NCBI RefSeq assembly: GCF_015732185.1
Contig: NZ_WIQM01000011.1
Coordinates: 1 to 64,000 of the forward strand
Length of the DNA stretch: 64,000 nt
Direction of reading: 5' to 3'
Origin: Pectinatus haikarae
GTDB taxonomy: Bacteria; Bacillota; Negativicutes; Selenomonadales; Selenomonadaceae
The notes below the pieces were generated by a model. The model made no database searches. It was not told the origin of the DNA and worked only from the letters and a program-made list of their open reading frames with translations. A program made the position numbers and the translations under genes. Each line of letters opens with the position of its first letter. The first letter of the stretch is position 1. This document shows, in pieces, positions 1 through 64,000 of this stretch.

Positions 1-1
1 T

Positions 2-55
2 TTTATAAAGTGTATATTCTCAATCGCGAGAGAGTATATGCAGACAAAAGAATAA
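2..55 (+). CDS. possible 3' end of an upstream gene (partial)
   Basis: The first 55 bases are open in one plus frame, ending in a peptide like SIAREYMQTKE and a TAA at 53-55. A strong plus-strand terminator follows about 30 bases later, which fits the tail of a gene lying outside the window. A second frame is also open to a TGA at 82-84, so the frame is not certain. Too little is present for a family call. Confidence 0.25.
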   Translation, partial: FIKCIFSIAREYMQTKE

Positions 56-86
56 AGAGGTATTTAATATTGAGTTATTGCTGAAG

Positions 87-122
87 GCAGCTTGTATGTA
101 CGTGTACAAGCTGCTTTTATTT
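87..122 (+). terminator. intrinsic terminator
   Basis: GCAGCTTGTA (87-96) pairs with TACAAGCTGC (105-114), followed by a T-rich tract TTTTATTTT. It would end transcription coming from the left edge of the window. Confidence 0.75.
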
Positions 123-137
123 TAATCTGCGATGAAT

Positions 138-178
138 AAAAAGGATGCCTGACAAAAATTTTGTCAGGCATCCTTTTT
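138..178. terminator. bidirectional terminator after the speD-like gene
   Basis: A near-perfect inverted repeat, AAAAAGGATGCCTGAC paired with GTCAGGCATCCTTTTT around an AAAAATTTT centre, with A and T runs on the two sides. It ends the minus-strand dnaG-rpoD-speD-like transcript and can also stop plus-strand transcription. Confidence 0.9.
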
Positions 179-193
179 ATGAAAACAATAAAG

Positions 194-673
194 TTATTTT
201 TTCCGACGAAGTTTTTTTACCAGATTGCGACCAGGCAAAAGATGGATAACTTTTACACCTGTATTTTGAATACGGCGTAAAGGCGCAATTTTGACCTTGA
301 TATGAGGTTTCATATCTGAAACAGTACCAAAATCTCCTCTGCACAAATAAGTCATTTTTGTTTCTTCAGGTTTTATAATTTTACGTAAAGCACGAACAGT
401 TTTTTCAGGTGAATTATTTTCCTTGCAAACGAATAAATCAATTGCAGCGTATTTTAAAGCAGGGTACACATGAATGGTGAGGTGTCCTTCATCCAAAGGA
501 ATGAAGATGACAAAATGGTTCAGATCAAAAGATTTTACTTCAGTTTGTGAAGGAGTAAGACCATTTTTATGCAAAACATTCTTTAGAGAATCTGATAATA
601 AAGAGGCATTGCTTAATTTTTCCGGATTGCAGTTATACATGTCAATAGCGAGCTGCCGTGCTAAAATTTTCAC
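194..673 (-). CDS. SpeD-like protein lacking the pyruvoyl serine (probable pseudoenzyme)
   Basis: This 159-residue protein is homologous to class 1B S-adenosylmethionine decarboxylase proenzyme (SpeD), which makes decarboxylated AdoMet for spermidine synthesis. The hallmark block reads DEGHLTIHVYPALKYAAID. Aligned to the Thermotoga/Bacillus family without gaps, His68 and Cys83 are kept at exactly those positions. Residue 63, the Ser that self-cleaves and becomes the pyruvoyl cofactor, is Gly (codon GGA, checked on the reverse strand), and Ser55 is Val. No other Ser lies nearby, so normal autoprocessing looks impossible. A basic tail of about 40 residues (ending KKLRRKK) extends past the usual length. 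It lies 12 bases after rpoD and before a terminator, so it is probably cotranscribed with dnaG-rpoD. Family membership is clear. Its function is unknown: a regulatory or AdoMet-binding role is inference. Confidence 0.8.
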   Translation of the reverse strand: MKILARQLAIDMYNCNPEKLSNASLLSDSLKNVLHKNGLTPSQTEVKSFDLNHFVIFIPLDEGHLTIHVYPALKYAAIDLFVCKENNSPEKTVRALRKIIKPEETKMTYLCRGDFGTVSDMKPHIKVKIAPLRRIQNTGVKVIHLLPGRNLVKKLRRKK

Positions 674-685
674 GCAAATACTCCT

Positions 686-1813
686 TTATTCGAGGAAATC
701 TTTAAGTTTTTTGCTGCGGCTGGGATGGCGCAGTTTTCGTAGCGCTTTAGCTTCTATCTGACGAATACGCTCACGTGTTACACCAAAACTTTGGCCTACT
801 TCTTCCAAGGTTCTGGCCCGTCCGTCATCCAAACCAAAACGAAGCCGTAATACTTTTTCTTCTCGCGGAGTAAGAGTCTTTAAAACATCTTCAAGCTGTT
901 CTTTTAGAAGAACGAATGAAGCTGCCTCAGCTGGGGCAGGTGCATCATGGTCTTCAATAAAATCGCCAAGATGAGAATCTTCTTCTTCCCCTATAGGTGT
1001 TTCCAGAGAAACAGGTTCCTGAGCAATCTTCATTATTTCCCTGACACGTTCGACAGTTACTTCCATTTCATTGGCAATTTCTTCAGGGGTAGGATCACGC
1101 CCTAAAGATTGCAAGAGCTGCCGTGAAACGCGGATAAGCTTGTTGATTGTTTCCACCATATGAACAGGTATTCGAATTGTACGTGCCTGATCAGCAATGG
1201 CGCGAGTTATAGCTTGTCTTATCCACCAGGTAGCATAGGTGCTGAATTTATATCCTTTGTTGTAATCAAATTTTTCTACGGCTTTTATGAGACCTAGATT
1301 ACCCTCTTGAATTAAATCGAGGAAGAGCATACCACGTCCTACATATCTTTTGGCAATGCTGACGACAAGACGCAAATTTGCCTCTGCCAGCCTTTTTTGA
1401 GCATTTATATCGCCATTTTCCATTTGTTTAGCCAATGCTATTTCTTCATCGGCATTCAGTAGAGGCACACGGCCAATTTCTTTGAGATACATACGGACAG
1501 GGTCATCAATGTTGATGCCCTCAGGTATGCTCAGATCAATATCATCATCAGTCTTACTGTCAGAATCGTTTTGACCCGCGTCATCAGATAACTTCTCACT
1601 TGAATTTTCATCAACAATGTCAATGCCTTTTTTGGTAAATTTTTCATACAGATCATCTATTTCCTCCGGCGAAAGGTCAACGCTTTGCAACGCTTCCATT
1701 ACTTCACCATAAGTAAGAACGCCGCCTTTTTTCTTTCCCTTTGAAAGCAGGACTTTTATGAATTCGGCACTTTGTGAGATCGCAGCAGGTGTCTGTTTAG
1801 TTGTTTGTTGCAT
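686..1813 (-). CDS. rpoD: RNA polymerase primary sigma factor (sigma-70/SigA)
   Basis: Housekeeping sigma factor of about 375 residues that directs RNA polymerase to -35/-10 promoters. Visible in order: a region 1.1-like N terminus, an acidic linker (about 70-95), region 1.2 ([16 protein letters not shown]), region 2 with [17 protein letters not shown] and [10 protein letters not shown], region 3, and the region 4.2 helix-turn-helix [31 protein letters not shown] ribosome site touches the first ATG (1819) but is ideally spaced for the ATG at 1813, so the shorter start is chosen. It lies downstream of dnaG, the classical macromolecular-synthesis arrangement. The many TTGNNN/TATAAT promoters in this window fit its specificity. 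Confidence 0.98.
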
Positions 1814-1867
1814 ACACATGCCTCCTCCCCAATAGTATATAAGAGTACAAACCAGTCTGCATAATGC

Positions 1868-3655
1868 TCAATTAACTCCATCCATTTCTTTAATAATTCG
1901 CTGAATTTCTCTAAGTTCCTGCTGAAACCCATTATCGCCTTTTCGCTCCAGCTCATCAGCTCTTAAACTGTGTTCCAGATAACTTTTTTTCAAATATGAT
2001 AGATGGATAGTTTTCAGATAATCATCCAATAAATCAGTTTCAGCATTATTTTCATTTTCTACGATACAGCGTGATAATTCGGTGTAAGCAGTATCACTTA
2101 AAAGTTCTGAAGCGGTTATGTCACTGACAGGTTCATGATCAGCAGCCTGTCTTACTGTGTAGGATAATATTTCACGGTGATTTTTATCGGTAAATTCATC
2201 CATAGAGATAGAAGCCATAATATAATCCACAATATCTGGTTCACGCCAGATTTTGCTGATTATGTATCTGCCGGCTTTGATAATGGCATCGTTACCAGTT
2301 CCGTCAATAGATTTCATAGATTTTATCACAGGCAAATTTGAGTGCTTACTTTTTCGTTGATGCTTTTGCAGCTCAGATCGCAGATCCGTTTCATCAATTC
2401 CCAGCGTTTGAGCCGTCCGGATTATATAACCATTAGACTCAACTGAATTGTCTACCGAAGCCAGAACGGGAAGGATGAGAGTCACTGCTTTTAATTTGCC
2501 TTCAAGTGCCGTATAATCAATAGTATGCACTATGTGATACAAATGAAAGTCAATAAAATTTAAAGCTTCATCAATAAGCTTGGTAAAAGCAGAGGCGCTG
2601 TGTTTGCGGATAAACTCATCAGGATCTTTTCCGTCGGGCAGGGTGATAACTTTTACGTTGGCACCACTGCCGTGTGCGATTGATAAAGCCCGTATAGTAG
2701 CCAGCTGTCCGGCTGCATCACTGTCATAGCAAAAATAAATATTGGGAGAATACCGCATAAGCTTTTTACATTGTTCAACTGTAAAGGCCGTACCCAATGA
2801 AGCAACTGTGTTGCAAATACCACTGCTTGCCAGAGCGATAGCATCCATATAACCTTCAACAACTATAGAATATTCTTGGTGGCGGATAAACTTTTTTGCC
2901 TCGTTTAGCCCAAATAATAAACGGCGTTTATTGAATAAAGCCGTTTCCGGTGAATTGAGGTATTTGGGCTGATCATTACCGAGGGTGCGGGCACCGAAGC
3001 CCACAGGCTGTCCCTTTTCATCAGCGATGGGAATAATCAAGCGTTCTCGGAACCGATCATAGTGACCTCCTGATTTTTTCTTTACGATTAGACCAACCTG
3101 CAGCAACAATTCTACATTGATACCGCGTTTTATAAATGCAGACGATAATTTGTCCCATCCAGGAGGTGCAAATCCCAAATGGAACTTTTCGATAATCTCC
3201 TTATTGATACCGCGTTTTTGAAGGTAAAGTATACCAGGTTTTCCATAGCCGGTTTTTGTAAGGCAATTATGAAAAAAGTTCTGAGCCATTTCATGAATTT
3301 TGTACAGGCTTTTTATTTCCTGTTCTTTTTTTACTTGTATTGCTGATTTCTTCTTTTGGGGAATAGGAATGTTAAGCCGTTCGGCTTGGAGTCTTATCGC
3401 TTCTCCGTAGGAGATATTTTCTATGAGCGATACAAATTTAAATACATTTCCCCCTTTATGGCAACCGAAGCAATAGAAAAAGCCTTCATCCGGTACTACG
3501 GAAAAGGAAGGTGTGTTTTCTCTATGAAATGGACAACAGCCCCAATAATTATGACCGCGTTTTTTCAATGAAACATAGGAAGATACAACTTTTAAGATAT
3601 CGGATGAAGAATAGACTCTTTCCACGAAATCATTATATGAAGTATTGTCTAACAT
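1868..3655 (-). CDS. dnaG: DNA primase
   Basis: Primase of about 595 residues, which lays RNA primers for DNA replication together with DnaB. The N-terminal CHC2 zinc finger is intact (counted from the upstream GTG: Cys44, His47, Cys65, Cys68, in CCPFHRENTPSFSV and FYCFGCHKGG). The catalytic TOPRIM core follows, with VVEGYMDAIAL and the metal-binding YFCYDSDAAGQ. A C-terminal helicase-interacting region completes the usual length of about 600. The open frame begins at a GTG (3664), but GGGTGA sits 5 bases ahead of the ATG at 3655, which is preferred. It is first in the dnaG-rpoD operon, with a 54-base gap to rpoD. Confidence 0.97.
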   Translation of the reverse strand: MLDNTSYNDFVERVYSSSDILKVVSSYVSLKKRGHNYWGCCPFHRENTPSFSVVPDEGFFYCFGCHKGGNVFKFVSLIENISYGEAIRLQAERLNIPIPQKKKSAIQVKKEQEIKSLYKIHEMAQNFFHNCLTKTGYGKPGILYLQKRGINKEIIEKFHLGFAPPGWDKLSSAFIKRGINVELLLQVGLIVKKKSGGHYDRFRERLIIPIADEKGQPVGFGARTLGNDQPKYLNSPETALFNKRRLLFGLNEAKKFIRHQEYSIVVEGYMDAIALASSGICNTVASLGTAFTVEQCKKLMRYSPNIYFCYDSDAAGQLATIRALSIAHGSGANVKVITLPDGKDPDEFIRKHSASAFTKLIDEALNFIDFHLYHIVHTIDYTALEGKLKAVTLILPVLASVDNSVESNGYIIRTAQTLGIDETDLRSELQKHQRKSKHSNLPVIKSMKSIDGTGNDAIIKAGRYIISKIWREPDIVDYIMASISMDEFTDKNHREILSYTVRQAADHEPVSDITASELLSDTAYTELSRCIVENENNAETDLLDDYLKTIHLSYLKKSYLEHSLRADELERKGDNGFQQELREIQRIIKEMDGVN

Positions 3656-3973
3656 GATATTCACCCGTGTGCTTGAAAATTTAACGAGACAAATAAATAA
3701 GATTCTATGTTAATGTTAAATTTCCTTTAATAAAATTTGACTTAAACACAATAATTTGGAAATTGATGGTTTATAAAGAAAACAAAGCGGAAATAGCTTT
3801 TGTTTATTTTGTGCAGTTCTCCTATAAATCAGCGTATCCATAGTTTTCATTAATTTGTTTGTTATGAATTAAATTCAATAAAAATTCCTGATATCCTTTT
3901 TTTGTTGTAAATTCGTTGTTTTTTTATATCTAATTTGTTAGGATAAGAAATATAGCATTTAGGGGGAATTAAT
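3656..3973. other. divergent intergenic region, dnaG / dipeptidase
   Basis: About 318 AT-rich bases between divergently transcribed genes must hold promoters for both. I could not find a convincing -35/-10 pair with 16-18 base spacing on either strand and saw no strong hairpin or RNA gene. AGGGGG at 3961-3966 is the ribosome site for the TTG start at 3974. Confidence 0.5.
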
Positions 3974-5443
3974 TTGGCTGAAAATATCATATTGGAAAAA
4001 GTTCTCAAAGAATTTGGCGAACTGGCGAAAATACCAAGACCGTCCGGGCATGAAAAAAATGTGAGCGATTATATTGTCACAAGGCTGAAGAGTATGGGGC
4101 TTGTGGTTTATCAGGATAAATATAACAATGTAATAGCCGAAAAAAAGGCGGCAGATGGTTTTGCTAATGTTCCTTTAGTCATGCTGCAAAGTCATATGGA
4201 CATGGTTTGCATTGCTGAAGAAGGAATAACATACGATCCGCTTCATGATCCTATAAAAATAAAGAATGACGGGAAATTTTTATCTGCCGAGGGAACGAGT
4301 CTGGGAGCTGATGACGGTATAGGCATAGCCAGTATATTTTATCTTTTGGCGCAGAATTTTAAACATGGACCCTTGCGCGCTGTTTTCACAGTAGATGAAG
4401 AACAGGGAATGACGGGAGCCCGCGGTCTTGATAAAAAATATCTGCAGGATGTTTCTTACATTATAAATTGCGATTCTGAAGATTATGATGTGGTAACCAT
4501 AGCCAGTGCGGGCAGCGTACGTGTCAGCTTTGAGAAGAACATTAGGTTTGGTCAGCCAAGGGAAGATTTTCACAGTGCGCATATAGGTATAAAAAATTTG
4601 CTTGGCGGTCATTCGGGGACGGAAATAAATAAAAACAGATGTAATGCAATCAAAATGCTGGCACTTGTTCTGTGCAGTCTGTATGAGGAAAGAATAGATT
4701 TTGCTCTTGCCGAAATAAAAGGCGGTAGGGCTGATAATGCTATTGCCTCGGAAGCTTTTGCAGATATAGTGTACAATGCAGATCATGAAGGTAAGATAAA
4801 GATGATCTTAGAAAGGCAGGAAAAAGAATTTGGTGAAGTATATGGGGCGATAGAAAAAAATGCCAAATTTATTTTTGAGGAAACAGCCATGCCGCCGGCA
4901 GTGATCGTGGAAGAAGATGCAAAAGCATTGATTGCGCTTCTTTGTGTTTTGCATAGTGGAGTATATGCTATGTCACAGACAGTGAATGCGCTGCCTGAAT
5001 TATCTGCTAATATAGGCAGGCTGGGTGTTGCTGACAATAAAGTTTCTGTCCGCTTATTGGCAAGAAGCGCCACAAATGCCAATCTTTCTTTTATAAAAAC
5101 CGCTTATAGAAATTTGTCTGAAATGAGTGGATTTACTGCTGTATTTGCACCGACTTCACCTGCATGGAAGGGGAACCCGGACAGCGCGCTGGCAGGCATT
5201 GCCGCGGAGATATTTAAAGAACAGAATAATAAACCGATGCAGCTTGAATTCATTCATGGCGGACTGGAGTGCAATTATTTTGCCGATAAAAAAAGCGATG
5301 CAGATATTATTTCGATAGGTCCTAATAATATTGACATCCACACTCCACAGGAAAAATTGCAGCTTGATACAGTGGTACCGCAGATACTGCTTATGATGGA
5401 AATTGTTTCAAGGATTGCAGGAAACGGCAGAAAGGCGGTATGA
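3974..5443 (+). CDS. pepD: aminoacyl-histidine dipeptidase (M20C, PepD family)
   Basis: Cytosolic zinc dipeptidase of 489 residues that hydrolyses a broad range of dipeptides (Xaa-His and others). The M20 two-metal site is visible: His74-x-Asp76 in LQSHMDMVC, Asp113 in GADDGIG, Glu142-Glu143 in DEEQGMTGARGL, Asp167 in NCDSED, and a C-terminal His in FIHGGLECNYF. The length is normal for the family. The start is TTG, supported by AGGGGG eight bases upstream. Its stop overlaps the next gene by four bases (ATGA), so the two are translationally coupled although their functions look unrelated. Confidence 0.93.
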   Translation: MAENIILEKVLKEFGELAKIPRPSGHEKNVSDYIVTRLKSMGLVVYQDKYNNVIAEKKAADGFANVPLVMLQSHMDMVCIAEEGITYDPLHDPIKIKNDGKFLSAEGTSLGADDGIGIASIFYLLAQNFKHGPLRAVFTVDEEQGMTGARGLDKKYLQDVSYIINCDSEDYDVVTIASAGSVRVSFEKNIRFGQPREDFHSAHIGIKNLLGGHSGTEINKNRCNAIKMLALVLCSLYEERIDFALAEIKGGRADNAIASEAFADIVYNADHEGKIKMILERQEKEFGEVYGAIEKNAKFIFEETAMPPAVIVEEDAKALIALLCVLHSGVYAMSQTVNALPELSANIGRLGVADNKVSVRLLARSATNANLSFIKTAYRNLSEMSGFTAVFAPTSPAWKGNPDSALAGIAAEIFKEQNNKPMQLEFIHGGLECNYFADKKSDADIISIGPNNIDIHTPQEKLQLDTVVPQILLMMEIVSRIAGNGRKAV

Positions 5444-6579
5444 TCGGCAATATGGCTTTGAAGAAACCGCGTATTAATGCTATTGAATATATGCGCGGAA
5501 TATCTATGCTGGGCGTTATAGGCATTCATGTGGGGTCTCAGTATATAATAAACACCAATGCCAATATACAGCTTATAGCCGTTTTTGAAATAATGACGAG
5601 ATTTTCTGTACCGATTTTCTTCTTTATTTCAGCTTTCGGGCTTTTTTATAATTTAGATATAAATGCAAAATTTGATTATTCGCAGTTTATGAAAAAACGT
5701 TTTAAGACGGTTTTGGTGCCATATTTTGTGTGGTCGTTTTTTTATACAGCTCTTTATGCGGTCAGATATAATGACCCTTCTGTATTGAACCCCTTCCATA
5801 TGGTTTATTTGTTGTTTTTCGGGATCGCTTCTTATCAGTTATATTTTATGGTTATACTTATATGGTTTTACTTATTTATGCCGCTATGGATATATATGGT
5901 CAAGCACAGCAGCAGGAAGAGCCTTTTTCTCTTACTGCTTGCCCAGATAGTTTTTGATTACTATTCCAGCTTTATAATGAATCCCTACGGTATAATAAAT
6001 CCTCTTATAAAAGATCTGCTTGTGTATCGGTTGAATTATTGGGTTGTTCATTATGTATTCATATTTATTTTAGGCGGGTTTCTGGCGGTACATTTTGAAA
6101 AATTTCGGGCATTTATGAAAGAAAGACGTAAATTTATAAGAATGTTTTTTATAGCTTCTCTTGCAGGACTTTTGGGATATTATTATTACTGCATTTTTGC
6201 GGAAGGTTATACAGCCTTGGAAGCAATCAATACGGCACATCAGCTTTCACCGGCAGGAATGATTTATACAATAGGGGCGGTTATATTTTTATTCAGTGAA
6301 TTCTGCAATTGCAGATATCCTGAGTCTGTGAAAAGTTTTTTCTCTCTTTTGGGACAACATTCTTATTTTGCATATTTATGTCATCCCATATTTATATCTG
6401 TGCTTGCCGCCGTTATGGTCAAACTTAATCTTGTTATGACAGCGGTAAGCAGCATGATATTTTATGCAGCGGTGGTATTTTTGTCTATCATCGCGGCTGT
6501 TTTCTGCAGGTGTTTTTCAGAGAAATATTGTCCGTATATTAATTTCCTGACAATCGGTATATATCCCAAACATAAATAA
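5440..6579 (+). CDS. acyltransferase 3 family membrane protein
   Basis: Integral membrane protein of 379 residues with about ten hydrophobic segments. It begins with the family signature (EYMRGISMLGVIGIHVG), whose Arg-Gly and Ile-His residues are conserved in acyltransferase 3/OafA proteins. Members transfer acetyl or similar groups to surface glycans, peptidoglycan, antibiotics or lipids; the substrate cannot be read from sequence. No periplasmic SGNH domain is fused to it. It overlaps pepD by four bases and is followed by a promoter for rpmB. It could serve the surface-glycan genes elsewhere in the window, but that is inference. Confidence 0.85.
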   Translation: MIGNMALKKPRINAIEYMRGISMLGVIGIHVGSQYIINTNANIQLIAVFEIMTRFSVPIFFFISAFGLFYNLDINAKFDYSQFMKKRFKTVLVPYFVWSFFYTALYAVRYNDPSVLNPFHMVYLLFFGIASYQLYFMVILIWFYLFMPLWIYMVKHSSRKSLFLLLLAQIVFDYYSSFIMNPYGIINPLIKDLLVYRLNYWVVHYVFIFILGGFLAVHFEKFRAFMKERRKFIRMFFIASLAGLLGYYYYCIFAEGYTALEAINTAHQLSPAGMIYTIGAVIFLFSEFCNCRYPESVKSFFSLLGQHSYFAYLCHPIFISVLAAVMVKLNLVMTAVSSMIFYAAVVFLSIIAAVFCRCFSEKYCPYINFLTIGIYPKHK

Positions 6580-6583
6580 AATC

Positions 6584-6612
6584 TTGCATTAGCAGTAAAG
6601 TTATGATATATT
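6584..6612 (+). promoter_or_regulatory. sigma-70 promoter of rpmB
   Basis: TTGCAT (6584-6589) and TATATT (6607-6612) are separated by exactly 17 bases, about 50 bases ahead of the rpmB start. AAGGAGG near 6645 is the ribosome site. Confidence 0.7.
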
Positions 6613-6661
6613 ATTTCTATTGTGTGTTATTCAATGAGCTTATTAAGGAGGCGTATTATAG

Positions 6662-6856
6662 ATGGCAAATGTTTGTGAAATTTGTGGTAAGGGTGAAATG
6701 GCGGGAATGAATGTCAGCCATTCTCATTTGAAGACAAAGCGTACATGGAAGCCTAATATTCAGCGTGTGCACGCGGTTGTAGATGGTGAAGTGAAGAGCA
6801 TCAATGTCTGCACTCGGTGTATGCGTACCAACAGTAAAGTCCAGCGTGCTAATTAA
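6662..6856 (+). CDS. rpmB: 50S ribosomal protein L28 (zinc-binding form)
   Basis: A 64-residue L28 of the large ribosomal subunit. It opens MANVCEICGKGEM and continues with HSHLKTKRTWKPN, the conserved rRNA-contacting segment. Two Cys-x2-Cys pairs (VCEICGK and VCTRCMR) make it the C+ zinc-ribbon paralogue rather than the zinc-free form used under zinc limitation. Whether a second C- copy exists elsewhere cannot be seen. It is monocistronic, with its own promoter and terminator. Confidence 0.97.
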   Translation: MANVCEICGKGEMAGMNVSHSHLKTKRTWKPNIQRVHAVVDGEVKSINVCTRCMRTNSKVQRAN

Positions 6857-6882
6857 TTTGCGCTCTCTACTTTTATAGAGCC

Positions 6883-6911
6883 CTTATCCCAAAAGGATAG
6901 GGGTTTTTTCT
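6883..6911 (+). terminator. terminator of rpmB
   Basis: CCCTTATCC, an AAAA loop and GGATAGGGG form a nine-pair stem (one G-U) followed by TTTTTTC. Confidence 0.9.
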
Positions 6912-6939
6912 ATTTGATTTTAATCAGTCAGGAGAAAAA

Positions 6940-8190
6940 ATGTTTTCAGAAAAGATATTACAAGCAAGAGATGAGGCATTGAAGGAATGCCAGCCGTATT
7001 TTGTCTGTCCTGATAAAATGGCAGAAAAAAATACGCTGAAGATTTTGAACGCAATGAGGAAAGTAAAAGTTTCTGAAGCCCATTTTAACACTTCCAGCGG
7101 TTATGCCTACGATGATATAGGCAGGGGAAAACTTGAGGAGCTTTATGCTTGGGTATTTAAGACTGAAGCGGCGCTTGTCAGAACACATTTTGTGTCTGGA
7201 ACGCATACTTTGGCAACAGTTTTATTCGGAATTCTGCGGCCGGGAGATGAATTGACGGCGGTAATGGGCGCACCTTATGATACGATGCGAACTGTTATAG
7301 GACATGAAAAAGATATTCCGGGATCTTTAAAGGAATTCAACATTGGGTATAGACAGGCAGAATTAACTGAGGACGGACATGTGGATTATGAAGCGGTGAG
7401 AAGATGTATAAATGAAAAAACGAAAATGGTTTTAATACAGCGCTCACGCGGATATAGTATGAGACCCACATTGACAGTAAAGGATATAGAAAATATATGC
7501 GGTTTCGTGAAAAATGTAAAATCGGATTGTATATGTTTTGTGGATAATTGCTATGGTGAGTTTATTGAAGAAAGAGAACCGACAGAAGTTGGTGCTGATA
7601 TAATAGGAGGGTCTTTAATAAAAAACCCCGGTGGGGGATTAGCGCCGACCGGAGGGTATATCGCAGGCCGGAAAAAATTGGTGGACCTGGCCTCTTATCG
7701 TCTTACCTCTCCGGGAATGGGGGCGGAGCTTGGCGCATCACTTTCAAATAATCGATTGCTTTTTCAAGGTTTGTTTCTGGCACCGCATGTGGTGGCGCAG
7801 GCAGTGAAAAGTGCTGTATTTGCTGCAGCTTTTTTCAGCAGGCTGGGATATAATGTACGGCCGGATATCAATGATAAGCGCGGTGATATAATACAGGCCA
7901 TCGAATTAAAAACAAGAGAAAAACTTATTGCTTTTTGCCGCGGCATACAGAAATATTCACCGGTAGATTCTTTTGCCGCGCCTGAGCCGTGGGATATGCC
8001 GGGTTATACGGATCAAGTGATAATGGCAGCAGGAACCTTTATTCAGGGAGCGTCCATAGAACTGAGTGCGGACGGACCGATGCGCAGCCCGTATGCTGTA
8101 TATATGCAAGGCGCACTTACTTTTGAACATGGGGTTATAGCTGCTATGGGGGCAGCACAAGAAATGGAAAATATAAAGAATGGAAAATAA
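6940..8190 (+). CDS. PLP-dependent methionine gamma-lyase family protein (YnbB-like)
   Basis: A 416-residue fold-type I PLP enzyme of the Met_gamma_lyase/YnbB family, once called aluminium-resistance proteins. Family features seen: HFNTSSGYAYDDIGRGKLEELYA, the VSGTHTLATVLFG cofactor-phosphate region, VDNCYGEF with the Asp facing the PLP ring nitrogen, and GGSLIKNPGGGLAPTGGYIAG containing the likely Schiff-base Lys. The true substrate is poorly defined; a sulfur amino-acid lyase role is inferred from the fold. It starts at ATG after AGGAG and ends within a strong terminator. Confidence 0.88.
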   Translation: MFSEKILQARDEALKECQPYFVCPDKMAEKNTLKILNAMRKVKVSEAHFNTSSGYAYDDIGRGKLEELYAWVFKTEAALVRTHFVSGTHTLATVLFGILRPGDELTAVMGAPYDTMRTVIGHEKDIPGSLKEFNIGYRQAELTEDGHVDYEAVRRCINEKTKMVLIQRSRGYSMRPTLTVKDIENICGFVKNVKSDCICFVDNCYGEFIEEREPTEVGADIIGGSLIKNPGGGLAPTGGYIAGRKKLVDLASYRLTSPGMGAELGASLSNNRLLFQGLFLAPHVVAQAVKSAVFAAAFFSRLGYNVRPDINDKRGDIIQAIELKTREKLIAFCRGIQKYSPVDSFAAPEPWDMPGYTDQVIMAAGTFIQGASIELSADGPMRSPYAVYMQGALTFEHGVIAAMGAAQEMENIKNGK

Positions 8191-8228
8191 AAGCATGACC
8201 CGGATTTTTTCCGGGTCATGCTTTTATT
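8190..8228. terminator. bidirectional terminator between convergent genes
   Basis: AAAAGCATGACCCGG and CCGGGTCATGCTTTT form a perfect stem around a T-rich loop. It serves both the plus-strand PLP enzyme and the minus-strand SGNH hydrolase, and it overlaps the hydrolase stop codon. Confidence 0.93.
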
Positions 8229-9843
8229 TTCCGTCAGGCAGTATAAAAAGTTCTTTGTGCTGATTGATTATAGCTGCCATCAGTTGTTTACCGATCAAAT
8301 CAGGATGAAGTCCGTCCGGAGAGTATTTTTCGGATAGATTGCCATTTTCATCATAAAAATAAGGTTCAAGATCTATATAATATGGCAATGTACGAATGTA
8401 ATCATTTACCTGTGTCATTTTTTCTTTCCATGCAGGATCGGTATCAACATTAAAAACAGTTTCTATATTTGCGGCATTTAAGGGGGTCAATGTCAGGAAT
8501 ATAGGACGTATATTATTTTTTTTACACTTTGCAAAAATAGCCTGCAGATCATTTATTATCATCTGAGCACTGATACTGCTGTCCCTCAGACTGTTTGTGC
8601 CAGCCATGATCAATAAATTGCGCGGAGCAAAGATAAGGACATCTTTGTCAAAGCGTTCGAGTGACATACGGGAAGTATCGCCGCTTTTGGCAAGATTCAC
8701 TGTAGGAAAATCTAAATAGGTTTGATAATTGTATTCTAAATTAGCAGGAGAATAAGAGATATTGCCGCCTCCGTGGCTTATGCTGTCACCAAAGACGGCA
8801 ACATCTCTGGTTCGTTCTGCTACGGACGAAACGGTTATTTTTTGAGAATCAGACCATGTACCTATTGGCTGATCTGCTTGATCAATCGCGCGTACACGCC
8901 AATAATAGGTGCCAGATTTGATCATTGGCTTCGGGTCATAAGCGCTGAAAAGATTATCAACAACAATGGATTCGAGACGATCAAGGGAGGCAGACGTATC
9001 ATTTTCCCTTAAAGGTGGATGATCAAGCAGTTCCACTTCGTATCGGCTGGCATTATACATCGGCAGCCAATGATATACAGGATAAAGAGGGACAGGACTG
9101 TCAGGCAGAGTATCATAAGAGTCCGGCAATGGCTTTGACGGCGGGGTCAAGCTTTTATCAATATGTATCTGTTGTATTTCAGAGAAAATACCTATAGGAT
9201 TTCCACGCGCATCCAGGCCTCTTACCCGCCAAAAAATATGAGGGTTATATAAATAGGGAGACAGATCAGCTTGATAGCCGTGTGTAAAAATACTGCGGCT
9301 GCTGAAAAGATGATTTACTTGCGAAAGTTCAATGCCATCGGGATCATCGGGAGGACCTGATAATAACTCAAGCTCATAATAAACAGCATCGGGTACCGTG
9401 TGCCATATAAGATATGGACGTATACTGGCTGGTGAATCTGATGTATAATTTGTTATAGGCGTGGGAATAAGAGGACTGCCCGTAAAAACAGGATCACCGA
9501 CAAAAGAAGAATCGGATATGATACCAAATAACCCATGAGCCCTAACCCGGTAATATGTAGGATATATAGTGGGAGGAAGTTCATACTTGTTAGTAAATGA
9601 AAAATCTCTTTTTATAAGATGAAAGGGAGTTTTGACAGCGGGATTATCAGGATTCTTTGTAAAAATATCTATTTCATAATAACTGGGATAAGGAAGCCGC
9701 TGCCATAATATGAGGTTATTTTTTTCAAATTGTACATGCCAGGGGAAATTTTCCAGATTCATGATATCTGTTTTTTCTGCCAAGAAGATACATACCAAGG
9801 TAAAATATAGGATAATAACAGCAAAGGCTATGAATTTTTTCAT
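8224..9843 (-). CDS. membrane-anchored SGNH/GDSL hydrolase with three fibronectin-like repeats
   Basis: A 539-residue exported protein. An N-terminal hydrophobic segment (about 3-22) acts as signal or anchor. Three modules of about 100 residues follow, each ending in a WRVRG/WRVRA-type strand (near 100, 208 and 318), resembling fibronectin type III-like domains. The C-terminal catalytic SGNH domain has block I FGDSISHGG with nucleophile Ser354, block III MAGTNSLRD, and block V SPDGLHPD with the Asp-His pair. Substrates of such enzymes include acyl or acetyl esters on glycans or lipids; none can be named here. The modules suggest cell-surface binding. GAGG nine bases before the ATG supports the start. 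No operon partner is visible. Confidence 0.85.
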   Translation of the reverse strand: MKKFIAFAVIILYFTLVCIFLAEKTDIMNLENFPWHVQFEKNNLILWQRLPYPSYYEIDIFTKNPDNPAVKTPFHLIKRDFSFTNKYELPPTIYPTYYRVRAHGLFGIISDSSFVGDPVFTGSPLIPTPITNYTSDSPASIRPYLIWHTVPDAVYYELELLSGPPDDPDGIELSQVNHLFSSRSIFTHGYQADLSPYLYNPHIFWRVRGLDARGNPIGIFSEIQQIHIDKSLTPPSKPLPDSYDTLPDSPVPLYPVYHWLPMYNASRYEVELLDHPPLRENDTSASLDRLESIVVDNLFSAYDPKPMIKSGTYYWRVRAIDQADQPIGTWSDSQKITVSSVAERTRDVAVFGDSISHGGGNISYSPANLEYNYQTYLDFPTVNLAKSGDTSRMSLERFDKDVLIFAPRNLLIMAGTNSLRDSSISAQMIINDLQAIFAKCKKNNIRPIFLTLTPLNAANIETVFNVDTDPAWKEKMTQVNDYIRTLPYYIDLEPYFYDENGNLSEKYSPDGLHPDLIGKQLMAAIINQHKELFILPDGK

Positions 9844-10013
9844 TTTATCGGCCTCGATAGCTATTTATGTTTTCAAATAATAAGCATGAAAATATATTTT
9901 AGCATATTTTTATTAAAAAGTAATTATCAAAAAATTAGAATGTGAGAGAAAAAAATTCTTTAATAAAATATTATAGCGAAAAGATTCAAGAAGGTAAAGT
10001 GCAGAAACTTTCA

Positions 10014-10026
10014 TAAGACGGTCTTA
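10014..10026. promoter_or_regulatory. palindrome next to the mfd -35 box (possible operator)
   Basis: TAAGACGGTCTTA is a perfect 6+1+6 inverted repeat ending one base before the -35 hexamer. Its position suits a transcription-factor site, but no regulator is known. Confidence 0.35.
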
Positions 10027-10027
10027 C

Positions 10028-10056
10028 TTGACGATATGAAATTTAAATCTTATAAT
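10028..10056 (+). promoter_or_regulatory. strong sigma-70 promoter of mfd
   Basis: TTGACG (10028-10033), a 17-base spacer and a perfect TATAAT (10051-10056). Transcription should start near 10063. Confidence 0.85.
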
Positions 10057-10070
10057 AAAAAAATGTGCTC

Positions 10071-10111
10071 AGGGACTGTCAGGGATAAATCCTTTTGATA
10101 GGTCCCTTTTT
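10071..10111 (+). terminator. leader hairpin ahead of mfd (possible attenuator)
   Basis: AGGGAC (10071-10076) pairs with GTCCCT (10102-10107); inside, TGTCA pairs with TGATA and GGA with TCC. A run of five T follows at once (10107-10111). It begins about 8 bases after the predicted transcription start and ends about 22 bases before the mfd ATG, so it looks like an intrinsic terminator inside the leader. No antiterminator was identified. Confidence 0.55.
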
Positions 10112-10133
10112 GGGTTTGCAGAAGGAGGTATTT

Positions 10134-13100
10134 ATGGACGCGCTTTTTAAAAAGATATCATCTGATCCAAGTGTGGCAGAATTAATAAACTGCTATAACC
10201 GCAGCAAGGGTCAAGCATACATATATGGATTGTCCGGTTCACAAAAGCATGCGGCAGCTGCAGCCTGCTATATGCAAAAACCTATGACTATAGTTATTGT
10301 CTGCAGTAATAATGAAGCAGCAGGGGAATGGCTGATCGATATGAATGCGCTGCTGCCAAAAGATGCAGTTATAATGGAACTGCCGGTGCTTGATATGATG
10401 ACTGTTTCTGCCACGGCTAAAAGTATGGAACTGACGGCTAAGCGGATGGAGGTGTTAGGGCGGCTGACACAGGAAGAGCCCTTGATCGTCATCGCCAGTA
10501 CTGCGGCGGCTGTGCAGAAAAATTTGTCGAAGGCAGACTTCGATAAATACAGCTTGACGATAAAAATAGGCAATCAGATGGACAGGGAAATATTGCTTGC
10601 TAAGCTGACAGGACTGGGATACGAGAATATAGATCAGGTAGAGCATATGGGGCAGTTCAGTTCACGCGGCGGAATAGTTGATATTTTTCCAATCAATGCA
10701 GTTGATCCTTTTCGTATAGAATTTTTTGATAATACTGTTGAATCGATACGTATCTTTGGTCTAGATTCACAAAGATCGGTAGAAAATGTAGGCTCAGTCA
10801 CGGTAATGCCATTGGCTCCAGATGAAAATAATGGCAAGAAATCAATATTTTTGTCATACTTGCCAGAAGATTCTGTTATAATTATAGATGAGCCATTGCG
10901 CATTCGTGAAGAAATTTCTACTTTGGTCAAAGAAATACCGGAAGTCAAAAATAATATTTTTTCTTGGGAACAGCTTTTGGCAGCAGCCTGCAAAAAAAAC
11001 GTTATATATTCTTCATTGATGCTGCAAAAAATACAATTTGCCGAACCCGATAAATTGATAAGCATCACTGTAAAGGCAATGGTGCCTTTTCAGCGGCAGC
11101 TGGAGATGATGTGTGAAGAATTAAAAAATTGGCTTATCAATAAAAATGATATTATGATTTTAATGGATGATGAACAAAAGGCAGAATATATGCATGATAT
11201 TCTTAATCAGCATAATATTCCTGCCAATTTTTCGCGCTCCGGAAAATTCACGAGCGGCCTCGTGTGTATAATGACGGGGGTATTGGGGAATGGTTTTGAA
11301 CTGCCGCATGCTCATTTGGTCGTAATTACAGAAAAAGATATTATGGGAAGGCAGAAAAAACGTGCTGTTCTTCGTCAAAAGAATAAGGGAGAAAAAATAA
11401 CACATTTCCGTGATATTAATGTAGGCGATTATGTGGTGCATATCAATCATGGCATCGGAAAGTATTTGGGAGTAAAAACAATAACGGTAAATGGTGTGCA
11501 TCGTGATTATCTGCATATAAAATATGGCGGTGATGACAAGCTTTTTGTTCCCACTGATCAGGTGCATCTGCTGCAAAAATATATTGGCAGTGAGGGGGAC
11601 GTACCGAGACTGAGCAAAATGGACGGAGTAGCCTGGGGAAAGGCAAAAGCAAAAGCTCAGGAGGCCGTTGAAAAGATAGCCAAGGAACTTGTTAAATTGT
11701 ATGCAGAGAGGAAAGAAGGAAAGGGATATGCATTTCCGTCAGATACTCCATGGCAGCATGAGTTCGAAGATGCTTTCCCTTATGAGGAAACACCAGATCA
11801 GTTGGCATCTGTGAAAGAAATAAAGGCTGATATGGAAAAAGAGAAACCAATGGACAGACTTCTATGCGGCGATGTGGGATTCGGTAAAACAGAGGTGGCC
11901 ATACGTGCCGCATTTAAGGCTGCCATGGATGGAAAACAGGTGGCTGTCCTTGTACCGACAACGGTGTTGGCACAGCAGCATTATCAGACTTTTTCCAGCA
12001 GATTTGAAGAGTTTGCGCCGATAATAGATGTAATATGCCGTTTTCGTACGCCTAAAGAACAAAAACAAACCTTGGAAAAAGTTATGACGGGACAGATCGA
12101 TATTCTTATAGGCACACACGCTATTTTGAACAGCAAAAAGGTAAAATTCAGCAATCTCGGTTTGCTTATAGTAGATGAAGAGCAGAGGTTCGGTGTCAAG
12201 CAGAAAGAGAAGATAAAGCAGCTGAGCAAAAATCTGGATGTGCTTACTCTGAGTGCGACCCCTATTCCGCGTACACTGCATATGTCTTTGGTAGGTGCGA
12301 GGGATATGAGTATCATTGAAACTCCGCCAAAAGAGCGTTTTTCGATCCAAACCTACGTCATAGAAAATAATGATGAAATTATTCGTGACGCAATAAAAAG
12401 AGAACTGCGCCGTGGTGGACAGGTATATTTTATTTATAATCGTGTTGATACTATAGATAAAATGTATTTAAAACTAACGGACATGCTGCCAGAAGCTAGA
12501 ATCAAAACTGCCCATGGACAAATGCCGGAAAGTATGCTGGAAAAGGCTATGATGGATTTTTATGAAGGTAAATACGATGTTTTACTGGCGACAAGCATTA
12601 TCGAAAACGGGCTGGATATAGCTAATGCAAATACAATCATAATTTATGATGCTGATAAATTTGGTCTGTCTCAAATGTATCAAATGAGGGGCCGGGTAGG
12701 AAGATCAAAAAATATGGCATTCGCCTATTTTGTTTACCGAAAGAACAGAGTATTGACAGAAACAGCGGAAAAGCGATTGCAGGCTATAAAAGATTTTGCC
12801 GAATTGGGTTCTGGTTTTAAAATAGCTATGAGGGATCTTGAGATCCGGGGGGCCGGCAATTTGCTGGGGGCACGGCAGCATGGACATATAGCCAGCGTAG
12901 GTTTTGAAATGTACTGCAGACTGCTGGAGGAAGCTGTGGAGCAGATGCGTACGGGTGAAAAGATAAAAGTGCAGGATGAACCTCTGATTGAAATAAAGAT
13001 TGATGCATATATTGATGGTGATTATATTGATGATGCCATGCATAAAATGGAGATTTATCAGAGAATTGCTGCGCTGCGCAACGATGGGCAAATAAAAGGA

Positions 13101-13433
13101 TTAGAGGAAGAACTGGCTGATCGTTTCGGCAGGATGACTCCGCCTGTTGAAAATTTGCTGAGAATAGCAGAAATAAAAAATTATGCAAGAGATCTTGGGA
13201 TAAAATCAATAGTAGAAAAGAAGGAGTATATTGATTTTACTTTGCAGCAGGCACATAGTATAAAGGCAGATAATCTGCTAGTCATGCGCAGATATATGGG
13301 AGGCCTGATAAAATTTTCTCAGGGAAAAAGCAATATAATACAGCTCAAACTCACGCCTAAGAATATGGCTGATCCATTAAATATAATCATGCGTACATTA
13401 AAAAGAATGGAAGGCGAGGATCTGCAGCAGTGA
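10134..13433 (+). CDS. mfd: transcription-repair coupling factor
   Basis: An SF2 DNA translocase of 1099 residues that pushes stalled RNA polymerase off lesions and recruits UvrA. Visible in order: a UvrB-like N terminus (GQFSSRGGIVDIFP), the RNA polymerase-interacting domain (GDYVVHINHGIGKYLG), helicase motif I (CGDVGFGKTEVAIRAAF), motif II VDEEQRFGVKQKEKIK, motif III LSATPIPRTLH, motif VI QMRGRVGRS, and the TRCF C-terminal domain. GAAGGAGG seven bases before the ATG at 10134 fixes the start; the open frame runs 13 codons further upstream into the leader hairpin. mazG follows 13 bases downstream, as one transcript. Confidence 0.97.
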   Translation: MDALFKKISSDPSVAELINCYNRSKGQAYIYGLSGSQKHAAAAACYMQKPMTIVIVCSNNEAAGEWLIDMNALLPKDAVIMELPVLDMMTVSATAKSMELTAKRMEVLGRLTQEEPLIVIASTAAAVQKNLSKADFDKYSLTIKIGNQMDREILLAKLTGLGYENIDQVEHMGQFSSRGGIVDIFPINAVDPFRIEFFDNTVESIRIFGLDSQRSVENVGSVTVMPLAPDENNGKKSIFLSYLPEDSVIIIDEPLRIREEISTLVKEIPEVKNNIFSWEQLLAAACKKNVIYSSLMLQKIQFAEPDKLISITVKAMVPFQRQLEMMCEELKNWLINKNDIMILMDDEQKAEYMHDILNQHNIPANFSRSGKFTSGLVCIMTGVLGNGFELPHAHLVVITEKDIMGRQKKRAVLRQKNKGEKITHFRDINVGDYVVHINHGIGKYLGVKTITVNGVHRDYLHIKYGGDDKLFVPTDQVHLLQKYIGSEGDVPRLSKMDGVAWGKAKAKAQEAVEKIAKELVKLYAERKEGKGYAFPSDTPWQHEFEDAFPYEETPDQLASVKEIKADMEKEKPMDRLLCGDVGFGKTEVAIRAAFKAAMDGKQVAVLVPTTVLAQQHYQTFSSRFEEFAPIIDVICRFRTPKEQKQTLEKVMTGQIDILIGTHAILNSKKVKFSNLGLLIVDEEQRFGVKQKEKIKQLSKNLDVLTLSATPIPRTLHMSLVGARDMSIIETPPKERFSIQTYVIENNDEIIRDAIKRELRRGGQVYFIYNRVDTIDKMYLKLTDMLPEARIKTAHGQMPESMLEKAMMDFYEGKYDVLLATSIIENGLDIANANTIIIYDADKFGLSQMYQMRGRVGRSKNMAFAYFVYRKNRVLTETAEKRLQAIKDFAELGSGFKIAMRDLEIRGAGNLLGARQHGHIASVGFEMYCRLLEEAVEQMRTGEKIKVQDEPLIEIKIDAYIDGDYIDDAMHKMEIYQRIAALRNDGQIKGLEEELADRFGRMTPPVENLLRIAEIKNYARDLGIKSIVEKKEYIDFTLQQAHSIKADNLLVMRRYMGGLIKFSQGKSNIIQLKLTPKNMADPLNIIMRTLKRMEGEDLQQ

Positions 13434-13446
13434 AAGGAGTATTAAA

Positions 13447-14910
13447 ATGGGAAAAATAGAAATAGTGGGACTGGGGCCATCTGGGGCCGAACTGATTACC
13501 AGAGAAACATGGAGGGTGATGGCAGGAGCGGAGTTATTATGTCTGCGGACAAAATATCATCCTGCTGCAGACGAGCTGGAAAAAGAAGGAGTCAGCTTTA
13601 TCACATATGATCGTCTGTACGAAGAAGCTGACTCTTTCGAAGATGTTTATGAACGAATAAGCAATGATATTGTGGAGCGTGCGAAAAGTACCAATGTGGT
13701 TTACGCTGTTCCGGGCAGTCCGATGGTAGCTGAACGTACAGTAGGTTTTATAAAAAAATTGGCCTTGGCAAAAAATATAGAATTAAAAATATATCCGGGT
13801 ATGAGTTTTCTGGAACTAATTTACACGCAACTGGGAATAGATCCGATAAACGGACTGTTAATAACAGATGCTCTTGCCCTGAAAAAGCAGGAAGTAAATC
13901 TGGCATCAGGTGTTGTCATAACTCAGTTGTATGATATTCACACGGCCTCTGAGGTAAAGCTGACCTTGATGAATGAACTGCCTGATGATTATGAGGTGGT
14001 GCTGCTTTACAGGCTGGGACTGCCGGAGAAAAAAATTACTCGTTTGCCCCTGTTTGAACTTGACAGGCATAAAGAAATTGATTATTTAACAAGCCTTTAT
14101 GTGCCGGCATTTCAAAGGCAGAAGGATCAGTTTACATTGTCGCCGTTAGAGGATATAATAAATAGACTGCGTGCCCCGGGCGGCTGTCCGTGGGATATTA
14201 TCCAGACACATAAATCTCTTCGCCAGAATCTTATTGAAGAAGTCTATGAAGTCATTGAAGCCATTGATTTTCAAGATCCCAAGCTGTTGTGCGAAGAATT
14301 GGGCGATCTTTTAATGCAGATTGTTTTTCATGCGCGAATGGCAGAGGAAACCGGCTTTTTTTCTATGCAGGATGTTATTGACGGTGTGACAAAAAAATTG
14401 GTGCACCGCCATCCACATGTTTTTGGTGATATATCAGTCAGAGATGCCGGAGAGGTGCTGCTTAACTGGGAAGCCATAAAAAGACAGGAAAAAAGTGAGA
14501 GAAAATCGATCCTGGATGGAATACCAAAAGATCTGCCGGCACTTATGAGTGCCTACAAGCTCCAGAATAAGGCATCTAAAGCCGGGTTCGATTGGAAGAA
14601 TGTGAAACCGGTGTGGCAGAAGCTCAGCGAGGAGATAAATGAGTTGAAAGAAGCTGAAGCATCAGGCGATAGGAAAAAAATAGAAGATGAGCTGGGCGAT
14701 GTTTTATTCACAATAGTTAATTTATCACGTTTTTTGAAGGTCAACGCGGAAATAGCCATGCTAGGCAGCAACGAAAAATTCCGCCGACGGTTTTCTTACA
14801 TAGAAAAAAAAATCAAGGCGGAAAAACGACAATGGGAGACATATGAAATGGAAGAATTGGATACATTGTGGGATGAAGCAAAAGATTTTGAAAATGCCAG
14901 AGCAAAATAA
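13447..14910 (+). CDS. mazG: tetrapyrrole methylase-MazG fusion (YabN type), nucleoside triphosphate pyrophosphohydrolase
   Basis: A 487-residue two-part protein as in Bacillus YabN. Residues 1-220 are a SAM-dependent tetrapyrrole (corrin/porphyrin) methylase-like domain (EIVGLGPSGAELITRE, YAVPGSPMVAERT). Residues 235-487 carry two MazG units: RAPGGCPWDIIQTHKSLRQN, LIEEVYEVIEAI with the EExxE metal motif and ELGDLLMQIVFHA, then a second ELGDVLFTIVNLSRFL. MazG hydrolyses non-canonical NTPs to NMP and pyrophosphate. The methylase half has no established substrate. It is co-transcribed with mfd, as in many Firmicutes. Confidence 0.95.
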   Translation: MGKIEIVGLGPSGAELITRETWRVMAGAELLCLRTKYHPAADELEKEGVSFITYDRLYEEADSFEDVYERISNDIVERAKSTNVVYAVPGSPMVAERTVGFIKKLALAKNIELKIYPGMSFLELIYTQLGIDPINGLLITDALALKKQEVNLASGVVITQLYDIHTASEVKLTLMNELPDDYEVVLLYRLGLPEKKITRLPLFELDRHKEIDYLTSLYVPAFQRQKDQFTLSPLEDIINRLRAPGGCPWDIIQTHKSLRQNLIEEVYEVIEAIDFQDPKLLCEELGDLLMQIVFHARMAEETGFFSMQDVIDGVTKKLVHRHPHVFGDISVRDAGEVLLNWEAIKRQEKSERKSILDGIPKDLPALMSAYKLQNKASKAGFDWKNVKPVWQKLSEEINELKEAEASGDRKKIEDELGDVLFTIVNLSRFLKVNAEIAMLGSNEKFRRRFSYIEKKIKAEKRQWETYEMEELDTLWDEAKDFENARAK

Positions 14911-15072
14911 ATATTATTAATGGTTATTGTTTGAAATATAAAAAATGGCTTTTATTATGCCGTATTTTGGAAAAAACTATAAATTTTTATAAATTTTATA
15001 GATAAAAAAAGGAAACGAGCAAGTTACAGCGAATTGAGAGTATCGTAACAAAATCAAAAGGAGGCTATATTC

Positions 15073-15345
15073 GTGAACAAATCCGAATTGGTGGCCAGCG
15101 TTGCTGAACAGGCTGGTTTAACAAAAAAAGACGCTGAAAAGGCAGTTAACGCTATTTTTGCTAGTGTACAGGATACCTTGGTAAAGGGAGAAAAAGTACA
15201 GATAATTGGCTTTGGTACATTTGAAGTAAGAGCACGTGCAGCTCGTAAGGGGCGCAATCCTCAAACTGGTGATACCATCGAAATCCCTGAATCTAAAAAT
15301 CCTGTATTTAAAGCAGGCAAGGCATTGAAAGATGCTGTGAATTAA
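15073..15345 (+). CDS. hup: HU-family DNA-binding protein
   Basis: A 90-residue nucleoid protein that bends DNA. It has the family pattern throughout: [40 protein letters not shown] with the DNA-binding arm RNPQTG, and a C-terminal [11 protein letters not shown] helix. The start is GTG, with AGGAGG about 10 bases upstream. The 160-base upstream gap is AT-rich and probably carries its own promoter, though none is clear. Confidence 0.97.
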
Positions 15346-15489
15346 TTTGTTTGAGGAATGGTCCGCGCTGTTGCTTTGCTTTTAACAAGTTGCAAGTAAA
15401 GAGCGGTCAGATTTCGTGCATAATAATTTCTGAATCCCGAATGTGATCTTTTGCACTGGAGATAGAACTTATTAATTGATTTTACTCGC

Positions 15490-15528
15490 AGAGCCTGGTG
15501 ATCTACTATCAGGCTCTATATTTTTTTA
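15490..15528 (+). terminator. intrinsic terminator between hup and the SDR gene
   Basis: AGAGCCTG (15490-15497) and CAGGCTCT (15510-15517) form an eight-pair stem, closely followed by a T-run (TATATTTTTTT). It ends about 12 bases before the TTG start of the next gene, so it could also attenuate that gene. The 145 bases between hup and this stem hold no ORF I could support. Confidence 0.8.
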
Positions 15529-15540
15529 GGAGAAGAAAAA

Positions 15541-16281
15541 TTGCGGACGATAGTCATAACAGGGGGTACTTCAGGAATTGGGCTGGCTTTAGCAAAATTG
15601 TATTTGAAAAACGGGGATGTTGTCACAGCAGTGGGAAGGTCAAAAAGAAATTTTGACATGGCAAGGACATCTGTGCGGGAAGGAAAGGAACATTTCTATT
15701 TCATTCAAGCAGATGTGAGTGTATGCGCTCAGTGTGAAAATGCGTCGGAAATGATAGCTGCGCAATTCCCGGTCGTTGATGTACTGGTAAACTCAGCAGG
15801 AATATATCAGGAAAAGGCGATTACTGACGTCACAGAAGCAGAGTTTGATGCTGTTATGGGAATAAACATAAAGGGCACATATTTTATGTGCAAATATATT
15901 CTTCCTCTTTTGCAAAAAAGTGTTTCTGCGCCTTCCATTGTAAATGTTTCTTCGGATGCGGGGATAAACGGCAATTATTTTTGCAGTGCCTATTGTGCGT
16001 CCAAGGGTGCCGTAACTGTGTTTACTAAAGCATTGGCTCTTGAACTTTCTTGCTGTGGTATACGTGTTAATTGTGTATGCCCGGGTGATATAGACACTCC
16101 GCTTACGAGAAAACAATTCAAAGATGAAGATGATGCCCGTGCGGCTGCTTCTCTTTATCCGATCGGACGTATTGGTACGGCGCATGAGGCTGCCTCGGTA
16201 ATATATTTTCTGGCATCGGCAGAGGCATCTTTTGTAACAGGTGCAGCATGGACGGTGGACGGAGGACTTACTTCTTGTTAA
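15541..16281 (+). CDS. short-chain dehydrogenase/reductase
   Basis: A 246-residue classical SDR oxidoreductase. The NAD(P)-binding TGGTSGIG is at residues 7-14, NSAG at 84-87, the catalytic Ser pair in NVSSDAG at 137-138, and Tyr151-x3-Lys155 in YCASK. A C-terminal LASAEASFVTGAAWTVDGG resembles the FabG-like end. Family members reduce many carbonyl substrates and this one cannot be assigned. The TTG start is supported by AGGAG eight bases upstream. Confidence 0.88.
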   Translation: MRTIVITGGTSGIGLALAKLYLKNGDVVTAVGRSKRNFDMARTSVREGKEHFYFIQADVSVCAQCENASEMIAAQFPVVDVLVNSAGIYQEKAITDVTEAEFDAVMGINIKGTYFMCKYILPLLQKSVSAPSIVNVSSDAGINGNYFCSAYCASKGAVTVFTKALALELSCCGIRVNCVCPGDIDTPLTRKQFKDEDDARAAASLYPIGRIGTAHEAASVIYFLASAEASFVTGAAWTVDGGLTSC

Positions 16282-16295
16282 GATATACGTATATC
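16282..16295. promoter_or_regulatory. 14-base perfect palindrome upstream of recA
   Basis: GATATACGTATATC is a perfect inverted repeat lying 25 bases upstream of the recA -35 box and just after the SDR stop. It does not match the Firmicute LexA box (GAAC-N4-GTTC) or the E. coli box. It may be an operator or chance. Confidence 0.3.
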
Positions 16296-16320
16296 AATAT
16301 TCAGGTTTCTTTATTTTATA

Positions 16321-16349
16321 TTGATTTTATCTATTAACTCAGGTATAAT
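16321..16349 (+). promoter_or_regulatory. sigma-70 promoter of recA
   Basis: TTGATT (16321-16326), a 17-base spacer and a perfect TATAAT (16344-16349), 36 bases before the recA ATG. No canonical LexA box overlaps it. Confidence 0.8.
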
Positions 16350-16384
16350 CAAGCTAAATGAAAGAAAGGCTGGTATTCAAATAA

Positions 16385-17485
16385 ATGGAAAAAAATCAGG
16401 TTCTGGATAAAGATCAGGCCTTGGAAAATGCCTTAAAACAGATTGAGCGTGACTTTGGCAAAGGGGCAATCATGAAGCTGGGTGAAGCTTCAGTCAATAT
16501 GAATATAGAAGTAATCCATTCGGGAAATTTGGCTCTTGATATAGCTCTCGGGGTAGGCGGTGTGCCGCGCGGAAGGATAGTTGAGATCTATGGGCCGGAA
16601 TCTTCTGGGAAAACAACAGTAGCTCTGCATATAATAGCTGAAGCACAAAAAATAGGAGGAACAGCGGCCTTTATTGATGCGGAACATGCACTTGATCCTG
16701 TTTATGCAAAAAGGCTGGGTGTCAATATAGATGAACTGCTTATATCACAGCCTGATAATGGTGAACAGGCTTTGGAAATAGCCGATGCTTTGGTGCGGAG
16801 CGGAGCAGTTGATGTAGTGGTTGTTGATTCTGTTGCGGCACTTGTGCCTAAGGCTGAAATAGAAGGAGAAATGGGAGATTCGCATGTGGGGCTGCAGGCA
16901 CGTCTTATGTCTCAGGCGATGCGTAAACTTACAGGCTATATCAGTAAATCAAGGACTACCGTTGTATTCATAAATCAGATAAGGGAAAAAGTTGGCGTTA
17001 TGTTTGGCAGTCCTGAGACGACAACAGGGGGACGGGCGCTTAAGTTTTATGCTACCATACGCTTGGATGTACGTAAGATTGATACGATAAAACAGGGAAA
17101 TGATATAGTAGGCAACAGGACACGTATAAAAGTAGTAAAAAATAAAGTGGCACCGCCATTTAAACAGGCCGAGTTTGATATTATGTATGGAGAAGGGATT
17201 TCCCGGGAGGGGAGTATCATCGACTTGGGTACCAATTTTGAAATAGTAGATAAGAGTGGTACCTGGTATTCATACAGCGGTACCAGATTGGGACAGGGAA
17301 AAGAAAATGCAAAGCTGTTCCTTAAGGAAAACCCGGAAATGAGTCAGGAAATCGAGGACAAGATCAGGGACAAGGTAATGCCGGAAGCTCAGACGGAGAT
17401 TGAAAAAAACAAAAGCATGCAGAATAAAGAAAAAAATGCAGCAGGCGACAACAAGGTGATCACTGATGCAGACAAGAAACAGTAA
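16385..17485 (+). CDS. recA: recombinase RecA
   Basis: A 366-residue strand-exchange ATPase for homologous recombination and SOS induction. Walker A GPESSGKT is at residues 70-77, Walker [12 protein letters not shown] near 140, loop L1 around [21 protein letters not shown], and loop L2 in [20 protein letters not shown]. The tail is rich in Lys and Glu. It overlaps recX by 20 bases, so RecA and its modulator are translationally coupled. Confidence 0.98.
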
Positions 17486-17933
17486 GTCCGCACTGGCAAA
17501 AGCTATAGATTATTTGTCTGTGCAGGATTATTCCGTAAACCGGATCGTGGATAAACTTTTTCGCTGCGGCTATGAACAACAGGAGATTGATGCTGCTGTT
17601 GCCAGGCTTATTGAAAAAAGATACTTGGACGATGAACAGCTTTGCATCAGATATTGGTCTAGGTATCTTGCAGAAAAAAAATACAGTGTTTTGCAGATCA
17701 AGGCAAAGCTTAAAATGAAGGGCTTTTCAGCGAATGTTATTGATAGATGTACACCGCAGGAACTATCAGACTATGAAAAAATCACGGCATATAGTATCTG
17801 GCAAAGATATATGAAAAAAAATAAGGATATTGATAAATTTATGCAATATCTTTATCGCAAGGGTTTTTCTATGTCAAGTATCCGTTATGCAGCTGATGAA
17901 TCCGCAAATAGTGAACTTATACAGAGCAATTAA
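17466..17933 (+). CDS. recX: regulatory protein RecX
   Basis: A 155-residue helical protein that binds RecA filaments and limits or tunes their activity. It shows the usual three-helix repeats: [19 protein letters not shown], then [20 protein letters not shown], then [12 protein letters not shown] and [13 protein letters not shown]. The ATG lies inside the recA 3' end. The length is normal for short Firmicute RecX. Confidence 0.93.
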
Positions 17934-17963
17934 GGCAGGATGGTTATTTTTTGCCTGTTTTTG
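17931..17963 (+). terminator. weak terminator after recX
   Basis: AGGCA pairs with TGCCT across a T-rich loop, followed by GTTTTTG. The stem is only about five pairs. Confidence 0.45.
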
Positions 17964-18030
17964 CGGCAGCAGATATATATGTATAATGAAATGATTGTAT
18001 AAATGTAAAACTTTATAAGCGCTGTCAGTG

Positions 18031-18060
18031 AACTGCTGTTGTCTATTGCGGCAGTTTTTT
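18031..18060 (+). terminator. intrinsic terminator upstream of guaB
   Basis: AACTGC (18031-18036) pairs with GCAGTT (18051-18056), running directly into TTTTTT. It would stop read-through from recX just before the guaB promoter. Confidence 0.6.
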
Positions 18061-18071
18061 GCTATATATGG

Positions 18072-18101
18072 TTGACAAGTGCTGAATATACGTACTATCA
18101 T
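18072..18101 (+). promoter_or_regulatory. sigma-70 promoter of guaB
   Basis: A perfect TTGACA (18072-18077) and TATCAT (18096-18101) are separated by 18 bases, about 50 bases before the GTG start. Confidence 0.65.
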
Positions 18102-18148
18102 TTATACTAATAAATTTAGGAAATGATTTAGGAAAAGGAGAATGTAAC

Positions 18149-19654
18149 GTGGCATATTTTTTTGAAGAACCGTCTCATACCTTTGGCGAATATCTGTTAG
18201 TCCCAGGTTATTCATCAGATAGATGTATCCCTGTGAATGTTTCACTTCAAACCCCGTTGGTAAAATTTAAAAAGGGGGAAGAGTCAAAAATAAAGATTAA
18301 TATACCCATGACATCGGCTATAATGCAGGCTGTATCAGATGATACAATGGCTATTGCACTTGCTAAAGAAGGCGGTGTTTCTTTTATATTCGGATCTCAG
18401 TCGATAGAACAGCAGGCAGAGATGGTTTCCCGCGTGAAAAATTATAAATCCGGTTTTGTAAGCAGTGATTCCAATATTAAACCGACTACCACTCTCGGTG
18501 AAATATTGGAACTTAAAGATGAGACCGGTCATTCCACTATGGCTGTGACGGATGATGGCACAGCTACGGGAAAACTGGTAGGGATAGTTACCAGCCGCGA
18601 TTATCGCATCACACGTATGTCTATGGACCAAACTGCGGAAGAATTTATGACACCATTTGCTAAACTGGTTTATGCAGATGCTGATACCACGAATTTGTCG
18701 CAGGCTAATGATATGATATGGGACAATAAATTGAATATGCTGCCGCTGGTAGATAAAAATCAGCGTCTGCGTTATATGGTTTTTCGTAAAGATTATACAG
18801 ATAACAAACAAAACAGAAATGAAGTTATCGATAACAAAAAACGTTATCTTGTCGGCGCGGGTATCAATACGCGCGACTACGCAGAACGTGTACCGGCTTT
18901 GCTGAATGCTGGTGCTGATGTTCTTTGTATAGACTCATCAGAGGGATTCAGTGAATGGCAGAGTATCACGTTAAAGTATATACATGAGGAATTCGGTGAC
19001 GATGTCAAGGTCGGTGCGGGAAATGTTGTTGATGCGGAAGGTTTCAGATTTCTCGCCGAAGCGGGAGCAGATTTTATTAAAGTTGGCATCGGCGGCGGGT
19101 CAATATGTATTACACGTGAAACCAAGGGGATCGGCCGCGGACAAGCGACGGCTGTTATTGACGTCGCCAAGGCCAGGGATGAATATTATAGAGAAACCGG
19201 TGTCTATATACCTATCTGCTCAGATGGCGGCATTGTTCATGATTATCATATGACGCTGGCGTTGGCTATGGGTGCAGATTTTATGATGCTTGGCAGATAT
19301 TTTTCACGGTTTGATGAAAGTCCTACCAATCGTGTACGTATAAATGGTACGTACTTAAAGGAATACTGGGGTGAAGGCTCAAATAGGGCCCGCAACTGGC
19401 AGCGCTATGATATGGGTGGTGATAAAAAATTATCTTTTGAAGAAGGCGTTGACTCATATGTGCCATATGCAGGTTCCTTAAAAGATAATGTTGAACTTTC
19501 TCTGAGTAAAATGAGGTCTACCATGTGCAACTGCGGTGCTTTGACGATAAAGGAATTTCAACAAAAATCAAAGCTGACATTGGTTTCTTCAACTAGCATA
19601 GTCGAGGGCGGTTCACATGATGTTATTCTGAAGGATAAATTTTCTCACGAATAA
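18149..19654 (+). CDS. guaB: IMP dehydrogenase, Tritrichomonas foetus-like type
   Basis: A 501-residue enzyme that oxidises IMP to XMP, the committed step of GTP synthesis. It is a TIM barrel interrupted by CBS domains (about 105-225). The catalytic Cys320 lies in [20 protein letters not shown], where common bacterial enzymes have GPGSICTTRxVAGVGVPQ. The mobile flap carries the Arg419-Tyr420 dyad (RNWQRYD). Long segments such as [37 protein letters not shown] and [10 protein letters not shown] match the parasite T. foetus enzyme as I recall it. The start is GTG after AAAAGGAG. It is monocistronic, between its own promoter and a terminator. Confidence 0.95.
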
Positions 19655-19696
19655 TTCAGGAAAATGCTAATGATCAATAATTAATGGTATAATAAA

Positions 19697-19730
19697 AACA
19701 GCCATTGCGTTCTGGCAATGGCTGTTTTTT
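19697..19730 (+). terminator. terminator of guaB
   Basis: AACAGCCATTGC and GCAATGGCTGTT form a perfect 12-pair stem followed by TTTT. Confidence 0.95.
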
Positions 19731-19745
19731 AAATGGAGGCCGAAG

Positions 19746-20432
19746 ATGAAAGTAAAGCTCATAAAATATACATCTGAACCGGAACGGACAGTGGCGATGG
19801 CGGCGCGATTGTGTTATTCACCGGTGGGAGCCGAAGAGCTGGCAGAAAAGATGAGTGATGGACAGGTCGAAAAGCTTGTAAAAAAAATAGTGAAAATGGG
19901 GCATGCATCAACTCTGGAACATGTTAGTTTTACCTTTGCAATCGAAGGAATATCGCGTGTTCTGACTCATCAGCTTGTGAGACATCGCATTGCCTCATAT
20001 TCACAGCAGTCTCAACGCTATGTTGCTGAACATGATTTTGAATATATACTGCCTCCGTCTATCCAAAAAAATGAAACGGCAGCAAAAAAATTTACTGATC
20101 TGATGCAAAAAATAAGGACAGCGTATGATGAATTAACACAAATGGGCATACCGAAAGAGGACGCCCGCTATGTTTTGGCGAATGCCGCAGAAACTAAGAT
20201 AGTAGTTACTTTCAATGCAAGATCGCTGCAGCATTTTTTTTCTTTGCGCTGCTGTCATCGTGCTCAGTGGGAGATAAGAGCTATGGCCTATATGATGTTG
20301 AAAGAGGTAAAGAATGCGGCGCCTCTGCTTTTTAAAAATGCAGGGGCCTCGTGTGTTGCTACAGGAGTGTGCCCGGAGGGCGATATGACCTGTGGTATGT
20401 TTGACGAAATGATAAAATTACGTGAAGAATAA
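19746..20432 (+). CDS. thyX: FAD-dependent thymidylate synthase
   Basis: A 228-residue ThyX, which makes dTMP from dUMP using methylene-tetrahydrofolate and reduced FAD. The ThyX signature RHRxxSxxxxSxR is intact at residues 79-91 ([13 protein letters not shown]). The C-terminal [14 protein letters not shown] segment binds dUMP and FAD. It starts 15 bases after the guaB terminator with GGAGG upstream, and rlmB follows within 15 bases. Whether a thyA also exists cannot be seen. Confidence 0.96.
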
Positions 20433-20447
20433 TGAATGGAGAAAAAG

Positions 20448-21365
20448 ATGCCTTTTAATAAAAAAAACTCATCGAGTATAAAAAAGAAAAGCACAGGATC
20501 TGCAGAGTCTTTTGGCAGAAGAAAAAATACTAAAACTAAGGACCGGGAGGAAAGAAAATTCACTGGCAGGACCGCTAAATTCAGAGATGCTCAAAAAACG
20601 GCAGAAGCTTCTGAACAGACACAAGAAATTTCTCCGGATATAATTGCCGGGCGTAATGCCGTAAGAGAGGCTTTGAAAAGCGGCAGACATATTAATAAAA
20701 TACTGACGGCAGAAAATGCGCATGGCGGTTCAATGCAGGAAATAATATCAATGGCGAGAAATTCCAGAGTTATTATTCATACTGTCAGCCAAAATAAACT
20801 TGATGCTCTTTCAGGGGCAGAACATAACCAGGGTATAATTGCATATACGCCGCCTGTTGATTATGCTGAACTTGATGATGTTCTTGCCGGAATTGCCGAA
20901 AAAAATGAAGTACCGTTTTTAGTTTTGCTTGATGAATTGGAAGATCCTCATAATTTAGGTGCTGTGCTTAGAACGGCGGATGCTGCCGGTGCACACGGAG
21001 TCATAATTTCAAAACGGCGCAGCTGTCCTCTTTCATCCACCGTTGCCAAAGTATCGGCAGGCGCCATAGAATATGTGCCGGTCGTCAGAGTGAACAATAT
21101 TGCCCAGACTATTGCTGAGCTTAAGACTAAGGGGTTTTGGGTAGCCGGGGCTGATGCTTCGGGTGAGACTTTCTTTTATGATGCCAATCTGACAGGACCA
21201 TTACTTATTGTAGTTGGCAGTGAAGGAAAAGGAATAGGCCAGCTTGTGCGACAATCTTGTGATTTCTTGGTAAAGATACCCATGAGGGGAAAAATAAATT
21301 CGCTCAATGCTTCTAACGCGGCGGCCATACTCATGTATGAGGTCTTGAAGCAGCGTATGAAATAA
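20448..21365 (+). CDS. rlmB: 23S rRNA (guanosine-2'-O-)-methyltransferase, RlmB/TrmH family
   Basis: SpoU/TrmH-type RNA 2'-O-methyltransferase of about 305 residues. A basic N-terminal extension of about 60 residues precedes the substrate-binding domain (IIAGRNAVREALKSGRHINK). The trefoil-knot SAM domain follows, with LDELEDPHNLGAVLRTADAAG, VVGSEGKGIG and KIPMRGKINSLNASNAAAI, the three SPOUT motifs. GGAGA six bases before the ATG at 20448 favours it over the ATG at 20436. The exact target (G2251 of 23S rRNA in E. coli) is inferred from the family. Confidence 0.92.
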   Translation: MPFNKKNSSSIKKKSTGSAESFGRRKNTKTKDREERKFTGRTAKFRDAQKTAEASEQTQEISPDIIAGRNAVREALKSGRHINKILTAENAHGGSMQEIISMARNSRVIIHTVSQNKLDALSGAEHNQGIIAYTPPVDYAELDDVLAGIAEKNEVPFLVLLDELEDPHNLGAVLRTADAAGAHGVIISKRRSCPLSSTVAKVSAGAIEYVPVVRVNNIAQTIAELKTKGFWVAGADASGETFFYDANLTGPLLIVVGSEGKGIGQLVRQSCDFLVKIPMRGKINSLNASNAAAILMYEVLKQRMK

Positions 21366-21380
21366 GAAGGAGAATTTGGT

Positions 21381-21920
21381 ATGAACGTCAAAATGTGCGC
21401 ACATCTTATTGTCGATGGATATAATGTTATAAATTGCTGGCCGGAGCTGCTGAAGAAGAGCAATGATTTAGAACATGCCCGTGATAAGCTTATTCATATG
21501 CTAGTGGAATATGGTGCTTATGAAAAATATGATGTTACAGTTGTGTTTGATGCTTTATATACATCTTCAGTGCAATCATTTGAGCAAATGAATGATCATT
21601 TTGAAATTGTTTATACCAAAAAGAATGAAACGGCGGACAGTTACATTGAAAGATTGGCATACGAGCTGGTTCATGAAGGCAGAGATGTATTTGTAGCTAC
21701 ATCTGATGGTGCGGAACAGAACGCCGTTTTGGGTGCAGGGGCATATCGTATGACTGTAAAGGAATTGAGCAAAGCAATCACTGGAGTCAGAAAAAAATTG
21801 CGTAATCGTTGTTCAAGCAGTAAACTGACTTCTGCTGCGAGAAATGAGATCGCAGATAGAATTGAACCTGCTGTATTGAAACAACTTGATATAATGCGTA
21901 AAAAACATTATGATCGGTAA
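21381..21920 (+). CDS. rae1: NYN-domain ribosome-associated endonuclease (Rae1/YacP family)
   Basis: A 179-residue PIN-like NYN nuclease. It shows HLIVDGYNVINCWPEL at the start, VVFDALYT and FVATSDGAEQNAVLGAGA, which supply the conserved acidic metal ligands. In Bacillus the homologue Rae1 cleaves mRNA in the ribosomal A site. Its place directly after an rlmB-type gene is the typical Firmicute arrangement. AAGGAG nine bases upstream supports the ATG. Confidence 0.9.
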   Translation: MNVKMCAHLIVDGYNVINCWPELLKKSNDLEHARDKLIHMLVEYGAYEKYDVTVVFDALYTSSVQSFEQMNDHFEIVYTKKNETADSYIERLAYELVHEGRDVFVATSDGAEQNAVLGAGAYRMTVKELSKAITGVRKKLRNRCSSSKLTSAARNEIADRIEPAVLKQLDIMRKKHYDR

Positions 21921-22046
21921 ATATCTTTTTATCCAGTTTCAGCTTTTATTTCGGGCAGAGCACGAAGCTTATTGTCTGCAGATTTCAGCAATAGAAGAAT
22001 GTTGTCTGCTGAAAAATCCGTGAATATTATTTGATTGTGCGTAGCT

Positions 22047-22068
22047 AAAGTACATCATGGTACTTTTT
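22047..22068 (+). terminator. terminator of the thyX-rlmB-rae1 operon
   Basis: AAAGTAC (22047-22053) and GTACTTT (22060-22066) form a seven-pair stem ending in TTTTT. Confidence 0.75.
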
Positions 22069-22108
22069 GCAGGATTTTTATTTTGCATCTAAATGTTCGG
22101 CGGCGCGG

Positions 22109-22137
22109 TTTACATTTATAATGTCTGGTGTTATAAT
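22109..22137 (+). promoter_or_regulatory. sigma-70 promoter of the rimP-infB-truB operon
   Basis: TTTACA (22109-22114), a 17-base spacer and a perfect TATAAT (22132-22137). Transcription should start near 22144, giving an untranslated leader of about 80 bases. Confidence 0.85.
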
Positions 22138-22165
22138 AAAAATATCAACTTCAGCATGTATTTTA

Positions 22166-22187
22166 GAGAGTGGGTGCAAACCCACTC
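22166..22187 (+). promoter_or_regulatory. leader hairpin with GCAA tetraloop before rimP
   Basis: AGAGTGGGT and ACCCACTCT form a perfect nine-pair stem closed by a GNRA-type GCAA loop. No strong T-run follows (TTAGTATTA), so it is more likely a structured leader or weak attenuator than a full terminator. NusA autoregulation of such operons is known in other bacteria; a role for this hairpin is inference. Confidence 0.6.
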
Positions 22188-22223
22188 TTTAGTATTATAG
22201 GCGTTATTATTTTAGGAGGAACA

Positions 22224-22670
22224 ATGGCCGGACGAATTGAGATTGAAGCGGAAAAACTGGTGTTAAATTTGCTTGCGGGTACTGAATACGAATTGGTTGA
22301 TCTTGAATATGTAAAGGAACGGGATTGGTATCTGCGTATTTTTATAGATAAAAAAGACGGTGTTGATCTTGATGATTGTCAGGGAGTAAGCCGTATGATT
22401 GATGACGAATTGGAAAAGAGCGGTTTATTGAAGGAAAGCTATATATTGGAAGTTTCTTCACCAGGGATTGACAGGCCGTTAAAGAAGGATAGAGATTTTG
22501 AACGGGAAATGGGAAAACAGGTTGATGTGACAGCCTATAAAAAGATAAATGGAGCAAGGGAAATTATCGGCAGACTCAGTGCTTTTTCTGCCGATGCTAT
22601 AACTCTTGATGATTCGCTGATAATACCTCGTGCACAGATAGCATCAGTGCGGTTGCATATTGAGTTTTAA
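22224..22670 (+). CDS. rimP: ribosome maturation factor RimP
   Basis: A 148-residue cytosolic protein needed for 30S subunit assembly. Family features: VDLEYVKERDWYLRIFID, the DDCQGVSRMIDDELE segment and LEVSSPGIDRPLKKDRDF. The open frame extends 18 codons upstream through the leader hairpin, but TTAGGAGG seven bases before the ATG at 22224 sets the start. First gene of the operon. Confidence 0.96.
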   Translation: MAGRIEIEAEKLVLNLLAGTEYELVDLEYVKERDWYLRIFIDKKDGVDLDDCQGVSRMIDDELEKSGLLKESYILEVSSPGIDRPLKKDRDFEREMGKQVDVTAYKKINGAREIIGRLSAFSADAITLDDSLIIPRAQIASVRLHIEF

Positions 22671-22692
22671 TATAATTTAGGAGGATATAGAT

Positions 22693-23802
22693 TTGGCTAC
22701 CAAGAATAAAGGCTTTTTAGAAGCCTTTCGTGAAGTTGGCAAAGAAAAAGGTATAGCATTAGAAGTCCTATTTGATGCTATTGAAGCAGCACTGATTTCC
22801 GCATATAAAAGAAATTTTAATTCAGCGCAGAATGTGAGGGTTTCGCTTGATCGCACCACAGGTGAATTTCATGTATACGCCATAAAGAATGTTGAGAGTG
22901 AAGTAAAAAATGATATCACTGATATTTCTCTGGAAGCAGCTCAAAAAATACATCCTGATTATCAGGTGGGAGATGTGATCGAAGAGGAAATCACGCCTGC
23001 CAACTTTGGACGTATTGCTGCTCAAACGGCTAAACAAGTGGTTGTACAGAGAATACGTGAAGCTGAAAGAGGTATCATTTACGAAGAATATTCCAATCGT
23101 TCTAATGATATTTTAACCGGCATAGTGCAGCGTGTTGAAGGTAAAAATGTGGTTGTTGATCTGGGCCGTACGGAAGCTATGCTTACACCTGCGGAAAAAA
23201 TTTCATCGGAACATTATACACCTAATGGACGTATGAAATTTTATGTAGTAGAAGTCAAAAAAACCACAAAGGGGCCGCAGGTACTATTATCACGCACACA
23301 TCCGGGGCTTTTAAAAAGACTTTTTGAATTGGAAGTGCCCGAAATAAGCGATGGTACTGTGGAAATAAAGTCTGTGGCAAGAGAGCCTGGAATGCGTTCT
23401 AAAATTGCTGTTTATTCAAAAGATGAGAACGTTGATCCGGTAGGATCATGTGTAGGACAAAAGGGACTTCGGGTACAGGCTGTCGTTGACGAATTGCACG
23501 GTGAAAAAATAGATATTGTTAAGTGGAATCAAGATCCGGCAAAATATATTGCAAATTCTTTAAGTCCTGCCAAAGTTATTTCTGTAGCAATAAAAGAAAA
23601 TGAAAAAATATCAAAAGTGATTGTGCCGGATTATCAACTATCTCTGGCAATTGGCAAGGAAGGTCAAAATGCACGGCTGGCTGCGAAATTAACAGGCTGG
23701 AAAATAGATATCAAGAGTGAATCGCAGGCAGTTGAAGGCGGTCTTGCTGAAGGAATGGAAATAGTCACGGTGACAGGTGAAGACTCTTTTTCAGTGGATT
23801 GA
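22693..23802 (+). CDS. nusA: transcription termination/antitermination factor NusA
   Basis: A 369-residue RNA polymerase-binding factor. It carries the N-terminal polymerase-binding domain (1-125), an S1 domain (about 130-200, ILTGIVQRVEGKNVVVDLG), KH1 (SKIAVYSKDENVDPVGSCVG) and KH2 (LSLAIGKEGQNARLAAKL TGW region). It lacks the proteobacterial acidic repeats, as is usual in Firmicutes. The TTG start follows GGAGG nine bases upstream. Confidence 0.97.
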   Translation: MATKNKGFLEAFREVGKEKGIALEVLFDAIEAALISAYKRNFNSAQNVRVSLDRTTGEFHVYAIKNVESEVKNDITDISLEAAQKIHPDYQVGDVIEEEITPANFGRIAAQTAKQVVVQRIREAERGIIYEEYSNRSNDILTGIVQRVEGKNVVVDLGRTEAMLTPAEKISSEHYTPNGRMKFYVVEVKKTTKGPQVLLSRTHPGLLKRLFELEVPEISDGTVEIKSVAREPGMRSKIAVYSKDENVDPVGSCVGQKGLRVQAVVDELHGEKIDIVKWNQDPAKYIANSLSPAKVISVAIKENEKISKVIVPDYQLSLAIGKEGQNARLAAKLTGWKIDIKSESQAVEGGLAEGMEIVTVTGEDSFSVD

Positions 23803-23819
23803 GGTAAAGGGGCAGATTT

Positions 23820-24098
23820 ATGACTGGCAAAAAAAAATTACCGGAACGTATGTGTGTTGGCTGCCAGCGAATTCGCAGCAAAAAAGATATGATAAGAGTA
23901 GTCAAAAACCCGGAAGGTGATTTTTCCATTGACCGTACAGGAAAAAAATCAGGCCGCGGAGCATATATATGTGCTGATATTCAATGTTTGGAAGCGGCTA
24001 TAAAAGGACATCGTTTGGAAAAATCATTTAAAAGTCCGATAGACGCTGATATATATGAAAAATTAAGGACAGGATTTTTTGACACAAATGAAGGATAA
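23820..24098 (+). CDS. ylxR: YlxR/RnpM family RNA-binding protein (DUF448)
   Basis: A 92-residue basic protein with the family signature RMCVGCQRIRSKKDMIRVV and GRGAYICADIQCLEAAIK. In Bacillus the homologue RnpM binds the RNase P RNA and modulates it. It sits in its conserved place between nusA and the L7Ae-like gene. Confidence 0.94.
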   Translation: MTGKKKLPERMCVGCQRIRSKKDMIRVVKNPEGDFSIDRTGKKSGRGAYICADIQCLEAAIKGHRLEKSFKSPIDADIYEKLRTGFFDTNEG

Positions 24099-24099
24099 T

Positions 24100-24402
24100 A
24101 TGCTGCAAAATTTGCTTAATTTATTAAGTATGGCATCACGTGCCAATAAGATAATCTCTGGAGATTTTGCTATAGGCAAGGCAGCGGCAGGCGGAAAAGT
24201 CAGACTGCTGCTGGTTGCCGGAGATACGGCGCAAAATACCAGTTTAGAATATAAAGAAATTGCATCTAAATATAGTATCCCGCTTATTTTTTTGACTACG
24301 ACTAAGACCGATTTGGGACATTGTATCGGTAAAAATGAGCGAGCTGCGGTTGCTGTTTGCGATGAAGGTTTTATGAAAGCTGTGACTAAAATATTAAAAT
24401 GA
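24100..24402 (+). CDS. ylxQ: L7Ae/L30e-family RNA-binding protein (YlxQ)
   Basis: About 100 residues of the L7Ae/L30e/Gadd45 fold: [41 protein letters not shown] and [19 protein letters not shown]. It is a kink-turn-binding homologue of unclear cellular role. AAGGATAAT just before the ATG at 24100 favours this start over an in-frame ATG at 24079 that overlaps ylxR. Confidence 0.92.
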
Positions 24403-24425
24403 CATCAAATAATGGGGGTGGATCG

Positions 24426-27344
24426 ATGTCCAAATACAGAATATATGACCTGGCAAAAGAATTTGAAACTGACAGTAAGACAGTTTTGAATATGTTAAAA
24501 GTCCATAATGTAATAGTAAAAAGCCATGCTAGTACAGTGGGTGATGACGAACGAAAAATTATAGAAAAAAGTTTTCTGCGAAAGAAAAATATAATTGAGA
24601 AAAAAATTGAATCTGTGCGGGAGAATATATCAATAAAAGATAATCGGCAGAAAAATATAAAAAAAATTGATAATGACAGGTCTGATAATATAAATAATAT
24701 TAATGAAAACCTCGCTTTGAAAAAGCAGGGTTATGAAAAAAAACAAGTATATAAAGGTAATGATAATATAAAAACTACAATACAAAAAACAGCAGACAGC
24801 AATGTATACAGTAATGAAAGTGCAAAGGTACCTATTGAGAGAACACATAAAAATCAGCAGGCGTCTGAACATGACAGTCAAAGAAATCTGATGCACGCCA
24901 GTCAGGCCGCTGCTATTAATAGCAATGACCATAAACCAGTTGACAGAGGAGATAACCGAACAGCTGCTGGTAACAGATCTGGACAAGGCAATGGGAGTGG
25001 TATGGGCCAAAATAGCAGACCAGGGCAGAGTGACAGTGCTGGGCGCAACAGCAGACCGGGACAAAATAATAGTACCAGTCAAAATAATAGACCTGGTCAG
25101 AACAACAGTGTCGGTCGCAGCAGACCAGCACAAAATAATAGTACTAGTCAAAACAGATCTGGTCAGAATAATAGTGCTGGTCGCAGCAGACCGGGACAAA
25201 ATAATAGTACTAGTCAAAACAGACCCGGTCAGAGTAATAATGCTGGCCGCAACAGCAGACCGGGACAAAATAATAGTACCAGTCAAAATAGCAGACCAGG
25301 GCAGAACAACAGTGTCGGTCGCAGCAGACCAGGACAAAATACTACTACTGGACAAAATAGACCCGGTCAGAATAACAGTGCTGGTAGAAACAACAGACCA
25401 GGACAAAATAATAGTACTGGTCAAAATAGCAGTACTGGACAAAATAATAGACCCGGACAAAATAATAATGCAGGTCAAAATAATAGATATGGCAGCAGTC
25501 AAAATATAGGATCAAATAGAAACAGCAGAAAAAATTGGAGAAATAATAGAAATAACAGAAATCATCCTATACAGCAGAAACAGGAAATAGTGAGACCTAA
25601 GGTAATAAAAGTAGGAGAAACTATTTCTGTAAAAGAGTTGGCCAGTAAAATGACTTATACGGTCACCGATGTTATAAAGAAGCTTATGATGCTGGGAATA
25701 ATGACAACTATCAATCAAGAAATAGATTTTGATACAGCTGTACTGGTCGCTGCAGAATTCAGCATAAACGTTGAAGAACTGCCGCCGGAAGTGGACTTGA
25801 CGGAGATTCCCGAAGTTGAAGATGCAGAAAAAGATTTGTTGCCGCGTCCTCCTGTAGTTACGGTTATGGGACATGTTGACCATGGTAAGACATCTTTGCT
25901 CGATGTGATAAGAAAAACGTCTGTAACTTCGAGTGAAGCTGGCGGGATAACGCAGCACATCGGAGCTTATCAGGTTATGTGCAAGGATAAAAAAATTGTA
26001 TTTCTTGATACACCAGGACATGAGGCTTTCACGGCAATGCGTGCGCGCGGAGCACAGGTTACAGATATAGCGATCCTTGTTGTGGCTGCCGACGACGGCG
26101 TTATGCCGCAGACATTGGAAGCTATAAATCATGCTAAGGCAGCCAAAGTTCCTATTGTAGTGGCAATAAATAAAATTGATAAACCGGGAGCAAATCCGGA
26201 ACATGTTAAGCAGCAGCTCGCAGAGCATGAACTTGTTGCTGAAGACTGGGGTGGGGATATTATAATGGTTCCCGTCTCAGCTAAGAAAAAGATGGGTATA
26301 AATGATCTTCTGGAGATGATTTTACTAGTTGCGGAAATGCAGGAGCTGAAAGCAAATCCAAACAGAGAAGCCCGTGGTATAATCATAGAAGCTCAGCTTG
26401 ATAAAGGCCGCGGTCCCGTAGCTACAGTGCTTGTTCAAAGCGGCACACTGCATGTAGGAGATTCTATTATTGCAGGTACTGCCTTTGGTAAAGTCCGTGC
26501 CATGATCAATGATCGCGGTGAAAAAGTGAAGAAGGCTGGACCATCTGTTCCAGTTGAGGTCTTGGGCTTGTCAGATGTACCTGCTGCCGGTGATGAAATG
26601 GCTGTTTTGGAAGAACATATGGTACGTACAATAGCGGAAAAGCGTATTGGCAAACAACGTACAGAACTTATCAATAATAAGAAAGTATCACTTGATGATT
26701 TATTCCAACAGATAAATGAAGGAAACATAAAGGATCTTAATATATTATTGAAGGCTGATGTGCAAGGGTCTCTGGAAGCATTGAAGACTTCGTTGCTTGG
26801 TCTTAATAAAAGTGATGAAGTGCGAGTGAGTATAATTCACTCAGGTGTTGGCGCAGTGAATGAATCAGATGTTATGCTGGCGTCTGCGGCAAATGCTCTG
26901 ATCCTTGCTTTCAATGTGCGGCCGGATGGCAATGCAAGGAAACTTGCCGATACTGAAAGTATAGATATTCGTACTTATCGGGTAATATATGAAGCAATAA
27001 ACGATATCGAAGCTGCCATGAAGGGTATGCTTGCACCGAAATATAAAGAAATTATTCAGGGAAAAGTAGAAATACGCCAAGTGATGAAATTCTCCAAGGC
27101 TCTCGTGGCAGGTTCCTACGTCCTTGAAGGGAAAATTTTTAACACATCGAAAATACGTATTCTTCGCGATAATGTGGTCGTGCATGAAGGACAGATTGAG
27201 TCGTTGCGCCGATTTAAAGATGATGTAAAAGAAGTGGCTGCGGGATATGAATGCGGTATAACTATCGAAAACTATCGTGACTTTAGAGAAAAAGATATAA
27301 TCGAAGCTTACAGCATGGAAGAAATAGCTCCGCAGAGCTTATAA
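24426..27344 (+). CDS. infB: translation initiation factor IF-2 with expanded repeat linker
   Basis: An initiation GTPase of 972 residues that delivers fMet-tRNA to the 30S subunit. An IF2-N domain ([21 protein letters not shown]) is followed by a Lys/Asn-rich linker, then about 13 RPGQNNS-like repeats (nt 25000-25500) and a second IF2-N copy ([18 protein letters not shown]). The G domain follows, with GHVDHGKT (near residue 485), DTPGHEAF and NKIDKPGAN, then domains II-IV. GGGGGTGG before the ATG at 24426 sets the start; the frame is open nine codons further up. The factor is longer than most because of the repeat region. Confidence 0.97.
24990..25510 (+). repeat. degenerate tandem repeat in the infB linker
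   Basis: About 13 in-frame copies of a 10-13 residue unit with core RPGQNNS, alternating with TSQN, VGRS or AGRN. At the DNA level the recurring core is GACCAGGACAAAATAATAGT-like. Units differ in length and by synonymous changes. All indels preserve the reading frame. Confidence 0.85.
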
Positions 27345-27370
27345 GAGCTGATACAGAAGGTTGTGAAAAA

Positions 27371-27748
27371 ATGGGCGTTCGTGTTGAGAAGATACAAGAA
27401 CAGATAAAACAGGAAGTCAGCGATATAATATTGAGAGGTCTTAAGGATCCGCGGATCGGTTTTGTCACAATCACGAAAGTAGATGTGTCAAGCGATCTGA
27501 AAAATGCCCGGATATATGTAAGCATTCTTGGCAGCCAGGAACAATTTAAGGGAACATGGGAAGGTTTAAAACATTCGACAGGTTATATCAGACAGGAACT
27601 TGCCAAGCGCATAAGAATAAAGTTTATTCCAGAGATAGCTTTTTATCCCGATACCAGTATTCAATATAGTGCTCATATTCAAGAGCTTATTAATAAGATA
27701 CACAATGCAGGAGAAGGGAAATCTGAGAATGGAAATAACGATCAGTGA
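27371..27748 (+). CDS. rbfA: 30S ribosome-binding factor RbfA
   Basis: A 125-residue KH-like assembly factor for 16S rRNA 5' end maturation. It shows RVEKIQEQIKQEVSDIILRG, DPRIGFVTITKVDVSSDLKN and IRIKFIPEIAFYPDTSI, all typical. It overlaps the next gene by 20 bases. Confidence 0.96.
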   Translation: MGVRVEKIQEQIKQEVSDIILRGLKDPRIGFVTITKVDVSSDLKNARIYVSILGSQEQFKGTWEGLKHSTGYIRQELAKRIRIKFIPEIAFYPDTSIQYSAHIQELINKIHNAGEGKSENGNNDQ

Positions 27749-28685
27749 AGCCGCGGCAAAGATAAAAAAGGCAAACAGCATAATAATAGCACCGCATGTG
27801 AACCCTGATTGTGACGGACTTGGCTCTACACTTGGTCTCTATCATGCGCTGACTAAAAAAGGCCATAAAGTACGAATTTTCGTAGATGATGATATACCTG
27901 AAGCATACCATTTTCTGCCTGGATGGGAACTTTTTAAAAAACCTGATCAGAAAATAACCGGTGCAGATTTATTTATAGTTCTTGATGCTGAACCGGAACG
28001 TACGGGACGTGTAAATAAAATCACAGATGCACCTATTCTCAATTTTGACCATCATCGTTCAAACACAAGAACCGCCGATTTTTTATATTTAGCTCCATAC
28101 AGGGCAGCAACAGGAGAAATTATTTATGAATTATTGGCAGAACTCGGCATAGAATTTGATTATAAGATGGCGGTGTCCGTTTATGCTGCTATAGCCACAG
28201 ATTGCGGGTTCTTCCGTTATTCTAATACTACAGAATTTACGATGAAGGCTGCGGGAGATCTCCTTGGCTATGGCGTCCGCCCGAACATTATATCAGAAGC
28301 TTTGGAACAAAGAAAATATGCTGATGTAAAGGCGATTGCAGACGTTATTAATACAATAGAATTGTATAACGAAGGGAAAATAGCAGTAGCCGGCGCTGAT
28401 AAAGATATTGTGGAAAAATGCAGCAGTACAGAAGGTTTTGTGGATCTTGTTCGTGTTATAGAAGGTGTTGATGTAGCTGTGCTGATAAAATATGCCGCTG
28501 ATAATGTGACGCGTATAAGCATGCGATCAAAAAAAACCGATGTTGCTGCAGTAGCTGAAAAGCTGGGCGGAGGCGGTCATGTGAGAGCTTCCGGCTGTAA
28601 TCTGGAGATGTCTTTTCACGAAGCAAGAAAAAAGGTTATTCAAGCATTGACCAGGGAAATGGCAGGGCAGGAAAATGCCGATTAA
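27729..28685 (+). CDS. nrnA: DHH-DHHA1 phosphoesterase, oligoribonuclease NrnA family
   Basis: A 318-residue bifunctional oligoribonuclease / pAp phosphatase. DHH motifs: APHVNPDCDGLGSTLGL, FIVLDAEPERTGR (Asp), LNFDHHRSNTRTADF and ATDCGFFRYSNT. The C-terminal DHHA1 domain has GGGGHVRASG. It recycles 2-5 nt RNAs and pAp. The ATG at 27729 lies within the rbfA 3' end; the longer open frame upstream overlaps rbfA too deeply to be used. This place between rbfA and truB is conserved in Firmicutes. Confidence 0.94.
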   Translation: MEITISEAAAKIKKANSIIIAPHVNPDCDGLGSTLGLYHALTKKGHKVRIFVDDDIPEAYHFLPGWELFKKPDQKITGADLFIVLDAEPERTGRVNKITDAPILNFDHHRSNTRTADFLYLAPYRAATGEIIYELLAELGIEFDYKMAVSVYAAIATDCGFFRYSNTTEFTMKAAGDLLGYGVRPNIISEALEQRKYADVKAIADVINTIELYNEGKIAVAGADKDIVEKCSSTEGFVDLVRVIEGVDVAVLIKYAADNVTRISMRSKKTDVAAVAEKLGGGGHVRASGCNLEMSFHEARKKVIQALTREMAGQENAD

Positions 28686-29550
28686 CGGATTTGTGAATGT
28701 GCTTAAGCCTCCGGGGATGACATCACACGATGTAATAAGCTGCATGCGTCGTATTTATAGAACAAAAAAAATTGGTCATGCAGGTACGCTTGATCCGGCA
28801 GCGGCCGGAGTTCTGCCGGTTGCTGTCGGTCATGCCACACGCCTTTTGGAATATATGGCCGATACAGATAAAAGCTACAGAGCTGAAGTAGTGCTGGGAA
28901 TAGGGACCGATACTGATGACGATACAGGCAGTATTCTCAGGCAGGAAAATTTCATTATGCCTGAGACAGCTTTGCTGAAGACTGTTTTGAAAAGCTTTTG
29001 CGGTGAGATAATGCAGGTCCCTCCGGCATATTCGGCTATTAAAATAAATGGACAAAAAGCGTATGAACTTGCGCGTCAAAATATAGAAGTGAAAATTGCG
29101 CCGCGTCGTATAAATATATATGGCATTGAACTTTTGGGATGTATGGAAAATGGATTTTCTATGGATGTGGATTGTTCCAAGGGAACATACATACGCTCTT
29201 TGTGCGCTGATATAGGCAAAGCCCTGAATATACCGGCTGTTATGGGATTTCTTCTGCGCACCAGGGCAGGAGCTTTTAGGCTTGCTGAAGCGAATACGCT
29301 TGAGGAGCTTTCTCAAGATCCGGCTGCCTTTGTACAGGGAATGGATATATTGCGGGGAACGATGGAAACCTGCGATATAAATGATGAAATGCTTGCTGAT
29401 TTTTACCAGGGGCGGAAAATAGAATATAATGGTGAAATCAATGACGGTACGGCTCTGCTGATATATTGCGGTGATATATTCGCCGGCATAGGAAAAGTAA
29501 GCGATGGTGGAGCGGCTATAGCACCCCATAAGGTATTTAACAATAAATAA
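28675..29550 (+). CDS. truB: tRNA pseudouridine(55) synthase
   Basis: A 291-residue enzyme that makes pseudouridine 55 in the T-loop of tRNAs. It has INGFVNVLKPPGMTSHDVI, the catalytic-Asp motif GHAGTLDPAAAGVLPVAVGHATRL, QVPPAYSAIKINGQKAYELAR and GTYIRSLCADIG. The start overlaps nrnA by 11 bases. Last gene of the operon, followed directly by a terminator. Confidence 0.97.
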   Translation: MPINGFVNVLKPPGMTSHDVISCMRRIYRTKKIGHAGTLDPAAAGVLPVAVGHATRLLEYMADTDKSYRAEVVLGIGTDTDDDTGSILRQENFIMPETALLKTVLKSFCGEIMQVPPAYSAIKINGQKAYELARQNIEVKIAPRRINIYGIELLGCMENGFSMDVDCSKGTYIRSLCADIGKALNIPAVMGFLLRTRAGAFRLAEANTLEELSQDPAAFVQGMDILRGTMETCDINDEMLADFYQGRKIEYNGEINDGTALLIYCGDIFAGIGKVSDGGAAIAPHKVFNNK

Positions 29551-29579
29551 AAAGCTCGGCATTTTTGCCGAGCTTTTTA
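29549..29579. terminator. bidirectional terminator between truB and the GT9 gene
   Basis: AAAAAGCTCGGCA and TGCCGAGCTTTTT form a perfect stem around a TTTT loop, with A and T runs flanking. It ends the rimP-truB operon and the minus-strand GT8-GT8-GT9 operon. Confidence 0.95.
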
Positions 29580-30563
29580 TTTATTATTGCTGGTGAGCCG
29601 CATTATATTGTCAAAAATTTCTTCACAGGAGCATTTATCCTTTGTTAAAATAATTGTGTTATATAAATTAGGATCAGGAGCCCATTTAGCTATGTGTGCT
29701 CTGTCGAAGACGTAAAAAAGAGATAGGACAGGAATGCCGAGTGCCAATCCTAAATGCATGGTACCGGTATCAACACTTATAAGTCCCATACTCAGTTTTA
29801 AAACGGCAGCTAAGAGCGGGATAGATGTTCTGTTGGTCAAATCAATATATTTGTCGGTATAGCGCAGTAATTGGCTGCTGTAATCAGCAGCACGTGAGCC
29901 GGCTCCTAAAAATAATATCCGATAGCCGGCGGCATGCAATTTTTCAACGAGTGCCGCGCAGATCTGTACAGGCATATCTTTTTCAGTTCTTTTTGAAACG
30001 GTGCACAGGCAGATGTATTTTTTTGCAGCAGGAGATATAGAAAACTGCTGTAAAAGCGAAAATGCCTCCCGAAAAACTTGCTGTGGCGGTTTATACAGCA
30101 TAGGTATATTTTTCAAAGGCAAGTCTGTATATTGCTCAAGTAAAACAGTGTTGCGTTCCTGGACACGCTGCAGGCCGTGATAATCAATTTTCTTGTTGGA
30201 TAGGAAAATACGGAGCGGCCCATTGTTTTCTGCATACACTTTTTTTGCACCTAAAAGACGTGATAAAATTATACCGCGTTCATTACCGTAGATAACAAAT
30301 GCGGCATTAAATCCTTCTGCAAAAAAAGTTTTGTATTCGTAATAGAATTTCAAGGCACCGGACACGCCGCGATGTTTTCCTTTTTTGTCATAAATAATAA
30401 CTTTATCCACACCATCAAGATATAAGGCAGCATCCGCAAATGGTTTATTAGTGATAAATGTTATATGGCTGCGTGGGAAAATATTTTTTATATTGCGGCA
30501 CAAGGGACTTGTTAACAATATATCACCAAAAAAGGATGTGTTGATAATTAGAAATTTTTCCAT
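29577..30563 (-). CDS. glycosyltransferase family 9 (heptosyltransferase-like)
   Basis: A 328-residue GT-B enzyme of the ADP-heptose:LPS heptosyltransferase family. It begins FLIINTSFFGDILLTSPLCR, the usual N-terminal Rossmann start, and has ISVDTGTMHLGLALGIPVLSLF, the nucleotide-sugar site. It should add heptose or a related sugar to the lipopolysaccharide core on the cytoplasmic side. The second of two GT9 proteins here (the other is at 37000). It lies 11 bases after the GT8 gene and is last in its operon. Confidence 0.87.
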   Translation of the reverse strand: MEKFLIINTSFFGDILLTSPLCRNIKNIFPRSHITFITNKPFADAALYLDGVDKVIIYDKKGKHRGVSGALKFYYEYKTFFAEGFNAAFVIYGNERGIILSRLLGAKKVYAENNGPLRIFLSNKKIDYHGLQRVQERNTVLLEQYTDLPLKNIPMLYKPPQQVFREAFSLLQQFSISPAAKKYICLCTVSKRTEKDMPVQICAALVEKLHAAGYRILFLGAGSRAADYSSQLLRYTDKYIDLTNRTSIPLLAAVLKLSMGLISVDTGTMHLGLALGIPVLSLFYVFDRAHIAKWAPDPNLYNTIILTKDKCSCEEIFDNIMRLTSNNK

Positions 30564-30574
30564 ATGAAAATGTA

Positions 30575-31540
30575 TTATCTCCTTAATTTTTTATATAGAT
30601 ATTTGCAATACCATTTCAGAGAATTGACCTTTTGACCTGAATAAAGCAAAGCTTTTGCATAAACTTTCATTTCTTTATAATTCAAGGGCATCTGCAAAGG
30701 CATATCAGCCCAGGGCGTTTCTTTTTCATATTGAGCATAAAGATCTTTACGAAAGACAGTGCTTGCTCTGCTTATAGGCCAGGCAATATTCCATGGTTTT
30801 GGATGTGCCGCAAAATGCAGAAAAACAATTTTTTCCTTGTCTTCGGCAAAACTGTCAATACAGTTATATCTTTTCGGCAAATAGATAATTTTGTTGTGCA
30901 AGGCTATGTTCAGAGCATCCTGGTCAAGATAGCGGAATCTGACCGGATCATTTTTAAATAATGCGAGGACCTTATCCATCACATGAAAAGAATTCCATTC
31001 TTTTATATTTATGATCAACATACCTGCGTTAAAATATGTATGTTCTTTTAAGGATAAAGCGCTGCAGCGTTTTTTGTTCATCCATTCCAAATCAGGTACG
31101 GCTGCAGCAATTGCATTCTCCAGATTGCAGCTGAAGATATATTCTATTGAACTGAGGCATATTATATCGGCATCAAGGTAACAGACACGTTCTTCTTCGT
31201 TTAAGATGGAAGGAAGTATAAAGCGAAAATATGTCGAAACCGGTAAATGAACAAAAGTAGGCAGCGTGTTGAAAAAAGAGGTGTCTATCTCGTAGAGTAC
31301 AATATCGGTCTGTATAAGTTCTGCCAGGTTTCTCAGCTTTTTTTTATTATCAGCGGAAAGTGTTGATGTCAGAATGTGAAAACGAAGATGCAGATTAGGA
31401 TTGTGGCGGCATATAGAAAGTACTGAAGCGGCTGTGCAGCGCATATAGTTATCATCTATACCATAACCGATATGGACAATATTTTCTTTGCTTTTGCTGA
31501 ACAAGTGATCATATTTGTTGCATAGGGTATCTGTAAGCAT
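30575..31540 (-). CDS. glycosyltransferase family 8 (LPS glycosyltransferase)
   Basis: A retaining GT-A glycosyltransferase of about 321 residues, like WaaI/WaaJ. It has NIVHIGYGIDDNYMRCTAAS at the N terminus, the metal-binding DAD of YLDADIICL (residues 123-125 from the chosen start), YFNAGMLIINIKEW, and YLDQDALNIAL with LHFAAHPKPW. It probably adds a hexose to the LPS core or another surface glycan. AGGAAT before the ATG at 31540 supports that start, which overlaps the upstream GT8 gene. The two GT8 proteins share layout and probably arose by duplication. Confidence 0.87.
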   Translation of the reverse strand: MLTDTLCNKYDHLFSKSKENIVHIGYGIDDNYMRCTAASVLSICRHNPNLHLRFHILTSTLSADNKKKLRNLAELIQTDIVLYEIDTSFFNTLPTFVHLPVSTYFRFILPSILNEEERVCYLDADIICLSSIEYIFSCNLENAIAAAVPDLEWMNKKRCSALSLKEHTYFNAGMLIINIKEWNSFHVMDKVLALFKNDPVRFRYLDQDALNIALHNKIIYLPKRYNCIDSFAEDKEKIVFLHFAAHPKPWNIAWPISRASTVFRKDLYAQYEKETPWADMPLQMPLNYKEMKVYAKALLYSGQKVNSLKWYCKYLYKKLRR

Positions 31541-31556
31541 GATTATTCCTGCCTTT

Positions 31557-32534
31557 TCATATCTTCTTGCGTAATTTCCAAAGACCATACAGGCAAGACC
31601 ATTTCAGCCAGCCTTTGAAATTTCCCGTTTTTTTCATCGTTCTGGCCATGAATTTCGCCTGTTTGTACGTATTGGGATTTTGTATTGATACGGCTTTCCA
31701 CGGAGACATCATTTGATATTTTATCCATAAGGATGTCAAGAAATGGAACTGTCCCCAGCTTTGCCAGGGTTTGACGCTTCCGGAGTAGTGGAGAAAAACG
31801 GTATCATCCGCCGGGTTTTCATTCATATCCGCAAGGTGGTAGATCATGTTATAACAGTGCGGAAGAAATAATATCTTATCGGCCAAAAGCATATTTAAGA
31901 CATCCTGATCATAAAATTTAAAATTACTTTTTTGTTGCAGCATTGTAATAGATTGTTCAGAAATATGATTTTTATTCCATTCATCTACATTGATCAGCAT
32001 CATACCGGAGTTAAAATATTTTTCTCCGGTAAAGCCGAGATTTTTTTTTGCATAACCAGTCATAAAATCATAATCGGCAGCAACTGCTGAAACCACACCG
32101 TCAAGATCAATTTGGAAAAGCTTCTTTAACGGTTGCAGACAAAGAATGTCAGAATCAAGATATAAACACTTGTCCGTTTTGTTCTGTAATTCACCGCAAA
32201 TTATGAAACGATAGTAAATTGCTTTTGACCAGGTGAATAAGATAGGGAGATGGCTGAATTTATCTCCATCAATGTAATATATATAAACTGCAACAGTTTT
32301 ATATTCCTGACCCAGTAGAGCAAGACAATTTATATCGGCACTGTTCAGCTTGTCGGTAAATATATGAAAGACTATATTTGTGCCGGGGTTGTTCTTCACA
32401 ATAGACGTCATCAATACACCCATGCCGAGTGCAAATTCTGCATCTATACCAAAAGCGATATTCATGCCGGTTCTTATAGATACATCATTGGCTATATTTT
32501 TTTTTGCTTTGATAATATTGCTGAAAAAATCCAT
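31557..32534 (-). CDS. glycosyltransferase family 8 (LPS glycosyltransferase)
   Basis: A 325-residue WaaI/WaaJ-like GT8. It shows MNIAFGIDAEFALGMGVLMTS, the donor-binding DSD in YLDSDILCLQ (residues 127-129), YFNSGMMLINVDEWN, FYDQDVLNMLL and VFLHYSGSVKPW. Probably transfers glucose or galactose from UDP-sugar to a growing glycan. First gene of the GT8-GT8-GT9 operon; the divergent sialyltransferase-like gene starts 102 bases away and may share control. Confidence 0.88.
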   Translation of the reverse strand: MDFFSNIIKAKKNIANDVSIRTGMNIAFGIDAEFALGMGVLMTSIVKNNPGTNIVFHIFTDKLNSADINCLALLGQEYKTVAVYIYYIDGDKFSHLPILFTWSKAIYYRFIICGELQNKTDKCLYLDSDILCLQPLKKLFQIDLDGVVSAVAADYDFMTGYAKKNLGFTGEKYFNSGMMLINVDEWNKNHISEQSITMLQQKSNFKFYDQDVLNMLLADKILFLPHCYNMIYHLADMNENPADDTVFLHYSGSVKPWQSWGQFHFLTSLWIKYQMMSPWKAVSIQNPNTYKQAKFMARTMKKTGNFKGWLKWSCLYGLWKLRKKI

Positions 32535-32636
32535 AATTTATTCCTTTGTCTTAAATTGTAAATACACAGAGCAGTATAATCAGGGTGAACTTGTGCTTTA
32601 TTTTGCTTTACGTTAAAATAGTTAAAGAGGTGAATT

Positions 32637-33722
32637 ATGAAGAATTTATTTATAGTAAATACGCCATTTCATTTGCTGACATCATTTATTTTGAGCAGGA
32701 GCATTTTTGCCGCTGATGATAATTATTTGGCACTTATTCATCCGCATGGTTATTCTAAATGGGCAGAGAACCCCTTGATGGCATATATGGCATCAGACAA
32801 GAGCGGATATGTGAAAGTATTTTATTTATTAAACTGGCTTTCACATAAAAATAAAGAAAAGAGTTATAAAAAACAAGCTGATGAAGTAAAAAACAGCATC
32901 GGTAAAATTGGCATAGAAAGAGCTTTCCTTGGCAGCGATATTGATCCGCAAAATCAATTACTGGTAGCGGCATTGGGAATGAAAGATTTTTATCGCTATG
33001 AAGACGGGCTTTTTTCCTATTATAATGAAGATCGCCGCAGACCTAAAACACATGAAATTTTTCATAAATTTAAAATATGGCTCTTAAAAAAATCAGCTGG
33101 CATAAAAAGCGATATGTATATTAATACAGCAACAGCAGGAGACAGTCATGCCGGTGTTGTAGATTATATGTACGCACCGGAGCTTCTCGGACGTTATTCA
33201 CCCAAGACAGTAAAAATAACCGAGAATATGATACATACTGCTATAGCAGATCTAAAAATGCATGATCTTTTGCAGGAAACTTTTACAGCAAAATGTGTAT
33301 TGTTTTTGAGCCAGCCGCTGGTTGAAAAAAAATGGTACACAATAGAGCAGGAATTGACATGTTTAAAAAAATTGATTCAACCATTCGATGATAAGGCAGT
33401 GCTTTTGTATAAACCTCATCCCAATGACAGTAAGTATAAGATAGATTATTATCGACAGAATTTTCCTCAGATGCGCATCTATGAGGGGATTGAACCGGCA
33501 GAACTGCTTTTCGCCCGCGAAAAAAAGCTCATTGCTGTGGCCAGCTATCAGTCAACTGCCTTAATGTATCCTGCTATGTTTTCCGGCAGGCCGTTCAAAT
33601 CCATAAGTCTTGCTGATTTCGGGCAAAGCCCTGTTCTGCATGCATATAAAGAGATCATGGAAAAAGCGGGAATATTTTTTCCTCAAACGACAGATGAGCT
33701 GGTAAATTATATGCAAAAGTAA
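32637..33722 (+). CDS. sialyltransferase-like glycosyltransferase (GT52/GT38-like)
   Basis: A 361-residue protein that begins KNLFIVNTPFHLLTSFIL, as GT52-type enzymes do. It contains the three short motifs shared by bacterial sialyltransferases: an acidic pair plus Gly in YEDGLFSYY (residues 122-124), the His-Pro motif in YKPHPND (261-262), and a Ser-rich motif in ASYQSTALMYP (303-307). It could transfer a nonulosonic acid to LPS or capsule, or belong to a sister family with another donor. No CMP-sialic acid genes are in the window. RBS AAGAGGTG precedes the ATG. It is a single plus-strand gene among minus-strand glycan genes and is followed at once by the 134-bp repeat. Confidence 0.6.
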   Translation: MKNLFIVNTPFHLLTSFILSRSIFAADDNYLALIHPHGYSKWAENPLMAYMASDKSGYVKVFYLLNWLSHKNKEKSYKKQADEVKNSIGKIGIERAFLGSDIDPQNQLLVAALGMKDFYRYEDGLFSYYNEDRRRPKTHEIFHKFKIWLLKKSAGIKSDMYINTATAGDSHAGVVDYMYAPELLGRYSPKTVKITENMIHTAIADLKMHDLLQETFTAKCVLFLSQPLVEKKWYTIEQELTCLKKLIQPFDDKAVLLYKPHPNDSKYKIDYYRQNFPQMRIYEGIEPAELLFAREKKLIAVASYQSTALMYPAMFSGRPFKSISLADFGQSPVLHAYKEIMEKAGIFFPQTTDELVNYMQK

Positions 33723-33856
33723 ATAAATGGAGACTTAATTCAGACGGCGTTTTGACGCCGCCTGAATAGTAGTCGAAATTATCCAGGGAGTTAGCCGCTC
33801 TTTACTCACCGCTTGCAAAAGCGGGAGTATTAGAGCGGGTTAGTCATCGGATAAAA
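33723..33856. repeat. 134-bp structured repeat element, copy 1
   Basis: Identical to 59214-59347 except at three positions, with no gaps. Hairpin 1 (33732-33774): GACT/AGTC, ATTCAG/CTGAAT and CGGCG/CGCCG around a TTTTGA loop. Hairpin 2 (33779-33854): TTATCC/GGATAA, CCGCTCT/AGAGCGG, then TACTC/GAGTA and CCGCTT/AAGCGG around a GCAA tetraloop, with one bulged A. It starts right after a stop codon and ends at GGATAAAA. It lies between convergent genes. No ORF. A mobile REP/MITE-like element or structured RNA; the family is unknown to me. Confidence 0.9.
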
Positions 33857-33868
33857 TCAGGATTAGTG

Positions 33869-33912
33869 AAAAATAAGTTCAAGGATAAACAAATATCCCT
33901 GAACTTATTTTT
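33869..33912. terminator. bidirectional terminator between convergent genes
   Basis: AAAATAAGTTCA and TGAACTTATTTT pair, with GGATA/TATCC continuing inside beyond an A/C mismatch. It ends both the sialyltransferase-like gene and the long minus-strand LPS operon, and includes the GT4 stop codon. Confidence 0.85.
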
Positions 33913-34987
33913 GGGGCTGGGAACATTCGTTGTACAGAGAAATAATCTCATCAAACATTTTTTCAGGAGAAAAACGGGAAATAATATCGTTTCTGGCGGC
34001 TTGACCCATCTGAAGACGCAAGATAGTATTTGCTGCTAATAATTTGAGTTTGCTGTACAAGATCTCACAATTTCCGCTGGGGATGAGGTATCCTGTTTTA
34101 CCATCGGTAATAACTTCACCTGTGCCGCCGACATCATAGGCGAGCGCGGGTTTTTTCATTGCCATTCCTTCAGCGAGGACCAGACCAAAGGTTTCAAAAC
34201 GTGATGGCAGAACAATCACATCGGCAGCAGACAGATAATTTTCCACATCGGGTTTATGACCAAGAAAATGTACTCGGTCTGTCAATCCATTTTTCCATAT
34301 TTGATAACGCAATTTCCACTTGCCCTTACCGGTACCGATAATCAGTAAATGCCAGTCTGCAGCACCGGTTTGTTCTGATAAAAGTTTGATAAGATGCTGA
34401 TGGCCCTTATTGCGGAGATTTTTTATCCGGGCAGTAATTGCCAGGCAGAAAGTTTTGTCAGCTATATTTAATCTCTTGCGAAGATCATTACGATTATCGT
34501 GAGGAGAAAATTTTTCGGTATCAACACCATTATAAATAACTTTTACTTTTTCCGGTATGGCACCGTTTTCTAAAGCAATGTGGTATACATATTGACTCAC
34601 GGCTATTATTTTATCACACTGCATAAGAATCCTTTCTTTTCTGCTGCCGAACAAGCCGTGTGCAGTATAAAGAACCGGCAGATCAGGCAAATATTTTAAC
34701 TTGCATTTTACTGCCGTGATACCTGCAGCAGCAGAATGAGCATGGACAAGCTCTATATCATATTTTTTTATTATGAATTTGAGAAAAAATGCCGCAAGAG
34801 AAGTGTTCAGCCGCAATGGCAGGAATATCTGAGAAATTCCCTTGGCAGCCAGCTTATCGGCAAGCTGTCCGCCGCCGGAAACAACGATAACATTATGACC
34901 GTTTTTCTGAAGAAGGGGAGCAAGCATAGCAACGTGACTTTCGGCACCGCCTATATTCATTCTTGGTACAAGAAGAAGAATATTCAT
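33905..34987 (-). CDS. glycosyltransferase family 4
   Basis: A 360-residue retaining GT-B enzyme. It begins NILLLVPRMNIGGAESHVAML, has ITARIKNLRNKGHQHLIKLL, and the donor-binding EX7E motif in SRFETFGLVLAEGMAMKKP. Such proteins transfer mannose, glucose, GlcNAc or similar to lipid-linked or LPS glycans; the sugar cannot be read. It overlaps the Stealth gene by four bases and is last in the seven-gene LPS operon. Confidence 0.88.
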   Translation of the reverse strand: MNILLLVPRMNIGGAESHVAMLAPLLQKNGHNVIVVSGGGQLADKLAAKGISQIFLPLRLNTSLAAFFLKFIIKKYDIELVHAHSAAAGITAVKCKLKYLPDLPVLYTAHGLFGSRKERILMQCDKIIAVSQYVYHIALENGAIPEKVKVIYNGVDTEKFSPHDNRNDLRKRLNIADKTFCLAITARIKNLRNKGHQHLIKLLSEQTGAADWHLLIIGTGKGKWKLRYQIWKNGLTDRVHFLGHKPDVENYLSAADVIVLPSRFETFGLVLAEGMAMKKPALAYDVGGTGEVITDGKTGYLIPSGNCEILYSKLKLLAANTILRLQMGQAARNDIISRFSPEKMFDEIISLYNECSQPQK

Positions 34988-35997
34988 TTTTCAAAACTCG
35001 ATTTTTCTGGCAGAATTTTTTCAAAGGAAGCGATAATATGTCTTTTTATATTGGCAAAATCAATATTATCATTATCGTTCACACAGAGCATAGGCATGTC
35101 TTGTGATTCAATAGCAGTATATAAATCAGCATTATCTGCTTCCTGTCCGTATATTTCAAATACCTGTCCCTTAGCGTGACGGCCTATGGGCTCAAAGTCG
35201 CCCTTTATAAGCTGCCAATATCGAATAAGCCATTGATCAACATCACTGCGGCTGCGGAATTTATTGCAGCTGCTTTCATCAAGTACATCATTTTCTGCAG
35301 ACCAGATATCATTATAAGTACTTTTTAAAAATGAATAGGGCAGGTGATTGTTAGAAAAACCGCGAAAATGATGCTCTCCTGAGAAAATAAAATTGCGCAA
35401 AGCATTCCAGCCATATTTAGGGGATATCCATTTCCAAAAATGCTTGCGGACTTCTGCCTTTTTATCAAAATTAGCATTCAGTACAGCCATACTGTTAAAT
35501 TTTATAAAAGGCATCATATCGCCTTTTACAGGAGAACTTATGGCAGTGACAATACAAAAATCTGTTGGCAGTCCGTTTTTGAAAAATAATTCTTTTGGTA
35601 CCGGTTTTAGAATAAACATGTCGTCATTAAAAGATACAAAGCGTTCGGCAAGACCTTTTATACGATGTAAATTCAGCTCTAAAGGACTGGAACTGAAAGT
35701 AGGAAGATATTGTGGAAGAAGATAATTATCGTGGCGGACGATATTTAATTTGGGATGTTCAGTATTTAACCATGCCGGTAAATGTCCGCAGGTTATAAAA
35801 TGGATTTTATTTACCCAGGGCGCAAACTTTTCTACACCACGGAACCAATATTGCAGATTGTCCCAATCGCGATACCGGCTGAGACGCTTATCTCCATTTA
35901 TATCAGAAGAATAGGCATTCTTTTGTTTCTGCCAGGATGGATCATTGCCGTCCACCCAGCAAATAGTAAAATCTATTGGCTGATTATTTTCTTGCAT
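34984..35997 (-). CDS. Stealth-family sugar-phosphate transferase
   Basis: A 337-residue protein with the conserved regions of Stealth proteins: CR1 IDFTICWVDGNDPSW (8-22), CR2 from RYRDWDNLQYWFRGVEKFAP through FVSFNDDMFIL with its acidic pair, and CR3/CR4 residues near HFRGFSNNHLPYSF and NDNDNIDF. The family transfers sugar-1-phosphate groups and makes phosphodiester-linked capsule polymers; human GlcNAc-1-phosphotransferase is a distant relative. Its presence in a core-LPS operon suggests a phosphosugar decoration. It sits two bases after the acyltransferase gene. Confidence 0.88.
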   Translation of the reverse strand: MQENNQPIDFTICWVDGNDPSWQKQKNAYSSDINGDKRLSRYRDWDNLQYWFRGVEKFAPWVNKIHFITCGHLPAWLNTEHPKLNIVRHDNYLLPQYLPTFSSSPLELNLHRIKGLAERFVSFNDDMFILKPVPKELFFKNGLPTDFCIVTAISSPVKGDMMPFIKFNSMAVLNANFDKKAEVRKHFWKWISPKYGWNALRNFIFSGEHHFRGFSNNHLPYSFLKSTYNDIWSAENDVLDESSCNKFRSRSDVDQWLIRYWQLIKGDFEPIGRHAKGQVFEIYGQEADNADLYTAIESQDMPMLCVNDNDNIDFANIKRHIIASFEKILPEKSSFEK

Positions 35998-35998
35998 T

Positions 35999-36904
35999 TT
36001 ATTTGCCCTTTTCTGTATAAGTTTTTGTCGCTCGATGACGCTCTACCGATTTCCATCGATTGTGCAGCCAAAACCATTCCGCAGGATGTTTTATTATATG
36101 ATCTTCTATTTGTTTTGTTATTATCATGGTAGCTGTGCGTATATCTTCATGTTTATTTTGGGTTTTCGCCACAAAGATAGGTTTATGGATAATTATTTGA
36201 TGAGTGAGTCCGGGGCCTTTGACTATAAAAACAGGAATTATAGGAGCATTGTTGCGGCGGGCAATAGTCGCTGCTCCGTGAGCACATGAAGCATCTCTGC
36301 CTAAGAAAGGCATAACTATACCGTCTTCAGCAGCATCCTGATCCATTATGAGGCCAATGAGCCAGCCCTTAGAGATCATCTTGAACATGTTTCGGACATC
36401 ATACTTATACATGACATATACACCTATCAAGGCACGGTATTCGTTCATAAAACGATCAGCGCCGCGATTGGATTGTTCCTGAGCTACACCGACAAGCTTA
36501 TAGCCATTTTGAGATAAAGCGCCGCCTAAAAGTTCCCAGTTACCGCTGTGAGCAGCTGCAAGAATACCGCCGCGGCCAAGCTTCAAAGCCTCATCAAGAT
36601 TTTCTGTACCGGATAAAGTGATATATTTATTCATATTATATTTCATGATAGGAAAACGCAGTACATCGATTATCATGGGACCAAATTTTGTCCAGCTTTT
36701 TTTTACGATTTGTACAGCTTTCTTATGAGATATATTAAGGCTGAGTACAGCATTTCTTACAGCCATATTTTTTCGTTTAGGCGGAATTAAAAACCATGTT
36801 ATATGACCAATGGCCCTGCCTATCAGGTACGATATTTTTTCTGGCAATAAACAGAACAGTTTACTGAATAGTTTCAATACATAATAAAGAGCGATGAAAA
36901 TCAC
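35999..36904 (-). CDS. LpxL/HtrB-type lysophospholipid acyltransferase
   Basis: A 301-residue membrane-bound enzyme of the lipid A biosynthesis acyltransferase family. It has an N-terminal membrane segment, the catalytic His119-x4-Glu124 in AAHSGNWELLGG, and FLGRDASCAHGAATIARR typical of LpxL. It should add a secondary acyl chain to Kdo2-lipid A, hence evidence for an LPS-bearing outer membrane. The first codon is GTG with AGGAAG directly against it; spacing is poor, so a start nearby is possible. A 95-base gap separates it from waaC upstream. Confidence 0.9.
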   Translation of the reverse strand: MIFIALYYVLKLFSKLFCLLPEKISYLIGRAIGHITWFLIPPKRKNMAVRNAVLSLNISHKKAVQIVKKSWTKFGPMIIDVLRFPIMKYNMNKYITLSGTENLDEALKLGRGGILAAAHSGNWELLGGALSQNGYKLVGVAQEQSNRGADRFMNEYRALIGVYVMYKYDVRNMFKMISKGWLIGLIMDQDAAEDGIVMPFLGRDASCAHGAATIARRNNAPIIPVFIVKGPGLTHQIIIHKPIFVAKTQNKHEDIRTATMIITKQIEDHIIKHPAEWFWLHNRWKSVERHRATKTYTEKGK

Positions 36905-36999
36905 CTTCCTGTTATTAGCTGGTCTGACTTTTGATAAGAAGGTTCAAAAGTGTGGGATGCCGCTGTCCGGCAAGTTTTACTGTGCTGAATAAATTAAAA

Positions 37000-38019
37000 T
37001 CAGCGTAAAACTGCTGTCAATTTATTTATTACCTGCTGAGGCTCAATAGAGGCAAGACAATCACGGTTAAAGCGGCATTTCCGTTTCCAGCAGTGTCGGC
37101 AGTCATAGGCTACTTCAATATAATTGTTTTTTTGATTGTAGGGTCCGTTGCGATTGGCATCTGTAGGTCCCATGATCATAATAGCAGGTTTGCCAAGAGC
37201 AGCCGCCATATGAAGACTGCCAGTATCACCGCCGACGGTGGCAGAGGCATTTTTAATTATGAATGCCAATTCTTTTAAAGCTGTTTGTCCCACCAGGTCA
37301 ACGGTGTTGTTTTGTGTCAGATTTTTTATTTTATCTGCGATAAGACGGTCTGTTTTTCCGGCACCGGCTAAAAGCGGAATTATTTTTTTACCGCAGCACC
37401 AATCAATTAATTCTGCGAAATAGGAAGCAGGCCAGCGTTTATTGGGCCAATTGGCACCGACCACCAAAACCACATAAGGATCGCTGAGATTCACTTTATT
37501 TTCAAACAGCAGAGAACGGGCTTTAGCAATATTGTCTTCTGTTATGCCCAGCGGAAATACTGGATTATCAGCATTCCCGCCTAATCGGCGGACAACATCC
37601 AAATATCTTTCCACTATATGACCATTATGGTTTTTTCCGCTCAGCGGTGTACTTATGATTCCGCTGCCTTCACGCATATCCGTGTAACCAACTTTTTCTG
37701 CAGCATGGGCCAGCCAAGCAATAAGAGCTGATTTTAAAAGTCCCTGCAGATCAATACTGATATCATAGCGGCGTTTATTGAGACGTGCAGAAAAAGGTTT
37801 CATATATTTAAGAAAATCAATAGGCGAATTTAATTTCTTCCGATCGAAAATAATAATTTCATCAATTGCCGGACAATCGTTGACTATGTCGGCAGCTACG
37901 GGAGAAACTACCCAAGTAAGATGACAGTCCGGCCAAGTTTTTTTTACAGCTGCCGCCACAGGCAACGCATGGATGACATCACCGATAGCACTGAGCTTTA
38001 TTATAAGAATATTTTTCAT
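37000..38019 (-). CDS. waaC: lipopolysaccharide heptosyltransferase (WaaC/WaaF family)
   Basis: A 339-residue GT9 enzyme. It begins KNILIIKLSAIGDVIHALPV, the classic heptosyltransferase I start, and has VVLVVGANWPNKRWPASYFAEL and GGDTGSLHMAAALGKPAIMIMGPTD for ADP-heptose binding. It attaches heptose to Kdo in the inner core. The C terminus has several Cys (DCRHCWKRKCRFNRDC), as in many family members. The start lies two bases after hldE2. WaaC rather than WaaF is the more likely assignment but is not certain. Confidence 0.88.
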   Translation of the reverse strand: MKNILIIKLSAIGDVIHALPVAAAVKKTWPDCHLTWVVSPVAADIVNDCPAIDEIIIFDRKKLNSPIDFLKYMKPFSARLNKRRYDISIDLQGLLKSALIAWLAHAAEKVGYTDMREGSGIISTPLSGKNHNGHIVERYLDVVRRLGGNADNPVFPLGITEDNIAKARSLLFENKVNLSDPYVVLVVGANWPNKRWPASYFAELIDWCCGKKIIPLLAGAGKTDRLIADKIKNLTQNNTVDLVGQTALKELAFIIKNASATVGGDTGSLHMAAALGKPAIMIMGPTDANRNGPYNQKNNYIEVAYDCRHCWKRKCRFNRDCLASIEPQQVINKLTAVLR

Positions 38020-38021
38020 GG

Positions 38022-38492
38022 TCAGCTGCAGATCTCTTGTACTTTCTTTATGATGTTTGTTGTGGAGCAGCCCGGCAATAATTTGATAAACTCGGCGTGG
38101 CCGCCATATTTTTGCAGGGTTTTTGCCTCGGGCAGGGTAGACAGAGAGTAATCGCTGCCTTTTACATAAATGTCCGGCCGTACCTTTTCTATAAGCTTTT
38201 CAGCGTTGGTTTCATCAAACAAAACCACATAAGTCACAGATTTTAGAGCATTTATCACAATGGCTCGTTCATTTTCGGGGACAATAGGTCTTTTATCGTT
38301 TTTCCAACGTTTTACGGAGGCATCGGTGTTCAGACCGACAATGAGGCAGTCACCATATGAAGCAGCCTTCTCCAGATATGTTATGTGTCCGGCATGGATA
38401 ATATCAAAGCAACCGTTGGTTAAAACTATTTTTTGACCGGATTTTTTTAAAACAGAGCAAAGCATTGCTATATCATCATTTTTTATAATCAT
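38022..38492 (-). CDS. rfaE2: D-beta-D-heptose 1-phosphate adenylyltransferase
   Basis: A 156-residue nucleotidyltransferase, the second half of E. coli HldE as a separate protein. It has VLTNGCFDIIHAGHITYLEKA with the HxGH ATP motif and GLNTDASVKRWKNDKRPIVPENERA. It makes ADP-heptose from heptose-1-phosphate and ATP. It follows the kinase half with a four-base gap. Confidence 0.95.
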   Translation of the reverse strand: MIIKNDDIAMLCSVLKKSGQKIVLTNGCFDIIHAGHITYLEKAASYGDCLIVGLNTDASVKRWKNDKRPIVPENERAIVINALKSVTYVVLFDETNAEKLIEKVRPDIYVKGSDYSLSTLPEAKTLQKYGGHAEFIKLLPGCSTTNIIKKVQEICS

Positions 38493-38496
38493 AAGC

Positions 38497-39495
38497 TCAC
38501 TTTTCCAAAATATTTTTCAGTTCTTTTACCGCTACTGTGGCTGTACCCATCTTGCGTACAGCTATGCCGGCAGCATAATTGGATAATTTTGCTGCCAGAG
38601 AAGGATCATAGCCTGCCGCTACGGCCAAGATAAATGCGGCTACACAAGTATCACCGGCACCGGAAACATCGTAAACTTCACTTTTATCAGATACGGGGAT
38701 GCGAGTTGCTTTGCCGTTTTCTTCAAATAAAACCATTCCTTTTTCACCGCAGGTTACTAAAATACCTTTAGCTTTTAATTTCTTCAACAAGAGAAATCCA
38801 GCATTATAAAGATCGGTCTCTGTATTTATTGCAGAATTTACGGCGCTGGCCAGCTCAGCATCATTTTGCTTCACGTAAGTGACACCTGCGAAGGATTCTA
38901 TATCGTAGCGTGAATCGACTATGCAGGGAACATTGTTTTTCTGTGAATAATTTATGGCGAGTTCACGTACCGCGGGTGTAATTGTACCACTGCCATAATC
39001 ACTGAGAACAATGCCGCCGATTTTTGGCAGCAGCATACGCAGTTTTTCTAAAAGCAGTGTCTCGTCAGAAGGGCTTATCGGTGTATTATTATCATGATCT
39101 ATGCGTACTACCTGCTGACTGACGGTTGCTCTTCCTCCGGCAATTATCCTGGTTTTAGTTATAGTGGTGCCTTTAGCTGAAACCAACATACCGTCGATGC
39201 CGACACCGTTAACCGTCAAAATATTTTTAAGGCCTGCACCGGCGCTGTCACTGCCTAGTAATCCCACCGCGGAAACGCATCCGCCCAGTGTAGCAATATT
39301 ATTTACTACATTGGCAGCGCCTCCGGCAACAATTTTCTCTTCTGCCTGTTTGAGAACTAAGACAGGTGCTTCACGAGAGATTCGGTCGATAGTACAGTGC
39401 AGGTATATATCTGCGACCATATCGCCGATGACGGCTATATGTTTATTTTGCATACCGCTCAGAACAGCGGATAATAAATTTTTTCTGTTTTCCAT
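38497..39495 (-). CDS. rfaE1: D-beta-D-heptose 7-phosphate kinase
   Basis: A 332-residue PfkB-family sugar kinase, the first half of HldE as a separate protein. It has IAVIGDMVADIYLHCTIDRISREAPV, GGAANVVNNIATLGG, and the catalytic C-terminal VYDVSGAGDTCVAAF. It phosphorylates heptose-7-phosphate at C1. gmhA and gmhB, which supply the rest of the pathway, are not in the window. It lies six bases after the LptD-like gene. Confidence 0.95.
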   Translation of the reverse strand: MENRKNLLSAVLSGMQNKHIAVIGDMVADIYLHCTIDRISREAPVLVLKQAEEKIVAGGAANVVNNIATLGGCVSAVGLLGSDSAGAGLKNILTVNGVGIDGMLVSAKGTTITKTRIIAGGRATVSQQVVRIDHDNNTPISPSDETLLLEKLRMLLPKIGGIVLSDYGSGTITPAVRELAINYSQKNNVPCIVDSRYDIESFAGVTYVKQNDAELASAVNSAINTETDLYNAGFLLLKKLKAKGILVTCGEKGMVLFEENGKATRIPVSDKSEVYDVSGAGDTCVAAFILAVAAGYDPSLAAKLSNYAAGIAVRKMGTATVAVKELKNILEK

Positions 39496-39501
39496 TTTGT
39501 A

Positions 39502-41037
39502 TCACCAATGAACAAGATTGAATTTTATATGCCATGAATTTCTTTTTTCCCGGTATCTGAGTTCCATATCAAGGCAATGAAAGTCATGATACCAGTAATA
39601 ATCCCTATCCATCACCTTCATACCGTCTCCGGCATCAAATTCGTTGGCAATGACAATTCTGTCCTTGTCAGTAAGCTCGTAGCTGAATCCGGCAGTGACT
39701 TTTTTTGAATAATCATCATAACCATAATCAAATAACGAGTTTTGTGTTGTTGACTGCGAATAATGATAAGCAGTATATGCTACAAGTTTGGGGCTTATAT
39801 CAGCCATCACTGTAGCATTATAGTAGAAATTATTTGAGTTGCTTGAGTCATAGGATTCATAGATCCAGGAATAGCCTATGTTTGGATAAAGACGTATTTT
39901 GGGAGATCCAAGATTGATGGGGGCATGCGAAAGGCTGACAGAATGACTTCTGTGCCAGCTTGATTTTATATCATCGTCCCATTTGCCGTATTCCGTGGAA
40001 AAGCCAAAGCTAAGCGGTGTGTTGGCAATATGAGTATTATAATCAAAAATCATAGTTGGTTCTTTTTTTATCCATACATTGTTGCTGTCTTCGTAATAAC
40101 CGTCTTCAAGACGTACAGAAGCTTTGCCGTCTGCCCATTGCAGTCCATAGACATTGCGAAGATCATGCTTGGTATAATAATTGAAATCAATATAGGCTTT
40201 GATTTTTTCATTAAGATTTTGGTCATAATAATAATTTATATGCAGGCCATCATCACTGTCATAATTTACATGCACGGGGATGGTACTGTTTTTGTCTGAA
40301 GCATTTTTCCCTATTGCTGTTATATAACGGTCTTTTTTATAGATTACCTGCCCTTTGATCCAAAATTTTGCATTATAGGCTATCATATGATCGTCCGGCC
40401 ATATTTCAATCTTATCGGCAGACATATAGTAGTCCGGTTTTTTTGCCGGACAACGTGTGATGGAACCATCATATATGATCATCTCTTCGGGATAAAATTC
40501 CATTTTTTTCCCGGATACTTGTTCAGTATCTATGGATCCCTTTACATTTTCCATTTTGCCGAGTTTTGTATTGTAATTGTATGTGGTATTATAGCCATCC
40601 ATGACAATATTCGGTTCACCGGCTGCAAGATCTCCGGATTGGGCCATGTGAGCCTTATCGGGAATAGCTGCATCACCGCTTTTGGCATTACCTGACATGG
40701 AGTCAGTGGTAATCCGCGAATAATCGTGGGTTATGCGGACATTCCCTTTAGCAAATACATCGCCTGTGCCGCTGTCATAAGAAATATCATTGCCTTCAAA
40801 TATTATAGGTGCTGGTTTTGAAGGATCGAGTGGACGTATAAATTTTTCATTATCTATGTCAGCACGCAGTTCTTTAAGTTCTTTGTTTTCTCTATGCTGG
40901 CGGGCATAATCTTTCTGTTCTTGAATATAATTCAGCAGATCGATATCTGTATCATCTGCATAGGCATGAGTCTGTGCTGCATTGAAAACGGCAGCAAAGG
41001 CAGTTAATGCCGATAATAAATAAATTTTTTTGTGCAT
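39502..41037 (-). CDS. LptD/OstA-like outer-membrane LPS transport protein
   Basis: A 511-residue exported protein with a signal peptide (KKIYLLSALTAFAAVFNAAQTHAYA). An OstA/LptA-like beta-jellyroll follows (about residues 70-215: FEGNDISYDSGTGDVFAKGNV, VRITHDYSRITTDSM), then a strand-rich C-terminal half ending in the aromatic VHW, a pattern of outer-membrane barrels. It is much shorter than the E. coli LptD (about 780). It could insert LPS in the outer leaflet or be a paralogue. AGGAG nine bases before the ATG at 41037 sets the start; the frame is open 17 codons further up. First gene of the LPS operon. Confidence 0.8.
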   Translation of the reverse strand: MHKKIYLLSALTAFAAVFNAAQTHAYADDTDIDLLNYIQEQKDYARQHRENKELKELRADIDNEKFIRPLDPSKPAPIIFEGNDISYDSGTGDVFAKGNVRITHDYSRITTDSMSGNAKSGDAAIPDKAHMAQSGDLAAGEPNIVMDGYNTTYNYNTKLGKMENVKGSIDTEQVSGKKMEFYPEEMIIYDGSITRCPAKKPDYYMSADKIEIWPDDHMIAYNAKFWIKGQVIYKKDRYITAIGKNASDKNSTIPVHVNYDSDDGLHINYYYDQNLNEKIKAYIDFNYYTKHDLRNVYGLQWADGKASVRLEDGYYEDSNNVWIKKEPTMIFDYNTHIANTPLSFGFSTEYGKWDDDIKSSWHRSHSVSLSHAPINLGSPKIRLYPNIGYSWIYESYDSSNSNNFYYNATVMADISPKLVAYTAYHYSQSTTQNSLFDYGYDDYSKKVTAGFSYELTDKDRIVIANEFDAGDGMKVMDRDYYWYHDFHCLDMELRYREKRNSWHIKFNLVHW

Positions 41038-41097
41038 ATAATTAAATTCTCCTAAAAATAATATCAACTGTTGTATATTCGTGAACAAAAATAAAAC

Positions 41098-41141
41098 TCC
41101 TGCTTAATATGGTCAGTCATACCAGATAATATTAAGCAGGA
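41098..41141. terminator. terminator of the glycogen operon
   Basis: TCCTGCTTAATAT (41098-41110) and ATATTAAGCAGGA (41129-41141) form a perfect 13-pair stem, with GGT/ACC inside. On the minus strand it runs into a T-rich stretch (GTTTTATTTTTG). Confidence 0.9.
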
Positions 41142-41167
41142 ATTCTATTTTGAAAATGAAATATATG

Positions 41168-44100
41168 TTACTGTCTTTTATATTTGCTGCTGAGTTCTGC
41201 CAGATACAAAGCTGTTTTTGGGTCTATGCGGTCGCTCGACAGCCGCCAAGTCCAATTTTTGCCAACTGTGCCGGGCAAATTCATTCGAGCTGATGAATCA
41301 AGCAAGAGTACATCCTGAAGAGGTAATATAACTATGCGGGCTTCACTGGCATAAGCGTACTCTATCAATTTTTGACAAAGCTGATCCGACGATGCGGCAT
41401 ACAGTTTCAACTGTGCTGATAAAATAGCTCGTGCTTCCGGTGTAAGATTTTTTTTCAGCCATCCTATGGTAGTATCATTATCGTGAGTGCCTGTGTATAA
41501 AATATTATTTTCTGCACAGGAAAAGCTTATATTTTTTTCTGTGCTTAAATGCAATTCAAACTGCAATACTTTCATCCCCGGAAAACCGCAGTCATTTTTT
41601 AACTTATCTGCATCTTCCGTTATAATACCAAGATCCTCTGCAATAATAGAAATTTTTCCCAGCTGTTTTTCCAGAGACTTAAAAAAAGACAAACCGGGAC
41701 CTTTTTCCCAACAGCCCGTACGGGCTGTTGAGGCCTTGCTGTTTACAGACCAATAGGAAGCGAAACCGCGAAAATGATCAAGCCGAATTACATCCGTCAT
41801 GAGAGAGAGAGTACGAAATCTTTCTACCCACCAGCAATAATCGTCCTCGGCCATTTTATCCCAGCGATAGTGTGGATTTCCCCAAAGCTGACCATCCTCA
41901 GTAAAATAGTCAGGCGGCACACCGGCAACCGTTAAGGGATTACCGGTTTCATCAAGATTGAACATAGCTTGATGTGCCCACACATCAGCACTGTCATGCG
42001 AAGGGAAAATAGGCATGTCACCGATGATTTTTATATTGTGTTTAGCCGCATAATTCTTTAATTCCCGCCATTGGCTGAAAAAAATATATTGAACGAATTT
42101 TATGTAGGCTATTTCTGTCCGATGTTTAGAAGAAGCCTCAGACAAGGCTTCCTGAGAATGATTTCTCAATGGAGCCGGCCATTTTATCCATGAGGCGTTA
42201 TAATGTTTTTTCAGCGCACTGTAAATGGCATAATCTTCCAGCCAATATTTTTGTTCACGGCAAAATGAATAGAATTCCTCACAGGGAGAAAATAATGAAA
42301 AGGCTTTTCTGAGCAATGTATCCTTACTTGATTCTACAGAAGAAAAATCAACACTGTCAGAATCATCAATATGATAGATATCTTCCGGCATAAGTAATCC
42401 GTCACGGAGCAGACTGTCGGGAGAAATAAGCAATTTATTGCCGGCAAAAACAGAAGGTGACTGATAGGGAGAGGCACCGTAACCTACAGGATTTAATGGT
42501 AATATCTGCCAATATTTTTGGTTGCTGTTTTTCAACCAATCGATAAAAGAGAATGCGCTGCTGCCTATATCGCCGATCCCGTAAGGTGAATATAAGCAGC
42601 TGGGATGTAGAAGAAGACCGCAGCTGCGTTCATATTGGAGCGGTTTCGTTACCTGCCTTAGGACCATACCGGATAATTTTTCTATATCCAGTGTCAGGAT
42701 ATCATCCTTCAGCAATATTTCTTCAGCTTCAGATAATACATCTTTTACCGCGGTATGGCAAAAACCATGCAGATCAAGTGTGAGATGAGCGGTGTTCTCA
42801 TAGCTGCGGTTGATTATTATAATAAAGCAGTCATTTTTGGCAGATTGTCCAAAAACATCACTGCCTGTACGGATACAACGTAAATAGACTATTACATCGT
42901 CTTGAGCATAAAGAAACAAAAGTTCGCCTGTTCTAAGGGCAATATGCTTATTCCTCAGCGCAATCAAGGTTTTGAACCATGCCCGTAATTCATTATTGCC
43001 CTCACTCCAGTTATAGGTACCGCGATTATATGGATCACGCAGTCCCTCCATCCCTATTTCGTCACCATAATATATAGACGGTACACCTGGATAAGTCATC
43101 TGCCATAAAACGGCAAGCTTGCTTCTGAGCATTCCCAGCCTGTAGTGAGCAGGATCAAGCTGGTAATTTCTTTGAGCTGCGGCAGATATAGTCTCATAAT
43201 TGGAGGCTTCACCTAATAAACTGATGACGCGTTCAACATCATGGCTTCCTACTAAATTCATCATTGCATAGTAATTATGATAGGGGTAATTCTCTTTTTG
43301 ACTGGACAGATAACAACAAGTCTTTTGGGCAGATATTCTGCAAAGCAGAAAATCCAGCACTGTCTTGCGAAATGGGTAATTCATGGCTGAATCCATTTCT
43401 CCGCCGCAAAGATATTCCCGCGAAATGCCATAACTGACTTTATTTGAGGCATCTTCCCAGACTTCACCGATAAGAATGGCATCCGACTTGATGCTTTTCA
43501 TTGTTTTATAAAAGTGCCGTGAAAATTTTTGTGGTAATTCGTCAATGACATCAAGGCGCCACCCGTTTATACCATTTTTCAGCCAATGCCGCAGCACGCT
43601 GTTTTCACCGTCTATGATGAAATTCATATACGACGGTGAAATTTCGTCAACATTAGGCAGTGTATCAAATCCCCACCAACTGTCATATTCATGAGGATAG
43701 CTGCGGAACGTATACCAATCGTAATAAGGCGAGTTTTTGGATTGATAAGCGCCTATGGAAGAATACGTATTTTCTCTGTTGAAATATATACTGTCACTGC
43801 CAGTATGGCTGAAAACACCGTCAAGAATAATTCGTATGCCCATTTTCTGCGCTGAAGTACACAAGTCAATAAATTCTTCGTTAGAACCTAGAATTGGATC
43901 TATTTTGTGATAATCACCCGTATCATAATGGTGATTGCTGGCAGATTCAAAAACGGGATTAAGATAGATCACCGAAATACCTAATTCCTGTAAATAAGGC
44001 AGTTTGGCTTTGATACCGGCCAAGTTGCCGCCAAAAAAATCATAGGAAATGATATCTTTTGTGTCAACGTCTTTATAATAATAGGGCTTATCATGCCAAT

Positions 44101-44593
44101 CAGCATGATAGACAGCGTTTTTTTTAGAAACAATGGCATTTCCGCAGCGGTAAAAACGATCAGGAAATATCTGGTACATTACAGCATTTTTGAACCATGC
44201 CGGAGTAGCGGCATCAGCCTGATAAACGGTTACCTGAAAAGAGGACGGAGAGCGTTGATAAATACATCCTTTTCCGCCGGTATTTTCGGTGCTGTTCCCA
44301 TAAAACAGTGTCTCATCGGCAGTATCAATGATAAAATAATACCATAAAAGACACCCTTTATCTGGCAATGTCAGCTGAACCGTGTAATGCTTGGAATTTT
44401 GAAGAGAGTTGTGCAATGATATTATTTTTTCGCCGGATACTTCCTGCCATAAACGCAGAGATATTTTCAAAATCTTTGTTTCGGAGATAACATCGATCGA
44501 CAGAAAAAGATCTGTACTTGTACGGCATGCTCCAAAGGGATAACGATAATAAGCATTATAGGAATCATGCAGCAGTAAAATTTCCTCAGGCAA
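41168..44593 (-). CDS. GH13 alpha-glucosidase/neopullulanase fused to GH77 4-alpha-glucanotransferase
   Basis: A 1141-residue two-enzyme fusion. Residues 1-650 are a GH13 neopullulanase/cyclomaltodextrinase-type hydrolase: ILDGVFSHTG (near 258), nucleophile Asp in NGWRLDVIDE (near 345), acid Glu in LIGEVWEDAS (near 376), and NLVGSHDVERV. Residues 655-1141 are GH77 amylomaltase (MalQ): SPYGIGDIGSSAF, WQILPLNPVGYGASPYQ, nucleophile Asp in VIRLDHFRGFASYW (near 938), IIAEDLGIIT and YTGTHDNDT. Together they would debranch or trim glycogen limit dextrins and disproportionate the maltodextrins. Last gene of the glycogen operon, 17 bases after glgA. Confidence 0.93.
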   Translation of the reverse strand: MPEEILLLHDSYNAYYRYPFGACRTSTDLFLSIDVISETKILKISLRLWQEVSGEKIISLHNSLQNSKHYTVQLTLPDKGCLLWYYFIIDTADETLFYGNSTENTGGKGCIYQRSPSSFQVTVYQADAATPAWFKNAVMYQIFPDRFYRCGNAIVSKKNAVYHADWHDKPYYYKDVDTKDIISYDFFGGNLAGIKAKLPYLQELGISVIYLNPVFESASNHHYDTGDYHKIDPILGSNEEFIDLCTSAQKMGIRIILDGVFSHTGSDSIYFNRENTYSSIGAYQSKNSPYYDWYTFRSYPHEYDSWWGFDTLPNVDEISPSYMNFIIDGENSVLRHWLKNGINGWRLDVIDELPQKFSRHFYKTMKSIKSDAILIGEVWEDASNKVSYGISREYLCGGEMDSAMNYPFRKTVLDFLLCRISAQKTCCYLSSQKENYPYHNYYAMMNLVGSHDVERVISLLGEASNYETISAAAQRNYQLDPAHYRLGMLRSKLAVLWQMTYPGVPSIYYGDEIGMEGLRDPYNRGTYNWSEGNNELRAWFKTLIALRNKHIALRTGELLFLYAQDDVIVYLRCIRTGSDVFGQSAKNDCFIIIINRSYENTAHLTLDLHGFCHTAVKDVLSEAEEILLKDDILTLDIEKLSGMVLRQVTKPLQYERSCGLLLHPSCLYSPYGIGDIGSSAFSFIDWLKNSNQKYWQILPLNPVGYGASPYQSPSVFAGNKLLISPDSLLRDGLLMPEDIYHIDDSDSVDFSSVESSKDTLLRKAFSLFSPCEEFYSFCREQKYWLEDYAIYSALKKHYNASWIKWPAPLRNHSQEALSEASSKHRTEIAYIKFVQYIFFSQWRELKNYAAKHNIKIIGDMPIFPSHDSADVWAHQAMFNLDETGNPLTVAGVPPDYFTEDGQLWGNPHYRWDKMAEDDYCWWVERFRTLSLMTDVIRLDHFRGFASYWSVNSKASTARTGCWEKGPGLSFFKSLEKQLGKISIIAEDLGIITEDADKLKNDCGFPGMKVLQFELHLSTEKNISFSCAENNILYTGTHDNDTTIGWLKKNLTPEARAILSAQLKLYAASSDQLCQKLIEYAYASEARIVILPLQDVLLLDSSARMNLPGTVGKNWTWRLSSDRIDPKTALYLAELSSKYKRQ

Positions 44594-44609
44594 GAAATCA
44601 CCCTCTCAA

Positions 44610-46055
44610 CTATTTATTTTTGAGCAGATTCGTATATACGTCTTTATATTGTTTGGCAGAATTAGTCCAGCTGTAATCCGATGACATGGCATTTTTTATA
44701 ATGCGCCGGCGTAATATGATATCATCGTATTTTTCTAAGGAGCGTTTAATGGCAAAAAGCAGCTCATGAGCATTATAATTATCGAATACGAAGCCATTAC
44801 CGTTGTTCGTATAACTGTCATAGGGGATAATAGTATCCTTCAATCCTCCAGTGGAGTGAACGATCGGAATACTGCCATAATGCAGTGCTATCATTTGTGA
44901 AATACCGCATGGTTCATATCTGGAGGGCATTAGAAAATGAGAAGATGCGGCATAAATTTGATGAGCCAGTTCATCGCTGAATACAGTATTGACGGAAACT
45001 TTTGTCGGAAAACGCCATTGGAGGCCGTGAAACCATTCCTGATATTTGTAGTCGCCTGTTCCGAGCAGAATAAATTGAATATTCTCATACTGCAGAAGTT
45101 CATCGAGAATTCTTGTGAGCAAATCTATTCCCTTTGCTTCAACAAACCGAGATATAAAAGAGAGGACCGGAACATTTCTGTCGATAGGTAAGCCCAGTTT
45201 TTCCTGCAGATTTACTTTGTTTTCTGTTTTTTTCTCCAAAGCGTTGACAGCAGTATAAGGAACAAAAATATGAGGATCTGTTGCGGGATTATACTCGCTT
45301 TGATCTATACCGTTGACGATGCCGCAGAGACAATTGCTGCGGCGGCGCAGTACGCCATCCATTTGTTCTCCAAAATAAGAATTTTGGATTTCTTCTGCAT
45401 AAGAACGGCTGACCGTGGTCAGAGTATCGGAATACAAGAGTCCGCCCTTCATGAAATTGATATTATCATAGAACTCCAGATCACCGTTATCAAAATATTT
45501 TTCACTTAGCCCTAATACATCTGTCAGAAATGTTTTGGGAAATACACCTTGATATTTTAAATTGTGTACAGTATAAACTGTTTTTATATTACTATATCTG
45601 CTATCGTGTGTGTATCCCAATTTTAAAAATACATTGATAAGACTGGTTTGCCAATCGTTTGAATGAATGATGTCAGGCCAAAAGTCTATTTCGGGCAGCA
45701 TTTTTAGAACAGCACGGCAGAAAAAGACAAAACGTTCCGCGTCATCATCATAGCCGTATATATTTTCTCTTTTAAAATAGTATTCGTTGTCTACAAAATA
45801 AAAGGTAACTCCGTTAAGCTTTAATTTTTCAATACCAAAATATTGTTCTCGCCAAGAAACATTGACTGTCCCCGCGTATATATTTTTCATCTTTGACTGA
45901 TATTGCTTTGCTATCGCGCTATATTTAGGCAGCACTACCCTAACATCAATGCTCTGCTTATTAAGCGCCTGAGGAAGCGATCCGGCTACGTCACCTAATC
46001 CGCCGGTTTTTATGAAAGGGGCTGCTTCTGCAGCAGCATAAAGAATTTTCAACAT
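44610..46055 (-). CDS. glgA: glycogen synthase
   Basis: A 481-residue GT5 enzyme that extends alpha-1,4-glucan from ADP-glucose. The ADP-glucose site KTGGLGDVAGSLPQAL is at the N terminus; HSNDWQTSLINVFL, FISRFVEAKGIDLL and MPSRYEPCGISQMIALHYGSIPIV with the C-terminal active site follow. The length matches bacterial GlgA. Confidence 0.97.
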   Translation of the reverse strand: MLKILYAAAEAAPFIKTGGLGDVAGSLPQALNKQSIDVRVVLPKYSAIAKQYQSKMKNIYAGTVNVSWREQYFGIEKLKLNGVTFYFVDNEYYFKRENIYGYDDDAERFVFFCRAVLKMLPEIDFWPDIIHSNDWQTSLINVFLKLGYTHDSRYSNIKTVYTVHNLKYQGVFPKTFLTDVLGLSEKYFDNGDLEFYDNINFMKGGLLYSDTLTTVSRSYAEEIQNSYFGEQMDGVLRRRSNCLCGIVNGIDQSEYNPATDPHIFVPYTAVNALEKKTENKVNLQEKLGLPIDRNVPVLSFISRFVEAKGIDLLTRILDELLQYENIQFILLGTGDYKYQEWFHGLQWRFPTKVSVNTVFSDELAHQIYAASSHFLMPSRYEPCGISQMIALHYGSIPIVHSTGGLKDTIIPYDSYTNNGNGFVFDNYNAHELLFAIKRSLEKYDDIILRRRIIKNAMSSDYSWTNSAKQYKDVYTNLLKNK

Positions 46056-46130
46056 GAGAACAATCCTCCATTCTATAATTATTGAATATATATTGATAAT
46101 TTGCCAAAAGAGAGCAATCAGATAAAAAAA

Positions 46131-48170
46131 TCAGTGAGATGTTTTTTGCAGTTTAGCTTTTATGCGGGCTATTTTTCTTTTATTGCATCCATGTGAATTT
46201 TTTGCAGGCGAAATCAGTGGATGTTTTTGGAAAAGTGTACTGTTACTCTTTTCCGATAAAAATAATTTGTAGGATTCATCACTAAGATGTAAATATACGC
46301 AGGCGAGCGGCGGTATGGTGAGCGAAATCGAAAAAGGGTGGCTATTCCACGGAATTGCTTCTGCCTGTATTATGTCTGTGTTGGTAATGCCTGAACCGCC
46401 GAAGACAGTGTCATCACTGTTGAATATCTCTGTGTAGCCGCCTTTTATGGGAATGCCGATTCGATAGCTATAATAGATCTGCGGAGTAAAATTGAAAACA
46501 GCAATTAAGAAGTCAGTGCAATTTGTCGTTTTGCGCATAAAAGCGACAATGCTGTTTTGCTTGTCATCGCAGCTAAGCCATGTAAAACCATTCCAATCAA
46601 AATCTATCTGCCACAGAGAAGGTGAATCAATATAAAGTTTGTTCAGAGTCTTCGAATAGTGCAAAAGCTTATTATGCATCGGGTATTTTTCAGTTAGATG
46701 CCAGTCAAGGCTGTCATCGTAATTCCATTCAATGAATTGACCGAATTCTCCGCCCATAAACAATAATTTTTTCCCTGGATGGGCGATCCAGTAGGCAAAA
46801 AATACTCTTAACCCGGCAAATTTTTGCCAATAATCTCCTGGCATTTTTTCGATGAGGGAACATTTGCCGTGTACTACTTCATCATGAGACAGTGGCAGAA
46901 CAAAATTTTCAGAAAAGGCATACATTAAAGAGAAGGTGATCTTGTCGTGATGCCATTTGCGATATATGGAATCAAGACTTATATAACTGAGGATATCATT
47001 CATCCAGCCCATGTTCCATTTATAATTGAATCCCATACCTCCGCTGTGCACAGGGCTGCTCATTTGGGGCCAATCAGTAGATTCTTCCGCTATCATCAAG
47101 GCATCGGGATAATATTTAAAGACAGCTTGATTAAGCTTTTTTATAAATTCTATAGCTTCCAGATTTCCGTTTTCGCCATATTTATTGGGCTGCCAGCAGT
47201 CATCATGCCGCTCATAGTCAAGATACAGCATATTGGCAACAGCATCTATTCTCAGACCATCGATATGATATTCCGTCAGCCAGAATATAGCATTAGAAAT
47301 AAGGAAACTGTGTACTTCAGTACGCCCATAGTCAAAATTAGTAGTGCCCCATTGTTTGTTCTCACTGCGCAGTTTATTATCAGATTCGTAAAGATTTTTC
47401 CCGTCAAAATTTTTCAAACCGTGTTCGTCATTGCAGAAATGTCCCGGAGCCCAATCCATGATCACGCCGATACCATTCTGATGGGCCGTATCTATTAAAA
47501 AGCGAAAATCATCAGGAGTTCCATAACGGCTGGTAGGTGCATAATAACCTGTTGCCTGATATCCCCAAGAACCATCAAAAGGGTGTTCATATAAAGGTAA
47601 AAATTCTATGTGTGTATAATGCATATCCCGTACATAATTTATCAGCTCCACAGCCGCATCCCTATAAGACAGATAATGATTGGCAGGAGCACGGCGCCAT
47701 GATCCAAGATGCACTTCATAGATAAGCATTGGTTTTTCATATGATGAGTGCGCTGCCTTTTTTTCCTGCCATAAAATGTCATGCCATTCATATCTGCACA
47801 TGTTATATAAGCAGGAAGCTGTGTTAGGTTTTTTTTCTGCATAGAATGCATAGGGGTCTGCCTTGTAGATAAGTCTGCCATCGGCAGTTTTTATAGCATA
47901 TTTATATAGTGAATTTTCAGTCAGATGAGGAATGAATATATGCCAGATTTCTCCGTCAGATAATTTTTTCATGATATGTGAATTTTTATCCCAGCCGTTA
48001 AAATTACCTACAACACTAACTGACTCAGCATCAGGCGCCCATACGGTAAAGCGCACACCGGATATATTGCCGCTGTTTGTGAAATGGGCCCCGAAAAGTC
48101 CGTAGGAGTGATAATTGGTACCTTGATGATATAAATAAATATCATAAGGCTTTAAATCTGATATTATCAT
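46131..48170 (-). CDS. glgB: 1,4-alpha-glucan branching enzyme
   Basis: A 679-residue GH13 enzyme that creates alpha-1,6 branches. It has an N-terminal CBM48 (FTVWAPDAESVSVVGNFNGW), then the barrel with MDWAPGHFCND, nucleophile Asp in GLRIDAVANMLY, acid Glu in MIAEESTDWP, and LPLSHDEVVHGKCSL, the branching-enzyme signature. The C-terminal beta domain is followed by a basic tail of about 30 residues (NKRKIARIKAKLQK). It lies between glgP and glgA. Confidence 0.97.
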   Translation of the reverse strand: MIISDLKPYDIYLYHQGTNYHSYGLFGAHFTNSGNISGVRFTVWAPDAESVSVVGNFNGWDKNSHIMKKLSDGEIWHIFIPHLTENSLYKYAIKTADGRLIYKADPYAFYAEKKPNTASCLYNMCRYEWHDILWQEKKAAHSSYEKPMLIYEVHLGSWRRAPANHYLSYRDAAVELINYVRDMHYTHIEFLPLYEHPFDGSWGYQATGYYAPTSRYGTPDDFRFLIDTAHQNGIGVIMDWAPGHFCNDEHGLKNFDGKNLYESDNKLRSENKQWGTTNFDYGRTEVHSFLISNAIFWLTEYHIDGLRIDAVANMLYLDYERHDDCWQPNKYGENGNLEAIEFIKKLNQAVFKYYPDALMIAEESTDWPQMSSPVHSGGMGFNYKWNMGWMNDILSYISLDSIYRKWHHDKITFSLMYAFSENFVLPLSHDEVVHGKCSLIEKMPGDYWQKFAGLRVFFAYWIAHPGKKLLFMGGEFGQFIEWNYDDSLDWHLTEKYPMHNKLLHYSKTLNKLYIDSPSLWQIDFDWNGFTWLSCDDKQNSIVAFMRKTTNCTDFLIAVFNFTPQIYYSYRIGIPIKGGYTEIFNSDDTVFGGSGITNTDIIQAEAIPWNSHPFSISLTIPPLACVYLHLSDESYKLFLSEKSNSTLFQKHPLISPAKNSHGCNKRKIARIKAKLQKTSH

Positions 48171-48270
48171 AATATATCCTCACTTTCTGTAACTTTTAAT
48201 ATATGCTTAATAGTTATAAAACAGGTTTTTTTGATAAAAAATAAAATTTGACTGGATGCAGACCAATTTA

Positions 48271-50718
48271 TCAAGAAGGCAATTTTATCATATTCATTCC
48301 CCAAATATCATCGGCATATTCTTTTATCGTTCTGTCGCTGGAGAAAATGCCGGAGTGAGCAATATTGATAAGGCTGGATCTTTGCCAATTGAGAGTATCT
48401 ATATATTTCTTTTCAATAATTTCATGGGCAGCGCAATAAGCGGGGAAATCTTTGAAAATAAAATACTCGTCATTGCTGCCAAAAAAATAGTTATATAGAG
48501 AATGAAAATCACCATTGCTGGTGAACGGACCGGATAAGAGCTGATCAATAACACAGTGAATGTCAGGATTGCTGTTATATTCATCCCATGCTGAGTAATG
48601 ACCGTTTTGATAATAAGATAATATTTCATCGGCATTGAGACCGAAAATGACGCAATTATCATCACCAACTTCATCATGTATTTCTACATTTGCCCCATCC
48701 AGAGTCCCCAGTGTGATGGCGCCATTCATCATGAATTTCATATTGCCGGTGCCGGAGGCTTCCTTACCGGCGGTTGAGATTTGTTCGCTGACATTAGCCG
48801 CCGGAAATAATTTTTCAGCCAGTGAAATGCCGTAATTTTCCAGAAAAACTATTTTAAGTTTTTGGTTGACATTTTCATCGGAATTTACGATGGCCGCAAC
48901 GGTATTGATAAGACGTATCGTTTCTTTTGCTATGTGATAACCCGGTGCGGCTTTTCCGCCAAAAATAAAAGTACGGGGAAATATATCAAGATGCGGATTT
49001 TGACAAAGCTTATTATAAAGATGCATCAAATGGAGTATGTTCATGAGCTGACGTTTGTAAGAATGTATACGCTTTACCTGAACATCGAATATGGACAGAG
49101 GATCAATAATTATGTTGTATTTGGTTTTTATAAGTTGTGCCAGTTCATTTTTATAGAATTGCTTGACATCAGTTAATTTTTTCAGCGCAGATGGATCATC
49201 AACATGTTTAAGAAGATCAATGAGCATATTTGGCGCAGTTTTCCATTTAGGCGATATGAGCTCATCTATAAGTGATGTAAGTTTTGGATTTGAAGCAATG
49301 AGCCAGCGCCGATGAGTTATACCATTGGTTTTATTGTTGAATTTATTAGGATAGTAATCACTGAATTGTTTCATACTATAATTTTTTAGAATATCCGAAT
49401 GAATCTTGGCTACACCGTTGACGCTGTGGCTGCCTACTATCGCCAGCCTGGCCATATGGACGAGTCCATCCTGAAGTATAGAAAAAGTGTGGATGATATC
49501 TTCATTGCCCGGATAACGCCGGCGTACGCTTTCCAAAAAACGTCTGTTTATTTCTTCAATAATCATATAAATACGAGGCAAATGAGGGCGGAACATATCT
49601 ATGGGCCATGTTTCCAAAGCCTCAGGCATGATAGTGTGATTGGTATATGCCATGGTCCGCATAGTTATATCCCATGCCTTTTCCCACGAAAGTTTCTCTG
49701 AGTCGATGAGAATGCGCATTAATTCGGCAACAGCCATAGCGGGATGGGTATCATTGATGTGTATGGCAACCTTTTGTGGAAAATCAAGCAAAGATAAGTT
49801 GCTCTTCTTATAATGGCGTACAATGCTTTGAATACCGGCAGAAACCAAAAAATATTCCTGCGTCAGGCGGAGCAGTTTTCCCTTATTTGAGCTGTCATCT
49901 GGATAGAGACAGCTGGTTATTGCCTTAAGGCGATATTGAAATTTCAATTTTTCCTGCAGTTGTTCATGTGTCAAAACACCGCTTTGAGCAAAGTCCTGAC
50001 TGACTTCTGCGTTCCAAAGCCGCAAAGTGTTTACTATGCCGTTGTGATAGCCGACTATAGGAACATCATAGGGAACCGCTGAAACGGTAGTATAATTTTC
50101 ATAGATAAGTTTCAGATTTCCGTCCGGCATTTCTTTCATGTAGGCATTGCCGCCGAAGGGAACGAGTATTTCCTTTTCAGCTTTGCGGTATTCCCAGGCA
50201 AAGCCATTTTTAAGCCAGTTATCAGGTATTTCGACCTGGTTATTATTGATGATTTTTTGTTCAAACAATCCATATTGATATCGAATACTGCAGCCGTGTC
50301 CGGCAATGCCCAATGATGCCATGGAATCAATAAAACAAGCTGCCAGACGTCCCAGACCTCCGTTGCCGAGGCCGGCGTCAGGTTCTTCATCAAACAGGTT
50401 ATCTAAGTCGATGCCAAGATCGGCCATTGCAGAACGACAGATGGCACCAATGTCCAGATTGAGTATATTGTTATTGAGAAGCCGTCCCAATAAAAACTCT
50501 ATGGAAAAATAGTATATCTGTTTTTCTTTATGTTCACTATAATATTTATTTGTCCTTATCCAGTTTTCGCTTATGTATTGCCGGATAGTATTAGCCAATG
50601 CCTGATAAAGATTTTCATTTGTAAGATCTTCCATATCGCGTCCAAACATTATATTTGCTGTCTGTAAAAATAAATGTTCAAATCTGTTTTTTTCTTCCAG
50701 AAGTTTATTAGTCAACAT
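48271..50718 (-). CDS. glgP: glycogen phosphorylase
   Basis: An 815-residue GT35 enzyme releasing glucose-1-phosphate from glycogen ends. Visible: DAGLGNGGLGRLAACFIDSMA, HINDTHPAMAVAELMRIL, TNHTIMPEALETW, and the PLP-lysine motif KEASGTGNMKFMMNGAITLG, with TLDGANVEI after it. The length is standard. Sharing the operon with the synthetic genes lets storage and mobilisation be expressed together. Confidence 0.97.
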   Translation of the reverse strand: MLTNKLLEEKNRFEHLFLQTANIMFGRDMEDLTNENLYQALANTIRQYISENWIRTNKYYSEHKEKQIYYFSIEFLLGRLLNNNILNLDIGAICRSAMADLGIDLDNLFDEEPDAGLGNGGLGRLAACFIDSMASLGIAGHGCSIRYQYGLFEQKIINNNQVEIPDNWLKNGFAWEYRKAEKEILVPFGGNAYMKEMPDGNLKLIYENYTTVSAVPYDVPIVGYHNGIVNTLRLWNAEVSQDFAQSGVLTHEQLQEKLKFQYRLKAITSCLYPDDSSNKGKLLRLTQEYFLVSAGIQSIVRHYKKSNLSLLDFPQKVAIHINDTHPAMAVAELMRILIDSEKLSWEKAWDITMRTMAYTNHTIMPEALETWPIDMFRPHLPRIYMIIEEINRRFLESVRRRYPGNEDIIHTFSILQDGLVHMARLAIVGSHSVNGVAKIHSDILKNYSMKQFSDYYPNKFNNKTNGITHRRWLIASNPKLTSLIDELISPKWKTAPNMLIDLLKHVDDPSALKKLTDVKQFYKNELAQLIKTKYNIIIDPLSIFDVQVKRIHSYKRQLMNILHLMHLYNKLCQNPHLDIFPRTFIFGGKAAPGYHIAKETIRLINTVAAIVNSDENVNQKLKIVFLENYGISLAEKLFPAANVSEQISTAGKEASGTGNMKFMMNGAITLGTLDGANVEIHDEVGDDNCVIFGLNADEILSYYQNGHYSAWDEYNSNPDIHCVIDQLLSGPFTSNGDFHSLYNYFFGSNDEYFIFKDFPAYCAAHEIIEKKYIDTLNWQRSSLINIAHSGIFSSDRTIKEYADDIWGMNMIKLPS

Positions 50719-50913
50719 TCGCTTGACACCTCTCCTTTTTCTTTGAGCTAAAAATAAGATGCTCTTTCCGAAGAATATTTGAATAATCTGCTGTGCATCC
50801 TGCTAAAGAACTGAATATATTGCATCAGATATTCCAGTTATGCATTTTTGCAGCAAAGGCTATCTGAACAGCAATAAAGGTATTTATACTACTGTAAAGA
50901 CAGCCCTGCTGCA

Positions 50914-52020
50914 TCATATTACTGTATTTTTTTCTACAATCAATGGATAGCTTTCTGCTCCTTTTAAGTATTTTTCTGCTGAGATAGTGACATTTTTATC
51001 ACATATAACATTTTCCAGACAAGAATTTTTATGGAGTTGGCAGCCTTGCATAATGATACTGTTTTTTATTTTAACGCCTTTTTCTATTCTTACATCACGA
51101 AAAAGAATGCTGTTTTCAACAAGCCCCTCTATTGTACAGCCATTGGAAATAAGAGAATTATGCACATTGGCTCTGGATTTATATTGAGCAGGGACATCAT
51201 CTTTTGTTCTTGTATAAATGGGAGCGTTGTCAATGAAAAGTTCATTCCATATTTGAGGATTGAGCAGATCCATACTGGTTTGATAATATCCATATAGTGA
51301 GTTTATACATGAAACATAGCCATCATAACAACAACCATAAATATTGTAATGAGCTGTCATTCTCATTATTCCGTCCAATAAAAAGTCTGAACCGCCTCTT
51401 TCATATGAATGTTCTACTATTTCCAAAAACACTTTTCGTGACATGAGGTAAGTCCCCATGGAGACATCGGCGTCTTCTCCGGCAGCAGGGCAGTTGGCAA
51501 TATCAGACACAAGTCCGTTCTCTTTGGTTTTGATAACAGTGCAGGGGGAGTGCAGTTTTCTGCCGGGACGGTAATAAAGCATTGTTATATCAGCATTTGT
51601 GTTTTGATGAAATCGGAGAACATTATTAAAGTCAATATTAAATACAGTATGTGCTCCGGACAAAAGAATATATTCTTGAGGACTGCGGCGCATAATATTG
51701 AGGTTTTGATAAAATGTCTTCAGTTCCGATTGACGAATGTCATCATCGTCATTTGAAGGCAGGAGATAAAACAATCCTTCATGGCGTCTTGCCAGATCCC
51801 AATCTTTGCCGGAACGCAAATGGTCAAGAATGGATGCGGCTTTATCAGGCAGCATAATACCAACGGATATGATCCCCGAATTAACCATACTGGATAAAAT
51901 GAAATCTATAAGCCGATATCTCCCTGCAAAGGGAATAGTCGCAATGGGACGTTTCCTCGTTATCTCTTTGATCAGACGGTTGTCTTCATGCAAATTTATC
52001 AAACCCAATACATAATTCAT
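50914..52020 (-). CDS. glgD: glucose-1-phosphate adenylyltransferase subunit GlgD
   Basis: A 368-residue paralogue of GlgC found in Firmicutes. It keeps the fold (PIATIPFAGRYRLIDFILSSMVNSG and left-handed beta-helix repeats such as CTIEGLVENSILFRD) but lacks the N-terminal AGGxGxRL loop and the KPAVxFGG-type region, so it is a modulatory partner. In Bacillus the GlgC-GlgD heterotetramer is more active than GlgC alone. It lies 17 bases after glgC and 195 bases before glgP; that gap holds nothing I could identify. Confidence 0.95.
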   Translation of the reverse strand: MNYVLGLINLHEDNRLIKEITRKRPIATIPFAGRYRLIDFILSSMVNSGIISVGIMLPDKAASILDHLRSGKDWDLARRHEGLFYLLPSNDDDDIRQSELKTFYQNLNIMRRSPQEYILLSGAHTVFNIDFNNVLRFHQNTNADITMLYYRPGRKLHSPCTVIKTKENGLVSDIANCPAAGEDADVSMGTYLMSRKVFLEIVEHSYERGGSDFLLDGIMRMTAHYNIYGCCYDGYVSCINSLYGYYQTSMDLLNPQIWNELFIDNAPIYTRTKDDVPAQYKSRANVHNSLISNGCTIEGLVENSILFRDVRIEKGVKIKNSIIMQGCQLHKNSCLENVICDKNVTISAEKYLKGAESYPLIVEKNTVI

Positions 52021-52037
52021 TTATATTCTCCTGCGCT

Positions 52038-53192
52038 TTAACCTACTTGTTTATTATCACTGCCTATAGAAGTGATTGTTTCACCTTCTGCAATAACCGT
52101 AATGGAACCATTGTCGGAAAAAATGTGACAATCATTCATAATTTCACAATTCTCAGCTACAATTGCTTTTTCAACGACTGCACCTGCATGTATTATGCTG
52201 TATGGCATTATTACGGAATTGACAATCCTGGCTTTTTTCCCTATGTGAACACCAGGAAAAATAACGGAATTTTTTATACTTCCATCGATAACAGCTCCGC
52301 CGCTTACAAGGGAATTTGTTATTTTTGCATTTGCACCTATGAAGTGAGGCGGCAAAGGGTTGTGAGAAGAATAAATACGCCATGAACCGCCTAGATCAAA
52401 AGAAGGAGTTTCCTTGAGAAGATCCATATTTGCCTCCCAGAGACTTTCTATTGTACCAACGTCTTTCCAATACCCGTCAAATGAATAAGAAAATAAACGG
52501 ACATGGTCAGCAAGCATTTTTGGAATTATATTTTTACCGAAATCATGTTCGGATAAGCAGTCTGCGTAATCTTCTTCTAAATAACGTTTTAGTAATCTCC
52601 AGTTGAAAATATATATGCCCATAGAAGCCAGTGTACTTTGCGGATTTTTAGGTTTTTCCTCAAAAGCGGTTATACGCCCATTGCGGTCTGTGGTCATTAT
52701 GCCGAATCTCGAAGCTTCTTTGTGCGAAACTTTTATGACACTTATTGTCGCTTCAGCCTTATTCATCTTATGTTCTTCCAACATCCATGAATAGTCCATG
52801 GTATAGATATGGTCGCCTGAAAGTATCAGAACATAGTCGGGATCATATGTTTCGATGAAATTTATATTTTGATATATTGCATCGGCAGTGCCCTTATACC
52901 AATCTGCTTCCTTTTCACGCGCATACGGCGGTAAAATGTATACTCCGCCATTTTTTCTGTCCAAATTCCATGCTTCACCTGTACCAAGGTATGTATGCAG
53001 TTCCAAAGGCTTATATTGAGTAAGCACTCCGACTGTTTCTATACCTGAATTTGAACAGTTGCTGAGTGGAAAGTCGATGATGCGGTATTTTCCACCAAAA
53101 TGGACAGCTGGCTTTGCAACTCTTTTTGTTAAAACACCGAGACGGCTGCCCTGACCACCTGCCAGAATCATTGCCAGGCATTCTGTTTTCAT
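52038..53192 (-). CDS. glgC: glucose-1-phosphate adenylyltransferase GlgC
   Basis: A 384-residue enzyme making ADP-glucose, the committed step of glycogen synthesis. It has [59 protein letters not shown] and the C-terminal beta-helix ([21 protein letters not shown]). GGAGGG precedes the ATG. First gene of the six-gene operon glgC-glgD-glgP-glgB-glgA-GH13/GH77, all minus strand. The 224-base AT-rich region upstream must hold the promoter, but I saw no clear hexamers. Confidence 0.97.
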
Positions 53193-53416
53193 AAAAATCC
53201 CTCCTTAATAAATAGTATATGCTGCAAAATAGAGCCTGAAATATGAAAATGAAATAAAGCAAGAGATATTTATATTTTAAAATATTCACTTGTCTTAGAG
53301 TAAATATTTAAAATCAGTTTTAAGTTTATATTAAAAAATTTCCCATAATTAGAAATATAATAAAAATATCTTTAAAAACACTAATAATTAATAAAAATAT
53401 GTGTAGAAAGAATCAA

Positions 53417-54460
53417 TCATGCAGATAAAAGCAGTTTTATGGAAGTAATATACTCTCTTGCCAAGGTTGTTAAATCGATGCCGGCAGAGGCAGCATCATC
53501 CGGTGTCAGTTTTATGATATTTATATCGTCATAATAGATATAGATATTGCTGCCGTCACTGTCCAAAATATAATAATCAGGATTATAGGCAGGCTGCATA
53601 GATATTTTGTAGATATTACCGGCCAAAAAATAAGTCCTTTCAAGCTGGGAAAGCCCCTCAGCAGAAACTTTCAGTGGAGGTGTTTGTCCTGAAGCGTTGG
53701 CTATATATGCTGAAGAATCTGTCTCCTTTACCTGGACCGGAATTTTCAGGGTATCCAGATATTTTTTCATATTCTCTATTCGTTTCAGAATGCCGGGATG
53801 ATCAGAGAAGAGATCGGTCTTTTCTCTGGGCGATATAGAATCCAGTTTCATAAGCCCAATCAGCATGCTGTAAGGGTTATAGCCAGCTGCCAGTGTTTCA
53901 TCAAAGCCGATTCTATCAGCCTGTGATTCATCGCTGCGGCTGTATCCTGCTGTAATAGCGGATAAAATAGCTGGTTCTGCAGTTAAGCCGTTCTCTGTTT
54001 TGGCTAACAGGATCGTTGCCAGTATTGTCAAACCTATATTTTTTTGCAGCTGGTTGATGGAATGCCTTTTTACTATATGAGCAACTTCATGTCCGAGAAT
54101 ACCGGCAAGTTCATCATCTGTCTGCATCTTATCGGTAAGTCCCCGGAATACATAAATAAATCCTCCAGGCAGGGCAAAAGCGTTTACATCATCAGAATCA
54201 AGAACTTTGAAAGTGTATTTTAAATCTTTTCTGCCAGATACAGCGACAATATTCTGACCGATTTTATTGACACGTGCCTGGAGTGCAGCATCATCAACGA
54301 GTTTGTATTTTTCTTCAACATATTTTGCTGCATCTGTACCTATGGCTATCTCTTGACTGACAGATATCAGATTCGCAGATGCACTGCGGATGAAAATGAA
54401 ATTGCAGAATAAAAAAGATAATACTGCGAAAGACATGAAAGAAGCAGCCATTCTTTTCAT
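53417..54460 (-). CDS. exported M48-family zinc metalloprotease
   Basis: A 347-residue protease with a signal peptide (FAVLSFLFCNFIFIRSASA). The zinc-binding HEVAH is at residues 124-128 in GILGHEVAHIVKRHS, and a third ligand lies in SRSDESQADRIGFDE. It resembles BepA/LoiP-type periplasmic proteases that watch over outer-membrane protein assembly; a periplasmic role fits a diderm cell but is inference. The C-terminal 80 residues have no clear domain. The open frame extends 34 codons upstream, but a GGGGTGG site and the signal peptide support the ATG at 54460. Confidence 0.9.
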   Translation of the reverse strand: MKRMAASFMSFAVLSFLFCNFIFIRSASANLISVSQEIAIGTDAAKYVEEKYKLVDDAALQARVNKIGQNIVAVSGRKDLKYTFKVLDSDDVNAFALPGGFIYVFRGLTDKMQTDDELAGILGHEVAHIVKRHSINQLQKNIGLTILATILLAKTENGLTAEPAILSAITAGYSRSDESQADRIGFDETLAAGYNPYSMLIGLMKLDSISPREKTDLFSDHPGILKRIENMKKYLDTLKIPVQVKETDSSAYIANASGQTPPLKVSAEGLSQLERTYFLAGNIYKISMQPAYNPDYYILDSDGSNIYIYYDDINIIKLTPDDAASAGIDLTTLAREYITSIKLLLSA

Positions 54461-54552
54461 AATTCCAAACCACCCCGTGCTTTTAATATATAAAATCTTC
54501 TGTGCACTATATAATAAATCCTGCTTATATAAAAAATTTTTAATATTTTTCT

Positions 54553-55173
54553 TCAAATACAATTTTTTATTTTCAAACCTCTGGAAAATTTACTTTGCAT
54601 AGACGGTTTTAAGTCAAAATGCGTTTTCAGAATCTCAGCAAGCGAGAGCACATCTTCTTTCCTGCCATACTTGAGCTCCAACTCTATTTCCTGTATCGGT
54701 TCAGTAATTGACAGTCCATATATATGACCTGTATCAATAGCAGCTTCCAGTTTTGATTGATTAAAAAATACAGTTGATTGTTGGCGTAAAAAAAAATTTT
54801 TTACGATAGGAATAAGTTGATCATCATAAATTAAATTTATTTTATCACGTATATTTTCTATATCGTCAAAAATTTTTAAATTGGGGCAGATTGAACCTAC
54901 CTGACGATTAATTTCTAAACGGCGGGCAAGAAAATCACTGGATTGATTTTTCCCCTTTATAGTAGCGATATAAGTATTATTTTCTTTGCGTACCCGATAA
55001 ACAATATGATTTTTTTGAAGAAAGGCATTTTCAGTATCATAATAGCATGCCGACATATGAAAAAATTTTGGAGGACCTGGTCGATAAAGTTCAGATATGA
55101 AATGACTGAGATAACGAAGATCTTTACTATTATTTATTTGCAATTTTACTTCAATTTCTTCATTTTTTGACAT
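54553..55173 (-). CDS. CYTH-domain protein (probable inorganic triphosphatase)
   Basis: A 206-residue protein of the CYTH/triphosphate tunnel metalloenzyme family. It opens with the ExExK signature (EIEVKLQI, residues 6-10), then ACYYDTENAFLQKNHIVYRVR, ATIKGKN, LEAAIDTG and IQEIELELKYGR, which line the tunnel with basic and acidic residues. Homologues hydrolyse inorganic triphosphate or thiamine triphosphate. The ATG at 55173 has AGGATG upstream. It is followed by the M48 gene after 92 bases. Confidence 0.85.
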   Translation of the reverse strand: MSKNEEIEVKLQINNSKDLRYLSHFISELYRPGPPKFFHMSACYYDTENAFLQKNHIVYRVRKENNTYIATIKGKNQSSDFLARRLEINRQVGSICPNLKIFDDIENIRDKINLIYDDQLIPIVKNFFLRQQSTVFFNQSKLEAAIDTGHIYGLSITEPIQEIELELKYGRKEDVLSLAEILKTHFDLKPSMQSKFSRGLKIKNCI

Positions 55174-55254
55174 AATGCAACACATCCTAAAGTTTTTTGA
55201 AACAGAATGATAAGTATATTATTCCTGCATATCTTTGGCAGATGATAAATCAGC

Positions 55255-55593
55255 TCACAGCAATAACAGTATTATAGATCCGAAAAAGAGCGTCAGGCTA
55301 AGTGATCTCAGAAGTGAAACGACGGCCTGGCTATGCGCAGGGATCAGCCTGCATATAAAATACTGGAGCATCCATGTACAAAATGACATGCCGAAGAAGA
55401 AACCTGGTATATCCCAAGAAAAAATACTGTAAACGGAAATTACGGCCGCAATGAACAAGGCAGTGTACTGCCCTCTGCTGAGGGCATTTTTTGCAGGAAC
55501 GGCAGGTACTTTGGGACGAATTTTCTGAGAGCAGCTGTTGTAAGCTTTTTCTGCTTCATCAAAATCTTTTTGGGAAAAATTTTTATATATCAT
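55255..55593 (-). CDS. small membrane protein of unknown function
   Basis: A 112-residue protein I do not recognise. A soluble N-terminal part (KNFSQKDFDEAEKAYNSC) is followed by three hydrophobic stretches at about 45-58, 60-80 and 92-112, the last ending SIILLLL. GGAGGATGAG directly before the ATG supports translation. It lies 33 bases after the ABC transporter gene on the same strand and may be cotranscribed with it. Confidence 0.65.
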   Translation of the reverse strand: MIYKNFSQKDFDEAEKAYNSCSQKIRPKVPAVPAKNALSRGQYTALFIAAVISVYSIFSWDIPGFFFGMSFCTWMLQYFICRLIPAHSQAVVSLLRSLSLTLFFGSIILLLL

Positions 55594-55626
55594 CTCATCC
55601 TCCGCTGCATAAATTTTTTTAAGGAT

Positions 55627-57348
55627 TTACGCGTTGTTCAAAACATAAAATTTATAATCACCATTTCCGCTGACATCAAGTCTGTATTCATGATGGGGCA
55701 GAAGTGTCGCACGATGACCTATACTTACTATTGTGATCTGCGGCAGTTCCTTTTTCAGGAGAGTGTACATATGATTTTCTGTGGCTTCATCTAATGCAGA
55801 AGTAGCTTCATCCAAAAATACCCATGCAGGTTTTTTTAAAAATATTCGCGCAAAAGCCAGACGCTGCTGTTCACCGAGAGAAAGAATGCTGCTCCAGTCA
55901 TTTATTTCTTCAAGCTGGTCAGCAAGTTTGCTGAGTTTACATGATTTTAGCAGCTGATCAATATTTTTGGTGTCAATTGCCGGAACTGCCTGAGGATAGT
56001 ATAATGATTGACGCAGTGTACCCAGAGGCAGATAAGGTTTTTGCGGTAAAAATAATATATTTTCCTGAGAGGGAATAGTGATTTTACCTTCGGCAAATGG
56101 CCAAATTCCGGCTAAGGTGCGAAGCAAAGTGCTCTTACCGCTGCCGGATGCCCCTGTTATTATCATACTTTTTTCTGCGGACAGCTTCATACAGAGATTT
56201 TTTATGATGGTTTCTCCGTGAGGAAGTCTGACCGTGAGCGCGCTTATGTCTAATTCATCATCCAAATTTACGTTGACATCCGCTTGAAGTGTATCGGCAG
56301 TTTCCATGTGTTCGGCAAAGGTGCTGAGACGGCGGATGACGGAAGACCACTGTGCTATGTCGGTATAAGAGCTGACCAAATAAGATAAGGCATCCTGCAC
56401 CTTGCCAAAGGCGGTCAGAGTCTGAATGAGCCATCCTATCGGCAGCATTTCATTGAAGTAGCGAGGAGCAGCTATTAAAATAGGAAGAATGATTGCTATT
56501 TGGGAATAACTGACAGTTATTCCGGTAAGGATCTTTTGGCGATTCATTATTTGCTTAAAGTTACCTATGACAAACATAAAGCGCTTTTGAAAATTGATTT
56601 TTTCAGGTAATTCGCCGCGATAGAATGCGATGCATTCACTGTTTTCTCTCAGACGCACCAGAGAAAAACGAAAATCGGCTTCATATTTCTGTTGATTGAA
56701 ATTCAAACTAATTAATTGATGTCCTGTTTTATGCGTTATAAAAGTTCCTATTATAGAATACAAAAGTGTTACCCATACCATAAAGCCGGGAATAGATATG
56801 GCTTGTTCGCCAAAGGAAACGGTGAAGCTGCCTGAGAGCTGCCACAACATGGCTATAAAAGATATCAATATCATGACTTGCTTGAAAAGTCCTATGCCGA
56901 GAGAAAGTGTGAGACTGACGAAAAGATTTATATCTTCTTGAATACGTTGATCAGGGTTGTCTGTATTGTTTTGACCTGTCTGCAGCTTATAATAAGTTTG
57001 CTTGTGCATCCATTTTTCTATGTATTGTTTAGTCATCCATGTACGCCATTTTATCTGCAGCATCTGCTGCAGATAAAATGCGTAAACCGCAAGCACAATG
57101 AGCAGCAGGGCGAGAATGCTGAATTTCCCAATAGAGTGCCAAAAAGCTTGATAGGAATAGTTTTGCAAAATAGTATAGAATTCGTTATACCAATCAGTGA
57201 GCTCCAGCATCAAATATATGGATATTAAATTAAATAGGACGACGGTAGCTAAAAGCCCTCTTGCTTTCCATTTTTCTTCTGATTGCCAGTAATCCTTAAA
57301 TAGAAGCCAGAATATTCTTGAGGATTTTTTTATAGAATCAATCTGCAT
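55627..57348 (-). CDS. ABC transporter, fused permease-ATPase (YddA/SbmA-like)
   Basis: A 573-residue half-transporter. Residues 1-330 hold about six membrane spans of the ABC_membrane_2/SbmA type (WLLFKDYWQSEEKWKARGLL, LMLELTDWYNEFYTIL). The C-terminal ATPase has Walker A TGASGSGKSTLLRTLAG, signature LSLGEQQRLAFAR, Walker B WVFLDEATSALDE and the switch His in SIGHRATL. Family members move peptides, vitamins or lipids; the substrate is unknown. The open frame begins 43 codons earlier, but GGGGGC before the ATG at 57348 fits better. Divergent from the next gene. Confidence 0.88.
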   Translation of the reverse strand: MQIDSIKKSSRIFWLLFKDYWQSEEKWKARGLLATVVLFNLISIYLMLELTDWYNEFYTILQNYSYQAFWHSIGKFSILALLLIVLAVYAFYLQQMLQIKWRTWMTKQYIEKWMHKQTYYKLQTGQNNTDNPDQRIQEDINLFVSLTLSLGIGLFKQVMILISFIAMLWQLSGSFTVSFGEQAISIPGFMVWVTLLYSIIGTFITHKTGHQLISLNFNQQKYEADFRFSLVRLRENSECIAFYRGELPEKINFQKRFMFVIGNFKQIMNRQKILTGITVSYSQIAIILPILIAAPRYFNEMLPIGWLIQTLTAFGKVQDALSYLVSSYTDIAQWSSVIRRLSTFAEHMETADTLQADVNVNLDDELDISALTVRLPHGETIIKNLCMKLSAEKSMIITGASGSGKSTLLRTLAGIWPFAEGKITIPSQENILFLPQKPYLPLGTLRQSLYYPQAVPAIDTKNIDQLLKSCKLSKLADQLEEINDWSSILSLGEQQRLAFARIFLKKPAWVFLDEATSALDEATENHMYTLLKKELPQITIVSIGHRATLLPHHEYRLDVSGNGDYKFYVLNNA

Positions 57349-57492
57349 ATGTATGCCCCCGATAACTTGAAATAAAGTATGGTTAAAAGTATAATAAAAA
57401 AATAGATTTATTGCAATGACAGAAGGCTGGCATGAGTATTTATCCGAGAAAACATTTGCAGGATAAAAATCGTTCAAAATAGGAGACTACAG

Positions 57493-58149
57493 ATGAAACA
57501 TGATCTTTTTTTTGCGGGAATAGGTATGTTTATTGTAATATTATTATTTGCCGGCTACCGTTATCTGCCGCAAAGACGAGTTTTTTATTTGTTTACAGCC
57601 ATTGTTCTTTGCGGCACAGGAGCTGTTTTTTTATTTTGGAACGGACAGACACAGAATAATAATATGACTGAAGAACAGAGAATGCAGATTCTAAGTGAGC
57701 AGCCCTTTTTTATAACATGGTATGAAGAATATAAACAGTATGTTGAAGAAATAGATCGTATCTGGATGCGCTATAATAATGCGTTAGATGAATTTTCTGC
57801 CCAAAAAATTAGCATGGAAGATATGAATACAGATTTGCTGAAAATACAGGCCGATTCTGATGAACTGAGAAATGAGCTGGAAAAAAAATTGCCGCCGCAG
57901 GAATTGTCAGATGAAAATTATAGACTGGTGTATGAAGTCTTGGAAAAGACACGACAATATCTGGCTGCGGAAAATTCTACCATAAAAATGACTGTTCAAA
58001 TGATGCAAATTCCTCAATTTAAAATGAAAGCAGTTGAGGAACAGTATAGGGAACTGGATAATATCCGCATTCTTAATTCGCCGGTCAACTTGAATGCAGC
58101 GGGAGATATTTCTTCAGTGAGGGATAATCTCAGTCTGCCGGATCTGTAA
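57493..58149 (+). CDS. unknown protein with two membrane segments and coiled coil
   Basis: A 218-residue protein I do not recognise. Two hydrophobic segments (about 5-22 and 31-50) are followed by a mostly helical, charged region rich in Glu, Gln and Met with heptad-like spacing (about 60-190: DELRNELEKKLPPQEL, LVYEVLEKTRQYL). The C terminus (LNSPVNLNAAGDISSV) is polar. AGGAGAC precedes the ATG. It occupies the place where mraZ often lies, upstream of rsmH, but bears no resemblance to MraZ. Confidence 0.75.
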   Translation: MKHDLFFAGIGMFIVILLFAGYRYLPQRRVFYLFTAIVLCGTGAVFLFWNGQTQNNNMTEEQRMQILSEQPFFITWYEEYKQYVEEIDRIWMRYNNALDEFSAQKISMEDMNTDLLKIQADSDELRNELEKKLPPQELSDENYRLVYEVLEKTRQYLAAENSTIKMTVQMMQIPQFKMKAVEEQYRELDNIRILNSPVNLNAAGDISSVRDNLSLPDL

Positions 58150-58278
58150 AATTACCTTCAAAATCAACATAATCTTTTATTTTATAAAGGAATAAGCTTT
58201 TTAATAAAGAATATACTAAAAGAATAAATAGAGAGAATTTTGTTCTTATGACCACCAAAAAGGGGGAAGTTTCTTTAA

Positions 58279-59217
58279 GTGGAATTTCATCATATAAGTG
58301 TTATGGCTGATGAAGTTATTGAAAACTTAAAAATAAAGCCAAATGGAATATATGTCGACTGCACTCTGGGCGGTGCCGGACATTCTTCCCGCATTGCCGG
58401 GGCACTGAATGAACAGGGTGTCTTATTGGGGATAGATCAGGATACTGAGGCAGTGAATGCCGCAAAGGAAAGACTGGCGCATTGTGTCTGCGATGTCAGG
58501 ATCATACATGATAATTTTGCGCATCTTGAGCAAATACTTATTGATCAGGGAATAGAAAAGGCAGACGGTTTTTTGTTTGACCTGGGTGTTTCCTCACATC
58601 AAATTGACGATGCCGGGCGCGGTTTTTCTTATATGCATGACGCAATTTTGGATATGAGAATGGATAAAGATGCGAAACTCACGGCTCAAATTGTTGTCAA
58701 TGAGTATAGTCAGGAACGGCTGACTGAAATAATAAAAAACTATGGTGAAGAAAGATGGGCAAAAAGAATAGCGGCATTTATAGCAGAAACCAGAAAAACA
58801 ACTCCAATACAGACTACGGGACAGTTGGTGGATGTTATAAGGAGAGCAATCCCTGCCGCAGTTCGCAAAAATATGCAGGGGCATCCTGCTAAGAGAGTTT
58901 TTCAGGCTGTCAGAATAGAAGTCAACAATGAGTTGAATATTTTGGAAGAATCTTTTAAATGTGCTGTACGGCACTTAAATAAGAATGGCAGACTTGCTAT
59001 AATAACTTTTCATTCATTAGAGGATAGAATTGCTAAAAATACCCTTAGGCTTATGGCCAGAGGCTGTATCTGTCCGCCGGAAGTTCCTTTTTGTGTATGC
59101 GGACATGAAAAACAGCTGAAGCTCTGCGGCAGGGCGGCCACTCCGTCTGAAACTGAAACAGACGATAACTCCAGAGCCAGAAGTGCTAAACTGCGCGTCG
59201 CGGAGAAAATAATATAA
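58279..59217 (+). CDS. rsmH: 16S rRNA (cytosine(1402)-N4)-methyltransferase RsmH (MraW)
   Basis: A 312-residue SAM-dependent methyltransferase acting on C1402 of 16S rRNA. It begins FHHISVMADEVIENL, has YVDCTLGGAGHSSRI for SAM binding, FLFDLGVSSHQIDDAGRGFSY, HPAKRVFQAVRIEVN and ITFHSLEDRI. The start is GTG after AGGGGGAAG. Its stop codon TAA appears to be supplied by the first bases of repeat copy 2. Opening gene of the division/cell-wall cluster. Confidence 0.96.
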   Translation: MEFHHISVMADEVIENLKIKPNGIYVDCTLGGAGHSSRIAGALNEQGVLLGIDQDTEAVNAAKERLAHCVCDVRIIHDNFAHLEQILIDQGIEKADGFLFDLGVSSHQIDDAGRGFSYMHDAILDMRMDKDAKLTAQIVVNEYSQERLTEIIKNYGEERWAKRIAAFIAETRKTTPIQTTGQLVDVIRRAIPAAVRKNMQGHPAKRVFQAVRIEVNNELNILEESFKCAVRHLNKNGRLAIITFHSLEDRIAKNTLRLMARGCICPPEVPFCVCGHEKQLKLCGRAATPSETETDDNSRARSAKLRVAEKII

Positions 59218-59347
59218 ATGGAGACTTAATTCAGACGGCGTTTTGACGCCGCCTGAATAGTAGTCGAAATTATCCAGGAAGTTAGCCGCTCTTTACTCAC
59301 CGCTTGCAGAAGCAGGAGTATTAGAGCGGGTTAGTCATCGGATAAAA
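59214..59347. repeat. 134-bp structured repeat element, copy 2
   Basis: The same element as 33723-33856, in the same orientation. The differences are G to A in CCAGGAAGTT and two changes in hairpin 2 (tetraloop GCAG instead of GCAA, and one stem base giving a C-A mismatch). Hairpin 1 is unchanged. It fills most of the gap between rsmH and ftsL, so the two would be transcribed through it if they share a transcript. Confidence 0.9.
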
Positions 59348-59382
59348 AAGTATTTTGGGAAGAACATGCGGAGGAACGGGCA

Positions 59383-59775
59383 ATGTCAAAGTATTATAAT
59401 TATAGTAATTTAGCAGAGAAGCCGACTGATAAGAAAAGAAAATCGCCTACACGCAATTATATAAATTATTCTAAATCAAAAGCAGCGGGAACTAAGATAC
59501 ATTTAAATAACAAGCTGCGCTTGCGTTGCTTTTTCTTAGTTGTGATTGTATCTGCGATGGGGATGTTCATTACCTTTCGCAATGGAGTGGCAGCCAGCCA
59601 AGGGTATGAGCTTGTAAAAATGAAACAGTCTGTGTCTTCCCTTGAAAAGGAAAACTCAAGATTAAAGCTTGATATCGCTGGACTGAAATCGCCTGAGCGC
59701 ATAAAGGGGATAGCAGTTAAAGACCTTGGCATGGTGCTGCCGCCTCAGATATATTTTGCTAACAAAAATCGTTGA
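59383..59775 (+). CDS. ftsL: cell division protein FtsL
   Basis: A 130-residue bitopic membrane protein of the divisome. A basic cytoplasmic N terminus (1-48) precedes one membrane segment (CFFLVVIVSAMGMFITF, about 49-66) and a periplasmic leucine-zipper-like coiled coil (VKMKQSVSSLEKENSRLKLD) ending with KDLGMVLP, typical of FtsL. Sequence is weakly conserved in this family, so position after rsmH weighs heavily. GCGGAGG precedes the ATG by 10 bases. Confidence 0.85.
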   Translation: MSKYYNYSNLAEKPTDKKRKSPTRNYINYSKSKAAGTKIHLNNKLRLRCFFLVVIVSAMGMFITFRNGVAASQGYELVKMKQSVSSLEKENSRLKLDIAGLKSPERIKGIAVKDLGMVLPPQIYFANKNR

Positions 59776-59786
59776 GCTTGTGATTT

Positions 59787-59815
59787 AAGGGGCTGTTTTT
59801 TTACAGCTCCTTTTT
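59787..59815 (+). terminator. terminator after ftsL
   Basis: AAGGGGCTGT and ACAGCTCCTT form a stem closed by a T loop, followed by TTTTT. It separates ftsL from murE. Confidence 0.8.
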
Positions 59816-59830
59816 AGTTTGCTGATTATC

Positions 59831-59839
59831 TGCTATAAT
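59831..59839 (+). promoter_or_regulatory. extended -10 promoter of murE
   Basis: TGCTATAAT combines the TGn extension with a perfect -10. The -35 region falls in the terminator T-tract (TTTTTA) and is poor. Confidence 0.6.
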
Positions 59840-59871
59840 ATATTTGTTTTGGAAAAATAGGAGGTATTGTG

Positions 59872-61371
59872 ATGCCAAAATCTATAAAGACATTGATAGA
59901 AAAGCTGGACAATGCTAAAATTACGAATGATGCAGAAGTTGATATCACTTCAGTCGAATGTGATTCGCGCAGGGTGAAAAAGGGTTCTCTTTTTTTCTGT
60001 GTAAAGGGGGCCACAGTGGACGGACATGAATTTGTTCCGGCTGCTTTGTCAAATGGTGCCGTGGCGGTCATAGCTGGAAGAGATGTCGATGTACCTGATA
60101 ATATAGTCAAAATAATAGTTGATGATGTACATGCGGCAATGGAAAAAATTGTGCCGTTTTTTTATGACTATCCTGGCAAAAAAATGAGAATGATCGGTGT
60201 TACCGGTACCAACGGAAAGACAACGATAACGTATATCATACGGTCAATTTTGCGTAAGGCCGGATATAAGACAGGTCTTATAGGCACTATAAAAATAATG
60301 ATAGAAGATGAAATACTGCCAATTCATAATACTACACCTGATATAATTGATCTGCAGCAGACGCTGTTCTGCATGGTAAAAGCCGGTATGGATTACGTTA
60401 TTATGGAAGTATCGTCCCATGCGCTGGCACTGCATCGTGTTGCCGGGTGTGAATATGATACGGCAGTATTTACCAATCTTACGAGGGATCATTTAGATTT
60501 TCATAAAACATTTGAAAATTATGCTTTGGCAAAAGCCCGTTTGTTTTCTTCCTTGAGTGCGCCAGAAAACGAAAAAGGTAACAAGACTGCTGTGATAAAT
60601 ATAGATGATGGTGCTGCCGCGGTGATGCAGCAGCATGCAAAGTGCCGTACATTTACTTATGCGATCGATAAGCAGGCAGATATTAAGGCTGATAATATCA
60701 ATATTCATGCTGATGGAGCATCTGTACATATAGGCGGTAGTTTGTGCAATATGGATTTGCTTTTGAATATAACGGGACTTTTTAATATATATAATGTCAT
60801 GGGAGCTGTTGGCGCTGCCTTAGCGGAAAACGTAGCTCCTCATATCATAAAAGAGGCTTTGGCGGATTTTCACAGTGTTCCGGGAAGATTTGAATTGGTG
60901 CGCGCAGGGCAAGACTTTTCTGTTATAGTTGATTATGCGCATACACCTGACGGACTGGAAAATGTTTTAAAAACAGCCAGGCAGATAGCCAAAAAAAATA
61001 TTATTACAGTATTTGGCTGCGGCGGGGACAGGGATCGCACTAAGAGACCAATAATGGGACGCATAGCTGCTGAAAGATCAGATATAGTTATTGCTACCTC
61101 TGATAATCCGCGTACGGAAGATCCTGAATTTATACTGGAAGAGGTTGAAAATGGTGTTCTGCCGTCTTTGCACGGTAACTTTCATGAAAAAATTACTGAC
61201 AGAAAAACAGCAATTTACCGTGCCGTGGAATTAGCTCAAAAAGATGATATTGTCATAATAGCAGGAAAAGGGCATGAAAATTATCAGCTATTGAAAACGG
61301 GAACGATACACTTTGACGATAAGGAAGTAGCTGCCGCGGCTATAAAAAGGAAACTTTCGGAGGGAAAATAA
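59872..61371 (+). CDS. murE: UDP-MurNAc-tripeptide ligase MurE (meso-diaminopimelate type)
   Basis: A 499-residue ATP-dependent ligase of peptidoglycan precursor synthesis. It has VTGTNGKTTITYIIRSIL (P-loop near 113-118), MEVSSHALALHRVAG, TRDHLDFH with the Lys-bearing stretch, VDYAHTPDGLENVL, and DNPR at about 411-414, the motif specifying meso-diaminopimelate rather than lysine. AGGAGG lies seven bases before the ATG and four before an adjoining GTG, so the ATG is preferred. murF follows immediately. Confidence 0.97.
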   Translation: MPKSIKTLIEKLDNAKITNDAEVDITSVECDSRRVKKGSLFFCVKGATVDGHEFVPAALSNGAVAVIAGRDVDVPDNIVKIIVDDVHAAMEKIVPFFYDYPGKKMRMIGVTGTNGKTTITYIIRSILRKAGYKTGLIGTIKIMIEDEILPIHNTTPDIIDLQQTLFCMVKAGMDYVIMEVSSHALALHRVAGCEYDTAVFTNLTRDHLDFHKTFENYALAKARLFSSLSAPENEKGNKTAVINIDDGAAAVMQQHAKCRTFTYAIDKQADIKADNINIHADGASVHIGGSLCNMDLLLNITGLFNIYNVMGAVGAALAENVAPHIIKEALADFHSVPGRFELVRAGQDFSVIVDYAHTPDGLENVLKTARQIAKKNIITVFGCGGDRDRTKRPIMGRIAAERSDIVIATSDNPRTEDPEFILEEVENGVLPSLHGNFHEKITDRKTAIYRAVELAQKDDIVIIAGKGHENYQLLKTGTIHFDDKEVAAAAIKRKLSEGK

Positions 61372-62751
61372 TTGCCGTCTTTTACATTGGAAGAAATAAA
61401 AGAATATACTGGCTGTGAAGTTATAGAAGAAAAAAGCACAAAATTTGATAATGTGTGCACTGACACCCGCAGTATAATGCCTGGGATGATTTTTCTGGCT
61501 ATAAAAGGAGAAAAATTTGACGGACATGATTTTCTTGATAAGGCACTGGAAAAGGGAGCGGCGGGAATCATTCTGTCGGACAGAAATAAAGCTGAAAAAG
61601 TAAAAAATAAAAATGGCACAATTTTATATGTGCCTGATACATTAAAAGCGTATCTAGATATTGCCGGTGGATGGCGAAGTAAATTTTCTCTGCCTGTATT
61701 GGCTGTAACCGGTTCAAACGGAAAAACGACAACAAAAGATTTAACGGCGGCTGTGCTGTCGGAAAAATATAAGGTTTTAAAAACACAGAAAAACTTTAAT
61801 TCAGAAGTGGGTATGGCTCTGACCTTATTAGCGTTGAAACCGGAACATGAAGTTGCCGTGATAGAAATGGGAATGAGGGGTCTGGGGCAGATACGGAACT
61901 TGGCTGAGGCGGCTAAGCCGAATATAGGAGTGATCCTCAATGTGGGAAACACCCATATGGAACTGCTGGGATCGATTGAAAATATTGCTAAGGCTAAAAG
62001 TGAGCTGGCAGAGGCGATAGAGTCTGACGGAATTGTTATTCTTAATGCTGACAATGAATACACTGCTTCTATGGCAGAAAAAACAAGAGCAGGAGTAATA
62101 ACTTTCGGTATAAAAAAAGCTGCGGATGTAGCCGCAGTAAATATACATACTGAAGGTGCCGCAAGGACGATATTTACTTGTAAAACTGCAGAGGAAAGTG
62201 TTGAACTTTCCATACCGCTCATCGGTGATCATAATGTTTATGATGCCTTGGCAGCTATTGCTGCCGGCCGTGCCATGCATTTGAATTGGGAGATGATAGC
62301 TCGGGGCCTGAATAATTTTGTATCATCCGGCATGCGCTTTGAGATTTTTGCGCTGAATGATTATACGGTTATCAATGATGCATATAATGCCAGCCCGCTT
62401 TCGACAAAGGCTGCAATAGAAAATTTATCTGTCATACCGGCAAAAAGACGTATTTTTGTGTTTGGGGATATGAAAGAATTGGGTGCCGCGGCAAAGGCAG
62501 CGCATGAAGAAATAGGAAAGCTTTGCTTTTTAAAAAAAATAGATATATTGATAACTTTGGGTGCCCTGGCTGGATATGCCGCCGCTGCCGGCAGGCTGTA
62601 TGGAATGGAAAATGTCAGCAGCTGCAGAACGCGAGAAGATATAGCCGTGCTTTTGAAGAGCATTTTAAAAAAAGGAGATGCTGTTTTGTTTAAGGGATCA
62701 CACAGCATGCAAATGGAAAAAATAATAGAGTTATTGGGGAAAAGGCAATGA
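61372..62751 (+). CDS. murF: UDP-MurNAc-tripeptide:D-Ala-D-Ala ligase MurF
   Basis: A 459-residue Mur ligase that adds D-Ala-D-Ala to complete the pentapeptide precursor. It has VTGSNGKTTTKDLTAAVL (residues 112-129), NFNSEVGMALTLL, IEMGMRGLGQIRNLAEAAKP, NDAYNASPLSTKAAIE and GDMKELG. The start is TTG, adjacent to the murE stop and preceded by GGAGGG. It overlaps mraY by four bases. Confidence 0.96.
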   Translation: MPSFTLEEIKEYTGCEVIEEKSTKFDNVCTDTRSIMPGMIFLAIKGEKFDGHDFLDKALEKGAAGIILSDRNKAEKVKNKNGTILYVPDTLKAYLDIAGGWRSKFSLPVLAVTGSNGKTTTKDLTAAVLSEKYKVLKTQKNFNSEVGMALTLLALKPEHEVAVIEMGMRGLGQIRNLAEAAKPNIGVILNVGNTHMELLGSIENIAKAKSELAEAIESDGIVILNADNEYTASMAEKTRAGVITFGIKKAADVAAVNIHTEGAARTIFTCKTAEESVELSIPLIGDHNVYDALAAIAAGRAMHLNWEMIARGLNNFVSSGMRFEIFALNDYTVINDAYNASPLSTKAAIENLSVIPAKRRIFVFGDMKELGAAAKAAHEEIGKLCFLKKIDILITLGALAGYAAAAGRLYGMENVSSCRTREDIAVLLKSILKKGDAVLFKGSHSMQMEKIIELLGKRQ

Positions 62752-63719
62752 TGATAATAGCTTATCCTGTTTTGGCTGCAATTTTTTCTGCGGCCATCGT
62801 TCTTTTCTGCGGACCGAAGCTTATTCCTGAGCTTCACAAATTGAAATTTGGACAGAGCATACGACAGGAAGGACCTAAAAGTCATCAGGCCAAATCAGGT
62901 ACGCCTACTATGGGCGGTATTATGATTGTTATTGGGATTACTGCAGGTACAATGGCTTTTGCACATTTGAGTGTAGAAATATTGTTGGCATTATTAATAA
63001 TGTTTGGTTATTTTATTATAGGATTTATAGACGATTATATAAAAGTGGTTTTAAAACGGAATCTTGGCCTAAAAGCCCGTCAAAAGTTTCTTGCACAGCT
63101 TTTTATTGCACTGCTCGCAACCTATTGGGGAATACACAGCGGTGTATTGGATACATCTCTTTGGCTGCCGATATTGAATATGAATATAAATATTGGGTTG
63201 TTATATTATGTATTGGTATGGTTGGTTTTTGTAGGTACCACAAACGCAATAAATTTAACGGATGGACTGGATGGTCTTGCGGCTGGATCTGTCGCCATTG
63301 CTTCTTTTATTTATGCACTGATATGCATTTATCTGGCAAAATATGATCTGGCGGTTTTTTGTCTGTCATGTACCGGCGCATTGGTAGCCTTTTTAAAATT
63401 CAATCAACATCCGGCCAGAATTTTCATGGGAGATACAGGATCCTTAGCACTGGGCGGTGTTATATCGGCAGTGGCTGTTTTGACACACACAGAAATACTT
63501 TTGATAATTATTGGCGGACTTTTTGTAATAGAAGCTCTTTCTGTTATAATTCAGGTTATTTCTTTTCGCTGCAGAAATGGCAAGAGAGTTTTTCTGATGA
63601 GTCCGCTTCATCATCATTTCGAATTGAAAGGGTGGCCTGAGATCAAGGTAGTGCGGAATTTCTGGCTGACTGGTGCATTATTCGGAATACTGGGTATGGC
63701 TGTTGTTCTATTAAGTTAA
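62748..63719 (+). CDS. mraY: phospho-MurNAc-pentapeptide transferase MraY
   Basis: A 323-residue polytopic membrane enzyme that forms lipid I from UDP-MurNAc-pentapeptide and undecaprenyl phosphate. It carries KSHQAKSGTPTMGGIMI, GFIDDYIKVVLKRNLGL with catalytic Asp pair, NAINLTDGLDGLAAG, FLKFNQHPARIFMGDTGSLALG and MSPLHHHFELKGW, all MraY signatures. About ten membrane spans, standard length. Confidence 0.97.
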   Translation: MMIIAYPVLAAIFSAAIVLFCGPKLIPELHKLKFGQSIRQEGPKSHQAKSGTPTMGGIMIVIGITAGTMAFAHLSVEILLALLIMFGYFIIGFIDDYIKVVLKRNLGLKARQKFLAQLFIALLATYWGIHSGVLDTSLWLPILNMNINIGLLYYVLVWLVFVGTTNAINLTDGLDGLAAGSVAIASFIYALICIYLAKYDLAVFCLSCTGALVAFLKFNQHPARIFMGDTGSLALGGVISAVAVLTHTEILLIIIGGLFVIEALSVIIQVISFRCRNGKRVFLMSPLHHHFELKGWPEIKVVRNFWLTGALFGILGMAVVLLS

Positions 63720-63734
63720 GAAAGAAGTAATAAA

Positions 63735-64000
63735 ATGAATTTTACGGATAAAAATATTATAATTTTAGGGGCGGGAATAAGTGGCATAGGAGCTGCGAAG
63801 ACAGCCCATAAATTGGGCGCGGAAGTGACACTGTGCGATGCAAAACCAGCAGAACAGATAAAATATGATTTGAGTGAACTAAGAAATATTAATATAAAAT
63901 TAGTTTTAGGTCAGCAGAAAATAAATATTTTAAAAAATGCGGACATGGTAATATTGTCTCCGGCGGTAGCATTACATATTCCTCTTTTGGACGAAGTAAG
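63735..64000 (+). CDS. murD: UDP-MurNAc-L-alanine:D-glutamate ligase MurD (5' part)
   Basis: The first 88 codons, cut by the window edge. The start NFTDKNIIILGAGISGIGAAK is the Rossmann-like N-terminal domain of MurD, and ADMVILSPAVALHIPLL matches the conserved segment that contacts the UDP sugar. The ATG is 15 bases after mraY, preceded by AAAGAAG. Order murE-murF-mraY-murD is the standard cell-wall cluster. Confidence 0.92.
   Translation, partial: MNFTDKNIIILGAGISGIGAAKTAHKLGAEVTLCDAKPAEQIKYDLSELRNINIKLVLGQQKINILKNADMVILSPAVALHIPLLDEV

Follow-up and report, generated by a model that had tools for sequence, protein, structure and literature searches.

A SpeD-fold protein of Pectinatus haikarae with glycine in place of the pyruvoyl-forming serine and a conserved basic tail

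The window analysed here, a 64,000-nucleotide stretch of Pectinatus haikarae DNA (contig NZ_WIQM01000011.1), contains near its first position an intact reading frame on the reverse strand (194..673, read from 673 to 194), which begins with a GTG codon and encodes a SpeD-fold protein of 159 amino acids. Pectinatus belongs to the family Selenomonadaceae of the class Negativicutes, and the nearest named relatives of the protein are those of P. cerevisiiphilus (L001, 80%) and P. brassicae (L002, 68%). A Shine-Dalgarno-like AAAGGAG (681..687, reverse strand), as read in the sequence, overlaps the end of the gene directly upstream (686..1819, reverse strand), which from its translated sequence we take to be rpoD; the frame upstream of the latter (1868..3664, reverse strand) is, by its translation, presumably dnaG. 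The rpoD stop (686) is separated from the start of the speD-like gene by 12 nt, and the spacing is 12-13 nt across four Pectinatus loci, the order of the genes being the same at L001, L002 and L025. Just downstream of the gene lies a perfect 22-nt inverted repeat with a single base between its arms and flanking A/T runs (136..180), a probable bidirectional terminator, although a terminator pattern scan did not list it. As this repeat comes after it, the Pectinatus gene looks like the last one in a dnaG-rpoD unit.

The first-pass annotation had called this context ribosomal, while the neighbourhood is that of dnaG and rpoD, and it had tied a role of the protein to this operon. A regulator that controls or binds sigma-70 or the primase of the macromolecular synthesis operon would agree with the short distance to rpoD, the terminator-like repeat and the conserved order in the four Pectinatus loci. 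However, among the loci read, the gene stands directly behind rpoD in these four only. Elsewhere, the co-directional upstream neighbour is lgt (23 loci of the window gene's family) or glmS (3 loci), and a FabK-like gene is divergent to the tailed speD at 18 loci from 15 families; the neighbours were surveyed with a fixed set of sequence motifs, and the lgt and FabK-like names were checked on one example each. We consider a regulator of this kind very improbable, and take the placement behind rpoD to mean that this one gene was relocated in the Pectinatus lineage, without a functional link.

The protein matches PF02675 with 78.7 bits (cut-off 25) over profile positions 2-107 of 107, that is, over the whole domain, and misses the TIGR03330 equivalog cut-off of 75.65 with 74.5 bits; TIGR03330 matches all 37 members of our wider profile set A2 at E 0.01 or better. 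Residues 1-118 align without gaps to the AdoMet decarboxylase of Thermotoga maritima (1tlu; phmmer, E 4e-15). An AlphaFold2 model built from three Pectinatus sequences reached a pLDDT of 52, with the tail below 50, and a fold search with this poor model placed the T. maritima enzyme at the top (probability 1.00, TM 0.37, E 0.006). No relatives were found in the viral contigs searched.

In the alignment to 1tlu, the position of the serine that forms the pyruvoyl group in canonical SpeD is occupied by glycine (Gly63, codon 485..487, reverse strand). Glycine is unable to yield a pyruvoyl group. Furthermore, Val55 stands at Ser55, Tyr70 at Trp70 and Asp11 at Glu11, Ser55 and Trp70 being functional residues of the class-1b enzyme; His68 and Cys83 are retained. 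The gap-free alignment, the Gly63 and Val55 replacements and the two kept residues, all noted in the first-pass annotation, were seen again in the comparison with a protein of known structure; the replacement of Trp70 by Tyr is an additional change, absent from that annotation. In comparison with class-1b SpeD (T. maritima 1tlu and 1vr7; PF02675, TIGR03330), the window protein has the same core, His68 and Cys83, and homology over residues 1-118, but lacks Ser63, Ser55 and Trp70 and carries in addition a conserved, basic tail some 40 residues long. The pseudoenzyme status of the window protein is well supported. The T. maritima S63A mutant (PDB 1tmi), titled 'non-processing', folds nonetheless.

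Relatives were collected as 133 profile matches, from which same-genome repeats were removed, leaving 107 rows in addition to T. maritima. Three of the 107 were canonical; the other 104 were used for counts at position 63, and 87 non-redundant rows (<88% identity) for residue sets. Glycine occupies position 63 in 70 of the 104 rows and serine in 25; the others have Cys (3 rows), Thr (2), Ala (2), His (1) or Phe (1). Glycine is fixed in f1, the family of the window protein (47/47 rows), and in f2 (12/12). The first-pass annotation had held that serine-bearing relatives would make the glycine a lone mutation. Such relatives do occur, but they belong to different Negativicutes families with the same tail, and serine is the older state by the outgroup; a lone mutation or an assembly error is ruled out by the fixation of Gly63 in f1.

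The complete canonical set of S55, E62, S63, H68 and C83 is found in none of the 87 rows, but once Thr55 is allowed, 13 of them are canonical at the remaining four positions. These 13 belong to families with otherwise near-canonical cores and, by their residues, may still be enzymes. Trp70 is absent from all 87 rows, Glu11 is replaced with Asp in 86, and Glu72 is often lost. The first-pass annotation had suggested AdoMet sensing or binding to nucleic acid, and either may be the role of the protein; because Trp70 is never kept and Glu72 so often lost, however, AdoMet itself is doubtful as the ligand of the tailed protein. Of the 54 Gly63 rows, 52 retain His68 and 49 retain Cys83, whereas Cys83 is replaced with Phe in all 12 rows of families f32-f35, whatever the residue at position 63.

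These counts bear on the possibility that the family consists of some other active decarboxylase, its Ser63 members being pyruvoyl enzymes and its Gly63 members using another catalytic residue. The 13 near-canonical rows and the retention of His68 and Cys83 beside Gly63 are in its favour, as are the arginine- or ornithine-decarboxylating SpeD homologues described in passages of PMC10407285. On the other hand, glycine gives no pyruvoyl, position 63 is also Ala, Cys, Thr, Phe or His, and both the Cys83-to-Phe replacement in f32-f35 and the loss of Trp70 are complete. Such an activity seems unlikely for the family as it stands; if the 13 rows are active pyruvoyl enzymes, the common function of the family might have been enzymatic and been lost later. 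In the genomes of L122, L123 and L124 (families f26-f28), a canonical class-1b SpeD and a tailed Ser63 paralogue occur together, and G308 and G314 also have class-1a SpeD copies.

A profile of 22 members of f1 (A1) matches 357 of 380 Negativicutes genomes and 97 of 102 genera, including 228 of the 234 genomes with completeness of at least 90% and contamination of at most 5%. Among the matches listed, the best E-values are below 1e-24, and since the three canonical class-1b copies score only 1e-16 to 1e-18, these counts refer to the tailed paralogue. The wider profile A2 gave one weak partial match in the 23 genomes with no A1 match. With two of these 23 at 99-100% completeness, some of the losses are genuine, and the absence of the gene from six of the 234 good genomes indicates that it is not indispensable. 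In a draw of genomes from the phylum, 267 of 398 matched; the out-of-class matches listed end near profile position 113-128, roughly where the SpeD domain stops, except for three that reach 140-142, and these only by reading through stop codons, whereas all 14 in-class rows listed extend to profile position 145 or beyond.

A maximum-likelihood tree was built from 91 rows (<88% identity) with columns 63 and 83 left out. The branch that parts the tailed rows from an outgroup of T. maritima and the three canonical copies has full SH-aLRT support, and this outgroup makes Ser63 the older state. This quick tree requires 13 changes at position 63, and 8 between Ser and not-Ser, with 40 of its 88 inner branches weak. 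Holding the Gly63 rows together was not rejected by AU tests (p 0.077; two subsets gave 0.238 and 0.376), and as a single Gly63 group is thus compatible with the data, no claim of repeated independent loss of Ser63 is made.

Selection was estimated from 12 disjoint close pairs, hand-picked among 60 listed (dN <0.2, all Gly63), in which dN/dS was 0.009-0.181 with a median of 0.06; for the full set of 95 pairs left by the dS filter, which takes in between-family pairs with saturated sites, the median was 0.34. Pectinatus pairs are at or near synonymous saturation (window protein versus L001: dS 1.56, dN 0.12). The ten most conserved columns by entropy in the 87 rows are C15, R112, P123, D11, D79, H64, T108, G113, H68 and D120, while positions 63 and 55 rank 43rd and 107th of 152. 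A decaying gene or chance survivor might be suspected from the fast evolution of the core between families, the drift of several catalytic residues and the few good genomes that have lost the gene. Yet the frames are intact, presence is near-universal, the tail is nearly unchanged, and the close Gly63 pairs show neither dN/dS near 1 nor, among close strains, frequent frameshifts. Decay is accordingly an extremely improbable account, and the view of the first-pass annotation that an intact frame here means a maintained pseudoenzyme holds for f1 as a whole.

The C-terminal basic extension comprises residues 112-159 (197..340, reverse strand) and carries the motifs RGDFGTVSDMKP and PLRRIQNTGVKV, conserved across the 37 class members aligned; an extension of the form RGDFGxxxDMKP...PLRRxxNTGAKV is common to the class and ranks with the best-conserved regions of the protein. 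Its first two residues, Arg112-Gly113, are common to canonical SpeD, while the remainder is not. The last 48 residues of the window protein have a net charge of +12 and a pI of 9.9. The basic tail reported in the first-pass annotation proved to be a property of the family: over the 87 rows, tail charge ranges from +6 to +18 with a median of +10, with a core median of -2. Three canonical class-1b copies from Negativicutes have a charge of +2 to +3 and a pI of 5.1-5.5. In 62 of the 87 rows, the last part of the tail has a helical hydrophobic moment above that of shuffled sequences (p<0.05); for the window protein's own tail, the moment of 0.52 is not above shuffles (p 0.36).

A tail profile searched in 41 genomes found no other protein at E <0.04, apart from a partial copy in one genome (G091:C57:6254-6346), where a partial second tail motif, within a frame of 58 codons, follows the tail of the gene at a distance of about 90 nt. 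In the 37 members, Pfam gave the tail no matches except weak ones in one or two of them, and a search of the tail against the PDB gave one repeat protein at E 0.011, which we regard as chance. Members L113, L118 and L120 (f35) have a longer basic tail with repeated TGxKLK-like units, suggestive of an extended amphipathic helix.

The first-pass annotation had pointed to a canonical speD elsewhere in the genome as something to look for, and one is indeed present, although of class 1a. The second PF02675 match of P. haikarae is a 270-residue class-1a SpeD (TIGR03331, 406.5 bits, cut-off 255.8), clustered with genes for an Orn/Lys/Arg-type decarboxylase, SpeE and agmatinase; P. haikarae thus has no need of the window gene, which is not adjacent to speE, for AdoMet decarboxylation. 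In five of the 72 genomes searched (G172, G182, G184, G250 and G251), a SpeE match is absent and the tailed protein is the sole PF02675 match. As these five keep it, it can serve there neither in the SpeD-SpeE route nor purely as a prozyme, and spermidine synthesis was rejected as the role of a gene that persists without SpeE and canonical SpeD. A SpeE homologue (PF01564, 184-194 bits) was also observed at L136, L138, L141 and L142 (genomes G146, G246, G202 and G164), all without a canonical SpeD; it adjoins decarboxylase, carboxynorspermidine synthase-like and nspC-like genes, named on L138. A spermidine synthase with no source of decarboxylated AdoMet is odd, and another donor may be used.

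The idea of a prozyme-like partner, a dead copy that heterodimerises with the active SpeD of the genome and activates it, has its precedent in trypanosomatids, where, as described in PMC5201418 and PMC6221367, a catalytically dead AdoMetDC paralogue under selection activates its active partner; P. haikarae has the active-looking class-1a SpeD that such a partnership would require. But the trypanosomatid prozyme is of eukaryotic class 2 and works with its active partner, whereas the Negativicutes protein is kept where a canonical SpeD was not found and in five genomes without SpeE; moreover, the active copy in P. haikarae is of class 1a, not 1b, and the conserved basic tail is left unaccounted for. 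We give this explanation little credence.

Other SpeD paralogues in new roles are known. SpeDA and SpeDC, as described in passages of PMC10407285, are SpeD-derived pyruvoyl-dependent arginine and ornithine decarboxylases, often with or without a true speD alongside; they resemble the window protein as paralogues that took a new role, but they keep the self-cleaving serine and are enzymes, whereas the window protein has Gly63. The SpeD-SpeDC fusions of Victivallis vadensis and Desulfobacter, in the same source, have a degraded C-terminal SpeD domain, which, like our protein, is bacterial and lacks some residues of the active site; it undergoes no self-cleavage, and the same is predicted for the window protein. 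This domain, however, is one half of a protein joined to an active domain, while the Negativicutes protein is free-standing, class-wide and has a tail of its own. The available passages of PMC10407285 contain no mention of Negativicutes, Selenomonas or glycine, and no free-standing, class-wide bacterial SpeD pseudoenzyme with such a tail was found described in the open-access PMC literature.

At the level of sequence, SpeD descent, loss of the catalytic serine, purifying selection, near-universal presence and a unique cationic extension are established for the family. The protein is probably a Negativicutes-specific class-1b SpeD paralogue in which pyruvoyl formation was lost in most lineages, and which was kept for a non-decarboxylating role. 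The SpeD core would still fold, probably as the usual dimer, and the part of the old pocket that is kept (Asp11, His64, His68, Asp79 and mostly Cys83) could bind a small ligand, for which a polyamine or a compound resembling an amino acid is plausible. The tail, ending in a likely amphipathic basic helix, would dock the protein on an anionic surface, either the inner face of the membrane or nucleic acid. Most likely, then, the tailed SpeD is a scaffold or sensor that responds to a ligand and docks on such a surface, where the nature of the ligand and of the surface is what we infer from the kept residues and the charge of the tail.

Diamine-modified peptidoglycan is reported for Negativicutes such as Selenomonas and Veillonella. 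Passages of PMC10628300 describe the peptidoglycan of the class as carrying cadaverine or putrescine and as being bound by OmpM. A more specific, and improbable, version would make the tailed protein a membrane-docked diamine-binding component of the apparatus by which peptidoglycan acquires its cadaverine or putrescine; the former active site would hold the diamine and the cationic tail would dock where lipid intermediates are made, and as the active site would only hold the diamine, catalysis would be free to be lost. Its sole evidence is that both the protein and the diamine-peptidoglycan trait are characteristic of Negativicutes.

AdoMet decarboxylase models match a nearly class-wide protein although most of its members cannot form the cofactor, and metabolic models that count the tailed protein as SpeD predict a spermidine route that is possibly absent. 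As a SpeD pseudoenzyme that is free-standing, occurs class-wide and has a conserved tail of its own, the protein would be a clear example of how an enzyme fold turns into a binding protein, since Ser63 relatives that share the tail survive for direct comparison.

Follow-up and report, generated by a model that had tools for sequence, protein, structure and literature searches.

A 134-bp element built of two hairpins, present twice in the window (the whole stretch of Pectinatus haikarae DNA analysed here, 64,000 nucleotides), is very probably a non-autonomous mobile DNA repeat that measures ~128 bp, to which one 5-base target repeat is added, and that inserts at ATAAA. It is very likely mobile and dependent on functions provided in trans; insertion at ATAAA and spread, and thereby mobility, are shown by the comparison of genomes. 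The element represents a new family of gene-less mobile palindromic repeats, a kind of repeat already known, and departs from the known ones in the breadth of its distribution, the lack of terminal inverted repeats, the strict target and the lack of a known mover. We refer to it as a non-autonomous, target-specific REP/MITE-like repeat; membership in IS200/IS605 or in REP/RAYT is not established.

Copies and structure of the element

The features of the two window copies are collected in Table 1. As described in the first-pass annotation, the copies can be aligned without gaps with 131/134 identity (three base differences; family D3 of the repeat finder), their flanks are unrelated to each other and there is no ORF inside the element. 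The two copies were thus correctly recognized, but the scale was missed: in the searched assembly (3.11 Mb, 17 contigs, 99.6% complete) there are ~26 copies, 15 of them full-length (91-100% identity to copy 1) and 11 internally deleted. No two copies are identical, which suggests that the latest burst is not brand new. In the shortened copies hairpin 1, the whole of hairpin 2 or just its tip is gone, and the deletion junctions, as read, lie between internal short direct repeats (GACTTA, TAGTC, GGGAGT). The element decays by such internal deletions, and judged from their sequences the shortened copies would fit what replication slippage over hairpins leaves behind.

Table 1. Coordinates of the two element copies and their parts in the window
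Feature	Position	Strand	Remarks
Element copy 1, full length	33723..33856	+	Between convergent glycosyltransferase-type genes
Copy 1 left ATAAA, target-site repeat	33723..33727	+	Exact ATAAA left of 22/26 own-genome copies; one ATAAA/ATAA in element-free relatives at five loci
Copy 1 hairpin 1	33732..33774	+	GACT...AGTC foot, inner GC-rich stem; based on folds and compensatory changes
Copy 1 GACTTA opening hairpin 1	33732-33737	+	Proposed guide-like motif; putative guide role
Copy 1 hairpin 2	33779..33854	+	TTATCC...GGATAA foot; based on folds and compensatory changes
GAGTTA in copy 1 hairpin 2	33788-33793	+	Position where family consensus GACTTA precedes the inner stem
Copy 1 right ATAAA	33851..33855	+	GTTAGTCATCGG immediately before
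Element copy 2, full length	59214..59347	+	Between rsmH and ftsL
Copy 2 left ATAAA	59214..59218	+	Contains TAA stop of rsmH
Copy 2 hairpin 1	59223..59265	+	Same register as copy 1
Copy 2 hairpin 2	59270..59345	+	Same register as copy 1
Copy 2 right ATAAA	59342..59346	+	–

The position of copy 1 between convergent genes was confirmed (a POLYST-like glycosyltransferase and a group 1 glycosyltransferase). Directly after this copy, at 33864-33913, there is an inverted repeat (AAAAATAAGTTCAAGGATA / TATCCCTGAACTTATTTTT) that has T-runs on either strand and is likely the shared terminator of the two convergent genes; copy 1 is located between a stop codon and this putative terminator. Elsewhere in the window (25016-25504) degenerate tandem repeats with 18-nt and 92-nt registers were noticed, which resemble N/Q/G/R-rich coding sequence.

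Copy 1 folds with -36.6 kcal/mol (z -8.6) as DNA and with -59.9 kcal/mol (z -8.1) as RNA, and none of 200 shuffled sequences folded equally well. The two hairpins described in the first-pass annotation are thus real, and the loop of hairpin 1 is T-rich. Two details of that description fared less well. The GCAA (GNRA) tetraloop occurs only in copy 1 and a few others, whereas most copies have GCAG, and the GNRA argument therefore carries no weight; the family does not share the GGAG that hairpin 1 has at its foot, GACTT being conserved instead. The order of parts, from left to right, is ATAAA, 1 to 5 variable bases, GACTT, stem 1, TAGTC, TTATCC, AGG, GACTTA, stem 2, GTTAGTC, ATCGG and ATAAA. The two halves are alike in having GACTTA before and TAGTC after the stem. 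GACTTA stands 5' of both inner stems and could base-pair with ATAA through its CTTA(T), but several genera have CTTG as the left motif.

When 37 full-length copies were aligned, a common structure with 96.2% of the cells paired was obtained; the right end is over-represented in this set, since most copies came from a search with a right-end pattern. Compensatory changes were found at 9/24 pairs, and the covariation score was 0.314, as compared to 0.140 for shuffled alignments and at most 0.143 when the alignment was slid. The most conserved part of the family is GTTAGTCATCGG, just before the right ATAAA, as judged from this alignment, biased to the right end by the search pattern, and from a motif search allowing two mismatches. 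The right end is fixed (GTTAG-CATCGG), whereas the left end differs among genera (TGGAGACTT, TGAGACTTG, GTAAGACTTG, GAAGACTTG). Subterminal hairpins are present at both ends, and terminal inverted repeats are lacking: all that the left end TGGAGACTTAA and the reverse complement of the right end, CCGATGACTAAC, have in common is subterminal GACT(T)AA. Some copies (L146, L153, L158, L118, L169 and L180) carry additional hairpins nested inside the stems, such as the extra hairpin CCTGTGCCCTTTGGGTATA...TATACCCTAAAGGGCACAGG of the Sporomusa copy L158, which looks like nested palindrome growth.

A conserved two-hairpin structure with compensatory changes could also belong to a structured RNA acting after transcription (a 3' UTR element or a small RNA), spread or retained for its function. 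On the + strand G-U pairs outnumber A-C mismatches 57:15, mostly owing to two poorly aligned pairs, and several copies lie in sense directly behind a stop codon. However, conservation of the hairpins is equally expected from recognition of single-stranded DNA, and the location behind stop codons follows from the ATAAA target: in five own-genome copies, including the one at rsmH (where the stop codon, 59215-59217, makes up bases 2-4 of the left ATAAA), the TAA stop of the host gene is inside the left ATAAA. The copies in the genome occupy unrelated contexts with no consistent neighbouring gene, most Selenomonadaceae relatives lack the element by BLAST, large deletions are frequent among the copies and no Rfam model matches. 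Taken together, an RNA function is an improbable explanation. In one case (L009) the upstream gene, owing to the insertion, runs on into the element and acquires the new C-terminus NMINGDLMQKAF, and by their sequences some copies are thus predicted to alter proteins.

Insertion sites and distribution

Full copies start with ATAAA or a one-base variant and finish with ATCGG-ATAAA or a one-base variant; in Schwartzia and Anaerovibrio all 23 copies that were read have ATAAA at both ends. The joined flanks of 12 copies led to homologous sites in four congeneric genomes. Three relatives have the uninterrupted sequence TTGATAAATT at the L006 site; it is exactly what is left of the occupied sequence once the element and one ATAAA are taken away. 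The L009 site reads ATGATAAAATAA in one element-free relative, the L021 site has ATAA or ATAGA at the stop codon in element-free relatives, and the L016 site has ATAA, with no element, in all four. A fifth example comes from Syntrophomonas wolfei, where CCCTATAAAAACTT in strain Goettingen corresponds to CCCTGTAAA[element ending ATAAA]AGCTT in subsp. methylbutyratica. A comparison of empty sites had been suggested in the first-pass annotation for rsmH-ftsL; at five loci element-free relatives show an uninterrupted target with ATAAA or ATAA, indicating insertion at a fixed short sequence. These uninterrupted sites demonstrate mobility by comparison. The element inserts at ATAAA, often A-TAA-A containing a stop codon, and ATAAA is then found at both ends.

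ATAAA occurs twice around the element and once in element-free sites, which is compatible with target duplication as well as with an element-encoded end. Copy L011 has ATTAA at both ends. In another carrier genome (G531) the right ATAAA seems, as read off the list of right-end motifs, more variable than the neighbouring TTAGTCATCGG, and this variability would suit a target duplication no less well than an end encoded by the element. These observations are among the arguments for a classical MITE served by a DDE transposase, which would act by a cut-and-paste or replicative route, produce a 5-bp ATAAA duplication and recognize imperfect ends. Direct repeats of equal length at both ends with a single copy in the element-free sites, the concerted change in L011, the variable right pentamer of G531 and the lack of strand preference (see below) would all be explained. 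Against it stand the absence of terminal inverted repeats, the left end that varies by genus next to a fixed right end, and the nearly invariant 5-base target, which is to our knowledge unusual for DDE enzymes. A DDE-type enzyme making a 5-bp duplication, a class surveyed here with respect to IS110 only, is on balance somewhat unlikely, but it ranks nearly as likely as the IS200/IS605-like route discussed below.

In four other genomes of the genus no copy was found by BLAST, apart from one weak 39-base match. When 189 genomes of the bacterial family were searched by BLAST, two genera had diverged copies of full length, and three more genomes gave weak matches; with a second query ~40 near-complete matches (40 of 210 candidates scored) were obtained in Schwartzia and dozens in Anaerovibrio. 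The right-end pattern was found in at least 113 stretches of GTDB genomes, in Sporomusa, Pelosinus, Massilibacillus, Anaerovibrio, Schwartzia, Desulfosporosinus, Syntrophomonas, other Clostridia and Clostridium ragsdalei. Diverged copies with the same architecture and compensatory changes in the stems are present in Anaerovibrio, Schwartzia, Sporomusa, Pelosinus, Massilibacillus, Desulfosporosinus and Syntrophomonas. The wider search with a covariance model, proposed in the first-pass annotation, detected the element, at an E-value of 1e-4, in at least 41/398 sampled Bacillota genomes and at least 33/266 genera; these are lower bounds, as only eight candidates per genome were scored. The element is thus found in roughly one in ten of the sampled Firmicutes genomes, and its distribution in Bacillota is widespread but patchy.

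With ~26 copies in the genome and further copies in relatives, the element is neither restricted to two places nor absent from related bacteria, and no already described repeat or RNA family could be matched to it: none of the curated covariance models in Rfam fits, and a literature search, which mostly excluded subscription papers, yielded no description and no relevant paper with the conserved sequence. There was no match in the phage and plasmid collections INPHARED, PLSDB and IMG/VR. Of the first-pass proposal of a REP/MITE-like element moved in trans, mobility is upheld by the many copies, the patchy spread and the uninterrupted target sites; the link to a RAYT is not.

Candidate mobilising enzymes

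The architecture suggests a single-strand route similar to that of IS200/IS605. In IS608 the cleavage site is recognized through base pairing with a guide sequence beside each hairpin (PMC6006769, PMC5934647). By analogy, a trans-acting enzyme would read the folded single strand, GACTTA 5' of each hairpin stem would serve as guide and ATAAA at each end as cleavage site, so that the element would work as fused left and right IS200/IS605 ends. Like IS200/IS605 elements (IS608, ISDra2) and their non-autonomous derivatives, it lacks terminal inverted repeats, has a hairpin near each end and uses one fixed short insertion sequence; the motif repeated 5' of each hairpin might, through CTTA(T), pair with ATAA of the putative cleavage site. 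Unlike them, it carries one and the same ATAAA at its two ends instead of a distinct cleavage tetranucleotide at each, and it has no linked or consistently present Y1 transposase.

Elements of the IS608 type favour the lagging strand. In contrast, the orientation of 55 copies relative to distant genes was 29:26 (p 0.79), which, for an indirect proxy in partly fragmented genomes, shows no lagging-strand preference. Because Y1 is absent from some positive genomes, strand preference is lacking and the left motif is CTTG in other genera, the IS200/IS605-like single-strand route is weakened, and we regard it as possible rather than probable.

The genome of P. haikarae contains three near-identical IS200 copies (L031, L032 and L033, outside the window), inserted in the T-runs of terminators and starting with TTGTATAAAAGAAAACCACGCG. 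Their ends and target context differ from those of the element, and they were rejected as helpers. The Y1 domain PF01797 was found in 20/28 positive genomes and was absent from 8/28, among them G531, which has 50 right-end motifs (search allowing two mismatches). Y2 (IS91-like) and IS110 enzymes were likewise rejected, being absent above cut-off from the own genome and from G531. An autonomous copy was not found either: in the own genome the right-end motifs are those of known copies in all but two weak cases, inspection by eye of the regions that precede 18 divergent right ends showed no transposase-like ORF, and the 2.4 Mb of S. wolfei that were examined contained no such copy.

In the first-pass annotation a REP-like sequence that depends on a REP-associated tyrosine transposase (RAYT) had been suggested. 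The element is small, palindromic, gene-less and mainly intergenic with tens of copies, as are REP/BIME/REPIN sequences with TnpA-REP (RAYT), and long RAYT-like Y1 genes are present in several positive genomes. However, the search for RAYT and IS200 found no linked enzyme: no RAYT was detected in the own genome, Y1 is missing from the 8 positive genomes mentioned above, and none of 44 Y1 transposase loci has an element within 1.5 kb. In S. wolfei the RAYT-like genes sit among other palindromes, of the GTGCCAGGCAC or GGGACAGTCCC type. REP sequences are defined by a GTAG/GTGG tetranucleotide at the foot of the hairpin (PMC3733652, PMC6006769); this tag is absent from the element, which has GACTT conserved there. 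Moreover, in contrast to REP sequences, the element is ~130 bp long with two different hairpins in direct order, and unlike species-specific REPs it spans many bacterial families and has defined ATAAA insertion sites. The RAYT association was thus rejected as very improbable. As a separate observation, the S. wolfei RAYT-like Y1 genes (255-301 aa; genome G203, near 154505, 172577, 192854 and 1202866) with their own palindromes (GTGCCAGGCAC, GGGACAGTCCC, GGGGACGTTTCGTTTGTC) resemble a separate REP/RAYT system of Firmicutes.

Spread in a SINE-like manner, in which a group II intron or another reverse transcriptase copies the folded transcript into DNA and inserts it at ATAAA, would suit a structured unit that has no ORF and no terminal inverted repeats, inserts at an A/T-rich site and occurs in some genomes devoid of the tested DNA transposases. 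Its 5' and 3' ends are, however, exact in nearly all copies, which is atypical of target-primed reverse transcription; we regard this route as highly unlikely. At least one complete genome that has dozens of copies lacks the usual HUH enzymes (Y1, Y2) and IS110. The element might be an old, Bacillota-wide, gene-less two-hairpin family mobilised at ATAAA by an enzyme class not yet tied to such repeats, a reading that we put forward as a speculative one, with less than even confidence.

Related repeats and significance

RUP, BOX, Correia/NEMIS, ERIC and RU-1 resemble the element in being non-coding, ~100-170 bp long, mobile in trans and located near genes. Those of them that are MITEs carry terminal inverted repeats and, as a rule, TA duplications, whereas the element has neither. 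A ~220 bp repeat of Clostridium ragsdalei P11 (L126, L129, L175) shares the right-hand hairpin and the GTTAGTCATCGGATAAA end, but its left half, beginning with GGCATTTTCAAAGAA, is unrelated, which shows that the right module can join other left modules. In Syntrophomonas another interspersed repeat of ~140 bp, GCGACCGTAGGGAACATCAG..., was noticed (right flank of L121; S. wolfei Goettingen 452821-452960 and 1339438-1339573).

Short mobile repeats seldom extend beyond one species or genus and can usually be traced to an insertion sequence. The family described here has kept its structure and right end across Negativicutes and several lineages of Clostridia, with one five-base target and no known mover. 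With its ends, target, structure and clean empty sites, the element is a defined substrate for finding its enzyme, and it explains many unannotated hairpins behind stop codons of Firmicutes genes, including the one at the rsmH-ftsL junction.
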